Assembly: GCA_016946835.1 (NCBI GenBank)
Contig: JACVTC010000220.1
Span: forward strand, 64,001 to 128,000
Origin: Neocallimastix lanati (nom. inval.)
Lineage: Eukaryota; Neocallimastigomycota; Neocallimastigomycetes; Neocallimastigales; Neocallimastigaceae
Direction of reading: 5' to 3'
Length of the DNA: 64,000 nt
Below, one piece after another: positions 1-64,000 of this stretch (positions are counted from its first letter, which is position 1; the number at the start of each line of letters is the position of its first letter). A program made the translations under genes and the position numbers. The notes below the pieces were generated by a model. It was given only the letters and a program-made list of their open reading frames with translations. It did no database searches and had not been told where the DNA came from.

Positions 1-395
1 TCAATAAATAAATAAATATTATATAAGTTTTTCGTACTTTTTATACGTCCACTATCTATTTATCAATATATTATTATACATCCATCAATTTCAAAAATCC
101 TGTACCACGATGATGTAATAATCATACTAAGTTCTATTACTAAATATGATTATTAACTTCAACTTAATGATTAATTCATTAAGTTGAGAAATAAAATAAA
201 AATAAAAATTTTACCTAAAAGAGAGTTTATTATAAAATTAATTATAATAACAACACAAAAACCAAAGGAAGAAATATTTGTATAAAGTTAAAGTTGGTTT
301 TAAAAAATATGTTTTTGAAAAAAATATTTTATTAATTTATTAAAGTTTAGAATGTAATATTGTTATTATTATAACTATCTTTTTTATAATAATAA
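1..395. other. AT-rich non-coding left edge with a perfect hairpin
   Basis: No coding frame is visible. At 160-186 there is a perfect inverted repeat with 11-bp arms (CAACTTAATGA and TCATTAAGTTG) around a 5-nt loop. It lies left of the first structured repeat and could belong to the same element or be a chance palindrome in AT-rich DNA. Confidence 0.5.
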
Positions 396-616
396 CTCTT
401 GATTTCTTAAAGAGAAATCAAGAGCCCTTTTTATATTTTTTTTATTGAATTAAGGTTAAATAAAAAGTTGTTCTAATCTTAAAAATTATCTTATCTAGAA
501 AAAGATTAGAAGAAAAAACTAGATAAGTTTTGATCGATATTCTATTCATATCGATCATCGTATATATTAAGTAAAACCAAATATATTATTTTATATTTGG
601 ATAAAACCTTAATATA
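396..616 (+). repeat. Structured repeat, copy A (hairpin, H-type pseudoknot, two stem-loops)
   Basis: The segment opens with a perfect 12-bp hairpin (396-407 with 413-424, loop TAAAG). A classic H-type pseudoknot arrangement follows: stem 1 CTAATCTT (473-480) with AAGATTAG (502-509), and stem 2 CTTATCTAG (490-498) with CTAGATAAG (519-527). The crossing loops are 9, 3 and 9 nt, the last A-rich. Next come a 9-bp stem-loop (532-540 with 548-556) and a two-tier stem (563-571 with 608-616 outside, 577-585 with 592-600 inside). The same order of elements occurs on the minus strand at 6046-6329, and a weaker form at 45481-45590. I do not recognise the family. It could be part of an LTR or 3' end of a retroelement, a non-autonomous element, or a non-coding RNA. 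The pairing is read directly; function is unknown. Confidence 0.6.
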
Positions 617-849
617 TCGATTTTCTAAATTTTAATTTAGATCATCAAATAAAAGGAAAAATCAATAATAACCGGAATGATCTAAATTATTCTATTTTTC
701 TAAATATTATTTTTAAAATCTAATCTAAACTTATTAACATAAAACTATCTTTAAACTAGAATACAGAATTATAAAAAATACAGAAACTTATTAATTGTTC
801 TTTTAAATGTACAATGTACAAAATAAATAAAACTAATGGTTACATTAAC

Positions 850-3800
850 TTTCCATCTATACATTTGATTTTTAAAACGAAAACTGGTTAAATGCCTATA
901 ATTATCTTTAAGATATATCTGATTATAAGCATTCCTTAAGTCAAGAAGAATATGATGTTTATATTTAGCTGCATTGTTGACTAATTATTGATTTGGGATT
1001 AAACTGTTATTGACTAGAACAAAGTTAAATACTGTCCTAAAAGTACCATCCTTTTTTGGTACGTTAAAGACGTTGCAGGCGTGGTTGGTATTACATTTTT
1101 CAATTTTATTTTCTTCTAGTAATTCATTAAATTGTTTTTCTAGAGCTATCTCCTGATCTTGGTTTAGCTTTATATGAGGTTGTACTGGAAGTTTTTTGAC
1201 AACTTCTTTATTGTATGGTAGTTTTGCATTATAAACATCATCTCTTTTAAATATTTTTCCTTTAGGTGGAGTGTTAAAAACTTCTTTATATTTTTGTAAT
1301 TCTAAAGGTAGTTTTTCTATATTTTTTATGATATATTCTTCTAATCCTTCTTTGTGGTCAGTAGACAGGACAAAGGGATTGTTCACTTGTTTTTGTTTGT
1401 TCAATTCTTCTTCGACATGTTTCATTTCTTCTTGAGTTAAAAACATATATTCATTATTGTGGTTTTCTATATTCTGTTTTGGGTTTTCTTTATATTGATT
1501 TTTGATTTCTAAATTGTTGTCAAGATATTTTTTGTCCCATTCAGGATCAAATACTCCTTTTCTTGAATATACTAAATCATTGTTTCGATTCTTTTCTTTT
1601 TGTAAGAATTTTGGATAAATTTCTGGATATTTTTTATTTAATTCTAATTCATGTAATATATTATCGCCCAGAATAATCTTATCGAAGTAAAAGCTTTTAT
1701 TGTTGGCATAATTTGGTCTGTTCGTATTTACTACATTAAACCTGATGTTTTTTATATAATATGTTTTTCTTCCTAAATTAATAGCTAATTTAAGGTAAAT
1801 ATAAGTGTCAACTTGTGTTATCTTGCCCCCGGAAATAATGGAAGAAGTGTGGGAAGATTTCTTAGGGGTTAGGTTAATTTTTTCAAGAATATTTGATCCA
1901 ATAATGTTAGGGTCTGACCCGCTATCCAACATGAAAATAGAATCATATATACCATCATGGGTTAGAATCATACCACGATTCCACTTGATTCTGGAAAATT
2001 TTGGGTTATTAACTGGGATATTAGGTACGAATTGTCCTGAAATATTTCTTTCGGTATTATTAATGTGAGTATCATTACCAATTATAATATTGTTAATTTC
2101 TTTATGATTTTTGGACTCATGTATACCTTTTTTGTAAGATTTTTTGGTCCCGTGATCAGATTTTTTACTTGACATGTGATTATTTTTTCTTATTGATTTA
2201 GGACTTTTTGAGGAAGTGGGACTGCGAGCAAACGTATTTTTATAAGATTTAGAGTTATTCAGATTAAAAATTGAATTAAAGGAGTTATTAATTAATTTAT
2301 CTCCTTCTTTATTTTGGAGCTTAGTGTATAAACATTTAATAGTATCTAAATATATTTTCTTGTTAATATTATTTCTGGTATTTAGGTCAATTGCTTTATC
2401 CAAAATCGGAAGTTTTACAATGTTTTCTTTGATGAACTTAATGAATTCAGGATCTTGTATTGAATTAATAAGTTTAACTACTTTATCTCCATATTCAATA
2501 TGTAGGTTGACTGATACCTTCTCGATTTGATATATCAATTTTTCTAATGCTTCGATACTGAGTTTTTGACAAGGCTTAATGTTTTGCCAATAATGTTTTT
2601 GTTCCTCTAAGGTATATTCACAAAAGTAGAATTCAAATTCTTTAACAATTCTATTAAAAAGATTCCAAGCGAGGATTCCTCTTATGTTTGGATTATCTCT
2701 CTGTAAAGATATTATTAATATCTTTATAAATTTTAATTAAATTTAATCATAAATTTAAGTAAAATTGAAATAAATCTATTAAAAACCACGTGTATGAAAT
2801 TATTGCAAATAATTTTAAACAAAACTTCGACTTCTTCCAATCGTACTAATAAATTAAAAATTTCTCTTGTGAAACTAGTAATTGAAAATCATTTCTTTTT
2901 ATGTAATTTAAATTAAATAATAAGAGTTAAGGTTTTTTACAAGATAAATTAACAACATGAAACTATGCAATTAGTCATGTTGAAACTTGCGGCATTTTAT
3001 GCTAAAATTATATTAAATAATTATGACAACTTTTATATTATTTTTAAATAGAAAATATAATAAGAATTTATTAATAATATTTAAATAATAAATAAATAAT
3101 AAATGAGCTCGATTGAAATTGTTTATATTTATTTTAGTTATTAATTATAATTCTCTTTATTTAGTAATAGTTAATTATTTATTATTAGTTTAGGTTAGTA
3201 TTGTTTTTAAATAAATAGTTAGATAATATAATTCAATAGGAATTATATATTATAAATGTAATAAGATAAAAATATAAATAGTTAACCAAATTTCATGTAT
3301 TTTAATCGATGTAATTGTTATTAACGATTTATTGTTAATAACACTAATAATTAATAAAGATTATTTTAAAATTTAAATATAATAAAACTTATTTGTTTAT
3401 AAAACATTTTTGTGTTATTTAGTGTTATTATAATTTTTGACTTATAATCTATTTTTTAAATCAAAACTTTATACTCTCATTTTTACTAGGATGTCATTCC
3501 TCTTTTGACTGTACCATTCTTTTGCTTTTTTATCCTTTTCTACAAAGATCTTGAAGGCGTCTAAGATCTGTATTTCGTTTGATGGCGGTGCGTAGTTTTG
3601 TAAATAGAATTTAAAATCTCGTAGGTTGTCATAGCCTTTATTTTTGTTTTGATACCGTGGGCATTTTTGTTTGAAACTTTTTTGAAATAATGTTGAACTC
3701 CCCTCTACTTCTCTGATTGCCTCGAATTCATCTGGAGTAAATACGACTACTTGTTGGTGTTTATTTATTTGTGCTTCTTCGTTTTTATCTTTAAGATAAT

Positions 3801-4780
3801 ACCATTGGGAAATACTATTGGCTTCTTTTGGAATATAATTGTTATGCAAACGTTTAATTCTTAAGTTAAAATCACCATCCTTTTCATTTGGCATGTATGA
3901 CTTTCCAGTTATTGCTTGATAATAATCATTTTCATTAATATTTTCTTGTTGTAATGATTCGATAAATCCAGCGAAGGATTCATAACTTTCGGCGAAGTCT
4001 ATGGTATTATAAGTATAGTCTAATTTGGCTTTTTCTTGAAATTTTCCTTTTTCTCTTGTTCTTAGTTCTTCATGTTTTATCTGTTGTAATTGTCTTTTAA
4101 TTTCACGTTTATTCTCTTCATTACTTTTCTTGATATTGGAATTTATGATGGTTTTTAAATTTGCGAATTCCTTTTTGAATTGATCCAATTGTTCTTTATT
4201 GTTAAGATCGAGATCATTTAAACGTTTCTCTAGATTTTCATATTCATTTGTTAGTTTAGATTTTATGTTTTCCTGGGACTTAATAATGGTATTAATTTTA
4301 TCATTTGTTTCTGATTTATCTTTTGACGTGGAAGCTTTATTATTCTCTAGTTCTTGTATTAATTTAGTATGGAATTCTGCGAATGTTTCATTGCCTATGT
4401 AAGATTTATTATTATTTTCTGTGTTCATTAGATCAGACTTAGACTCTTCCTCCTCTTCGTCAGAAGAAGACTCCCAACCATCGAAGTTACCGTCGATGTA
4501 GTAGCTAAGATTATCAATTGTAGGTTCATTTAGACCAGATTGTTTGCCCCAAAGGTCCTCATATGATTTAAAAATAAGTTTATTTACTAAATTAGTATAT
4601 TTAGGATCTTTGATAAATAAAAGAATTTTATTATTGGAGCATTTGTATTCGAAAAATTTTGTAGTTTTTGGATGTTTTTCTACTAATTTTTTATATTCGA
4701 ATTGAAGGGTCTTAGATAATGTTAAATAATATGAATTAATAGTTATAAGTAAAAAGTTATGAATATTTATATTTATTAAT
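850..4780 (-). pseudogene. Ty3/gypsy-type gag-pol relic: Gag, aspartic protease, truncated reverse transcriptase
   Basis: The 5' half (3475 to about 4780) encodes a Gag-like protein with an acidic run (EEEEE, about 4445) and a long coiled-coil rich in K, E and N. Its frame is open to about 4780 with no ATG before the internal Met at 4428. The 3' half (985-2700) has a capsid-like start, a basic S/K-rich stretch, a retropepsin motif DSGSDPNIIG (about 1905-1930) and the start of an RT domain (VPKKDGTFRTV). An in-frame TAA at 985-987 interrupts the RT. The same frame continues beyond it with the RT motif A LDLRNAYNQI (catalytic Asp at 940-942), then decays near 850. No integrase or RNase H is found. 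The two halves join in phase if 2701-3474 is removed as an intron. Family membership is well supported; the element is clearly dead. Confidence 0.8.
2701..3474 (-). other. Intron-like gap inside the gag-pol relic
   Basis: This 774-nt stretch has no reading frame of note. It begins, on the minus strand, with GTATAAAG directly after an AGA codon and ends with CTTTACAG directly before another AGA codon, both in phase 0. Removing it joins the Gag and capsid/protease frames without a stop. It contains an 8-bp hairpin (CAACATGA with TCATGTTG, near 2955-2985). It could be a spliceosomal intron gained by a resident copy, or an insertion whose ends mimic splice sites. Confidence 0.5.
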
Positions 4781-6045
4781 TAATTTTAGTGTTTCGACAA
4801 ATAATATTTATAAAATTAGTAAAAATATAATTATGAAAATAATTTATAAATAAATATTTTTTTTTAAATGAATAATAATAACAACATGTATTTTTTATAT
4901 GATAAAATATAATAAATAAAATAATAAAAGATAAATAAATAAAAAAATAAATATAATTATTGTAATATAATATTCTTGGAATAATTCCCTTTTGCATAAA
5001 CGCCCAACTAACATATACGGTATTTAATAAAATATCGTATCGCTAATGATAAAGAATGGAATAATAATGATATTTTTAACATAAATTCTTAATAATTTAT
5101 TATATAAAAATTTAATAATTTTCTTATATTCTACATAATAATTTTTTTATTAATTATATTTTATAATATTAAATATTAATTTATGTAATTAATAAATTTA
5201 TATGATTGGATTTTAATAATGTAATTAAATAATATAAAAAATATGTATAATCCATATTTTTTATGAGAAGGCCTTTCTGAGGAAAGAATTAGGAGATATA
5301 GTATTGATGTAACGGTTTACACCCAATAGGTCTACACTAATAAGTAATTCGTTTTCTTAAAAAATTTGTTTTATTAATATTTTTATTAAAATATAAAATT
5401 TATTATTATTTTTTATTATTAATTAGTTATTGTAATATTTCGAATTACTTTTAACTAGTTAATAAAAGCACAAAGAAAAATTATTTTTTGTTGAGAAATT
5501 CACGCTTATTTATACTTTTTCGGAAAAACAGTTTCGGAAAAAGTTAAGATTAACGAAAGTTCGAAAAATTAAGTTTTCTTTCTAGAAAATGAATCTTATA
5601 GAAAAATGATAAAATAATTATTAAAATAGAACTTTCTAGTTTCATTTAGTTATATAATATTAACCAAAGAAACTCTAGAACTTTCTACAATAATTTAATT
5701 AATTAACTAAAAATAATTTAGATTGGGAAAGGGTGTGAGTCGAACCTAAGAAGTTCGGCTTCATTGTCATGGTGTATTACCACCAGCCTACAACAACAAT
5801 TTTACTAACTTTATGTAAGAATATAGATTTATTTCTTATAAAATAATCTATCTTCTTATTTAATTAATTTATATTTCATTTATATTTCAATATTTATTAA
5901 CATGTAAAAAATATATTAATTTATCCAAATTAATATATTGAAAAATAATGTAAACAAATTTGTTGTAATGTATTAATTACTTAAAAATATTATTTATATT
6001 TTATTATTTCAATTAGTTGATAATTTATAAGATTTTAGCAATCGG
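4781..6045. other. Non-coding AT-rich region upstream of the gag relic
   Basis: No convincing coding frame. It should contain whatever remains of the 5' end of the minus-strand retroelement, but I could not delimit an LTR. Short hairpins occur near 5266-5285 (around AAGGCCTT) and 5520-5545 (TTTTTCGGAAAAA-type). A tRNA-like B-box lies at about 5739-5754 on the minus strand. Confidence 0.5.
5725..5797 (-). other. Degenerate tRNA-like segment with a B-box
   Basis: On the minus strand the segment carries GGTTCGACTC, a good match to the RNA polymerase III B-box/T-loop, and a weak A-box-like TAGGCTGGTGG about 35 nt upstream. The acceptor arms do not pair and the expected T-stem is mismatched, so a functional tRNA is unlikely. 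The 3' end reads CCCTTTCCCA, with a CA(A) end where a tRNA would carry CCA. A tRNA fragment copied by a retroelement, or a SINE head, would fit. Low confidence. Confidence 0.25.
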
Positions 6046-6329
6046 TTAATTAATTTTTTTTCCCCAATATTATTATGATTGGGTTTTTATTAATTAATAC
6101 GATGATTAATATATTAGAATATTAATCGAAGTTATTCAGGTTTTTCTACTAATCTTTTCCTGAATATCAATTTGTTAAGATTAGATACCTTTATTTGATT
6201 TGTTAACTTTATCTTATCTATTTTATTTATTTAATAATTACATCTATTTAATAATTTCATCTATTAAAATAATTATAAATAAAAAAGTATAAAAGAACTC
6301 AAATTTCTTTGATTAAAGAAATTAGAGTT
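6046..6329 (-). repeat. Structured repeat, copy B (inverted relative to copy A)
   Basis: Reading the minus strand, there is a hairpin (arms 6315-6329 and 6296-6310, one internal mismatch). It is followed by an H-type pseudoknot: stem 1 CTAATCTT (6184-6177) with AAGATTAG (6156-6149), and stem 2 ATATTCAGG (6167-6159) with CCTGAATA (6140-6133). A stem-loop (6119-6127 with 6104-6112) and a two-tier stem around CCCAAT/ATTGGG (6046-6100) follow. Stem 1 is identical to copy A. Stem 2 differs from copy A on both sides yet still pairs. Copies A and B point toward each other across the gag-pol relic. Confidence 0.6.
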
Positions 6330-7178
6330 ATTATTATATAATGCTATATAATAAATTAAAAGAAAATAAAGTCTTTTTGTTTATTTCAATATTTAGTGTT
6401 TATAATAAACTCTATATAAAGTTAAGTATAAATTTTTATATCTTAAAATATTAATAATCTAGTTATAGTTAGTATATTATAAATAGATTATTACACTTTA
6501 GGATTCGTTACAATTGATAATAAAATAGAAGGGTTTCCCATATTGTTATTAAAATAAATATTAATATTAATCAAGTTATTTTTAACAATAAAATAATAAT
6601 TTATAAATAATAAATATTTGCAATAATAGTTCTTTAAATAAAATTTATAATGTGTAGTAATAATTTCTTTAGTGTAATATAGTTAGTTAATTTATCTATT
6701 TATTAATGTTCACACTCCTTTTACAATATGAACCTCAACACGATTGGTACGAGACCAACTGAAATTTATAAAATTAACATAGCTTTAGCGTAGAAAATAA
6801 ATATTAATAATCATAAATGTAGTACAAAGTTGTACAAAATTTTAATGTATAAAATTTTTAATATATATGGAATTTAGAAATAATTTAATTAAAAGAAATT
6901 GAGATTTAAAATTTTATAATAAATAGAGTAAATCAAATAAAATAATAAATAAGAAAGAAATTAAATAGTTTAATAATAATAAATTATTGAGTGTTATTTG
7001 GAATATTAGTATATTTACCTTTAACAAACTAGAAATTCAATGTAATGGACCATCAATGATAAAGAATGAAAATTAAAAATTAATAAATAATTAAATAATA
7101 AAAAAGTAATTAATTTTTAGATTATAAACATTTAAATTTTAAATATTTAAAAATATTAAATATTTAAATAATAATAAT
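6330..7178. other. Non-coding AT-rich region, possible minus-strand LTR start
   Basis: No gene. On the minus strand the string AAAAGGAG followed by TGTGAACATT (boundary near 6716) resembles a polypurine tract followed by an LTR start, similar in form to GAGGGGGAG/TGTTGAC at the copia element's 3' end. No matching second copy was found, so this is only a hint. A small hairpin TTGGT-ACGAG-ACCAA lies near 6743-6757. Confidence 0.3.
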
Positions 7179-9411
7179 ATGAAAAAATATTTTAATAATA
7201 AAAATTTTTCAAAAAATGAAGAAAATTTTCATGAAAATCTATTGGCTGAAGCAAAATCACATCCATATCATATCAAAAAATTTTCAAATAATTCAATAAT
7301 TTCAAAAAACACTAATGAATCACATAAAACATATAACAACAATAATGATTCACATAAATCTATTAATAATTCAAATAAATCAATGAATATCAAAAATTTA
7401 ACCAAAAAAATGATCAAAATTTAATTAATAAAAATTTTTTATCGAAAAATAATTGAATTAATTCAACAAAATTCAAAACCCAGCGACTCTATGAAGAAAA
7501 ACTATAATTTCTCCACTCCTACAATAGATATCAAAAATATTCCTTCAGATAATAAAAATACGGTAATGGAAAATCTTAAAAATATAACTCTTCCATATAA
7601 TATTAATCATAATTTACCTTAAATAAACGATTCTTCAACCAACCAAATTTCTCAAAAATCAGACAAAATTTCACTTACTAATAATAACGAAATAAATAAT
7701 AAATTTAACAACAATAATATGGTAAACAAAGAAAATTATGCCCACAAATCTCTTATAGATGCATCAAATGTTATTGATTTTAATAAAGATGAAATTATGG
7801 ATTACATTGTAGCCAATACAGAATATGACAATATCAATAAAAGACCACTTAGTCCAAAATATAAAGAGACTGCACCTACTAATATTAGTTCTCGTAGAAA
7901 ACTAGACCAAATCAACGACATTATTATTGCTTCTTCTATATTTTGTCACATTCCCAATACATATGAAGAAGCAATAAACAGTGAAGACAAAAATAACTGG
8001 AATTGTGGCTATTAATGATGAACTTAATAGCCTTTATTCTAATAATATTATGACTTTTGTTAAAAATGTACCTAAAAAACAAAAACATCATTTCCACATA
8101 ATGGGTTTTCAACACTAAACGTGATTCAAATAATAATATTTATAAATATAAAGCTTGTTTAGTTGCTCATGGATTTAAACAAAAAATGGGGAATCGATTA
8201 TGAATTAACTTATTCTCCTACTCTAAACATTGATGGTCTTAAACTAATAATTGCTATTTCTGCTGCTCTTAAGTGGAATATTTTCCAGCTAGATATAAAA
8301 GGCCGCTTACCTTAATGCTCCGTTTGATAAAGATATTTATACTACTATTCCTAAAGGCGATACGCGCTTTGTATGGCCTTAAGCAATCTGGTAGACAATG
8401 GTATCATGCCATTAGAAAATTCCTAATAAAAAATGAGTTCATTCAAATTAAATCCGAACAATGTATTTTCAAATTTACAAAAAAATAATATAACAAAATG
8501 CTTTATCGGTTTATATGTGGACGACATGGTCATCGCTGGGGAAAACGAATACATTAAACAAATAATAAATAAAATAAAATCAAAATTTAAAATATCTTAA
8601 TGTGATCCAATTGAATACATATTAGGAATTGAAGTAAAGAAAAGAAAATAATTCATATATTATTTCACAGAAAAATTTTATAAATAATATGTTATATAAA
8701 TTTAATATTGATAATACAAAGAAAAGAAAAGCACCATGTACTGGTGATAATAAAATATCAGAAAAACAATAAACCTTTCGATAAAACAATCTACAAGAGC
8801 GCAATAGGTTCCTTAATATACCTTTCGAAATGTACTAGACCATGACATAACTTTCGCTATAAATAAAGCTTCATGAAAATGTGAAAATCCAACTATATCG
8901 GATTGGAACAAAATAATAAATATTCTAAAATATATTAACAGTACTAAAGAATTTAAGATAGAATATAAAGGAAAGAGGGAGCTTTGTTGCATATACCGAC
9001 TCTGACTTTGCCGGCTGTTTGGAAGATAGAAAATCTACCTCAGGAGGAATAATACTAATGGGAACAAGTCCGATATGCTGGTTGTCCAAGAAACAAACAA
9101 GTGTTGCTACGTCTACTGCTGAAGCAGAGTACGTAAGCACTTCCGAAAATATAAAGAAAATATTATGGATTAGAAATATAATAAAAGAAATTTTAAATAA
9201 ATGGATAACTGTTAAAATCGGTACAGATAATCAAGCAAGTAAGAAAATAATGGAGAACGGAGAAATAAATACAAAATTAAAGCATATAAGTGTAAGATAT
9301 CATTTCAACAGGGACAATATTGCAAAGAAGAAAGTAAAATTAGAATATATTGATACTGAAAATATGCTAGCGGACATATTAACCAAGGACTCAAATGGAC
9401 CAAAGATATAA
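7179..9411 (+). pseudogene. Ty1/copia-type pol relic (reverse transcriptase and RNase H)
   Basis: Scattered frames give the order of a copia polyprotein. An Asn/Lys/Ser-rich stretch (7179-7424) is followed by the pre-RT region with PNTYEEAINSEDKNNW (about 7953-8003). Then come RT blocks including WVFNT, LVAHGF, a YSPT-type block and YSP-flanking segments, and the RT catalytic box YVDDM (8514-8528). Finally the copia RNase H appears with YTDSDFAG (about 8990-9015), DRKSTSGG and STAEAEYVS (9019-9140), plus the C-terminal ADILTK block. Several frameshifts and stops separate these pieces (for example near 8007-8015 and 8180-8200), so the element is dead. The RNase H part is the longest intact stretch. 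No integrase was identified. Confidence 0.85.
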
Positions 9412-9458
9412 AAATTTACAAACAACATTTTTATCTAAAAATATTATTTGAGGGGGAG

Positions 9459-9756
9459 TGTTGACTGCACTCATAATTTAACTATATATTTAATTTATTT
9501 ATTTATAGTATTTATTTATATTTATGTGTATTTATTTATTTATATTTAATGATTTCGTCTTGTATAAATCTATGTTAATTATCTTTTAATATTTATTTAA
9601 TTAATTTTTAATTTATTTTATGTTATGGAAAACGCATGTAGTAACATGTGACTTTATTACTTATTTAAAGCTGAAAGATAGATCATACACTTATTTCCCT
9701 TGTATACCATATTCCATAAGGAATATTATTATAGATCTAAATTTAATAAAGCTAAC

Positions 9757-9757
<1 letters not shown>
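9459..9757 (+). repeat. Probable 3' LTR of the copia relic
   Basis: Immediately after the pol relic, a purine tract GAGGGGGAG (9450-9458) is followed by TGTTGACTGC. That is the typical polypurine tract/LTR boundary of copia elements. About 300 bp later the sequence reads GCTAACA, giving TGTTG...TAACA ends that nearly mirror each other. The left LTR was not found upstream of 7179, so the right boundary is inferred from the ends only. Confidence 0.55.
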
Positions 9758-9821
<64 letters not shown>

Positions 9822-9887
9822 TAATAATATTAATAATAATAATAATAACAATAATAATAATAATAAATAAATAAATAATAAATAAAT
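9756..9887 (+). repeat. AAT microsatellite
   Basis: A run of AAT/ATA trinucleotides with a few interruptions, starting directly at the proposed LTR end. Frames through it give poly-Ile or poly-Leu and are not genes. Confidence 0.9.
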
Positions 9888-9936
9888 GAATGAATAAAAT
9901 AGATGATTCATATAGTTTTTTTTTTTTTTTTTTTTT

Positions 9937-10135
9937 TAATTCTAATTTTTATTTTAATTTTTATTTTAATTTTTATTTTAATTTTTATTTTAATTTTTAT
10001 TTTAATTTTTATTTTAATTTTTATTTTAATTTTTATTTTAATTTTTATTTTAATTTTTATTTTAAATTTTATTTTAATTTTTATTTTAAATTTTATTTTA
10101 ACCTTTATTTTTATTTTAATTCTTATTTATATCTT
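9937..10135 (+). repeat. Minisatellite, 12-bp unit TTTTTATTTTAA
   Basis: About 15 tandem units of a 12-bp motif with late variants (TTTTAAATTTTA) at the right end. Two overlapping frames stay open across it only because 12 is a multiple of three. Confidence 0.9.
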
Positions 10136-10692
10136 ATTTAATTTTTTTTTTACTATATTGTAATTATTATTAACTTTTATTATGATTTGTAATTTATATA
10201 TATATATATATATATATATTTATAATTTTATATTTTTTAAAAAAATAAAAAGTTTATAAACTTCTATTTTTTTTAAAAATAAAATTAATAATTTATAATA
10301 CTATAATATTAATAACTATCTAAATTATTTTAAATTTATTATAAATAATAAATTTTATATATATTTATTTTATTAAAAATAAACTATACTATATTACTAT
10401 ATAATTTCTTATTATATTTTAGTTAATATTTATGTATAATATATATATAATTAGTATTATTTTGTTTTTGAAAAAATTATAATTTTTTTTTTTTTTTTTT
10501 TTTTTTTTTGGTGTGCTTTATTTTATTTTACTACTTTTTTATTTTTTTATTTTATTTTTTCTAATTTTTTTTTTTATTTTATTATTATTAATATCTTTTA
10601 TAATATCTTTACTTATTTCTTTTTATAATATTTTTATTTATTTATTTATTATTATTATTTTTGTTTGTTTGTTTGTTCACCAAATCAAGTAT
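10136..10692. other. Non-coding AT-rich spacer
   Basis: Contains an AT dinucleotide run (10195-10220), long T runs (10483-10509) and hydrophobic pseudo-frames caused by T-rich sequence. I see no gene. Confidence 0.7.
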
Positions 10693-11131
10693 TTATTTTT
10701 TGGATTCACTTATGTATTTTATCAATTTCTTCAAAAAACTTTGAGTTACTAATTGCGTTAAAAACAAAAAATATATCATACTTACGTTGATATACTTTTT
10801 GCATTCTTTGTTTTTAATATAATATAAATATCTTTTTATATATATATATATATATAAAATTTATTAAAGTATTAAATAAAAATAGTATTAATAATGTATA
10901 AATAGTTATAAATTATTTATTTTTAATAAAACAGGTTAAGCAACCAGTAATCGTAGAATAATTATGAAAATACTTACTCATCAAAAACACATTGCCATAT
11001 TTTTTTTTTATTTTTAATAAAGGAGCATAACCACTATAAGAGATATGTATATAAATTTAATTTTTATTTAAATAAAAAAATAATTTAATTATTAGTTATT
11101 TTACTTTGTTATTATTAATAAAATTTTATTT

Positions 11132-11162
<31 letters not shown>

Positions 11163-11481
11163 GGTTATTATTTAATTTAAAGTTGCAAATACCCAATAGT
11201 TAAGGTTTTTTGCCTTAAATACACCATCTTTTCCAGAACATTTAGGAGCATACAATAATTCATGGTCCTCCATATCCATACTATTATAATTTAAGTTGGA
11301 ATTATTAGTATTCAAGAAAAATGGTTGAAATAGATTTTCTATAAAATTTATGGAATTTAATGGCATTCCATATTTTGAATTGAAATCCTTATGTTATTGT
11401 TAATTTAAAAGAATTTAAAATTCATTGAATATAATTAGGATTATTTAAATAAATAAATATATATAAATGAATAAATAGACA

Positions 11482-11514
<33 letters not shown>

Positions 11515-14333
11515 ATTATTATTATTATAATAATTATATTATATTATTATTATTTATTAATATTATCTATGTTATCAAATATAATTTTAATAATACTAAC
11601 TATTGGAATTAATTTGCATTTATTTTCAAAATTTTCATTAATTCTTTTATCGCTATTCGAGTAATAACAATTGTAAGAATCGAATTTTAGTTTTTCAAAT
11701 TTATCATTGAGCTTTTTAAGATATGATAAATAATTGGAATAATTATTTTTGTCAACAATGGTATCAATTATTTCCATCGTGGTATATTTTGGTTTATTTT
11801 CAAGCCATTTCATTTGTTGAATTTTATTTATCATAGCTTCCTTTATATATTTGATAATTTCTTTTATGGATTTATTATTTTTATTATTAAAAATTGGTTT
11901 AGCATTATATTTATCAGAATGTAAGTCCATTCTATTATTAATTATATCAATATAATTTTCAGTTTTGGTAGAATCGATGCTAACATCTAAACATTAAATA
12001 TAATATATATTAACATATATAACATATAACACAATATATATACATTTTTTTTTATTTTTTTTTTATTTTTATTTTTTTATTTTATTTTTATTTTTTTATT
12101 TTATTTTTATTTTTTTATTTTATTTTTATTTTTTTATTTTATTTTTATTTTTTTTATTTTATTTTTATTTTTTTATTTTATTGTTTATTTTTTTATTTTT
12201 TTATTTTTTTATTTTTTTATTTTTTATTTTTTTTATAATATATATACATTAATAAATATAGTTATATATATACCTTCTATCAACTGTTTCAGCGTTTTAA
12301 TTGGTAACTGAATATTATTAACAACATATCCAATATAAGTTCTAATAATACACCTAAATAATTAACAATATATATATAAATATAATATATATATAAATAT
12401 AAATTATGCCTATTCTTTATATAAATATAAAAATTTATTTTAATGATTACAATTCAGTATATGCCGATAACGTTTCAACGTCTGTATCAGAAAGAAGTTT
12501 ATTTAAACTTTCCATATATTGCGGAGTGGCATCAATAATTATTGTATCATTGTTAATTTTATTTTTAATTTTGGAGGATTTAAATCTTTTCTCGAAATAT
12601 AATTTCCAATTAATATTTGAATACTTTTTTATTAAATCATTAATATTACTTTTATTGAATTGTTTATTCATATCTTGTAAATCTTTACTGTAATATTAAT
12701 TATTTAATATATATAATATAAGTGAATTAAAATCGATTATTGTTATTATTAAATACAAAAAAAAAAAAAAAAAAGAATTATTTAAATAAATTAAATAAAT
12801 TATATGATATAATATATTATTAATTAATAATATTATAAATAAAAACTTACGTTGATATATTAATCCTTGCTAGTTTTTTCTCGAATTCGACAGCTAATTC
12901 AGCTAAGGAATCGATATCACTTTCAGTGCGTGTATCACAAAATATATTTGAAAATGTATTTTTCACGATTTCTTTATATTTTAAAATATATTCAGAATTT
13001 TCATAATACTCTTTGCTTGGTAAACTTAAACCAGATTGAATAAGATAAAATGTATTAATATTTGGGTTTTCTAAATCAACTAAAACTTCAATATTAAATA
13101 AAGCATCTGTATTATAATTATGAATATCGACTAATAAATTAGTAAATTTATCAACATCATTATAATTGGATTTATTTTCATAAATTCCTAAATGACTAAG
13201 TAAATTTATTATTGATATATTTTCTTTTTCATTAAATATTTCCGTATCCCAAAAGTTATATATCGATTTAAATTGATTAAATATAGTTTCATCATTATCA
13301 TCATCATATTTATTAACATTTGATTTTTCATTCATGGAATATTTGCTTTCAAGAGGATCTGGTAATATTTCCTTTAATATTAATATTAATAATATTATTA
13401 TTATCATATAAAATTAATAATATAATTTATTATTATTACTAAATAAATTTTTTTATAACTTTTACTTTTACAATTGCTATTATTATTTTAATTATTATTA
13501 TTATTATTATTATTATAATTATTATTATTATCATTATTATCATTATTATTTGATATTTTTTAATTTAATTAATAAAATATTTATTACATTATTATTGAGA
13601 ACACCTATTTCAAGAGCATCGATATAAGATTTGAATTCTGGAATATCATTTTCACTCTTTATTATATAAATAAGTAAAAATGACAAAAACAATTTATATA
13701 TATATATTGATTAAAATATTAATTATTTATATTTAAAATATTTTATATATAATTATATATAATTATATTATATAGGATGTTGTTTTATCAGAAAATATAT
13801 ATATATTATAATTTTTACCTCCCAATTACGAAATATTAAATCACATGAATCAATAGACATGTTGATATTATTTAGGATATTTGTTGAATTTTCAAAATAT
13901 TTATTAGACTCGCAAAACTTTTTTTTTTTTTATTGTTATTTTTGAATATAAAAGTACATATTTTAATTATAAAATTTATAAATTAAATAAAGTATTAATA
14001 AAAGTATACATTATAATAGTATATATGATATTTAAAAAATAGTTAGTCGTAATTTACATCCTCATCTTGTAAATTAATATCTGGAATTCCAATATCTTCT
14101 TCATCAGAAAAAATATTAGGAATTTTAAAGAAATCAATTTCAGAATCATTGATAGGAGAATCAACTATTTCTTTTTCACCATAAACTTCATAATTATATA
14201 CATTTGGAGTAATTACTGTTTCTTTATCAGAAATATTAACAAATTTTGAATCATTTTCTTTTATAGGGGTAGACAAAACCATCAAATCGAAGGAAAGAAA
14301 AGAAAGAATTATACTAACTTGTTTAAAATTCAT
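10693..14333 (-). CDS. M13 (neprilysin-like) peptidase homologue, truncated and with altered zinc motif
   Basis: Exons by splice signals: 14333-14058, 13917-13819, 13656-13588, 13371-12851, 12687-12451, 12353-12274, 11986-11601, 11387-11193, 11033-10978, and tentatively 10794-10786 and 10738-10693. Phases agree throughout. The start has a hydrophobic signal-like segment. Residues about 93-125 match the M13 opening (CESNKYFENSTNIL, SIDSCD, RNWE). Later come GLSLPSKEYYE, EFEKKLA, NWKLYFEKR and QPFFL. These are the ordered landmarks of the M13 family, zinc metallopeptidases that trim peptides outside the cell. The zinc box is HELLY (residues about 598-602, 11250-11264) instead of HExxH, and the usual GENIAD segment with the third zinc ligand is absent. 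Family assignment is firm. Activity is unlikely: it is either a pseudoenzyme or a decaying gene. Introns contain T-rich tandem repeats (12060-12230). The last two exons are weak. Confidence 0.75.
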
Positions 14334-14669
14334 TTTGTAAACAATAATTTAAAATAGAATCTAAAATTAAAAAATATAAGTTATATATTTTATACATATG
14401 ACATATAATATTATAAAATAATGTAAAATATTCATTTTTTTTTTTTTTTTTAGAATATATAATTTTATATGTATTTTTTTTTTTATTATTTTTTAAGTAT
14501 TAACAATAAATTAAATAACATTTATATATAATATAATATTTATAATACTAACATATAAAAGTATTCATATAATGCTAATTTTTTTTTTTTTTTTAATAAT
14601 TTCGTTTTTTAATTTTAATATTTTTTTTTTTTTAAAATCTAAAATTGTTACTTTTTCCTTCATTTTATA

Positions 14670-14715
<46 letters not shown>

Positions 14716-15700
14716 ATAATTAATTTCGATATAATTTTAATTTAATTATTTTAAATTTAATATTATAAAATTTTTTATATTTTCATTTAAAATTTAATTT
14801 ATTTTTAATTTTTATTATATTAAATTGTAATTTAAATTTTTTTTTTTTATTAATGATACAATTTTTTAAAAAAATAAAAAAAAAATAAAAAAATAAAAAA
14901 AATAATAATATTAAAATTAAAAAAAAAAAAAAAAATATAAATAATAATATTTAAATTAAAAATAAAATAAAAATAAATATTATAGTTTTAGGACAGACAC
15001 AACTAGAATAAAGAAAGAAAAAAAAATCTTTTAAAAAAAGGAAAAACAAAATGGTAAAAATAAAAAAAATATATATGATTACTCTTATTATATCTGAAAT
15101 GTGTTTAAAAAATTACTTCTCCATAATAAAAAATAAAAACTTATTTAATAGTTATTTGGTGTTTATTGCTCTAATATTTTTCTTTTAAATATTGTTTCTA
15201 TAATAAAATCTTGATAATTAATGATATTCTATACTATCTGGAATAATAAAAATAAAATAATTGAATAATTGAATAAAAAAAAGTATTTATTAATAATTAA
15301 ATAGTAGTAATAGTAATAGTAATTGAATAATCATTTGAATAATAAATCTATCTCAACGTAGTATCAACGTAGTAGATAGTAAAGGAATGGTTAGCAACAA
15401 TCAAGTAAAGATCATCCATAAAATAAATTTTAAGTGAAAGTGAAAATTAATAATATGAAAGAAATTTTAAATTAAAAAATTTTACTTGTCATACATCATC
15501 GATGGAATGATTATTCCTTTTATGGAAATGAATATATATTAAAAAATTTTATTATTTATTATTTTTATATTAATTATTATTAACAATGATTAACAATTAT
15601 TTATTATTATTACAGTTTATTATTATTTTGATTATTATTTCTTTTCCTTTTTTGTAATTATTTATATTAAATTAATGATATATAATAAATAATAAATAAT
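14334..15700. other. Non-coding AT-rich spacer
   Basis: This region would include the promoter of the M13-like gene. It holds long T runs (for example 14670-14708) and A runs, but no recognisable motif and no gene. Confidence 0.6.
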
Positions 15701-15724
15701 AAATAATTAAATAATAAATAATAA

Positions 15725-16490
15725 TAAAAAGAGTATTTATTAATAATAATAAATAATAAATAATAAGAAGAGTATTTATTAATAAATAATAAATATAAAT
15801 AATAAGAAGAGTATTTATTAATAAATAATAAATAATAAAGAGTATTTATTAATAATAATAAATAATAAATAATAAAAAGAGTATTTATTAATAAATAATA
15901 AATAATAAATAAATAAAAGAGTATTTATTAATAATAAATAATAAATAATAAATAATAAATAATAAAAAGAGTATTTATTAATAATAATAAATAATAAATA
16001 ATAAAAAGAGTATTTATTAATAAATAATAAATAATAAATAAATAAAAGAGTATTTATTAATAAATAATAAATAATAAATAATAAAAAGAGTATTTATTAA
16101 TAAATAATAAATAATAAATAAATAAAAGAGTATTTATTAATAATAAATAATAAATAATAAATAATAAATAATAAAAAGAGTATTTATTAATAAATAATAA
16201 ATAATAAATAATAAGAAGAGTATTTATTAATAAATAATAAATAATAAATAAATAAAAGAGTATTTATTAATAAATAATAAATAATAAATAATAAAAAGAG
16301 TATTTATTAATAAATAATAAATAATAAATAATAAAAAGAGTATTTATTAATAAATAATAAATAATAAATAATAAGAAGAGTATTTATTAATAAATAATAA
16401 ATAATAAATAATAAAAAGAGTATTTATTAATAAATAATAAATAATAAATAATAAGAAGAGTATTTATTAATAAATAATAAATAATAATAA
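15725..16490 (+). repeat. Minisatellite, 40-bp unit with GAGTATTTATTAAT core, 19 copies
   Basis: Nineteen occurrences of GAGTATTTATTA are spaced mostly 40 bp apart (some 30-60 bp), separated by variable AATAATAAATA filler. Units end in AAAAA, AAGAA or AAAA before the core, giving at least three unit types. One further isolated core lies at about 17200. Confidence 0.9.
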
Positions 16491-17909
16491 ATAAAGTTAA
16501 TTAATTGAATTAAAATAATAGAATTAGAATTTATTTTAAAACAGAAGTCATAATTAATATAGAATCAATTTTTAAACCTTATTTCATTTTTTTTGTTTAT
16601 TATTAATTCGTTTTAGCTACAAAACAAATAATAACTTCAATAAATAATTAAATAAACAAATAATAAATAATTAAATAAACAAATAATTAATATAAAATAA
16701 CTTATTTCTAAAATTCAAAATTGTATAAAATATTTTTTTTATGAAGATCTTATTTATTTATTTTTAATTTTAGAAATAAGTTATTATATATTCAATAATA
16801 AATAATAAATAATAAATGATAAATGATAAATAATAAATAATTAAATAATTAAATAATTAAATAATTAAATAATTAAATAATAAATAAATGAATAATTAAA
16901 TAATTAAATAATTAAATAATTAAATAATTAAATAATTAATTACTATTATATTTATGAAAAAAAAATTTTTTATTTTTTACGTATTTGTATTTGTATTTTA
17001 ACTATTTGAAGCTTTGTTTTATTTTATCTTTTATTGAATAAAAAAAAATTCAAGTTTTTATCCAATGAAAGATAAAATAAAATAAAATAAAAAAATTTAT
17101 ATGATTAATTGTAAAAGAAAATATAATATAAAAATAAATAATTGAATAAATAATTGAATAATAAATAATAAATAAATAAATAATAAAATAATAATAAAAA
17201 GAGTATTTATTAATAATTAATAAATAATAATTAATAATTAATAAATAATAATAAATAAATAATAAATAATAAATAATAAATAATTGAATAATTAAATAAT
17301 AACTAAAAAATAATAAATAATTGAATAATAAATAATTAAATAATAAATAATAATTAATAATAATAAATAAATAAATAATAATAAATAATAATAAATAAAT
17401 AATAATAAATAAATAATACTTAACTCTATTTATAATTCTATTTTAATTATTATTAATATTATTAAGTGGAATATACATAAATAAAGAGTCTGTGTAACAA
17501 TACACAAATATTATAATTAATAAATATAAATATCTTTTTTTTTTTTTTTTTTAAATTTATTTTTTTAATTTAAAATTTATATATAATGAAAAAAAGTTCA
17601 TTTTTCAAATTATCATCAGGAAAGGATTAAATTTGAAATGCATTATGTTGTCCTATAACATTCACTTGTTCCCTTTTTTTTTAAATTATATCAGTTTTTA
17701 TTTTTATTGAGATATTTATAATTTATTTCAAAATGTTTATATTTATTATTTATATTTAAAAATAAATATAATTACAAAATTTATGAAATAAAAATGTAAT
17801 AAATCAATATATACATATATCTAATTATTTCTTATTTCACTTATTTTTTATTTTTTTTTTTTTTTAAAAATATATATGATAGATGATTAAAATACTTGCT
17901 ATAGGATGA
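16491..17909. other. Non-coding region with simple repeats and two long palindromes
   Basis: Mostly AATA, TAAT and AAT filler. Two inverted repeats stand out. The arms 16697-16715 and 16766-16784 pair perfectly over 19 bp, with a 50-nt loop. The arms 17017-17036 and 17063-17082 pair 19 of 20, with a 26-nt loop. Confidence 0.7.
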
Positions 17910-18104
17910 TTAACTAATAATATAAGCATAGAAAATCTTGAAAAGAAGTATGGTTTTTATTATTATTATGTCCTTCTAAACAATGATAGACATTTTAATA
18001 GTAGTTTTATGAAAAAATCTAATAGGAGTTTGTTTAATCCTCTAGATAATAGAGTCTTGAATATTCTTTCTTATTTTTCATTTATTATACGTAAAAACTA
18101 CTAG
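17910..18104 (+). pseudogene. Possible coding relic of unknown identity
   Basis: An open stretch of 64 codons without a plausible start. Its composition is more protein-like than its surroundings (ENLEKKYGFYYYYVLLNNDR, then NRSLFNPLDNRVLN). It ends in TAG, and no homologous family is recognised. It could be a relic exon or chance. Confidence 0.25.
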
Positions 18105-18391
18105 ATTATTCTTGGATGAAACAAAATTTATTTTGATATAATAATAATGATAATGAATTACATTATTTTAGTAATAATAAAAATGTTAATATTAAATTGC
18201 ATATTTATAATTATTATATATTCATGATATTTTCCTGCATTCAATATAGAATAATATGTATATATTAAAAAAAAAAGACATTCATTTATATGTATATATA
18301 TATATACAATTATATATTTTTAATTTTTTTAAAAAATTAAATTTTCATATTTTAATAAATTCTTTTTTTAATATTTTTATTATTGAAATGT

Positions 18392-18429
<38 letters not shown>

Positions 18430-18736
18430 GCCTGTATTATTTCAAAGGTCTAACTTTATTTATTTATTAATCTATTAAATATATATATATATATATTTTA
18501 AAAAAAAACACAATTAATAAAAAAAAATATTATTTGTCCTATCTGAACATAATAATATTTAGAATAGTAATGTGAAATAAAAAGTAATATACAAAATAAA
18601 GTGTATAAATAAATTCAGAAAAAAAAAGTCCATAGTCCACGAACCTCCAAGATTATAAAATTTCTGTTTTAAAGGGAATTTTTATTAAGGAGTTAGGGTT
18701 TGAAATGACAATCTGAAAAGAAATTAGGATCATCTC
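18105..18736. other. Non-coding AT-rich spacer
   Basis: T runs and TA runs with no gene. From about 18630 to 18736 base composition becomes more balanced (GTCCACGAACCTCC and similar), leading into the dispersed repeat. Confidence 0.6.
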
Positions 18737-19130
18737 CTTCAGAGGCATTAACGTTGATGGCATTTCCATTTTACAATAGCTACATAAGAATTTAAATAAT
18801 ACTATAGAAAAATACATATACAATTATAATGCTAAAGTTAAAAAAATACCATAGACTCATTTATAATGATAATATGTAGAAACAACACGATATTATTAAC
18901 TATATAACTCTAATGTTTAACTACATTCCCAGTTTAAAACAATATAAAGCATCAAGTTCACTTCAACAGTTTTTTCAGTATTCCAATTTCCTCTCTTCGC
19001 ACTAGAAGCCACTTTAGAAAGGATAACCATCGATTATCATCAGAATCACAGTAAGCTATAATTAGTACTTCTGATATTAGCTATTCCTATTCCATTAACC
19101 CTCCATGAATCTGGAAAAACAGTCCATATC
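18737..19130 (+). repeat. Dispersed repeat R1, copy 1
   Basis: About 400 bp that aligns by eye, in the same orientation, to 62515-62890. Shared landmarks in order: CATTTTACAATA, ACTATAGAAAAATA, GATAATATGTAGAAAC, AGTATTCCAATTT, CTAGAAGC and TTTTAGAAAGGATAA. The two copies differ by many substitutions and small indels, so it is an old repeat. No open frame was found in either strand. The family is not recognised. Confidence 0.75.
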
Positions 19131-19395
19131 ATTGGGTTAAAATAAATAGTAGAATATTAAATAATAAAAGTACAGATTAAATTAAATAAAATAAATAGTA
19201 GAAATATTAATATAATAAGAGTATAGATTGAATAAAATAAAATAAAATAAATAGTTGAAATATAAATATAAAGTACAGATTAAATAAAATAAAATAAATA
19301 GTAGAAATATTAATATAATAAGAGTATAGATTGAATAAAATAAAATAAAATATATAGTAGAAATATGAATATAAAATACAGATTGAATAAAATAA

Positions 19396-19399
<4 letters not shown>
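19131..19399 (+). repeat. Tandem repeat, about 55-65 bp unit (AAATAGTAGAA...ACAGATT)
   Basis: About five diverged units alternating between TAATATAATAAGAGTATAG and AATATAAAGTACAGATT forms, joined by AAAATAAAAT. One further unit lies at 20279-20315 inside the last intron of the ZNF277-type gene. Confidence 0.75.
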
Positions 19400-19489
<90 letters not shown>

Positions 19490-19559
19490 TAAAAAAAAAA
19501 AAAAAAAAAATAGGCTATGAATACTTATTATTCTATTACACAATAATCATAATTTCAAT

Positions 19560-19607
<48 letters not shown>

Positions 19608-19672
19608 TAAAAAAAAAAAAAAATAGGCTATGAATACTCATTATTCTATTACACAATAATCATAATTTCAAT

Positions 19673-19762
<90 letters not shown>
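19400..19762 (+). repeat. AAT arrays with a duplicated 56-bp linker
   Basis: Three AAT runs (19400-19488, 19565-19603, 19677-19762) are separated by two nearly identical linkers (19511-19564 and 19622-19676). Each linker begins TAGGCTATGAATACT, contains CACAATAATCATAATTTC, and follows a poly-A run. One base differs near the start. The frames with poly-Tyr or poly-Asn here are not genes. Confidence 0.85.
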
Positions 19763-19766
<4 letters not shown>

Positions 19767-19979
19767 GATAAAAAAAAATTTTTTTTTTTTTACACAATTT
19801 TTATTTTATATTATTATATATTTTATTTCATTTTTTTTTTTTATAGATAGATTATTATGAAATAAATTTTATAAAATTCTAATATTTATTTATTTTATTT
19901 TTATGATTATTAATATTATTATTTTTTTCTATAAAATTTTTAATGTATATTTCTTCTTATTATTAATAATATTTCGTTA

Positions 19980-20241
19980 TTATTCGTTATTTTGTTGTTG
20001 TTGCTTTTTTTTATTTTTTTCAGCCATTTGTTTTTCTTTTAGTTTATCATCAATTGATAATTTTTCAGCAGTAACATATTGAGTAGATATATCTTTTTGT
20101 TCGGTATCTTCTAAATCATCAAAGAATTCATCAAAACCATGAAGTAGTGGATCATCATCGTAAGTTGGAAGCATATATCTATTATTGAAATTTTCAAAAA
20201 AAAAATATAAAAATTTTATAAAAAATTAAAAAAAATAAATA

Positions 20242-20272
<31 letters not shown>

Positions 20273-20355
20273 AATAAAATAAATAGTAGAATATGAATAT
20301 AAAGTACAGATTGAATAAAATAAAATAAAATAAAAATAAAAATAAAATAAAATAA

Positions 20356-20386
<31 letters not shown>

Positions 20387-20874
20387 TAAAAATAAAAATA
20401 AAAATAAAAATAAAAATAAAAATAAAAATAAAAATAAAAATAAAAATAAAAATAAAAATAAAAATAAAAATAAAAATAAAAATAAAAATAAAAATAAAAA
20501 TAAAAATAAAAATAAAAATAAAAATAAAAATAAAAATAAAAATAAAAATAAATAAATATAAAAATATATAAATAAATAATAATTTATGAATAGATATATA
20601 ATAATTTATGAATATATATATATATATTATTATTATTATTATTATTATGATTTGAATAAGTTTACTTCACATCATTCCAAGAATTTTCAGTATCTTTAGA
20701 TGGAATTGAAGTATAATGATTCTTTTCTTTTAAATGTGAACTTAAATCATCCATATTTTCAAAAGTTTCCAAACATGAAAAACATTTAAGAAGTGATGTT
20801 TGACGTCTTATATAATTAATAAGCATAATACATTGATAGAAATCTAAACCTATTATTATATAATAGATTATAAT

Positions 20875-20909
<35 letters not shown>

Positions 20910-23504
20910 ATTATAAAATAATTCAATAAAAAGATATTTATAATTTTAATAATCAAAATAAATAAATAAATAAAATATATATAAATAAAATACCATATGA
21001 TTTTTGAATTTCATAAAAATCAAAGTTATGTTCTTTTTTCATATGATTTAAGGCTTCTTCAATTGAATTTGCTACATATTCATCAAATAAACACATAGTT
21101 GGTTCGTTTTCTACTTCATCGTCCCAATCATCCCATTCACTTATTTTGTAATTATATTTTAAATTGAATTTTGAAATAGAGTTAAAATCAAGATCATAAA
21201 TGATTTATATATATATATATTTAATATATATATTAATTTTTTTTTTTTTTTTTTTTTTAATAAATTAATATAACTTACTCATCTTTTTCTTCATCACTTT
21301 CATATTTATCATTAACAAAATTTTCCCAATTTTTTCCTGGTTCCTAAAATATTAATAATAATAATTATAAAATTTGATTATATATATATATATATATTAA
21401 TTAATAATTTTAATCATTTTAAAATAATAAAAATAAAAAATGGCAAATAAAATAAGATAAAAAAAAAAAGTTAACTTACTAAATAATTTATAATATAAAA
21501 TTTATCATAGATATGATTTTTAGAATTAATTTTAAAATGCTTCTTCTTACGCATATGCTTTCTTAAGACAGCATTTGATTTAAATACTTTTTCACAATAT
21601 AAACATTGTAAACTTTGAATTTTTTTTTTTTTTTTTTTTTTAAATAATAATAATATAAAAAATTATAAATTATTAATTTCATTTATTAATATAATAATAC
21701 ACTAATTATAATTTAATTATTATATAATTATTATTATTATTATTATTTATTATAGTCATTTTAATGTTATCTTGTTTATATTTTTTATTAGTACTTTATT
21801 TATTACCTATTTAATTTAGTTTGAAGTATATACAAGAATTCATCAATATTTACAATATTATCAGGAAGACCAATATTAAAGTTGTGTTCAGTAAACATAT
21901 GCTATAAATAATAAATAATTATATATATATATAATGTTATTATATTTACGATTCTAATCTTTAATATTATAAAAATATCTCACTATCATTTTGAATTATA
22001 AAAATTTATGTATTACATACTTGGAAATAATTTATTCTTTCATTAACAACTTTTTTACAGAATAAACATTTTCTTGGTTTATTTGTATCTTTTCTTTCTC
22101 CATCTTGAATCATTAACATTTCATTCTTTTATTATATTAGTATATATATAATAATAAATTAAAAAAATATATTAAATATATTTTAATTTATATCATTCAT
22201 TCATTTTTTTTTTTTATAATAATAATTAATGTAATAATAATAATAATAATAATAATAATATAATAATAATAATAATAATAATAATATAATAATAATAATA
22301 ATAATAATTATAATTATAATTATAATTATAATTATATATTTACTAATTTTTCTCTTTGTAATTCTTGACGAATTGAAAAATCTTCTTTTTGGTAATTTTT
22401 ACTTGGAATACTATAAATATTTGCTTTTATATGTATTAAATTTAATTGAAAAAAATTAATAATAATAATAATAAATATATTTTTTATTTATTTTAATTGA
22501 AATTTAATTTTTTAAAATTAATTTCAAATAAAAAAAAAAAAAATTAAAAAAAAATTTATTATTACATTAAAAAATAAAAAAATTTCTAAAATCAAATTAT
22601 TTTATTATTTTTATTATATAAAATAATATTACATATTTTTTTTTTTTTATAAAAATTCATAGAATAAAAAAGACTTACTATTTTTTATTTTATTTCCAAA
22701 ATTTTCAACTTTATTATTAGATTTTTCGATTTTATCAATCCAATAGTTTAGGTATTTTTCTATGAATGGAACAACATGTTCAATATTGTAAATATTTATT
22801 CGATGTTTTAAACCAAGATGTTCTTGAAGGTCTACTGGATTCATGAAAGGTGAATTTTCTTGTTTACAATCTTTGAATGGACACATAACAAGTATAGGTT
22901 GAAGTGGGAGATTAATGGTAGTTGGGGTTTGTCCTAATAAATCAGCTGCTTCTTCATCATCTTCATCTTCAGAATCAGAAGATCCTTCTGGTTCTTGAGG
23001 TGGTTTTTCTTCTTCTGCATGTTTTTTATTATTACTGTCCTTACTATTTTTTGAATTATTTTTATTTTTATTTTTATTTATATTAATATTTTTATCTTTT
23101 TCTTTTTCATTGTCTTTATTTACTTCCTCGGTATCTGATTTTGAATCAGATTTTCCTTTTTGCCTGTGATGTCTATTTCTTCTACGACTTCTATTTCTTT
23201 TTACTTTATTTTGGTTATTATCTTCATTATTATTATTGTTTTGTTCATTTTTATTATTATTATTATTATTATCATTATTCAAAGGATTTGAATTGTCATT
23301 ATTTTCATTATTGTCATTATTTGTATTTTTTATTTGTTTGTCATGACCAGAATTTTTATTTTTATGTCTATTTCTATTTCTATTTCTATTACTTTTGTTG
23401 TTATTGCTGTTTGCGTTACTAGCATTTTCTGTTTCATTTTCTATTTTAGTATGACTAACTTCATTGGCATTTGTTGCCGATGGAGTAGTAATTGTTTCAC
23501 TCAT
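19980..23504 (-). CDS. ZNF277-type C2H2 zinc finger protein (nine exons)
   Basis: Exons: 23504-22679, 22423-22344, 22125-22021, 21901-21807, 21612-21480, 21343-21279, 21139-20994, 20849-20666, 20178-19980. They total 1833 nt (610 residues) with consistent phases. The N-terminal third is Asn/Lys/Arg-rich and then acidic. Zinc-finger modules follow: CPFKDC...HLGLKH; CLFCKK...HMFTEH; CLYCEKVF...HMRKKKH; CLFDEY...HMKKEH; CFSCLETF...HLKEKNH. YIRRQ and LPTYDDDPLL segments match the ZNF277 family layout. Family members are reported to bind ribosomal protein uS5/RPS2, so a role in ribosome-related chaperoning is plausible but inferred. The fourth finger lost its second cysteine (CLFDEY where CxxC is expected). 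Intron 8 contains a long AAATAA minisatellite. The start is the first Met of the long first exon. Confidence 0.82.
20222..20560 (+). repeat. Intronic AAAATA/AAATAA minisatellite
   Basis: Nearly uninterrupted 6-bp AAAATA units (20330-20550), flanked by AAAAT pentamers, inside the last intron of the ZNF277-type gene. The left part carries one unit of the 19131-19399 tandem repeat. Confidence 0.9.
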
Positions 23505-23611
23505 TTATAAGTCTGATTAAAATTATTTAATTATAAAAATATTACAAATATAGATACTTTTTATTATTTTAATATATAATTATAAATTTTATAACAATAA
23601 CATATATATAA

Positions 23612-23663
<52 letters not shown>

Positions 23664-24398
23664 TTAAAATTAGTAATTTTAAGTTCAGATTCTATAAATT
23701 GACATTTTAATAATATAATTATTTATTTATACTCGATTACTTAAATTTCTTAATATAAATTACCTTAGTTTTAGTTTTATTGATAAAATTAAAATAAAAT
23801 AAAATTATAAATTTTAAATATTTGGTAAAATTATTGTAATAATAAAAAAAAAAAAAATTGAAAATGTTTATATGTTAATTAATAATTTAAGCTTTTTATT
23901 TTATTTTTTATTTTATTTTATTTTTTTAATATAAAAAGAAAAACAAAATTTTTATAAAATTATTATTTTTCATATATTATTTTTAACGGTTTCATTTTAA
24001 TATTAAAAAAAAAAAGTTGTTATAATTTTTTACTGTTAATTATTATTCATAATTAATAATAAATCTATCTTTATACATAAATAATGTATTTACATTTACA
24101 TTTAATGATACATTATAAAACTATAAAATGTATCAAAAATTTGAAAAACTTTAAAAGATTAAAAAATGAAAAAATGAATGAAAAAAAATAAAAAAAAAAA
24201 AAAAAAAAAAAAGATAAATTAAAAAGACTTAATGTATAATAAAAAGTTTATCTTTAAAAATTTTTAAAATAAAAATTAATTTGGAAAAATTATTTCTATG
24301 TTCAATAAGTTAATTAAAACTTTCAAAAATACTAAAATATACTACATAATACATAATTTCATCATTTTTAGTAAATTAATAAATGCTATACTCGTTTC

Positions 24399-24430
<32 letters not shown>

Positions 24431-24577
24431 GTTGTTCTAAATTATAATTCTAAATTTCATAACTTTTTTTTTTTTTTTTTTTTTGCTATGGACTTTAGCA
24501 ATAGAACATTTTTCTTATTTACATCAAATAATTTAAAAACAGTATGACAGAGCCAAATTTAACTTGAACATACTTTC
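23505..24577. other. Non-coding AT-rich spacer
   Basis: Upstream side of the ZNF277-type gene. A 44-nt A run (23616-23659) and T runs (24399-24426, 24465-24484) dominate. No gene and no recognised regulatory motif. Confidence 0.6.
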
Positions 24578-24664
24578 TTATTGTATTACCGGTTGGATAT
24601 TCATCTTGCTTGATAATATTTGGTCCATTACAGCAAACAATTCATCTGGATTAAAACCAATAAA
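24578..24664 (-). pseudogene. Short protein-like coding relic
   Basis: On the minus strand a short frame ending in TAA reads GFNPDELFAVMDQI followed by LSSKMNIQPVIQ. Its composition is balanced and looks like real protein, unlike the surrounding spacer. There is no splice acceptor just upstream and no start. It may be a leftover exon or transposon fragment. I do not recognise it. Confidence 0.3.
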
Positions 24665-25484
24665 ATATTAATATATGATTAGAAAATACCAAACAAATAC
24701 CATTCTTCATATTTGAATTTAGCGTAGTTTATCACAATTTCTCAATATTGATATTTCATACCTTTGTATTTAAAATACATATAGAAAATGAAATGCGTTG
24801 CATTTCGCAATGTTACTTTTAAATTGTTTTAATTAAACACAAATCATGAATTTTTTAATATAATTATATATTAATAAATAAAATATAATCCTATTTAGAA
24901 ATAAATATAAATATGTTTGTTATTACTGAGAATATATGCATTTCAGATCCGTGCTTTATATAAAATATGGCGTACGTAAAATAAACCTTTTATGTAAAAG
25001 TGGCTTAAATTATATTAAGTAAATAATTATTTAATAAATAATGAAATTATATTTAATTTTAAAGATATTTTTTTTTTATTTTTATTTTTTTTTTTTTGTT
25101 AAAATATTAATAAAATATTTAATAATTATTAAATATTTATTATTATTATTATTATTATTATGACTACTTCACATAATTTAATTATGGGCATGATATTATT
25201 TTTTTTTAATTATTAAAAAAAAGTTTTAAATTTAAATATATTTATATATTTAAATATTTATATATTTATATATTATTCTAAACAATAACAACAATAATTT
25301 TTTATATAAATAAAAAAAAAAAAAAAAAAGAAATTGCTTTTTAAAAGGAAATCATTATTCTTTTATTTTTAATTATAATAATAATATAATGTTTGAATTT
25401 AAATAAATATATTTCTATTAACTACTTTTATATAACTTTTTTTTATAAAGTAATTCTTATTATTACTACTAATAATAATAATTA
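24665..25484. other. Non-coding spacer with a relatively GC-rich patch
   Basis: From 24700 to 25010 composition is less extreme and includes a hairpin GAAATGC-GTT-GCATTTC (about 24789-24805) and GGCGTACGTAA. The remainder is AT filler. Confidence 0.5.
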
Positions 25485-26790
25485 TTAGAGTAGATAAGAA
25501 AGAAATACAGCTACCATACTGAAGAACATACTATAGTGAAGAGTAGTAGCATCCGAAGTATTTTCATCGATGTCTTCATTAGTATTACCGGTGACATCAT
25601 TAGTAGTATTAGATGTGTCAGTTGTACCATAATTATTCGTATTATTATTATCATCATTATTTGCATTATTATTATCATCATTATTTGTATTATTATTATT
25701 ATCATCATTTGTATTATTATTTGTACCATTAGTACTTGTACTGTTACTTGTATTGTTATTAGTACTTTCGTTTGAATTGTTAGAATTTATGGTATCATCA
25801 TCATCATTATCATCCATTTTTAGGTTACTCTCTTTGTTGGATTCATCCTTACTAATTTCACGATATGGTGGAACACCAATACATTCTGAAAGTGAAACAA
25901 AAGTGTATCCTAGACTTTGTACATACTCAATAACGGCTGGAAGAATAACATTAACTGTAGGAGAACGAACATCATGAAGTAATGCAATGAAACTATGAGT
26001 TTTTGGGGATACACTTGGATCAGCAAGTTGTTCATTTAAAGATTCAATGACTTTATCAACATCCTTGTAATCCGAATCTCTAGTATCAGTACCCCACATA
26101 ATGATACTGTATCCACGTTCTCCTAAATATTTTTGAATCTTATCTGACATTTCTATCTTGTAAGGATCACTTTCTTGATAGGCACCTTTACCACATGGTG
26201 GTCTAAAGTAAGCTGGTGTAAGACCAATGATGCTTTCAATTTTTTTGGTCATATTATCTACATTTTCTTTCATTGTATTATCCTCCATCGAAGAGAATAA
26301 ATCTTTATGATAAAAGGTGTGGGAACCGATATCATGACCTGCAGCATAAATTTTCTTAACAACATCTACAGCATTTGGATCATTATCAAGATCACTCCAA
26401 TTATAGGAGTTAATAAAGAAGGCACCCTTAATATTGTATTTATTTAAAACTTCTAATGCAATTGGAGTCGTATCTGGATTTGGACCATCATCAACTAGAA
26501 ATTATTTTAATAAAGTATTTGAAATAATAAATTTTATATATTTATTTAATACTTTTTTTTATATATATATATATATCTTTCAAAAAAAATATAAATAAAT
26601 ATTTATATATCAGTGATATCCACAGAGGGAGAAAAAAAAATTTTTTTTTTTTTCTTCTTGACTACATACAAGTTAATACGAATTGTCCTGGTTTTAAACA
26701 GTGACTATAAATTTTTGCTTTATTAGCAGCAGCAGTGAGAGTAATAAGAGCACTAAGCGTTAAAAGTTTTAAGTTTATTTTTGAGAACAT
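25485..26790 (-). CDS. Secreted polysaccharide deacetylase (CE4, chitin deacetylase-like), probably GPI-anchored
   Basis: Two exons (26790-26670 and 26494-25485) make 376 residues. An N-terminal signal peptide covers residues about 1-22. The NodB homology domain shows motif 1 TFDDGP (residues 40-45, split by the intron), motif 2 HTFYH (99-103), motif 3 RPPCG (138-142), the MWGTD block (about 173-177) and motif 5 LLHD (His 214). The catalytic Asp and zinc-binding Asp/His/His are therefore present. CE4 enzymes remove acetyl groups from chitin or related N-acetylglucosamine polymers, and some act on acetyl xylan. The tail is an Asn/Asp/Thr-rich repeat region followed by a hydrophobic end (FFSMVAVFLSYLL), as in GPI-anchored proteins. 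This suggests a cell-wall enzyme. Substrate cannot be told from sequence alone. Confidence 0.88.
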
Positions 26791-28066
26791 TTTTTTTTTC
26801 TATCTTTTTTTCTATTTATTGTTTTCTTTTTTTTTTTTTTATTTTATTGCATAAAATATAAATAAATATATTTATATATATTGATCTTTTTTACTTTATT
26901 TTATTTATAATATATTTATTTATTTTTATTTTTATTATTTTATTATTTAAAAATTAGTTTATTAATATGATATTAAATCCAAAAATTTATAATTTTTAAT
27001 TTTTTTTTTTTTTTTTTTTTTTAAAAAAAATTCATTTTATTTATATTTTTTCATTATTGCTATTATTTTCTTTTTATTTTATTATACTTTTATAATTTAA
27101 ATAATATTATTATTAATTATCAACTAAATTTATAGTTATATCATTGAATCTTATTATTTTTAATATATATATATAAAGAGTATTGCTTTTTTATGAAATT
27201 GTATATCTCAAATAGGCATTATACACCAAATTCATAAGCAACTTTATACATCTTTTAATATTTATTAATAATTTTATTTTAATTTAAATTATAATTTAAA
27301 TTATAATTAATATTAAATATTTCTATAAAACATGATTCTTAAATACTATAGGAAGAATTCCTTGTGTAATTTTGTATAATTATTTAATTAACCTATATTA
27401 AACTTTACTTCAATTATTTATATTAAAAACTTTATATATTTATTTTGGATAGTATAGGTTAATTTAATAATAATTATTTAAAAATTCATTACACCAAAGC
27501 AATTTTATCCAAACACTTTACTTTATGTAAAAATAATTAAAAAAAAAAAGTATATATAATAATGAAATTTATTTTAATTATAATAGAATTCTATTTTTAG
27601 AAAATAAAAAATGTTTATTACGAATAATTATTTTGCATTTAAAATCAAATTTTTATTTTTGTTAAGTAATACTTTTAAATTAAAAATAATTTATTTTTTA
27701 AAAATTCATATTTTATTAAATATTTTCATATAAAATAAAAAATATATATATATTCATTGATTCAAAAATAATAATAATAGTAGTAATTAATTAAAATAAA
27801 ATTTTTTATTAATAATAATAAAAGAAATCTTTTTCTATATATTGTATTTAAATTAAATATCTTAAAATGAAATACTTTAAATAACATTTTTTTTTTTTTT
27901 AAAAAAAAAAAAAGATTTATACTAATTTCAAATTATATATTATATAATAATAATCTCTTTTATTAGTTATTTTATAATATTTTATTATTATTATTTTTTT
28001 CAATAAATTAGTTGTACAATAAATATATATAAATATATATTTTTATTTATATAGAATATTATTAAT

Positions 28067-28099
<33 letters not shown>

Positions 28100-30296
28100 T
28101 ATTTATTGTATATGCTAAAAATTTAATAATAAATAGTAATTACAAAAAAAAAATATCATATTGATTTTTCATATCATTATTAATTTTAAACATAATATTT
28201 TATTAAAATGTTATTATAAAACTCAAAAAAAAAAAAAAAAAAAAAAGGTAAAATAGCGGCTATTGTTATAATGAGAAAAGAAGAGAATTATGATTAATCG
28301 TAATATCATCAAAATTATTACTTAGTAATTATCGAATCAACAGCCATTAAATAACAGAAAATTCTATCATTATTACTCTTTTCATTGGTTAAGCTCTAAT
28401 AATTCCTTCATTTTAATTATTATATCATCAAGATTTAATATTCCCAATGAGAAAGAATAAAATTAATGATTTTAATCGTGAGAGAAGAAGTTTTATAACT
28501 AATTGCATGGATCTGATATAAATAGATTTTAATCAAGATGAGTATTAATTATCATTTAACTTTTTTCAAATTCATTATACCAAAAATATGATTATAAAAT
28601 TTATTTTATATATTTTCTAATTAAAATTGATAAAAAATAATGACTCCAAAAAAATCTTTATAATAAAAAATTTTTTAATTAATATTATCTTATTTATTTT
28701 AATAAAATTTTAAATTAATTAATAAATAATTTATAATTAAAATTATTATATTTATTAATATCAAATAATAATATTAATAATTAAAATTAAAAATTTTATT
28801 TTATTTTATTTTATTTTATTTTATTTTATTTATTTTATTTATTTTATTTTATTTTTTTATTTTATTTTTTTTTTTTTTTTTGAAAGAAAGAAATATTAAT
28901 TTTACTCAATTTTCGAATTATTATAAACTTTTTTTTTTTTTCTTAGCTAAAGAAAATGTTATCAGTGGAAATAAAAATATTAATTAAATAATGCTATTTA
29001 CTTATAAAATTTAAACTAAGATTTATAAATATTATTTAATAGTTTTTTTTTTTTTTATATAATAGTTTTACTTATATCACGTCATTACTATAAATAATAT
29101 AACTAAAAATTTTCTATAATATGTACGAAAAAGTTTTATACGTACAAATTTTAAATTCTATAAAAGTTCAAATCGACTTCTACAAAAATTTTTTTTGTTT
29201 TTGTTTTTGTTTATTGTTTTTGTTTTAATATATAATTTATTAATAATTATAAAATATTAAAAATAATAATAATAATAATAATAATATATATATATTTTAT
29301 CAATAATTTGTTTTTTCGATAAATATTAATTTTTTTTTTTTTTTTTTTTACTAAATTATTACCACAATCATGTAAATATAATCTAATCTTTCATATTCAT
29401 TTTATGTTAATTTATTTATTTAGATTCTTTATTAAATTTATAATATATCAACAAATTAGATGTTTAAGTATATTATTTAAAAGTTATAATTTATCATATA
29501 TAATAAATATTATATTTATTATAGTTTTAGAAAGTGTTTGTGTTAAGCCGATTATATAAAATATTTTATTTTTTAATATTTAATGTATTGTATAATTAAT
29601 AATTATTATATATCTAAATATATTATAGGTATATTATTTATATATGATACAGCTTTTGTTATTTTTAAAAAGTTTATTCCAACATTGCATAGTTAATGTT
29701 TAATTTTATAAAAAATTTTATAAAAAAAAAGTTTTTTTTGTATATTTAATACACCTTAAAAATTTTATTATATAATTAATTTTTAAAATTTATTTAAATT
29801 TAGTACATTTTGAATAGAAAATGTACAATATATACATATTTGACAATAAAAAAAAAATTATATAATAATGCAGAAATTATATTAATATATTACATATTCA
29901 TATCGATAAATAAATAGATACATAAATAGATAAATAAATAGATATTTAAATAGATAAATAAATAGATAAATAAATATATATATATAAATAAATATATAAA
30001 TAAATAAATAAATAATAAATAAATAAATTAAAAAAAATTCACAAATTAATATATTAATAAATAAATTTTTTAATAAATAAAATTTTTTTTACCTTATATA
30101 GAATATTGTTATTAAATTAAAAATTTAATTGAATGTACCGTACATCAAATGAAAAATATTTAAATCAGGTAATTTTAATTAATAATAATAATTGATAAAT
30201 AAGATTTAATTATAATTCCATAATAATAATAATAATAACTTTGTTATTAATTATAGTATTAATAATAAAGTAATTAAAATTTTAAAAATATGCCTC

Positions 30297-30330
<34 letters not shown>

Positions 30331-30374
30331 ATTAATATTAAACTCTTGCTTTTTTATTATATCGTTTATATTAG

Positions 30375-30408
<34 letters not shown>

Positions 30409-30908
30409 ATAACAAATAAAGCAATAAAAAAAAATATGTAAAAATAATAATTATTAAGTTTTAATTATTTAAAATTATTTAAAATTATTATTACTATTAT
30501 TATTAATAAATGATACATTTTGTTTTAATTTGTATTGATTTATTTCAAGATTTGTTATTATTATATATATATATATAATTATATATAAAAGCTAACGATT
30601 TAAGATAAAATTGTTTAAATTATTTTAAGATTAAAAAGAAAGTAACTTTAATACATTCAATCTTCATATATATATATATATGTATTTTTTTTTTATGCGT
30701 TTAAAATAAAAATATATACAAAGTCAATTGCCACTTACAATAAATAGGTATACATATTTTTTCTTTGTAATATATATATGTACACTTTTTTTTTTTTTTT
30801 AAACATTTAGTTCCACAAAATTCCGATTATTTCACCTTCTTTTTTATTACTTTATTTTAATTTTCTTTTTTTTCCATTTTGTTCCTATTAAGTTACTTTA
30901 TTAATATT

Positions 30909-30939
<31 letters not shown>

Positions 30940-31754
30940 CTTTTTAAATTATCATTAAATAATATTACATTTAATTTACTATTTAATTATATATAAAACC
31001 TATATTAATATCTAATAATTATAATTATTATAATTTTATAATTGTTATTATTAATCTATTTTAAATAAAATTTTCAATTTTTTTTTTTTAAAAAAAAAAA
31101 AACACACACACACACATACAAAAAAAAAAGCATATTATCTTTTATTTATTTTATTTATTTGTTATTATTATTACAAATTACAATTATTATTATTATTATT
31201 TTATGATAATAAAATTTTTATTAATATAAAGCATTCATTAATAAAATTAAAATTAATAAATATTTAATTTTATTATATCTATCTATCTATATTAATCAAG
31301 GTGTTTTAATAAATAAATTATAAATTAGAAATAAAAAATAAAAAAAAAAAATTAAAGTAATTTTATAACATATATATTATTGCAATAACAATACTTTATA
31401 TAATTTACAATATTACTTTAATACTAAATATAATTAATTATTAATAATTTCAAAAAAAAAAAAAATATTATTATTATTAATATTATTATTATTATTTTAT
31501 ATTATGTCTTTTTCCCTTTTTTAAAATTTAAAAAAATAAAAATTTCAACCATTAAATAGGAATAAAATATTATTTATATTTTAATAATTATTAATAATTA
31601 TTTTTTATTTTTTTTTTTTTTTATCTTCTTATTTTGTTTTATTAAAGTAATAATTTCCTATTTATAATATTGTCAACTTTAATTACTTTAGAAGAAAATA
31701 ATTGCAAGCTTTTATATATATATATATATATAGATTTTATAAAAATATTTCAAT
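26791..31754. other. Five-kilobase non-coding AT-rich region
   Basis: No gene was found on either strand. Contents: long homopolymer runs; a diffuse inverted repeat around 27375-27505 (AATTAACCTATA and TATAGGTTAAT with similar flanks); a less AT-rich patch at 28245-28560 without an open frame; a TTTTA run (28795-28870); a GATAAATAAATA repeat (29910-30020); and a short ACACAC run (31103-31115). Confidence 0.6.
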
Positions 31755-32696
31755 TTAATAACATCTACCATAATTTTTCAAACATCCAAAACTAGTATCA
31801 CAATACTTTTCACTAGTTCCGCAATTTCCATACTTACTACAACATTGATTGGAAGGACAAACTTTATTACCGTTTTCTGGTCCACATTTTTCACCAGTAT
31901 TAGCACTTGATGAACTCTTAGCTTTAGCAGTTACGGTTGTAGAAGTACTGACTTTTTTTGTACTTGTATATTTTGCGGTTGCTGTCTTTTTTGTGGTAAT
32001 AACTTTATAACATTTACCAAATCCAATTTGACATCCATATTCCACATTACAATATTTTTCGCTTGTTCCACAATGGCCATATTTACTACAACAACTACCA
32101 GATGGGCATACCTTTTTATCATTATCTGGTCCACATTTATTATCTGTTGAAACAACTACTTTGTTACTATTAGGAGTTTCAGTTCTTTTGGCTGAAGTAG
32201 TAGATTTGTTTGTTTTCGTATTTGATACATACTTATTTTTATCGCATTTACCAAAACTATATTGACAACCAAGACTAATATTACAGTGTTCTTCAGATGT
32301 GCCACAATTGCCATCTTTATCACAACATTGATCATCAGGACATATTTTAAAAGGTCCACATTTACCATCTGTACTAATGTATGAAGATTTCTTGATACAA
32401 GTATTTGGACACAAAATAGCAAATTTTGGATCTTCATCACAATCAATACATCCTATACATGAAAGACAAGTCATAAATTCATAATTTGTTGGTAAGCAAA
32501 ATCCATATTCAGATTGACATTCTATACCACAGTAATTTCTATCAAAACCACATTTACCATCTTTATTACAACATTCATTATCTGGACAAATTGTATATCC
32601 ATTTTTTGGTCCACATTTACCATCAGTACTAATTTTATATGATAATGTGTTTTTAAAACAAATTAATGAAATGGCTAGCAATAAAAGATTATACAT
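31755..32696 (-). CDS. Secreted four-domain chitin-binding protein (CBM18, hevein-like)
   Basis: An intronless frame of 313 residues. Residues 1-19 form a signal peptide (MYNLLLLAISLICFKNTLS). Four hevein-type modules follow at about 24-67, 108-150, 188-230 and 270-313. Each runs CGP...CP..(Q/E/S)CC.K.G.CG.(S/R)..YC...C...(F/Y)G.C, with eight cysteines. The SxFGxC-type binding residues are partly replaced by Lys/Tyr/Phe variants. An extra Cys-rich insert (about 76-101, CLSCIGCIDCDED) lies between modules one and two. Ser/Thr/Lys-rich linkers precede modules three and four. CBM18 modules bind chitin or N-acetylglucosamine oligomers. With no catalytic domain, the protein probably decorates or protects the fungal wall. 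The Met is followed at once by the hydrophobic core, supporting the start. Confidence 0.9.
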   Translation of the reverse strand: MYNLLLLAISLICFKNTLSYKISTDGKCGPKNGYTICPDNECCNKDGKCGFDRNYCGIECQSEYGFCLPTNYEFMTCLSCIGCIDCDEDPKFAILCPNTCIKKSSYISTDGKCGPFKICPDDQCCDKDGNCGTSEEHCNISLGCQYSFGKCDKNKYVSNTKTNKSTTSAKRTETPNSNKVVVSTDNKCGPDNDKKVCPSGSCCSKYGHCGTSEKYCNVEYGCQIGFGKCYKVITTKKTATAKYTSTKKVSTSTTVTAKAKSSSSANTGEKCGPENGNKVCPSNQCCSKYGNCGTSEKYCDTSFGCLKNYGRCY

Positions 32697-32698
32697 TT

Positions 32699-32749
<51 letters not shown>

Positions 32750-33822
32750 TTAATTATTTTTCTTTAATATTAAGATTGATTTGTTATGTTATATTTCAGT
32801 TTTATATATATATTAATAATATTATTATTATATATCGTCTTTTTTTTATTTTTTTTTTCTTTTTTTTTAATTATTAATTATTACAATAAAGTATAGAATA
32901 AAGAGATTATTTAAAAAAGATTACAATAAAGTATTGAATAAAAAGGTTATTTAAAAAAGAATAAATTTAAAAAAAAAATAAAATAAATAAATTAAAAGTT
33001 TAAAAAAAATAAATTTAAAAAAAAATAAATAAATAAATTAAAAGTTTTATAAATAATCAAATCAAATATTTTATTTTTATAAAGATAATCTAATATTTCA
33101 AAAGGTAAATTTAATTTAAAGAAATAAAAAGCTTTTTTTTTTTTTTGTTTGTTAAGAAAAAATATATAAATATGAATTTAAATATTTTTTTTCTATATAA
33201 AGTTTATTTTTTATTATTTATTGATTTGTTATACATTAATTTAACATATAATATTTAATTTTTTTTTAATATTAATAATTATAAATAAATAATAAATAAA
33301 TAAATAAATAAATAAAGATTTTTTTATCATTTAAAATATGTAAATAAATATTTAAATATTTATTAATTATAAATAAATAAATAAATAAATAATATATAGA
33401 ATTATAAAAAAATAAAAAAGATTTAATTGATAATTAAAACTATATTTATTATCAAATTTAGTAAATAATAAATTAATAAAAAAAAAAAAAAATAAAATTT
33501 AATTTTCTATTATTTATAATGTTTTTATTGTTGAAAATAGAGTTTAATATTATTTATTTTATTATTTATTTTATTATAATTAATTTTATTTTACAGTATT
33601 GTATTAATAAGAGTATTTTATAAATTTATGTATTAGAAATGTGGTTTACCTTCATTATAATTCATGTAAAATGTGAATAAATAATTGTATGTAATTGTAG
33701 CAAGATATAAAAGAAAGAACCTAAACATTATTTTTACAATATAAGGCTTTACTAAATAAAATTTCATTACATCTAAAATCTCAATAATTTATTGTTAATG
33801 ATAAATAAATAAATAATAATTA

Positions 33823-33862
<40 letters not shown>

Positions 33863-34255
33863 AATACAGAATAAAATTTATATAATATATAGGAAAATTA
33901 TTATTTATGTTTTTATAGATTATTCTATGTTAAATATATATATAGGTCATGTGATATTAAGGAATAGTTATTTGTTCAATACTTGGCTTTGGACAAGATA
34001 AATTTAGAAATTTGATAATGCATATGTATTATAAACATAAAAAATAACAAAAAAAGAAAATACAATATAAATAAGATGATAAAAATTTTTATGTAAGCTT
34101 ATAATCGAACTATCTAATGAAAAAACATAAAGTACACATTTGAATTATATCATTTTTATTTAATTAATTATTAATAAACTAATTCATTTTCAAATACAAT
34201 AAATGAAGTATGTAATATATGTAGGTAATTTATATTATTTATTATTAATATTATG
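32697..34255. other. Non-coding AT-rich spacer
   Basis: A 48-nt T run lies directly upstream of the CBM18 gene (32701-32748). A tandem duplication of about 47 bp occurs at 32882-32975 (TTACAATAAAGTAT core). AAAT runs occur at 33290-33390 and 33820-33860. No gene. Confidence 0.7.
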
Positions 34256-34580
34256 TATTTATTATTTATTATTTAATATTTAATATTTAATATTTATTAT
34301 TTAATATTTATTATTTATTATTTATTATTTATTATTTATTATTTATTATTTATTATTTATTATTTATTATTTATTATTTATTATTTATTATTTATTATTT
34401 ATTATTTATTATTTATTATTTATTATTTATTATTTATTATTTATTATTTATTATTTAATATTTAATATTTATTATTTATTATTTATTATTTATTATTTAT
34501 TTATTATTATTTATTTATTATTAATTATTATTCAATTTTTTATTATTTATTAATTATTATTTATTATTTATTATTTAATT
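34256..34580 (+). repeat. Heptamer satellite TTATTTA
   Basis: About 30 tandem copies of the 7-bp unit TTATTTA, with occasional TTAATAT variants near both ends. It decays into irregular TTATT filler after 34500. Confidence 0.9.
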
Positions 34581-34876
34581 CCATAATCAATAAAATTTCT
34601 GTTTTTTTTTTTTTTTTTTTTTTTTAATAATATTCATTTATTCATTAAAATATATGTAATGAGAAGATAAATTGAAAAACTAATAATCTATTTTATTTAG
34701 TTTTATTTAGTTTTATGTAGTTTTATTTTTTTAATATTAATTTTTTTTATTAGTGTTTTCGTTTTTGAAAATAATTCTTATTATTTCTTTAAAATATTAC
34801 CATTTTTTTATCATAATATATTGAACAAAAATATTTTAATAATAAAGTAATCCATCTTATTCAAAGGATTTCTTCT

Positions 34877-34947
34877 GGAAATATTTATTTTTTAGATATA
34901 AAAAAAGTGATTAATACTAAAAAAATAAGTATCCAATCTATGTCATA

Positions 34948-34981
<34 letters not shown>

Positions 34982-35025
34982 GTTTCAATCACTTTTTTCT
35001 TATATCTAAATAATAAAATATTTCC
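34877..35025. repeat. Foldback element with about 36-43-bp inverted arms
   Basis: The left arm (34877-34912) contains GGAAATATTTATT and TTAGATATAA. It is matched by the reverse complement of the right arm (34983-35025) with a few mismatches and indels. The roughly 70-nt centre holds a long T run. Weaker similarity extends outward on both sides (about 34862 and 35040). It resembles a MITE or foldback relic. Confidence 0.6.
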
Positions 35026-37690
35026 TAAAAGACATATTTGACATTCAGATATAAAATAATTCATATATATATTATTATATAATAATATATTAATATATAA
35101 TAATTAAATATTAAAATTTAAATATATATCATGAAAATTATTTGATTTATAAATTTTAATTTCCTTTGGAAGATATTTATGGACACATTTATTTATTTAT
35201 TTATTTGTAAATAATTTTATTCATTTTAATTAATTAGTTGAAATCTATATAAAAATAATAATGAATTTTTTAACCTTTAAAGTTAATAATATTTTGAAAT
35301 ATATATTATTTTGTGAATAAATCCATTTATAAATAATTCTTAAAAAAGTGGATCTTTATAAAAATATTAATAATATGAATATAAAAATACTTTTTAATAA
35401 AATTTAATTGTTGCGGTTAAAATGAATAATAAAATATATAAAAATAAGTAATTTTTATAAATTAAAATTTTAATAGCATCATGAATATTGTAAATAGTTG
35501 TTTAAATAATAAAAACTAAAAAAATTCAAAAAAATAAAATAAAAATAAAAATATTATAAAATAAACTAATTTTATTTATTTAGAAATAAATTTTTATAAT
35601 TATATACTTTTTAATCATATAAAATATAATTTTATAAAGTAGATAAACAACAGTCAAACATATAGAATTTAAAATTATAATAATTTAAAATGACTGGCAA
35701 GGTAAATAATCATAACTGAATGGCAGAGATAAATAAATATATTTAAAAAAAAAAATAAACTATTTTTGATTAAATCTAATTTTTTATAATAATTATTGAT
35801 TGAATAATAAACTATTAAAATACTTTAATAATTTTTATTATTATTTTTACAAAATTTATTTTTATTTTTACAACTCTATTATTTAAGATTGTTTTTATTT
35901 ATTATATTATAAATAAATAATTTTAAGGTTGCTTTTATTTATTATATTATAAATAAATAATTTTAAAATATGAATATAAAGAATAGAAAAATATATATAT
36001 ATATATATAAAATAATATAAAATAATATAAATTTTAAAATTTTGAATGATTGTAATAATAATATTAATATAAAAACAATAATTAATTGCTTTAAAAAAAA
36101 TTAATTTATTTTTTTATTTTTTGTTTTTATTTAAAATTTTAATTAAAAAAAATTTTTTTAATAAAAAAATAAAGATAAAAAAGTAAAATTAAATAAAAAA
36201 AATAAAGTTAATTTTAATTATAATTTTGTTAAAACGTTATATCTAATAATAATAATCATATTAATAATAATAATAATAGATAATAATAACTACAGTAACT
36301 GTATTAATAATTCATTAATTTTAATCAAAATCATTCCTTTTTTCTAATAATTGAAATGTCCCACCATAAATAATTATAATTATTTATTAAACATATGTAA
36401 TGTTACTATTTTTTCAAATATACAAATGATAAGTTAACATCATTCCCAAACATAAATAAATATGTAACTAATCATTATCCTTTAAAAGTGCTTGTCATCT
36501 CATATAAAATTATTTTAATAACTTAATAAAATATCAAATACATCCAATATTTTATATTGATATCAAAACAACATTTTGTTTATATGTTCCCTTACATTTA
36601 TAAAAACTAGAAATTTATAATATAAACTTTATGTAAAATTACAAATAAAAAAAAATATATTCAATATTTTTTATTTTTAAAATTTCAATTTCAATCCTTT
36701 TTTTTTTTTTGGAAAGATATATATTATTATGGTATATATTTTCCAAAGGCATATTAATATTTCAGAAAAGAATTATATAAAATATGCTTTTTAAATTGTA
36801 TATATTTGATTTAATTATTATTTTTTTTTAATTGTATTTAGGTACTTAATAGATTAAATATTTATAAATTATAAAACAAAATAAAATAAAATAAAATAAA
36901 ATAAAATAATTTTGAATAAAATAAATAAAAGTAAATATATAAATATATGAAATAAATTTTTATTCATTATTAATTTAAAAAAATTTTGGCTGTTATTTTA
37001 AGTAATAGGTAAAAATAAATTAATAGCTGAAAATAATAAATTAAAATTCAACCATTTTTAACCTTTTTCTTTTTTTTTATAATATAAACTTTATTATTAT
37101 ATATATTTATTTCATACAACTTTAAACAAAAATTCATATTTAAATAATTAAAAAAAAAATTAATAATTGACATAACTTGTAAAAACTATTTGGAATAATT
37201 ATTTATAAATAATACTTTTTTTTTCTATTATAAATAAAGTTTAATTTATATTTAATCTAATTATAATTATTCTTATTATTATCATTTCATATATTTTACT
37301 AATATATTAAAAATATCTTTAATATTATTTGACTATGTTAATTAAAATAAATTAATAAATAGGATTATGACATTTATAAAAATACTTTTTTATTAATTTT
37401 TTTATGAATTAATAATTAAAAAAAAAAAATATATATATATATATATATTTATATATTTTTAAATAATATATTTATATAAATCATTTGAAGTAAAATCATT
37501 TTAGTATAAAAATATTGTTTTTCTCCTAATTTTATAGTTCATCATTTTTGTTATTTTAATAAATATATATATTTTCTAATATTTTTTTAGATTAAATAAT
37601 AGAGTTTTAAAATAATTAAAATATTTCATAAACTTTTAGATAGAATTACAGTATAATTTAAAGTTTTTTATACAAATATATAAAAAAAAA
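35026..37690. other. Non-coding AT-rich spacer with a 40-bp direct duplication
   Basis: The segments 35885-35924 and 35925-35964 are tandem copies differing at two positions (GATTGT versus GGTTGC). Otherwise AT filler, with (AT)n at 35990-36010 and 37430-37450 and an AAAAT run at 36875-36910. No gene. Confidence 0.7.
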
Positions 37691-38818
37691 ATGAGTGGAT
37701 CTTATTACAATAGGTAATAATTAAAACTAAACCTAAAAATTAAAAATGATTAAAAGAAAATAATAGTATTAAAAGAATTTTTAAAATATTTATACAAAAT
37801 AATATTAATTATATAATTATCATTTTTTGTTTTTTATATTTAATAATAACATTAGACAATTAACTTCTTATCTTATAAAACAAAAGAAGTTCCTAAGTTT
37901 TATAAAAAATATTCAAAATACAATAGAAACAAAAAATTATAAAAAAGAAGGTTATACATTTGATTCTTTTGTTAAAAAAAAATGGAATATTACTAAAGCT
38001 CGTATGTATTTTATTAAGTTATTTAAATAAATAAATAAATAAATAAAAAAAGAAGATAATTTAATACTTCAAAGTTTTAGAGTAAAATTAATAAATTTAA
38101 TTTTTTTTTTTAAATATTATTATAGAAATTTACCGTTATTTAATTGCTGCAAAAATACTTGATCAGCTTAAAGAATTCGAAATTTTACCAAGTAAATAAT
38201 AAATAAATTAAAAGTTTATAATATAAAAATATTTGAAAAAAAAAAACTATTAAATTAAAAAAAAATTTTTTTTGTAAAATAATTTTAATAATATATATAT
38301 TTATTTATTTTTATTTTTTATTTTTTTAAAAAAAAATTTTTTAAAATAATTTTAATAATATATTTATTTATTTATTTTTATTTTTTATTTTTTTTTTTTT
38401 CTTTTTTTTCTTTTTTTTTTAGATTATGAACGTTTATGCAGATGTATTGCTAAATTAGCTAAAACCCCAGAACAAGTAAAACTTTTATGGAAAACTGTTC
38501 TTGATAAAGTAGTAAATAGATATGATGAAATAAATAGTTCTTATGTTACTAAAATTTGGAATGAACTCTGTCAAGATGACTGTTACAGTCATATTTGTCA
38601 TAAAGAAAAAGATATAATAAAAAATATTGAAAATTCTTTAAGTAAATATACCAAAGCAAAAAAATACGAAGAAATACATTCCATAAAAACTGAAATTAAT
38701 TCCCCAGTGTCAAACATTCAATCTCCAATATCAAATGAAAATAACATACAAACTAATAATAATGACACTAAAATTTTATATAATACACCTTTATTTGTCA
38801 TAAATAATAATAATAATA

Positions 38819-38878
<60 letters not shown>

Positions 38879-38901
38879 TTAATAATAATAATAATATTAA
38901 T

Positions 38902-38938
<37 letters not shown>

Positions 38939-39342
38939 TTAATATTAATAATACAAATACTACTCTTAATAATTCAGAACCATTAAATATTACCTCACCT
39001 GTACTATATAACCCTATTAGCAATAATATTAATAATTATAATTCTCAAATTAACACAATACCTCAGTCATTTTCATACGACTCTTTAAATAGTAATTATG
39101 GTTCTAGTTCAAGTTTAAATGAATCAAATAATAATTCAAATGTTTTATATATTTCTGTTCCAGTAACAAATGGGAACTCTTCAAATAGCACTAATTATTA
39201 TTCAGTTTCAAATGAGCAAAGCTATATTCAATCGATTCCTGTAACTTCTACAAATACTATCTACTACATAGTTAATAATACATATCAGCAGCCAATGATG
39301 ATGTCACCGGTCTCACCAATACAATCCAATATTATTTACTAG
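37691..39342 (+). CDS. Unknown gene family, member 1: conserved N-terminal domain plus Asn-rich tail
   Basis: Exons 37691-37713, 37856-38001, 38126-38191 and 38423-39342 sum to 384 residues. Residues 1 to about 144 form a compact, probably helical domain with blocks LIKQKKF, FDSF, WNITKA, YRYL, LKEFEILP, YERLC, KTPEQVKLLWKTVL, WNELC and YSHICH. The rest is low complexity: an interrupted run of about 40 Asn, then Ser/Thr/Pro/Tyr-rich sequence ending in YYIVNN and QQPMM. The paralogue at 52799-54741 has identical intron phases and identical lengths for exons 2 and 3 (146 and 66 nt). I recognise no named family. The W-I-S/T-K-A...YRYL block vaguely recalls helix-turn-helix proteins of phages and plasmids, and prion-like tails are common in fungal regulators. 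A DNA- or RNA-binding role is a guess. Confidence 0.75.
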
Positions 39343-39361
39343 ACTTTTTCTTAAAAAATAT

Positions 39362-39405
<44 letters not shown>

Positions 39406-39509
39406 ATTTTTTTTTCTGATATATATAAATGTTTTAAAATATGTTAATTAAAAACATTATCAAAAAAAAAATTTTTTTTTTTTTGACAAAATATGAAATT
39501 ATTTTAGAA

Positions 39510-39541
<32 letters not shown>

Positions 39542-39918
39542 CATATTTTCATATAGATGTTTAAAAATATATTATTAAAATTAAAAAAAAAAAAGCATAT
39601 TTTCATATAGATATATTATTAAAATTAAAAAAAAAAAAAAAAAAAATGGAAATAATAGAAGCTATTCTTAAATATATAAAGTACATTTTCTTATATAAAT
39701 CTATATAAATTTATTTAATTGAAAGAAAAAAAAAATTTAGACATGTAGTATTGAAAAAATATTATATTTATTCTATATATTAAATATCATTTGATTGTTA
39801 TATGAATTAAAAGTTATAAAAAGTGTTAAGATATTAGAAATTAAAATAAATTAATATTAAAAATTATAATAATAAATATTAAAATTATAATAATTTAGTG
39901 ATTTTTATTTTTTTTTTG

Positions 39919-39952
<34 letters not shown>

Positions 39953-40132
39953 TGAAGAATACATATATTTTTGATATGATATAATACATAATATATACAT
40001 ATATACATATATATATATTTATGCTGGTTTCCAATAATTAGTTATTTTATATTTCCATATTTTTTTTTTTTGTTTTATTTCCCAGAAAAATATTATATTT
40101 TAACATATTTAAAAAAAAAAAATTATATTAAA
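39343..40132. other. Non-coding spacer between convergent genes
   Basis: Long T and A runs. The string CATATTTTCATATAGAT is duplicated (39541-39557 and 39596-39612), together with the following ATATTATTAAAATTAAAA. No gene. Confidence 0.7.
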
Positions 40133-41829
40133 TTAAAAAAAAGTAATTCTATTTGGAGTATATATTGGATAGATTACACTGTTAGGAAATGGTATTAGTT
40201 TTGGATCTGATGATGGAGCAGCTGGTTTTAAAATAATGGTAAAATTATCCTTTGGAGATAATGGATTATTTCTTGGGGGAAATAGATTTGGCCTTGGATC
40301 AGAAACTGGTGCTGGAGCACTAGTAGTTGGAGTTGGAGTTGTTTCTTGTTCGTTTGGTAAATTAAAGACTGGTTTCTCCTTAAGGAGAACTGGAGCAGAC
40401 TATATTATTATTATTATTATTATTATTAATTTTTATTTAAAGAATTAAAATTTTTTTAAAAATTTTCAAAAATTTCAGAATTTTTTATAAAATAATTTTA
40501 AATAAATTTATATTTCAAATATATATATATTTATTTAGTTTATTATTATACAAATACAATTTTATATAATAATTATTATAATAGATATAGTATAAGATTA
40601 ATATAACAGTAATAAGTATATAATATAAAAACTTTTTTTTTTTTTCCATTAGTTTTATTATTTTTACCTTTGAAGAGAAATTAAAAAATGGAGAATTTTG
40701 AACCTTACTTATAATATTTTTTGGTTCAACATCTTCATAACAACTAGCATTTATTTTCATATGATAACCCTATAATATTTTTATTTTATAAATAATTATT
40801 AATATTATATATAATAATAAAGAAAGAAAAGAAAGAAAATAAAAAAAGTATTTTTATTAAATGTGTTAATATAAATTTATAATAATAATAACAAAACAAA
40901 AGAAAAGAAAGTATTTTTATAAAATATATAAATCTTATTATTTAATTTTTATAATTACATCTTTTTTTATTTTATTTTATTTTATTTTATTTTATTTTAT
41001 TTCATTTTATTGTATTTTATTAATAAAATAAAGAGTATTACATAAATTTTACCTTGAAAAAGTTTTCAAAAATCTGTGAGTGTTGACTGAAATTAGCCTT
41101 TTGGGATGGTGGAGCATATTCACTACACTAGAATACATAAAAAATATTTAATAATAATATTTAATACACCAGTAAAAATTTCAATAATTTTAACTATTAT
41201 TGATAAATAAATAATATATATATAAAGATAACATACCCAAGCAATATATAGGAATTTTAACATTTTACTAGTTTCATCTATATGTTATATAGTTTAAAAT
41301 AATTAAGTAATATAATTAATTTAACAACAACAACAAAAAAAAAAAGTTATTTAAATAAAAACTTAATTTTTTTATTTTTATTTTTTTTTTTTTTTTTATT
41401 TTATTTACCGAAAATTTTCAATAAAGCATATTGAACACATTCTTCTTCAAATTCTCCTCTAATTTCTTCTAAACCGTTAGTTAGTATTTTAAAATATTAA
41501 AAATATAATAAGAAATAAAAAAAAAAAAATAAAAATTTTATATAAATATAAATATATATATTTTATATTTGTATTATTAATTATAATATAAATATATTTT
41601 TTCCATTAATTATTTTATTATTACTATTCTAATATCCAATAAACATTAAAGTTTTTATAATATTGTATAAGAAAAAAAAAAAAAAGTGTAATTGCTTACA
41701 TCCAGAGCTAACTAAAGTAAGGTCATCACCTTTATATCCAAATAAAATCCAATCAGTATTGGAAGTATCTTCTTTAAATTCATTTAAAGTATCATTTAAT
41801 TCTTTTGAGTGATTATATAATAAAGACAT
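40133..41829 (-). CDS. ADF-homology domain protein, Abp1/drebrin-like, with proline-rich tail
   Basis: Exons: 41829-41700, 41480-41409 (acceptor non-canonical), 41277-41237, 41127-41053, 40769-40668, 40399-40133; 228 residues. The N-terminal ADF-H domain carries landmarks of the Abp1/drebrin subfamily: DWILFGYKGDDLTLVSSG, GLEEIRGEF, QYALLKIF, DETSKMLKFLYIAW, FENFFKGYHMKINA and IISKV. Such domains bind actin filaments at cortical sites and endocytic patches. The C-terminal about 88 residues are rich in Pro, Thr, Ser and Ala (TTPTPTTSAPAPV, FPPRNNPLSP). No SH3 domain is present, unlike classical Abp1. The homologous frame of exon 2 begins at CTAACGG, preceded by AA instead of AG. The nearest usable AG (GTTTAG) would create a stop. 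Either an atypical splice, a sequence error or incipient gene decay explains this. Confidence 0.75.
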
Positions 41830-42163
41830 ATTGTTATTTATTTAATAAAATTGAAAATAAAATAAAATGTGAAATTGATTACATAAAAATTTTATAATTT
41901 TTTACTAAATTTTCAAAAAAAAATATATATATATTTTGTATTAATATTTATGTTGATTTTACAGAATAAATTTCAAAATTTATATATAAAAACTGTTAAA
42001 ATTTGAATAACTGATTGTTATTATTATGTATTTATTATTAATTATAAAATCTATAATAATTTTTTCATATATATTTATAATAAAACAAATTTTTTTTTTT
42101 TTTCTTTATTTTAATAATGTTTTTCTATAAATTATATATTAAGGTAGCTTTAATAAAATAAAA

Positions 42164-42203
<40 letters not shown>

Positions 42204-42749
42204 TTTGTTTAATTCAATTTTATTCCTTTTATATGATTTAATTAATTAATAATAAATTTTAAATAATAATAAAAATGACATATTAAAAAAGAATGTGTAT
42301 AATTTCGAAAATATGTATTTGGCAATGTGGCTTAAATTTTAATTAATTGCCACAATATATAATTTTTTTAACCAATAAATAAATAATTAAACAAATAATT
42401 AAATAAATAATAAAAATCATTTTTGAAATAAGTCTTTAAATAAATAAATAATAAATAATAAATAAATAAATAAATAAATAAATAAACAAACAAATAAATA
42501 AATAAATAAATAAGTATTATGCAACAAAAAAAAAAATATTTTCATATATACTTTATATTACTGCTATATTAAAAAATTATATATTATTTATTCTGAATAA
42601 TAAATAATTAAATATAAGTAATAAATTACTAGATAACTAAATATATGATTATAATTTTATTTTTTAAATATTAAGAATAAAATCATTTTATTAGATACTA
42701 TTAAAATCTATGTGATAAATTTATTTATTTATTTATTAAAAAATTTTTT
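41830..42749. other. Non-coding AT-rich spacer
   Basis: Contains AAAT and AATA arrays (42430-42510) and a 32-nt A run (42170-42201). Upstream side of the ADF-H gene. No recognised promoter motif. Confidence 0.7.
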
Positions 42750-44180
42750 ATTGGAAATGGAGGAAAATATTAGAATTGAAATAAGTGAAACAAATCGAGG
42801 AAAAAAGCAAATTATTATTAACAGAAAATATAAATTTAAATTTAATTTTTTAAATGAAAAGAAAGATAATCCAAATGTACATAGATACATTGAATATAGA
42901 ACTTCAAATAAATGTTAAATCTTTTATTATTTTAAATGATAAGATGGAGATTTAAGAATATGAAAGTTTACATAATCATCTTGAAAAATAATAAAACGAA
43001 ATATCTAAATCAATAGTAAAGCATAAAATTAAAGAAACAATAAGAAAAAGTCCTTTTTCTTTGGATATTAGACCAAAACGTATATTTAATGAAATTTCTC
43101 AGGACATGGGATTAATATGCCCTGAATTCAACTTCATTAAAACCCAAATAATAAGAAGTCAAAATAAGCAATTACCTCCTGATATAACAACTTTTGAAGA
43201 AATTCCAGAGGAGTCATAATATTATAAAACAGAAAATGATGATAATTTTATGATATTCAAAAAATCCTAATTTAATAATTTTTCAATCCCCATTCCAAGC
43301 AAAACTATTCATAAAATATTATGAAGATATATTTGCAGATGGTACGTTTTATATTGCGCCAAAATTTGGTTATCAAGTGTTCATTACTAGAACATATGCT
43401 GAAAAAATAAATAGTTTTTTACACTACTTCCATTTCAATATTAAAAGATAAAAAACAATCCACTTACGAAACATTATTTAAAGAAATGAAAAAAAAAATA
43501 CAAGTAAATTTAGTAACAGTATTGTTATTTCTCATTTAATTTTCATTGTGACTTTGAAAAAGGCATATCAAATGAAGCATAAAAAATTTTTTTCCTTATA
43601 TAAATATCACATATTGTGTTTGACATTTTAAAAGATCATTAGAAATTCAAAAAAACAGATTATGTTCTAATGAAATTGATAATAATAATAATTTATATAC
43701 TTATTATAAAGCTATTTCGAATTTTCCATTATAACCCTATTTTTACTCAAAAATAAAAAATATATACAAAAAAAAATGAATATAATAATTTTTTAGAATT
43801 TTTAGAATATTTTATAATCAACTATTTAAATAAATATAAAGCAAATAACTAGAATTATATTAACAATATAGAACACATTACAATTAATTCATTAGAATCT
43901 TTTAATAATTATTTAAATAATTTTTCCCCAAAAATACCTTTTTTTATAAATTAATAATAGCATTAAAGAAAGAAGAAGTCTTATCGTATAATGACTATGA
44001 TAGGAGAATTAGAAGTTTTATTTAAAAAAAAATAAAAATCATTAATAGAACTAATGAAATCAAGGCTTTAATTGAATGCTATAAAAATAAAGAAGAAAAA
44101 TTAATTTGTATTGGATGCGATGATGATGATATAGTTAAATTATGGTACAATTGTTTAATTCATTCAAATAATACAAAATA
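42750..44180 (+). pseudogene. MULE-type transposase relic (FLYWCH-like head, broken)
   Basis: Scattered frames in the correct order give an N-terminal zinc-binding-like head (YKFKFNFLNEKK, YIEYRTSNKC). The MULE transposase core follows with ADGTFYIAPKFGYQVFITRT (about 43336-43395), where DGTF holds the first catalytic Asp. Then come a CDFEKGISNEA block (about 43547-43580), an NSLESFNNYLNNF block (about 43888-43926) and the end CIGCDDDDIVKLWYNCLIH (about 44110-44163). Multiple stops and frameshifts interrupt it, so it cannot encode an active transposase. Terminal inverted repeats were not located. The mutator-like class assignment rests on these blocks in order. Confidence 0.75.
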
Positions 44181-45480
44181 ATTTTTTATAAATTAGTATT
44201 TTTCAAACCTTTTTTAATTAAGATTATAATTTTAAAAGATATTATTTTTCAAATTTTTTTATAAATTAAATTATAATTAAAACTGTTCCATTTAATAATA
44301 GTTATTTTTTTTATTAATATCAATATCAATATCATATTATATATAGAATATCAATATTTTACATAGTTTATAGTTTTTTATTATTAATATCGATATCAAT
44401 ATTATATTGTTTTTTATTATTAATATCAATATCAATATTACATAGTTTTTTTTTATTTCATTAAAATTTTAATAATAAAATAAAAATATATATATTTATT
44501 TATTATTATTACTATCATTATTAGTATTATCATTATCATTACTATTATTATTACTGATGAAATATGAAGCTCAGATTTAATATTTTATAATATATATTTT
44601 ATTTAATAATAATTTTTTTTAATAAAAAAGAATCCTCTTTCTAAATAATAATTATTACATGTATTTTATATTAATTTTATTTATAATAAAGCAATAAATG
44701 CTTGATTTTATTTACTATATTTTAACAATTACTATTATTATTTTTGTACACTAATTATAAAATTTAATCTTGAATTTTTTTTATTGAAAATAATTACAAT
44801 TATTTAATTAAATATTTATTATTTTTTTGAAATAATTCTAAACTTTGTATATATTTTATTTAAAAATTTATTATGAAATATTAATGTAAATAATTTTTTA
44901 AATTTGATGAGTATAATTTTTTTTTTTTTTATTTTATTAATTTTTTTTTTTTTTGAATTATAAGTTTTATTTGTTTATTTATTTATTTTTTTTACAAAGT
45001 TGAAAGTTCGAATAGATTACTCTTTTTTTATTATTATTATTTTATTTTTTTTTTTATATCTTGGAGTATACTGTTTTTTGATAATGAATTTTATTATAGA
45101 AAGAAAACTATTATAGTATTAAAATTTCTATCTTAATTCAATAAATATCATAATAGTTTATCTTTTCATTAATTGATTTTTACTAATTATATTTTATTAT
45201 TATTAATTTTCAACTTATTAATCATTAATTCTACTGATACTTATAATTATTTTACGATTCAGATTAAAACCAAAATTAATTATAAGTTTTCTTTTTTAAG
45301 GAAATCTTTTTTCTTTTTTATTTTATTTTTTTTTTAATTTTTATTAAGTTATTATAATCTATATTAATTATATTGATAGTTAAATTAATAATTTATTCAA
45401 AAAAAAAAAAATAAAAAAAAAAATAAAAAAAAAAATAAAATAAAATAAATTTTATTTTATTATTGTTAATTTATTACAAG
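44181..45480. other. Non-coding region with a 50-bp tandem repeat
   Basis: At about 44305-44455, three tandem diverged units carry TTATTAATATCAATATCAATATTA and end in ACATAGTTT or ATTGTTTTT. The remainder is T-rich filler without a gene. Parts may belong to the 3' end of the MULE relic. Confidence 0.65.
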
Positions 45481-45590
45481 CTCTAGAAAAAGATTAAAAG
45501 AAAAACTAGAAAAGTTTCAATTGATAATCTATACATAGCAGTTATCATATTATTAGATAAAATCATTATTAATAATGGATAAAACTCCAA
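45481..45590 (+). repeat. Structured repeat, copy C (degraded)
   Basis: Aligns to 494-605. It keeps TCTAGAAAAAGATTA, the A-rich loop, CTAGA (stem 2, now only 5 bp: 45482-45486 with 45506-45510), the next stem TGATAA/TTATCA (45522-45527 with 45542-45547), and ATTAGATAAAATC...GGATAAAAC. The partner for stem 1 (CTAATCTT) is missing upstream. It is probably a decayed copy. Confidence 0.5.
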
Positions 45591-45769
45591 TTACCGATTG
45601 ACAACTAGTTATTAAATTTAAAAAAAAAAATTAAAATAAAAAAGAATAAAAAATATAAAAAAAAAAGGAATAAAAAATAAAACAATAGACTAATTAATTT
45701 TAGTATTATTATTAATTAGGAATAGGAATATAGATAATATTCTATAAGAATATAACTAGATTCTTATAT

Positions 45770-45936
45770 ATTGAAAGTCTTTCCAATTTTTATCCTTGCG
45801 GGTAATGCTGGGAATAATACACATGAGGTTTCTAGATCGATCCTGTAACTACCTCCTGAATTTATATGGGTATTTTTTCGTCCTTTCAGAATGTTTTTCC
45901 TTATAAATGAAGTTAATGAGTTCGCTCATCATGATA

Positions 45937-45969
<33 letters not shown>

Positions 45970-46275
45970 TTGCTTGACTATAAAATTGCTAAGGTTGAGA
46001 GAGAGAGCTCTTGATTTGTGAGAGAGGATTAGTGTCATTATTTCTCTCTCGATGATGATTCAAAAGATCACTGAAAAAAGAAGCCTATCGTATAAAGCGG
46101 TGTATAGGGAATGTCTTTCATATTAGCCTTACTTAGAATGAGAGATCCTCGTCGACCCTGAAATGGTATGGTATGGCAACGAATCCAATGAGAGTCTGAT
46201 ACGTTTTAAGGGAGAGATTGGAGGCCCAATTTTTTTTTTGTCCTCCCCTCTCGTTAATCTCAGTCCCAATAAAAA
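45770..46275. other. GC-enriched non-coding island 1
   Basis: Base composition changes sharply to near balance, with GAGAGAGAGAGCTC, TTTCTCTCTCGATG, GCGGTGTATAGGG and CGTCGACCCTG. No open frame longer than a few dozen codons was found on either strand. It stands out from everything within 10 kb. It could be a piece of a GC-richer transposon, a non-coding RNA gene, or the 3' neighbour of structured copy C. Not recognised. Confidence 0.5.
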
Positions 46276-47395
46276 AAATTTAAATATTAAATATTAAATA
46301 TTAAATATTAAAATTAATAACTAAAATAAATATTTTATTTGCATTAAAAATTTTAATAAAGAAAGAAAGTTTAATGAATTTTTTTATTTATTTTTTATTA
46401 TTATTATTTTTTTTTTTTGAAAAAATAAAATTTTAAAAAAGAGGCAATAATCCATTTTGTAATATTAAGATAGATTTTATTTTTATTTTTAATGGAACAT
46501 CGTACCTTCAATTATTATATTTAAAAATATTAATTTTTTTTTTATTATTATAATATAATTACATATATAAATACAATAATAATTTATATTATTAGTATAA
46601 TATAAATAATATAAATAAAATAATATAAATATTATAAAAAAATAAAATATAATAAATTTAACAATATTATATTTATATCTTTTTAAAATGAACAATTTAT
46701 TATGTTTATTATTATTATTATTTTGTAATATATATATTATTAATAAATATATTTTAAATTTTATTAATTTCTTTATTGTGCTGATTGACTTATCATTATT
46801 ATATCATAATATTTCTATGGCTTTGTTATTATAACATTACTATAAAATTTATATATGCATTAAGTATATTAGTTAATATAGTTTTAATACTAATTTTTTA
46901 TATAATTTTTTATATAATTTTTTATTATTATTATTATTATTTTTTTTTTTTAATTTGATTCATATTCAATTAATTATTCATAAAACATTTATAAAACATG
47001 AAATAATATATTTTAAATTAAATCCACTAAATTTTAATCATTATTTAATTTATCAAATATTTTTATTATTTGATATATCTTATTTTTTTATTTTTTTTTT
47101 TTTTTTTAATTTTTTTAATACTTAATTTTATATATATGTTATATTCAAGTTTTGTATTTTGAATTTAGAAATATTATATTATATTTTATTATAAATAATG
47201 AAGTGTTAATAATATTCTTATAAAAATATTCTAATTCCATACATATTTCAAAAAAAATAATCTGTATAATTATTTATATTTATATATATACTTAAATATA
47301 AGGTTTTATGATTTTTAATTAATAAATATATAATAATTTTATGTATTAAATAACTTTTAATTCAAAATTATTAAATTTGCATTTAACTTTTTTTT

Positions 47396-47440
<45 letters not shown>

Positions 47441-47594
47441 TTTTTATTTTAATAAAGACTTTTTTGATATTATATTAAAAATTATATTATATTTATTATA
47501 TTATAAATATTTATAATTATATAGATAAATTAATAAAATAACCTAAATAAATTAAAATTTTAAGGAAAATTGTTCATAAAAAAAAAAAAAAAAA
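46276..47594. other. Non-coding AT-rich spacer
   Basis: TTTA repeats (47397-47440), ATTAAAT repeats (46284-46312) and T runs. No gene. Confidence 0.7.
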
Positions 47595-48245
47595 AATCGA
47601 AAATTGGCTTGTTGAAATAACTAGTTTTAATAATTACTAAATTTGGAATGAATTTTGTCAAAATGAATACTACAACCTTATTTGTTACAGTGAAATATAA
47701 AAAATATTATATATATTGAAAAAAAAATATTGAAAAATTTTAGATAAATCTGAAGAAAATAGAAAATATTGTTGTACGTCATAATATTAAAAAAAAATTT
47801 AAAAATAACTAATAATAAATAATTCCATTATTATGTATTCACAACAATTAAAATAATATAATACTTTCTAACTAAATAATTTATTTTCTATTTTATTATT
47901 AGAATTATTATTTTGTTTATTATTATTTTTTTTAATGTAATATAATGTATAATCTTTGACATTATGATGTTATCCTAATAGTAATAATAAAAAATTTTCA
48001 ATTCTCACGTAAATCCTCAATCATTTTTATTAGATGGAAATTATAATTTTTCTTTCACTTTAAATACATTAAATAATTGTTTGAAAATTTTATATGGTTC
48101 TGCTCTTGTTCCTAGTAAACTATTTAAATAACAATTATCACTCAGATTCAAATAAATAAGGCTATATTTAAACTGTTCGTATAACCTCTTTTAATATTAT
48201 CTGTTACGTAGTTAATACATCCCATTAACAACTAGAAATAAATTG
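47595..48245 (+). pseudogene. Degenerate third member of the unknown family
   Basis: Nucleotides 47637-47700 match the end of the conserved domain of the 37.7-kb gene (there WNELC, then YSHICH) with frame damage. Further right, the frame from 48000 reads NSHVNPQSF, then YGSALVP. This parallels NSQIN..PQSF and YGSSSS in the intact gene's tail. The end TGTTACGTAGTTAATACATC (48201-48220) parallels CTACATAGTTAATAATACAT (39263-39282). Stops and indels are frequent. No upstream exons were found. Confidence 0.6.
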
Positions 48246-51200
48246 TTCATATTTTATCTCAACAACTCAAATATTCATTAATAAGTTAATTTTTAGGGGA
48301 AAAAAAGATATTTTTAATTAAAGAAAAAAAATATTCTTGTATGTATTAATCAAAAATATATATATATATATATATTTTATTATTAATACACATGCTTAAA
48401 AATCAACAAATAATAATGAATATTTCTATTTTTTTTTTTTTTTTTTACATACTTAAATTCAACAACCAATAAAAAAAAAAAAAACTCTTGTATCATTCTT
48501 ATCACCAATTCAATAATTATTTAATATTTAAAATTATTAAAATATATATTTTATACTTATTTCTATTTCTTTATTTTTCACATGAATATTACTAATTACA
48601 TTAATTTTACTTTATCATAATTTTATGGTTATATATATTTGTTAATATTATTTCGTTATAACTAATAAATCTTTTTATAAATCAAAAAAAAAAAAAATTA
48701 GATTAAATTATTAAATTAAAAAATTAAACAATAAATAACTATATATGTCAATACCAATATTTGCAAATAATTTAAATAATAAAAAATAAAAAAATAAAAA
48801 AATAAAGCAAAAATAATCCAATTTTGGAAAATATTAATAAAAAATATTTCAGAAAAAAGAATAATGTTGACCAATAGATTTTAATTGTTTATTATTTATT
48901 TTTAATTTTTTAATTTTTTAATTAAAAAAAAAAAAAACTTTTGTGTTTATCTTTTTTTTTTTATTCTAGAATATAAAAATATTTAATGTATTACAACGAT
49001 TATTTAATATAAATAATATTTTATAAAAATCAAGTAAAAAAAAAAAAAAAAAAGATAGAAAAAATTATTAATAATTATTTATTTTATTAATAATTTTTTT
49101 TGTTTATTATATATAAATATTTATTATTAATAATACTAATAATAAAAATTTGTAAATAATCATCTTTTAAAATTAGAATATTAATATCATATATTTTACT
49201 TTTTATTATTATTTTTTATATTGAATATAAAATTTTAATTTTTTTTTTTTTTTAGTATTTTATTTTAACTTTACAGTATTTTTATTTATTCCACTTCTTC
49301 TTATTATATTTTTTATATAATTTTATTATTAGGTTTAAATATTGTAAATAAGTATTTAATAGTACTAAAAATATTAAAATTATTTTTAGGAAATAACTAA
49401 ATCTATTAAGTAATGAATCTTTCAAAAAATAATAATAATAAAATAAAAAAAAGATATTATTAGTATAGAACGTCACATAAATGTTACATGAATAGATTAT
49501 GATATTTAACATGATTTGTATAATACTTATTTATTATTATATTAGTATTTATTTCCAAATTAAAAAAAAAAATGAAGAAATCACTTCTGATTGGGTCACC
49601 ATCCTTGTGTAACTTTTATAATAAAGATCTTATTGATAAGGCTTTTATTTACACCAGGAATTAAAATTAATTTTATTGATGACATCTTAACTCTTTTCAT
49701 AATATTCATCTTATATTAAGAGAGTGGGGATAAAGAAAAATCTAAGGTTAAAATATTACATATTTACCCATATAATAAAATATCATTATTAATTTTAATT
49801 TTTAGTTTTTTTTAATTATTATCATATTTTAATTTAATAAATTAAAAAATAATTTAATTTTATAATAAATAAACTTCTTACCTTTTAAAACAAAAACATG
49901 TCAAATTTGGAAATCCAAAATTAGTACATTTAAACTTTAAATAATAACATATATATAATAGAAATGGGGGTTATTTTTTTTATTTTATTAATTTTTAAAA
50001 AAAAAAAAAAAAATAAAATAATTAAAATAATAAATAAATAAATTAAAATTATAAAATAAAAAATAAAAAATAAAAAATAGAAACAAAAAAAAAAGTAATA
50101 TAATTATATTTTAACAAATTTTTAGTGATTTCTCTTCTTATAATTATGTTGAATTATAACATATAAGATATGTTAATTAAAAGCATTAAAACATACAAAT
50201 AAATAAATAAATGTTGTATTATAAAAAATATATTTATATATATTTAATAAAATTTATTAATCTATCATTCATAATTATTAATTTTATATTCCATGTTTTT
50301 TTTTTCTACATATACATTTATATTTGAAACATTTTAGTAATTTTATAACTAATTTTCACTTTCATACTTTGTTTCTGTTATATATTATTAAATAATATAA
50401 AATTATTATTGTCAACCATGGAAAACAAATTTTATAACTAATAAAATCTTCAAAAAAAAAAGAAAAAAAAAATTATTAGATTTTAAAATTTTCGTAAGAC
50501 AAAAATTAATAATTAAAGATATTAAGAATTTCATAAAACAAAAATTAATAATTAAAGATAAACTTAATATAATTTTTTTTCAAATTTTTTTTATCTTTAA
50601 AATAAATATTTATATATTGATGATAAATAAATAATAAATTTATATCTATTACATAAAAATTTTTGTCATTTTTTTTTAAAACTTTTATTATTAAGAAAAA
50701 TTAATTAATATATGTATATATAAATGTATATAAATTTGAATTTTAAAAATTTAATAAAAAAATTTTTTTCCAAATATTTAAATTTTGAAACAAGTTTATT
50801 TATTTATTTATTTATTTTTTTATATACATGAATAAATAATAATATAAATTATCATATATAAATATTTATAATTTAATAATTATATAACAATATTAATCAT
50901 TTGTTAAAAAAAAATGTTTAAAATTATTATGGAAATTTATTTAAAAAAATGTTTAAAATTATTATGGAAATTTATTTAATAAATTTAGTATACTTTGAAA
51001 ATATTATTAATTACTTCAAAAATCAAATAATAAATAATATATATTACGTATTTATAAAAATATACTAAATTATAAAGATTTATAATTAACCAAATAAATC
51101 CATGAATGAATTTTATTAATAAATTCAAAATTTTGGAAAAAGGTTTTTATTTTATTAATATTAAGGGACATGTAAGAATTAATAAGGTTTTTTTTAAAAT

Positions 51201-52798
51201 TTTTAATTTTATCTTTCGAATAATGAATTTAATCTGTAAAACTTTATTTACACAAATATTTAATAATTTTTTTTTTCTTTTTAATAATATATATTTTATT
51301 TATATGAGTAAAATATTAAATCAGATTTTAATTAATAATTATTAATAAATTTTGTGAAATAACAAAAATAAATAAATGAATTAAGTTGATTTAAAATTTT
51401 ATTTTCCGTAAGTAAAAAATATATTTTAATTCAATTTTATATATATATTTATATATAATGAATACTAAAATAAATTATTTAAAATCATATAGTATTTAAT
51501 AATTATAAAAATAATTGGTGAAATAAAAAAAAAAAATAAATTTATTTAAAAATTTTATTTTCCAGTTTATAAAAAATAATTATAATTATTAAACTTTTTT
51601 AAAAATTTTAATTCAATATAAATTATTAGTTAATATAATTTTTATATAAATATTTATTTAATTTTATTAAATAATATATTGGATTTAAATTAAAGGACAC
51701 AAAAAAAAATAAAACTTTTTATATATTAATTAAAATTTTATTTTATTTTATTTTATTAATTTTTTAATTTATTTTTTGAACAAGTATATATATTTAGTTT
51801 GTGACAAATATTAATTTAGAATTTTTTTATATCTTTTTTTAAAGTAAAAAAATTATAAAAATTAATTAATAATTAAAACTAAATTAATATTTATATAAAA
51901 ATTTTATTAAAATTTCCCATTGGATATTTAAATATATATTCTACTAAATATAAGATTTTTCATATTTAAAAAAAAAAAAAAAACACACGATTATTATTAT
52001 TATCATTTTTTCTTTTTTTATTTTCTTTTTTTTTTTTCTTTTTTTTTTTTTCTATATATGTTTATATTAAAAATTATAAAACAAATTTTTAATCGATTTA
52101 ATTTTATTTTATTTCTCTATGAACTAATATTAAAATTTTGTAAAATAAAATTTGATACAAATTAAAATTTTATTTTATATAATTTTTACTTGTATATTAT
52201 TTTTTTATTAAAATTTATAATAATTAATCTTTTTTTTTTTTTTTTTTTTTTATTATTATTATTTTTTTTTTATTTTATTTACTATATAATATTATTTAAT
52301 TATTAACAATTCACTTTTAGTAATTGAATAAATATTTAAAAAAAAAATTTTTTTTTATTTGAAGAAGTTTAATTATAGCATAAAAGCCATTAATTTATGA
52401 TTCATTAATTTATAAATAATATTTTTTTTAATAATAAAAGTATCTTTTCTACATTACTAATAGAATTTAATAAATTAAAAAATTAAAAAAAAAAATTGAA
52501 AAAAAAAAATCAGAATATTTAAAGAATAAATTTTCTTTTCTTTTCTTTTTTTTTTATTCTTATTTTATAATTTCTTTAAATTTATTATAATTACAATTTA
52601 AATATTAATTAAAAAAAAAAAAAAAAAAAAAAAGTTTTTTTTTTTTTTTTTTCTCAAACAAAATAATAAATTATCATTAATAAGAAATACATATTTTTTT
52701 TTCTAAATAATTAATATTTAAATTTTATAATATTTTTTGTATAAAAAAAAAGAAAGAAAGAATACAATAAGAAATAAATAATAGTAATCACATAAAAA
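48246..52798. other. Non-coding AT-rich region with possible small relics
   Basis: No intact gene. About 49872-49896 resembles the start of exon 2 of the unknown family (ACTTCTTACCTTTTAAAACA against ACTTCTTATCTTATAAAACA). A balanced patch at 49570-49740 has no good frame. The string AAAAATGTTTAAAATTATTA is duplicated at about 50911 and 50944. AT filler otherwise. Confidence 0.5.
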
Positions 52799-53345
52799 AT
52801 GAGATATTTATACAACACAGAAAGGTAATTATTTTTATTTCAAAAATTAAAATAATTATAAAAAAAAATAAAATAAAAATAAAATAAAATAAAATAAAAA
52901 GACGTATAAAATAATTTAAAAAATAAATAAAATAATAAAATAAAATAAAGTTATTAAATAACTAATAAATTTTATATTTTATCTCTTAATAGTCAATTGA
53001 CTATTTATCTCTCAAAACAAAAGAAATTCATAAGCTTAGTAGAAAATATTAAGAAAGCTTTTAATTCTAAAGAATATAAAAAGTATGGGAATTCATTTGA
53101 TTCCTTTTCAAGAAAATTTTGGAATATATCAAAAGCTCGTAAGTATTTTTATTTATATTATTTAAAATAACTTTTTTTTTTTAAAAAAAAAAATAAAAAA
53201 AAAAATACATACATATATATATACATATATAATTATTAAACAATAATTTTAAATATTTTATAGAGGCCTATCGTTATTTATTATCTGCTAAAGTTTTAAA
53301 ACAACTTGAAGAATTTGATATTTTACCAAGTAAGTAGATTGAATA

Positions 53346-53384
<39 letters not shown>

Positions 53385-54285
53385 AAAGAAAAAATTTTTT
53401 TTGTTAATAAAAATTCATATAATAATATTAAAAATTATTATTTTATTTTATTTTTTTTTTTTTTAAAAAAATAATAATTATAAAGATTATGAGCGTTTAT
53501 GTAAATCCTTATATGATTTAACAAAAACTCCAGAACAAATAAGGCTTTTATGGAAGACAGTACTTCATAAAGTAGAAAATAGATTAAGTGAAATCAATTG
53601 TCCTTTTGTTACAGAAGTATGGAATGAACTTTGTAATGACGAGAAATATAGTCATATTTGTCATAATAATAATATGACCAACAAGGCTAAAATTGAAAAA
53701 CCTTTGGATAACTATATAAAGAAAAGAATAACTAAAAAAGATAATTCAGAGGTTCATACCAGAAAAAACACTGTTCCTAAAGTGGAATCAAAAATTAATT
53801 TTATGGATAAGAGTATCAACAGTGAAACAAAAATAAGTAGTAATATGAATATTATTTCAGAAAATAATGGTAAACTTAAAATTGAACTTTTCAATAATAC
53901 TAAAGAGAACATTAACGAAGACAATATCCATGGAAACTCTCAAACATTCATTCAAGTCAATAATCCTATTAATGACCCTCAAAATTTATTCTTCACCCCT
54001 TATATTAAAAAAGATACTACTATTGAAAATCCATTAATTATCGAAACCCAACAGGTACAGACCATCAATAATGATGTTCATAGTACCCCAAATAACAGAA
54101 TAAATATAGTTGAAAATAACTGTGATTCGAAAACTTCATTCATTCCTTCTCCACCAATAAGTGAAATTTATACCGAAAATGATATAAACAACGCGCAAAA
54201 ACCATACTATCCATCATTATTCATCAATAATAATGATATTAAAAATAATATTAATCAAAATAATAATAATAATAATAAAAATAAA

Positions 54286-54324
<39 letters not shown>

Positions 54325-54741
54325 TTTATTAAAATAAATACAACTATTCATAATTCACAACCAATATATACTTATTCTCCAGTTATCTATAAGACCAGTA
54401 GTAATAATAACAACAATAATAATAGTGGTAATAATACTTCTCAAATGGCATATTTTTCTTCTCCAGCTTTAAGTGAAACAAATAATAATAGTAATTCCCA
54501 AATTTCTTATAATACCTTACCTGTTATAAGTACCGCCGCTACAAATGGACATTATTATTACATAAATCAAATACCAGCAAATAATAATTATGTTTCCAAT
54601 GAAAATACGGTCTTCCAAACCATTCCAGTCACTACGAATAGTAATTCTGTATATTATCTAATAAATCCTCCATATCAACAACCAATAGTATACTCATCAG
54701 TACCAACTAATATTTCTGTACAAACAGGTTATATAATGTAA
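52799..54741 (+). CDS. Unknown gene family, member 2: conserved N-terminal domain plus Asn-rich tail
   Basis: Exons 52799-52824, 52993-53138, 53264-53329 and 53486-54741 sum to 497 residues with phases 2, 1, 1, as in member 1. The conserved region (residues 1 to about 145) shows LSKQKKF, FDSF, WNISKA, YRYLLSAKVLKQLEEFDILP, YERLC, KTPEQIRLLWKTVL, WNELC and YSHICH. The tail is longer than in member 1, with a Lys-rich start, a poly-Asn run (about 54262-54328), Ser/Thr/Pro-rich repeats and a shared end (YYLINPPYQQPIV). Exons match closely and introns do not, so the duplication is old and the protein is maintained. Its function is unknown to me. A nucleic-acid-binding or condensate-forming role would fit the layout but is inference. 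Confidence 0.75.
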
Positions 54742-56766
54742 AAACAAAAAGTTTGCACAATCATATTAATTAATATATGTTATCTATTAAGAAAAAAAAA
54801 AAATTTTTTTTTTTTTTTTTTTAAAAAAAAGTATATTAATATCTAAATAAAATAATATTCATAAGAAACGTAAATAGATTTCATAAATTTTATTGTGAAC
54901 AACTTACGTAGAACCATACGAACAATAATTATTATTTACAAACAGTATAATACAGTTTCATATTAATTTTCTACTCTATCTTTTAATGTTATATCTATCT
55001 TGATGTAATTTGAATACTATAATATATTACAATGTACATTATAATTAATACTTTCTTTTTTTTTTTTCAATAGATTTCTAATTTTTTATAAAATAAATAA
55101 TAATCATTAATTTCTAATTTTTATAAAATAAATAATAATCATTAAAGTTAAATAACAGATATATAATATTACGTAGTTAATAGATTTAAAAGATAATTAA
55201 TCTTAGTTAATAAGTAATTTAGTTTTTAATTAATTAATAATAATAATAATATATATATATATATATATAAAGTTAAATACAAATTTAATAATTTTGAATT
55301 AAAAGAACATTAATAATAATAAAAAAAAATGATAATAATAATAATAATAATAAATATTATCGATTTACAAAAAAAGGTTTTATTTTATTTTTTTTTATTT
55401 TTTTAAATATATTAAAGAATATATATTTTTCATTTAATATCTTTTAATATTTTTTCAATAAAAAAATTATCACAAATTTATCTTTTTTATTTTTGTTTAT
55501 TTGTTTCTAATATATTTTCATAAATTATTTATAAATCTTAATTTTAATTAATAAATATTTTATATTTAATTGTATATATTTAATATTTATTTATCTTTTA
55601 TTTTTTTTTTTTTTTGTTAAAATTAATGATAAATACATTAATAATAATAATAATAATAATAATACATTAAGTATAATAAAGGTTAAAATTATAAATATAT
55701 AAATATATATAATAGAAAATATTATAATTAATTTATAGAAATATAAAATAAAATATATAATTTCAATCTTTCAATAATCAACCCTTTTTAACCTATGGAC
55801 AAGATTTTACTAATTGTCCAATTAAATTTCTTTTTTCTGGTTATTATTTTATAAAACATTAACAATTTTTCTTAATAAATTTTATTTTTTTTTAAAAAAA
55901 AAAAAAAAATTATTACTATTTACTATACTAATATATAATTATATCCATAGATTAATGAATAAAATATTATTAATGGGTATGAAGTACTGACAAATATTTG
56001 AATTAATTTTTATTTACATTATTTATCAAAAATTATTTGTATATTATAATTAAAAAATGTATTTTAATATTTTACTAAAAAATTTTTTTTTGGGTAAAAA
56101 TTATACTTCAATGATTCAATTTATATTGTTCATATTGTTAAATATCTATGATAATTATTATTATTAAATATAAAATTTTTATTTAAAGATATATTTTTCT
56201 ATATATATAGAGAAAAATAATTATATTATTCAATTTATTTTTTTTTTTCTAATATTATTTTCATATCTTATTAATTAGCTAATTTTCAATATTGATATTT
56301 CAAATAGTATTAATTTTTAATTTAAAAAAAAAAAAATTTTTTTTGAAAGATGCTTTATTTTTTATTTTTATTATTATTTAAATTTTTTTTTTTTGTCATT
56401 TATAACAAAAAGTTTATTATTAATAGTTAAAATAATATTAAAAATTATTTAAATAAACTTTCTAACTATTAATGCTATTTTATTACTTTTAATTTTGAAT
56501 TATTATTTTAAAAAATGTATATATATATATATATATTTTAATATGTATATAAAGATAATTATGAAAAATTTTTTTAAATATTAATTATTAATATATTTAT
56601 ACATTTTTTAACAATAATTTAATCGTATTACAACCACTTAAAGTTATAAATCTATTTATATATTTTAAACATAATTAATTATACTACAATCACTTAAAAA
56701 AGAAAGCATTAAAGATAATAAATTTTTTTAGTAAATAATTATAATAAATCAATTATAAAAATTAAG

Positions 56767-56798
<32 letters not shown>

Positions 56799-57102
56799 AA
56801 TACATAATTATAAATTTATTAATGTATTTTAAGAAATAATTAATTATATTATACGTTACATTAAAAAAATAATAAATAAAAATAATAATGATAATAATAA
56901 AATAAAAAAAAATATTATTTAGTTAGAAAGTATTATATTTTATCATTTAAAAATAGTTATAAAAATTAGTTAAAGAAACATGCAATCATGTAATAATGGC
57001 AATAAAAAATGGGTAATATTGATACCATTGTTCCTATATTACCAATTTTTAATGTAGTGATGAAGTAGTTATACACTTTAAAATTAGATAGTTTTTTAAA
57101 TC

Positions 57103-57141
<39 letters not shown>

Positions 57142-58403
57142 TACCACACTTTTAAATTTCTTAAACCATTACCCGGAATTACTAATTATCAACAATTTAT
57201 TAATAAATATATAGAATTCCACACCTATATTACGTTTATATATATATATATACCATTTCTTGTTGATAATAAAAACTTTGAACTATTTTTTTTTATCTAT
57301 ATATATTTATATCATGATTTTTTTTAGTATATTAATAAAAATTAATACTATAATATGTATAATGTATAATATGTTTAATTATTTAATGTATGATTAAATT
57401 TAACTATTATTAATTATTAATATCAAAATATTTGTTACCCATTAATATGATTGATAATTTAATAAAACTATAAAAATATGTAAAAAAAAAAAAAAAAAAA
57501 TATTTTTTTATTTATATATTTTTATTATTACTATTTTAATTTATATATTTTTATTATTGTATATTTTTATTATTACTATTTTAAAATTATATTTATATAT
57601 ATATATATTTATAATCCATTTATTGAATATATATATTTTTAAATATTATTTTATTTTTATATAAAAAAAAAATTAAAAAAAAATTGTATCTTATATATAT
57701 ATATATTTTAAAAAAAAGTGTTGTATACATATACATTATAATTCATAGAAAATTTTCGAAAAATAATATCTTATAAAATTCTCGAAAATTACAAATAGAA
57801 ATAAAAAATAAAAAAAAAAAAAATTTGAAAATTTTATATTTATATCTTAATAATGTTTAACAAAATTTAAGCTTAAAATTCTTTTTATTTTTAATTTTTT
57901 TTTTTTTTTTTTAAAAAAACTATAATAAATTTATCTCTATTTATTATTATTTATTTATAAATATTTAAAAATATATATATTATATACATATTTTAATTGT
58001 TTTTATTTAAATTTTTATTTTTATTTTTTATCTTTTTTTTTATGTTCTTTTAATTTTTAAATTATATATTTTATTATATATTTATTATTTAATCTTTCAA
58101 TGAAATAATATCAAATCAGTAATATTTATATAAATTCTTAATGAGAAATATATATATATATATATCATAAATAATAATTAATTAGTTATAATATAATAAT
58201 TAATATATATTATATATATTCAATGATTAGTAATATATAATAATTTAAGCATTTGATAATTTGATAACCTACATTTTTTTTTTTTTTATTTTTTTTTTAA
58301 TTATGAAATAATTCGTATATTTTTATAAATATATTCTATATATATATTTAAATTATGAAACTTTAAATATTATCAATATTTTATAATATTTTATAATTAT
58401 TAA

Positions 58404-58435
<32 letters not shown>

Positions 58436-58979
58436 TATTGATAATAGGTAAAGTTTCATAACTAAATTCATATATTCCTTTTCAATAAAAATTGTACGTT
58501 TATGTTTAATCTATTTTTTATTTTTAAAAAAAAAAAAAATAAAAATAAACTGAAATAATAATAAAAAAAAATACTAATTATAATAATAATGATACTAATA
58601 ATAATAATAAATAAAAATAAAATTTATAAAAATAAAAAATATGAAGTTTATATATGTAAGATATTTTAAAAATTAAAAATAAAAAAAATTTTTTTTTTTT
58701 TCAAAAATAATTAACAGTTAAAGTTTATATATAAATTTTAAAATTAATTTTTATAAACTTTTTGTATTTTTAACATTATTACTATTAATATTATTATCAT
58801 ATATATATAAAAATTTATTAAAAAAAAAAAAAAATTCTTTTTATTGTTTATCTTTTTTTTTTTTTTCATTTTAGAAATAATAATTTTTTATTATCTATAA
58901 AAACAGAATAAATTAAAAAAAAAAAAAAATAATAATTTATTTATTTTCTTAATCAAATAATACATATAATAGATAAAAA
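54742..58979. other. Four-kilobase non-coding AT-rich region
   Basis: No gene. It contains a duplicated 40-bp segment (TTTCTAATTTTTATAAAATA, at about 55073 and 55110), and a palindrome at about 57004-57048 whose arms read AAAAATGGGTAATAT and ATATTACCAATTTTT. (AT)n runs occur at 55250-55268 and 57118-57144. Homopolymers are frequent. Confidence 0.65.
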
Positions 58980-59375
58980 ATGAGTAAGCTTGTTTCTGAT
59001 CCACAAGTAATATATATATGATATACTATTGATTTAATTTATAATATTAAAAATAATAAATCGATTGATATAAATATAAAATTAACAGAAGAATAAAATA
59101 TAAAAAAAAAATTATTAAATATAAAAACAATAAAGAAAGAGAAAAAAATATATATATTATATAATAAAAGATTATAAAAATATTATTACAATATAAAAAG
59201 GAAAAATAAAAATAATATATTCAATATTAGAAAAAAAAGTATAAAACTATTGATTAATTTTTCTCTCTTATTTTTATCTTTTATTATTTTTTTTTTTTAT
59301 TTATATTACATTTTATAATTTTCAATATCAATATATTGGATTTTATAAATAAATAACAAAATATATAAAAAAATA

Positions 59376-59412
<37 letters not shown>

Positions 59413-60096
59413 GATTCAAGAATCCTATGACAAGATTCGTGATGACAAGGACCCAATGAATTGGGTTTTATTAGAATATATTGATGATAAGGTATATAAA
59501 TTTTTTAAGAAATAAATAAAAGAATTTATATTCTTTTATAAAAAAAAAAAATTTTTTTTATTTTTTATAAAATATATATTTCTATAGAATATATAAAGAA
59601 TTTATAAAAATTATTATAAATAATTATATCATATATATATATTTTTTCCTTTTAATTTATTTATTAATTCATATATTATGAAATATTATGAAAAATTTTA
59701 TTATAATATATTTTTTATTAAAAAAAAAAAAAATAATAAAAAAAATAAAAGACTGATCAATTAAAGGTTTCTGCTAGCGGAGAAGGTGGTATTAAGGAAT
59801 TTAAAAGCAATTGTAAGCAAGACCAAGCGGCCTTTGGTTTCATCAGAGTCAATGCCTCTAATGATCCATTATCTCAAAGAACCAAATTTGTCTTTGTTAC
59901 TTGGTGTGGTTCAAAGGTTAAGGTTATGAGAAAGGCAAAATTATCTATTCATATTGCTGATGTTAAAACTATTTTCAAATCATTTGCCGTTGAAATTAAT
60001 GCTACCATTCCAGAAGATTTAGAAGAAAGTACTGTTATGTTAGCTGTAACAAAGGCTATGGGTGCAAACTATGATAGACAAACATCTAACTATTAG
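58980..60096 (+). CDS. Coactosin-like actin-binding protein (ADF-H)
   Basis: Exons 58980-59006, 59414-59491 and 59752-60096 give 149 residues, close to the usual coactosin size of about 140. Landmarks: SYDKIRDDKDPMNWVLLEY, then SASGEGGIKEF, QAAFGFIRV, FVFVTWCGSKVKVMRKAKLS, IADVKTIFKSFAVEI and a C-terminal AMGANYDRQ. Coactosins bind F-actin along the filament side and in animals and amoebae counter capping of barbed ends; they act in the cytosol. All splice sites are canonical and in phase 0. The third exon is much less AT-rich than its surroundings and uses C/G-ending codons (AAG, GTC, ACC), typical of a well-expressed gene. The start gives a short MSKLVSDPQ lead, normal for the family. Confidence 0.92.
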
Positions 60097-60170
60097 ATAT
60101 AATCATTATAAAAAAAATAATATAGAAAATTTTTTTTTTTATAATGATCTTATTTTTTTTTTTTAAATTA

Positions 60171-60204
<34 letters not shown>

Positions 60205-60206
<2 letters not shown>

Positions 60207-60500
60207 AGAAAAAATATGAACAATATATATATCTTTTTAATAAATTAAAAGTAAAAATAATTTAAATGAAAAAGAAATATTTAAATATAATAATATAGTA
60301 ATATATAAAAAAAACATAGAAACATAAAACTATATAAAGAAAATTGGTTAATTAATAGTTAAAAATTATTGTATCTATATAGTATTAATCATATAGTATT
60401 AATCATAGAAATGAATTGACATAAATATATTTAAAAAGGAAAACAAAAAAAAAAAAAAACAAAAAAAAAAAATTGAAATTTATATTATTATTAAAATAAA
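60205..60500 (+). repeat. Repeat R2, copy 1 (3' flank of the coactosin gene)
   Basis: Aligns in the same orientation to 62925-63190. Shared landmarks: TCTTTTTAATAAATTAAAA, AATATAGTAATATA, AACTATATAAAGAAA, TTGTATCTA/TAGTATCTA, TAGTATTA.TCAT and ACATAAATATATTTAAAAA, then A runs and AATTGAAAT. The A-run lengths differ between copies. It is non-coding. Confidence 0.75.
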
Positions 60501-60884
60501 AAACGATAATATATTGTTTTTTTAAAGAAAAAGGATATTAAAAAGATCATATTAAAAAATAAAAAAGAAATAAATAAAAAAGAAAATATATATTAAAAGG
60601 AAATATAACTACCTTTTTTTTTTTTTTTTATTTAAATATATATATATATTAAATTGCTCCAGTAATATATATAGTGTATTTATATTTCTATTTTATTATA
60701 TTTTTATTACTTGTATTTTGGGTTTGAATATATATAATTAAAAAAAATATTATATAAAGATATATAGATATTTTTCCTAAAATTTCATGTAAAGATATAT
60801 AAAAAAAAAAAAAAATTATACTATATATAAAAATGGCATTAATATATATATATATATATATTTTATTTATTTATTTATTTATTT
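60501..60884. other. Non-coding AT-rich spacer
   Basis: TA runs and a TTTA run (60864-60888). Nothing recognised. Confidence 0.6.
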
Positions 60885-61281
60885 ATTTCCGATGGGTACT
60901 GCTGTTAATTTCAGCCACCCGTCCTCTCTGGGTAGTGGGAATATCGAGATAAGGTTGTCACCACACCATATGCTTTTTCGCCTAGACCAATAATGTTCCC
61001 TACTGATTGGCCTTTCTTGAGAGCTTAGCATTGACCTCTCTCTGACATGCCTAATTATTGCTAGATGGAGACTTTTTTTTTTTTTTTTTTTTTCCTTTTT
61101 CCAAGTATGACTTTTTTTTTTTTTTCTTCTCTCTTCTCTCTGAGGTACTTCTCCAGAATCCTATAAAGTTTTCTTTTCTTTTCAGGCATTTTTAGGAGCG
61201 TCAACACCGGAAAATTCAATAAGACAAGCTAGCAGCAGGGGCCAATGAATGCATTCCCTGAAGGAGAAGATCATAATTTTT

Positions 61282-61312
<31 letters not shown>

Positions 61313-61375
61313 CAAGAATATCAATTCAAATCCTAATCCAGAATAGGTAATATGGAGGTTGAGGTTGGTTGGATA
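60885..61375. other. GC-enriched non-coding island 2
   Basis: Composition rises sharply (CAGCCACCCGTCCTCTCTGG and similar), interrupted by long T runs. No convincing open frame on either strand. The right part (61157-61262) is repeated in diverged form at 61952-62033. Confidence 0.5.
61157..61262 (+). repeat. Repeat R3, copy 1
   Basis: From GAATCCTAT through AGGAGCGTCAACACCGGAA, AAGACAAGCTAGCAGCAGGG and CCAATGAA to CTGAAGG. It aligns to 61952-62033, which lacks about 20 nt of T/C-rich sequence and part of the 3' end. Both copies are in the same orientation. Confidence 0.6.
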
Positions 61376-61951
61376 TGAACCTTTTTTTTTTTTTTTCTGA
61401 ATTGATTTATACACTTTATTTTTTGAATATCACTTTTTTTTTTTTTTATTTATTTATTTCACGTTACTATTTTAAATATTATTATGTTCTAAATGGACAA
61501 ATATATTTTTCAATCATATTCGTAGTAAAGTCAATGATAAAAATTTTATTTTTATATAACGCTTTTAACTGTGGCAACCTAACAATTGATAACGTTAATA
61601 GTAATAATGATAATAGTAACAGTAATAATAGTAATAGTAATAGTAATAATAGTTATAATAATATTAGTTATAATAATATTAGTTAATAGTATTATTAATA
61701 ATATTAGTAATAGTATTGAAAATAATGTGTATATTGATTCTAGTGTGTGTGAAAAAGTGTTTATTTTCCTTTTTGAGGGAAGAAGTATTAATAACAGTAC
61801 AAGAGAATGGAAGGATCTATTTTAAGTGCCAGATGAAATTAAGAGCTTATTCTGATACTCTCCATTCTTGGTGGTTACTGCGGCTCTTCTTCAATCGATT
61901 ATACCCTATTTGCTATTGGCCAGCAATGGTCTTTGTTTAATAGGTTCAAAT
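61376..61951. other. GC-enriched island 3 with AGTAAT repeat and pol III box-like strings
   Basis: An AGTAATAATAGTAAT array (61598-61690) precedes a balanced stretch (61735-61951) with several short frames, none with recognisable protein content. TGGCCAGCAATGG (about 61917-61929) resembles an A-box and GGTTCAAATCG (about 61942-61952) a B-box, but their spacing is short. Confidence 0.4.
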
Positions 61952-62033
61952 CGAATCCTATTACTACTACCAAGAGCGTCAATGCTGAAGAAACAGTTAA
62001 GACAGGCCAGCAGGACTAGCGCAACCAATGAAG
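61952..62033 (+). repeat. Repeat R3, copy 2
   Basis: Diverged partner of 61157-61262. It shares GAATCCTAT, GAGCGTCAA, TAAGACA, GCCAGCAG/GCTAGCAG and CCAATGAA. Confidence 0.6.
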
Positions 62034-62514
62034 GTTAAAATTTCGTATCTTAAAAATTATGTTTAACATTGTGAAGTCAAAAATAATCATTATACTATAG
62101 TATAATAATGCCCTTGTGAAGTCCTACTGATATTAATTTAAAATGAAACCAGAATACATTATACCATTATTTTTATATAAAAATATAAAAATAGAAAAAA
62201 TTAAAAATATAAAAAAATATAAATTTTTTTTTTTTTCCTTTTTTTCGGTAGTTGATAATTATTAAGTAAAATAGAACAATTATATATTTTGTTATAATGA
62301 ATAATATCTCTCACTTATTTTTTTTTTTTTTTTTTTATCTTTGAGTTTTAATTTTCTAATTGATTAATAAAATTACGGTATGTGTAATAATTTTTCAGGA
62401 AAATAATCCTATATAATCTAAAATGTAGATGTAAATAAAATGTTAGTAGTGAAAGACTATAAAAAAAAAATTCACATCCATTAAATAATGTCTTAAACAT
62501 AAACTCTGTTTTGA
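62034..62514. other. Non-coding AT-rich spacer
   Basis: A palindrome ATTATACTATAGTATAAT (62091-62108) and T runs. No gene. Confidence 0.6.
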
Positions 62515-62890
62515 ATCAATCTCCTACATTTTCATTTTACAATAACTACATGAGAGTTTAAATTAATACTATAGAAAAATATATATACAAAATAATGCTA
62601 AAGGTAAAAAAAAAAAAAAAAAAAAAAAATACAATTAATTTATTACAATGATAATATGTAGAAACTACATTGATATTATTAATTATATAACTTCAATGTT
62701 ACTACATATCCAATTTAAAATAATATAAAACCTCAGGTTCACTTTCCACAGTCTTCCAGTATTCCAATTTTCTCTCTTCATACTAGAAGCTATTTTAGAA
62801 AGGATAATCATCAGTTATCATTGGAATTACGAAAAAAACTGTAATTAGTACAGCTGATATATTTTCTTTTCCATCAACCGTCCATATCAT
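62515..62890 (+). repeat. Dispersed repeat R1, copy 2
   Basis: Same orientation as 18737-19130, with a longer A run (62608-62629) in the middle. It directly abuts repeat R2 copy 2, so the two repeats are fused here but not at their other locations. Confidence 0.75.
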
Positions 62891-62924
62891 TTAGGGAAAA
62901 AAAATAGAAAGAAAAAATAAAAAA

Positions 62925-63134
62925 AGAAAAATAAATCTTTTTAATAAATTAAAAATAAAAATAATCAAAATGTAAAAAAAAAAAAATATCTAAATAATAT
63001 AGTAATATAAAAAAAGAATAAATACATAAAAACTATATAAAGAAATTGATTAATTAATAATTAAAAAATTATAGTATCTAGATAGTATTATCATCATAGA
63101 AAATGCGTTAACATAAATATATTTAAAAAGAAAA

Positions 63135-63166
<32 letters not shown>

Positions 63167-63190
63167 AGAAAATTGAAATATATCATTATT
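62925..63190 (+). repeat. Repeat R2, copy 2
   Basis: Diverged copy of the coactosin 3' flank (60205-60500) without any trace of the coactosin coding region. Confidence 0.75.
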
Positions 63191-63374
63191 ATTATTATTA
63201 TTTTTTTAAGACTTTAGAGAATATTTTTATTTAATATACAATAATAATAAAATTACATTATTTAAATGAAAATACATGAAATAAAATACGAGAAATAAAA
63301 TACATGAAATAAAATATTATAAATTATATAATTATAAAAGTGCGTTAGAAGCAATAGTTTCTAACTTTTCCCAT

Positions 63375-64000
63375 TCATCGATGATAAACACCACGTCCAT
63401 TATTCCGAGTAATAATTTCAGTATTAGTGTTATCAATCGAATCTGAATCAGATCTTTCACAGGGAGGTGAAAATCCGTGTCTTATCATTTCGACGTCAAC
63501 ACTCTTAGCAACGGTAGATTCAACGGAATGCCATTGCAACAAATTAATGGTATTACGTTTGTTAGAAATTTCAAAATCCCCCACAAAATACGGAACAGTC
63601 CGACGAAGTTGAACTTTGTTTAAAAAATCTTGTCAACTAATTGTCTTTTGTTCCACATCATTAACTTTAATTTTTTCATATATTGAACGCCCCGCCAAAA
63701 AAAGCACTCAATATAAAACAATAAATATTATTATCATAATTCCCTTTTCTGAATCTAAAGAAACATCCAAGGATTTTTGATCAATTATCATAGCATACTT
63801 CAAAAAAGAGATCATCCAGGAAAGGTAAAGTTTTATTTCTGTAATTTTCTAATTCTTTATAGGTAAAGATCCAGTGAGAAAAGCTAGGTACATTAACACT
63901 ACAACATGGGCAACATTTAAGGTAATCTTCTGAGACTATTTTTCTTTTAATGGAAATACTATTGCCAAATTTAAAGCCACACCTAATTCGAGAAATCCAA
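63375..64000 (-). pseudogene. Non-LTR (LINE-like) retrotransposon C-terminal relic, cut by the window edge
   Basis: From the window end a minus-strand frame runs to a TGA at 63781-63783. It reads RCGFKFGNSISIKRKIVSEDY, then CCPCC..NVPSFSHWIF..KELENYR. This matches the region after the reverse transcriptase of many LINE-like proteins, where a CxxC...H...C knuckle is usual; the last Cys is replaced here. After frame breaks, a second stretch (63375-63584) reads FEISNKRNTINLLQWHSVE and ends HGFSPPCERSDSDSID..., probably the tail of the same protein. Composition is much less AT-rich than the window average. The RT core would lie beyond the right edge. Confidence 0.5.

Follow-up and report, generated by a model that had tools for sequence, protein, structure and literature searches.

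A pseudoknot and an ENE-like stem in the LTRs of a genome-wide Ty3/gypsy retrotransposon family of an anaerobic gut fungus

The window, i.e., the whole stretch of 64,000 nucleotides of Neocallimastix lanati contig JACVTC010000220.1 analysed here, carries two related repeats, copies A and B (Table 1). Each contains a hairpin, an H-type pseudoknot, a stem-loop and a two-tier stem in the same order, as an earlier note on this DNA had described. Stem 1 of the pseudoknot is indeed the same in both copies (CTAATCTT/AAGATTAG at 473-509 and 6149-6184), and its pattern has two matches in the window versus none in 100 shuffles. Stem 2 is changed on both sides between A and B and still pairs. In comparison with dinucleotide shuffles, folding gives z-scores of -6.5 for region A and -5.4 for region B. 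The third, weaker copy (copy C) is also there (E 4e-7), but it is a decayed relic. No tRNA genes were called in the window. An Rfam search, which the earlier note had proposed, gave no match at gathering score in the window for any of 4227 families. A permissive scan gave four weak matches in 380-640, far under the gathering scores (best E 0.054), and no match up to E 1 in eight loci of the family.

Table 1. Features of copies A, B and C in the window
Feature	Position	Strand	Remarks
Copy A LTR, apparently truncated near 851	114..~851	minus would be gag-pol sense	U5 end ...GATTATTACA at 114
Conserved TATAATAAACTC block with AATAAA, copy A	223..234	minus	putative polyadenylation signal
Putative transcript start AAGAGTTATTAT, copy A	389..400	minus	complementary to PBS ATAATAACTCTT of full-length relatives
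Palindrome/hairpin, copy A	396..424		between TATA box and putative start site
TATA box, copy A	430..435	minus	TATAAA on minus; 37 nt before GAG of start motif
H-type pseudoknot, copy A	473..527	minus	stem 1 473-480/502-509, stem 2 490-498/519-527; minus-strand loops are U-rich tracts
Stem-loop between pseudoknot and ENE-like stem, copy A	532..556	minus	
ENE-like stem (two-tier stem), copy A	557..621	minus	U tracts between a lower stem and an upper stem closed by CC/GG
Target-site duplication CTTTA (5 bp), left copy	5809..5813		read directly
Copy B solo LTR (TGTAAG...ATTACA)	5814..6495	plus (sense)	
ENE-like stem, copy B	6041..6103	plus	U-rich loop of 8 and 5 nt
Stem-loop, copy B	6104..6127	plus	
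Pseudoknot, copy B	6133..6184	plus (sense)	stem 2 6133-6140/6159-6166, stem 1 6149-6156/6177-6184
U tracts of pseudoknot, copy B	6141-6145; U4 6155-6158	plus	
TATA box TATAAAAG, copy B	6288..6295	plus	37 nt before GAG at 6325; box read directly
Hairpin/palindrome, copy B	6296..6329		overlaps putative start motif AGAGTTATTAT (6324-6334)
AATAAA within conserved TATAATAAACTC block, copy B	6404..6409	plus	
Target-site duplication CTTTA, right copy	6496..6500		read directly
Copy C	45463..45598	minus	no ENE fold, stem 1 broken; relic of same module

The paired repeats are LTRs of fungal Ty3/gypsy retrotransposons of the Tf1-like, putatively self-priming type. In one copy (L021), direct repeats with 1,010 of 1,034 aligned positions identical flank an open reading frame of 1,358 amino acids. 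Pfam domains of this one copy are Ty3_capsid, RVP_2, RVT_1, RNase H, integrase and Tf2-1 SH3, i.e., gag, protease, RT-RNase H and integrase in Ty3 order together with Tf2-1 SH3. The LTR pair of L021, and the TG..CA ends and CTTTA duplication of copy B, are those of an LTR retrotransposon. Copy A matches L009, L012, L018 and L019 at 93%, and every alignment stops at 851; copy B matches L023 at 98.7% across 5814-6496. The description of A and B as an inverted pair holds for their orientation, but they are two LTRs of different subfamilies and not the ends of one 5.9-kb unit. A transposon of 5.9 kb whose terminal inverted repeats would be A and B was rejected because the two match different LTR subfamilies and B has a target duplication of its own. 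Since the copies are LTRs, either whole or truncated, their homology continues well past the structured parts. Among the functions that the earlier note had listed, “retroelement signal” fits best; nothing in the Rfam searches, which were the check on this point, indicates a ribozyme or a translation element.

Copies A and B are members of a genome-wide family. In the 199-Mb genome of this anaerobic gut fungus, the exact stem-1 pattern was found at 1,297 places versus 91 in a reversed control, which disposes of the possibility, raised earlier, that the genome holds no further copies. This pattern is its own reverse complement, and therefore every place is listed on both strands. A loop-based pattern, AGGAAAAGN{3,8}AGAAAAACCT, was found at 1,259 places in the whole genome versus one in the control. 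The pattern search of viral contigs gave no match, in a collection that may leave out own or near-genome records. Four pattern matches were found in a collection of genome contigs, where the module model gave nothing beyond chance (best 13.9 bits, E 1.1).

The module is present in 29 of 30 integrase-anchored loci, and in all 29 it is on the strand opposite to gag-pol. These 30 loci represent two close groups (integrase 96-99% and 84-86%), and one of the 29 (L050) retains a 63-nt remnant of the module only. Among 13 further loci chosen for diversity, 12 have the module or what remains of it, and here too it is opposite to gag-pol. Thus the sense RNA holds the reverse complement of the module, in U3, which would be in the 3' UTR. 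The assignment to U3 is made by strand and position, with the AATAAA block downstream of the module. The third loop of the pseudoknot is A-rich, as had been described, on the strand read in the earlier note, but the retrotransposon sense RNA is the other strand. There, the A-rich loops of the pseudoknot are the U tracts UUUUUCU and UUUU. Counting wobbles in the pseudoknot on the sense strand gives six G-U and six A-C pairs, so that neither strand is favoured.

The TATAATAAACTC block, which contains the putative polyadenylation signal, is seen in 19 of 20 rows listed. The putative start motif AAGAGTTATTAT lies about 35-37 nt past the TATA box, and it is this spacing that would place the 5' end of the RNA. 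In three 5'-LTR junctions TTACA is directly followed by ATAATAACTCTTCT, and the first 12 nt after the junction are the exact complement of AAGAGTTATTAT. With this start, the PBS would be complementary to the 5' end of the element's own RNA, as expected of the self-priming type. In copy B, the start motif AGAGTTATTAT is preceded by T and not A, which makes one mismatch to the 12-nt PBS. The fission yeast elements Tf1 and Tf2 have gag-pol domains in common with the elements described here, including Tf2-1 SH3, and their PBS likewise matches the presumed start of their own RNA, as outlined in PMC7175516. The complement has 11 bases in Tf1 (PMC7175516) and 12 nt here, where the LTR carries a structured module and the RNA start is a putative one.

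Both stems of the pseudoknot covary. Earlier covariation counts used copies picked by exact stem 1 (without L013:7760 and L021:2368, which have no end motif, and without identical copies; in one follow-on alignment also without L013:334-484) and therefore cannot test stem 1; in one of these counts a single measure, the number of further pair types, was lower than in shuffled data (25 versus 28.3; 490 of 500 shuffles were as high). The pseudoknot pairs were counted in 26 distinct types from 87 instances, without L001-L004 (duplicates of L005-L007 stretches) and L084-L087. For stem 2, 203 of 234 cells are paired, whereas 1,000 shuffles have a mean of 178.5 and do not exceed 191. Stem 1 is paired in 155 of 156 cells (shuffled mean 150.5, maximum 154), its partner being taken as the best match within a short stretch, which favours pairing. 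For the whole module (51 matches from 39 of the loci, 37 distinct rows, 39 pairs), 95.8% of the cells are paired versus 85.0% after shuffling, and 29 pairs have double changes versus 11.5; none of 500 shuffles was as high. A MAFFT alignment displaces the 3' strand of stem 1 in L059, L072 and L083 and was not used for pair counts. The forms of stem 1 are CTAATCTT/AAGATTAG, CCAAATCTT/AAGATTTGG and GCTAGTC/GACTAGC. Selection on the pseudoknotted structure, proposed from A and B, is supported by many copies beyond these two and by the compensatory stem-1 forms outside them. The copies are LTRs, as in the ordinary-LTR case that the earlier note had set against its own proposal, but their pairing is nevertheless conserved.

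The first hairpin of copy A is a near-perfect palindrome between the TATA box and the putative start site, and wobble pairs are few overall. The U3 palindromes might therefore be regarded as promoter architecture at the DNA level, bound by proteins or forming cruciforms. This is highly improbable: binding sites keep their sequence, whereas these stems change and still pair, and the topology of a pseudoknot is meaningless in duplex DNA.

ENEs (elements for nuclear expression) form a triple helix with the poly(A) tail of an RNA and shield it from decay. An ENE is described in PMC11411715 as a stem-loop with a U-rich internal loop, and G-C pairs adjoin its U tracts according to PMC12501189. The two-tier stem on the sense strand has this layout, with an internal loop rich in U and an upper stem closed by GC, so that the claim of no described family is wrong for this part. 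Since it is the gag-pol sense strand that shows this layout, the earlier note had probably read the wrong strand. Among 14 chosen sense modules, 13 fold into a lower stem, a U loop, an upper stem opened by C-G (in 13 of the 13 folding cases) and again a U loop. On the lower-stem side, the U tracts are adjoined by G-C in many cases, not all. L077 folds ENE-like with an interrupted lower stem. The lower stems of the main type, L055 and L073 are clearly unlike, and the ENE layout is found in each. A first ENE descriptor matched nothing, A, B and C included. The strict descriptor, a rewritten version composed after the folds had been inspected, recovers 10 of the 16 representatives chosen. When both strands of the window are searched, it has two matches, which are copies A and B in their sense orientation; in Markov sequences as long as the window the mean is 0.37 matches and the maximum three, so the two matches alone are no proof. 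The ENE-like stem is absent in L059 and L083 (by the descriptor) and in their close relative L072 (by eye). The pseudoknot is retained in all three and must therefore have a use in the absence of this stem. From its layout, the ENE-like stem is predicted to form a triple helix and to stabilise RNA.

It could be supposed that the module acts on the strand read in the earlier note, in an antisense or stand-alone LTR RNA with its A-rich loops docked into the minor groove of the stems. Folded RNAs often have unpaired stretches that are rich in A, and some G-U pairs are found on the module strand (in the upper stem of the L005-type ENE and, by eye, in the stem-loop of L013), with an even total. We find this improbable, because it requires antisense transcription and gives no account of an ENE layout in the reverse complement with differing stem sequences. 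Moreover, the L070-type stem 1 has an A-C mismatch on the module strand that is a G-U pair on the sense strand, and this type is common (its 3' strand is at 22 of about 100 places listed).

The triplex pseudoknot of telomerase RNA is of H-type with a U-rich loop. Both features are shared here, UUUUUCU stands before the stem-1 strand, and the partner strand of the main type contains AAGA, which would suit an intramolecular U-A-U triplex of the U-rich loop with stem 1. Such a triplex is very unlikely, since the stem sequence that it needs is not kept in all types. L059, L072, L083 and L073/L074 have GACUAG for GAUUAG in the partner strand and keep UUUUUCU and UUUU; in L059, L072 and L083 UUUU has no AA partner. 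Thus the A-rich stem strand opposite the U-rich loop is not kept throughout, and the GACUAG types keep their U tracts.

We consider it likely that the U3 module is a 3'-end stability device, consisting of an ENE-like stem and a pseudoknot in the sense RNA of Tf1-like Ty3/gypsy elements. With the transcript ends predicted here, the sense RNA would contain a single module. It would be in the 3' UTR, after gag-pol and ahead of R, and would begin with the ENE-like stem, followed by the stem-loop and then the pseudoknot. The internal loop of the ENE-like stem, which is rich in U, would form a U-A-U triple helix with the poly(A) tail further downstream; this would slow deadenylation and result in a long-lived genomic RNA. 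The pseudoknot probably belongs to this 3'-end device as well and may be another poly(A) clamp, with the upper helix made by the pseudoknot itself. The distance of about 220-330 nt from the pseudoknot and ENE to the putative poly(A) signal downstream in A and B counts against this explanation. A structured sense RNA with another job, such as packaging, dimerisation, nuclear export or strand transfer, is rather unlikely. It would agree with the U3 location, by which the genomic RNA has the module at its 3' end alone, and with the one lineage that keeps the pseudoknot without the ENE-like stem, but it does not predict paired U tracts with a GC-closed upper stem.

The four-U-tract module of a rice hAT element is called a “double ENE”. 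According to PMC12501189, the Arabidopsis LTR element Evade (Copia93) has an ENE in its 3' UTR that forms a triplex with poly(A), and deletion of this ENE results in lower RNA stability and fewer new insertions. The ENE of Evade is located in the spacer between the open reading frame and the 3' LTR (PMC12501189), whereas here it is inside U3 and hence in both LTRs. In addition, a covarying pseudoknot with U tracts of its own stands here beside the ENE-like stem, and the triplex is a predicted one. Evade (PMC12501189) and the rice hAT element (PMC12846552) are described as likewise having four U tracts in one 3'-UTR module; unlike in these two, one U-tract pair is here in a pseudoknot and not in the internal loop of an ordinary stem. 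A role at the poly(A) tail is likewise attributed to pseudoknots of alphaviruses and potexviruses in PMC12846552, but there the tail itself is in the pseudoknot, whereas here both helices are internal.

In the pseudoknot, the two U tracts are kept while both helices change their sequence. It is possible, albeit doubtful, that this is a pseudoknotted ENE, in which UUUUUCU and UUUU at the helix junction clamp poly(A) and the downstream strand supplies the upper helix. Together with the ENE next to it, this would make up a tandem clamp in U3, and one lineage would rely on the pseudoknot clamp alone. Fungal transposons are already known to have ENEs, and the key survey, which covers plant and fungal transposons, is that of Tycowski, Shu and Steitz (2016, Cell Rep). 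No pseudoknotted ENE was found in the titles and opening lines of abstracts and in the passages of PMC12846552 that were covered; the 2016 survey may already list the family. The ENE-like part is a known type of element; as far as checked, a pseudoknot beside an ENE-like stem is possibly new.

If this interpretation is right, the retrotransposons of gut fungi hold a large natural library of RNAs in which an ENE is combined with a pseudoknot to guard poly(A), with over a thousand pattern matches and about ten sequence types of stem 2 among those examined. Its natural variants would be useful in tests of the protection of RNA ends by triple helices, and the large number of elements in this family might be due in part to the module.

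The earlier note described an inverted pair of repeats in the window, each carrying a hairpin, an H-type pseudoknot (stems 1 and 2), a stem-loop and a two-tier stem. All four elements of this module are present in copies A and B at the positions given in the note. The stem-1 sequence has two occurrences in the window and is absent from all 100 shuffles, and both the A region (z -6.5) and the B region (z -5.4) fold far below shuffled sequence. Reading A and B as the ends of one element did not hold: they belong to different long terminal repeat (LTR) subfamilies and delimit no single element. LTR A seems truncated because alignments to other A-type copies end at 851. The table lists these copies with their strand in the gag-pol (sense) direction, which is opposite to the strand on which the module was first described. 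The two minus-strand ORFs between A and B show no sign of belonging to the same element as these LTRs. A deacetylase gene in the window has protein matches named Neocallimastix, Piromyces and Anaeromyces, plus one coded Orpsp1, which we take to be Orpinomyces; these matches identify the host as an anaerobic gut fungus.

Features in the window related to the structured module and its neighbourhood
Feature	Position	Strand	Description
Copy A	114 to about 851	sense minus	LTR, seemingly truncated
Copy B	5814-6495	sense plus	solo LTR, CTTTA flanking both sides
Copy C	45463-45598		third, decayed copy
ORF	985-2736	minus	by eye protease/RT fragment; no Pfam hit at 0.01
ORF	3469-4779	minus	by eye gag-like protein; only weak DUF7833, below cut-off
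ORF	8962-9411	plus	by eye copia-type RNase H; no Pfam hit at 0.01
tRNA-like stretch	5725-5795		GGTTCGACTCACACC on one strand

The module is widespread in the source assembly (199 Mb, 762 contigs). The stem-1 pattern was found at 1,297 places and, in the reversed control, at 91; for the loop-based pattern AGGAAAAGN{3,8}AGAAAAACCT the numbers were 1,259 and one. Among the first places listed for the stem-1 pattern, LTR copies are clustered in genome contigs C1, C2, C5, C6 and C11, some close to contig ends; at one locus (L080, C14:144920-145224) CCCTAA telomere-like repeats directly adjoin the pseudoknot.

The carrier is a Ty3-type retrotransposon. In locus L021 a pair of direct repeats, identical at 1,010 of 1,034 aligned positions, flanks a single 1,358-aa ORF that is directed opposite to the module and encodes Ty3 capsid, protease, RT, RNase H, integrase and Tf2-1 SH3 domains. 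We also fetched loci by a piece of the integrase, disregarding the module. Among the best 30 of 150 scored (3,462 candidates), which fall into two close groups, 29 carry the module, in all 29 on the opposite strand. Of 13 further loci chosen for diversity, 12 have the module or its remnant, again on the opposite strand; it was not found in L065.

Three 5'-LTR junctions read ...TTACA|ATAATAACTCTTCT, and the first 12 bases after the junction are exactly complementary to AAGAGTTATTAT within the LTR. This resembles the self-priming arrangement of Tf1, where the first 11 bases pair with the primer-binding site (PMC7175516). In ten loci we examined 20 start motifs, taking only those with TATAAA within 60 nt: the TATA-to-GAG distance is 36-41 nt in 18, and the other two, of B type, have a nearer TATAAAAG at 37 nt. 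A TATAATAAAC-like block including AATAAA lies 75-192 nt downstream in 19 of the 20. The junction complement, the TATA spacing and the AATAAA block point to the LTR order on the sense strand, which as read from sequence is: two-tier stem, stem-loop, pseudoknot, TATA, hairpin, putative start of R, putative poly(A) signal, U5. The tRNA-like stretch also occurs in L018 (2579-2661), L059 (about 1610-1500, minus) and L013 (1416 and 6759); in the window, L018 and L059 it is followed by TTTTACTAAC and an LTR-type end within about 20 bp. Perhaps it is a tRNA-derived repeat, or the LTRs integrated near a pol III-type sequence.

Covariation of the helices was assessed in three sets. In 19 copies selected by exact stem 1, with stem 2 and the other helices scored, 68 cells were double-changed (shuffles, 21.8) and 94.0% were paired (shuffles, 86.1%); further pair types (25 versus 28.3) were not above shuffles. 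The second set drew 51 model matches out of 39 sources, giving 37 distinct rows, and was scored at 39 nested pairs, leaving out stem 2. Its alignment was fitted to the structure and is therefore biased towards it; 95.8% of cells are paired, both-sided changes occur in 29 pairs versus 11.5 in shuffles, and shifting partners by 1-3 columns reduces pairing to 24-40%. The third set, 26 distinct pseudoknot combinations out of 87 instances, was selected by a pattern in which the U tracts and a portion of stem 1 were fixed. Stem 2, with about ten sequence forms, is paired in 203 of 234 cells (maximum of 1,000 shuffles, 191). Stem 1 is paired in 155 of 156 cells (at most 154 in shuffles) and has the forms CTAATCTT/AAGATTAG, CCAAATCTT/AAGATTTGG and GCTAGTC/GACTAGC; it is less freely tested, because the pattern fixes part of it and its partner is the best match within a short stretch. 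With six G-U and six A-C pairs in the pseudoknot on the sense strand, the wobble count favours neither strand.

On the sense strand the pseudoknot runs stem 2, UUUUUCU, stem 1, UUUU, stem 2, variable loop, stem 1. Because many copies were found with patterns that included both tracts, the integrase-fetched loci give the fairest view of how constant these are. Ten of the 13 diversity loci (L055-L063, L067) have the pseudoknot with both tracts; in L064 the stem-1 partner is gone, as is the bulk of the pseudoknot in L066. An internal, telomerase-like triplex is unlikely, since L059, L072 and L083, which have GACUAG, keep UUUU though its AA partner is gone. The simplest guess is that this tract is kept for an outside partner, e.g. 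poly(A).

Read in sense, the two-tier stem resembles an element for nuclear expression (ENE), whose U-rich internal loop clamps poly(A). Lower stem, U tract, upper stem opened by C-G, U tract and lower stem follow each other in 13 of 14 representatives, the sole exception being decayed copy C; in L077 the lower stem is interrupted. The lower-stem sequences of the main type, L055 and L073 are clearly distinct, and L009:8071 and L013 have lower stems partly resembling that of the main type. A strict ENE descriptor, drawn up with the folds already seen after an earlier version without success, gave two hits on both strands of the whole window, A and B, both in sense (window-length Markov sequences: mean 0.37, maximum 3). 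It misses six of 16 representatives (C, L005, L070, L077, L059, L083). The pseudoknot-bearing lineage of L059 and L083 (strict descriptor) and L072 (by eye) lacks the ENE-like stem. The L055, L073 and L074 lineages keep pseudoknot and ENE-like stem, the intervening stem-loop seemingly being absent.

In the Arabidopsis LTR element Evade, the triplex requires U tracts and adjacent G-C pairs, and ENE deletion lowers RNA stability and leads to fewer new insertions (PMC12501189). In its predicted folds the gut-fungus stem shares the U tracts and an adjoining C-G pair that opens the upper stem. We infer the ends of the LTR transcript, and that the module would form a triplex with poly(A) and stabilise the RNA of the retrotransposon.
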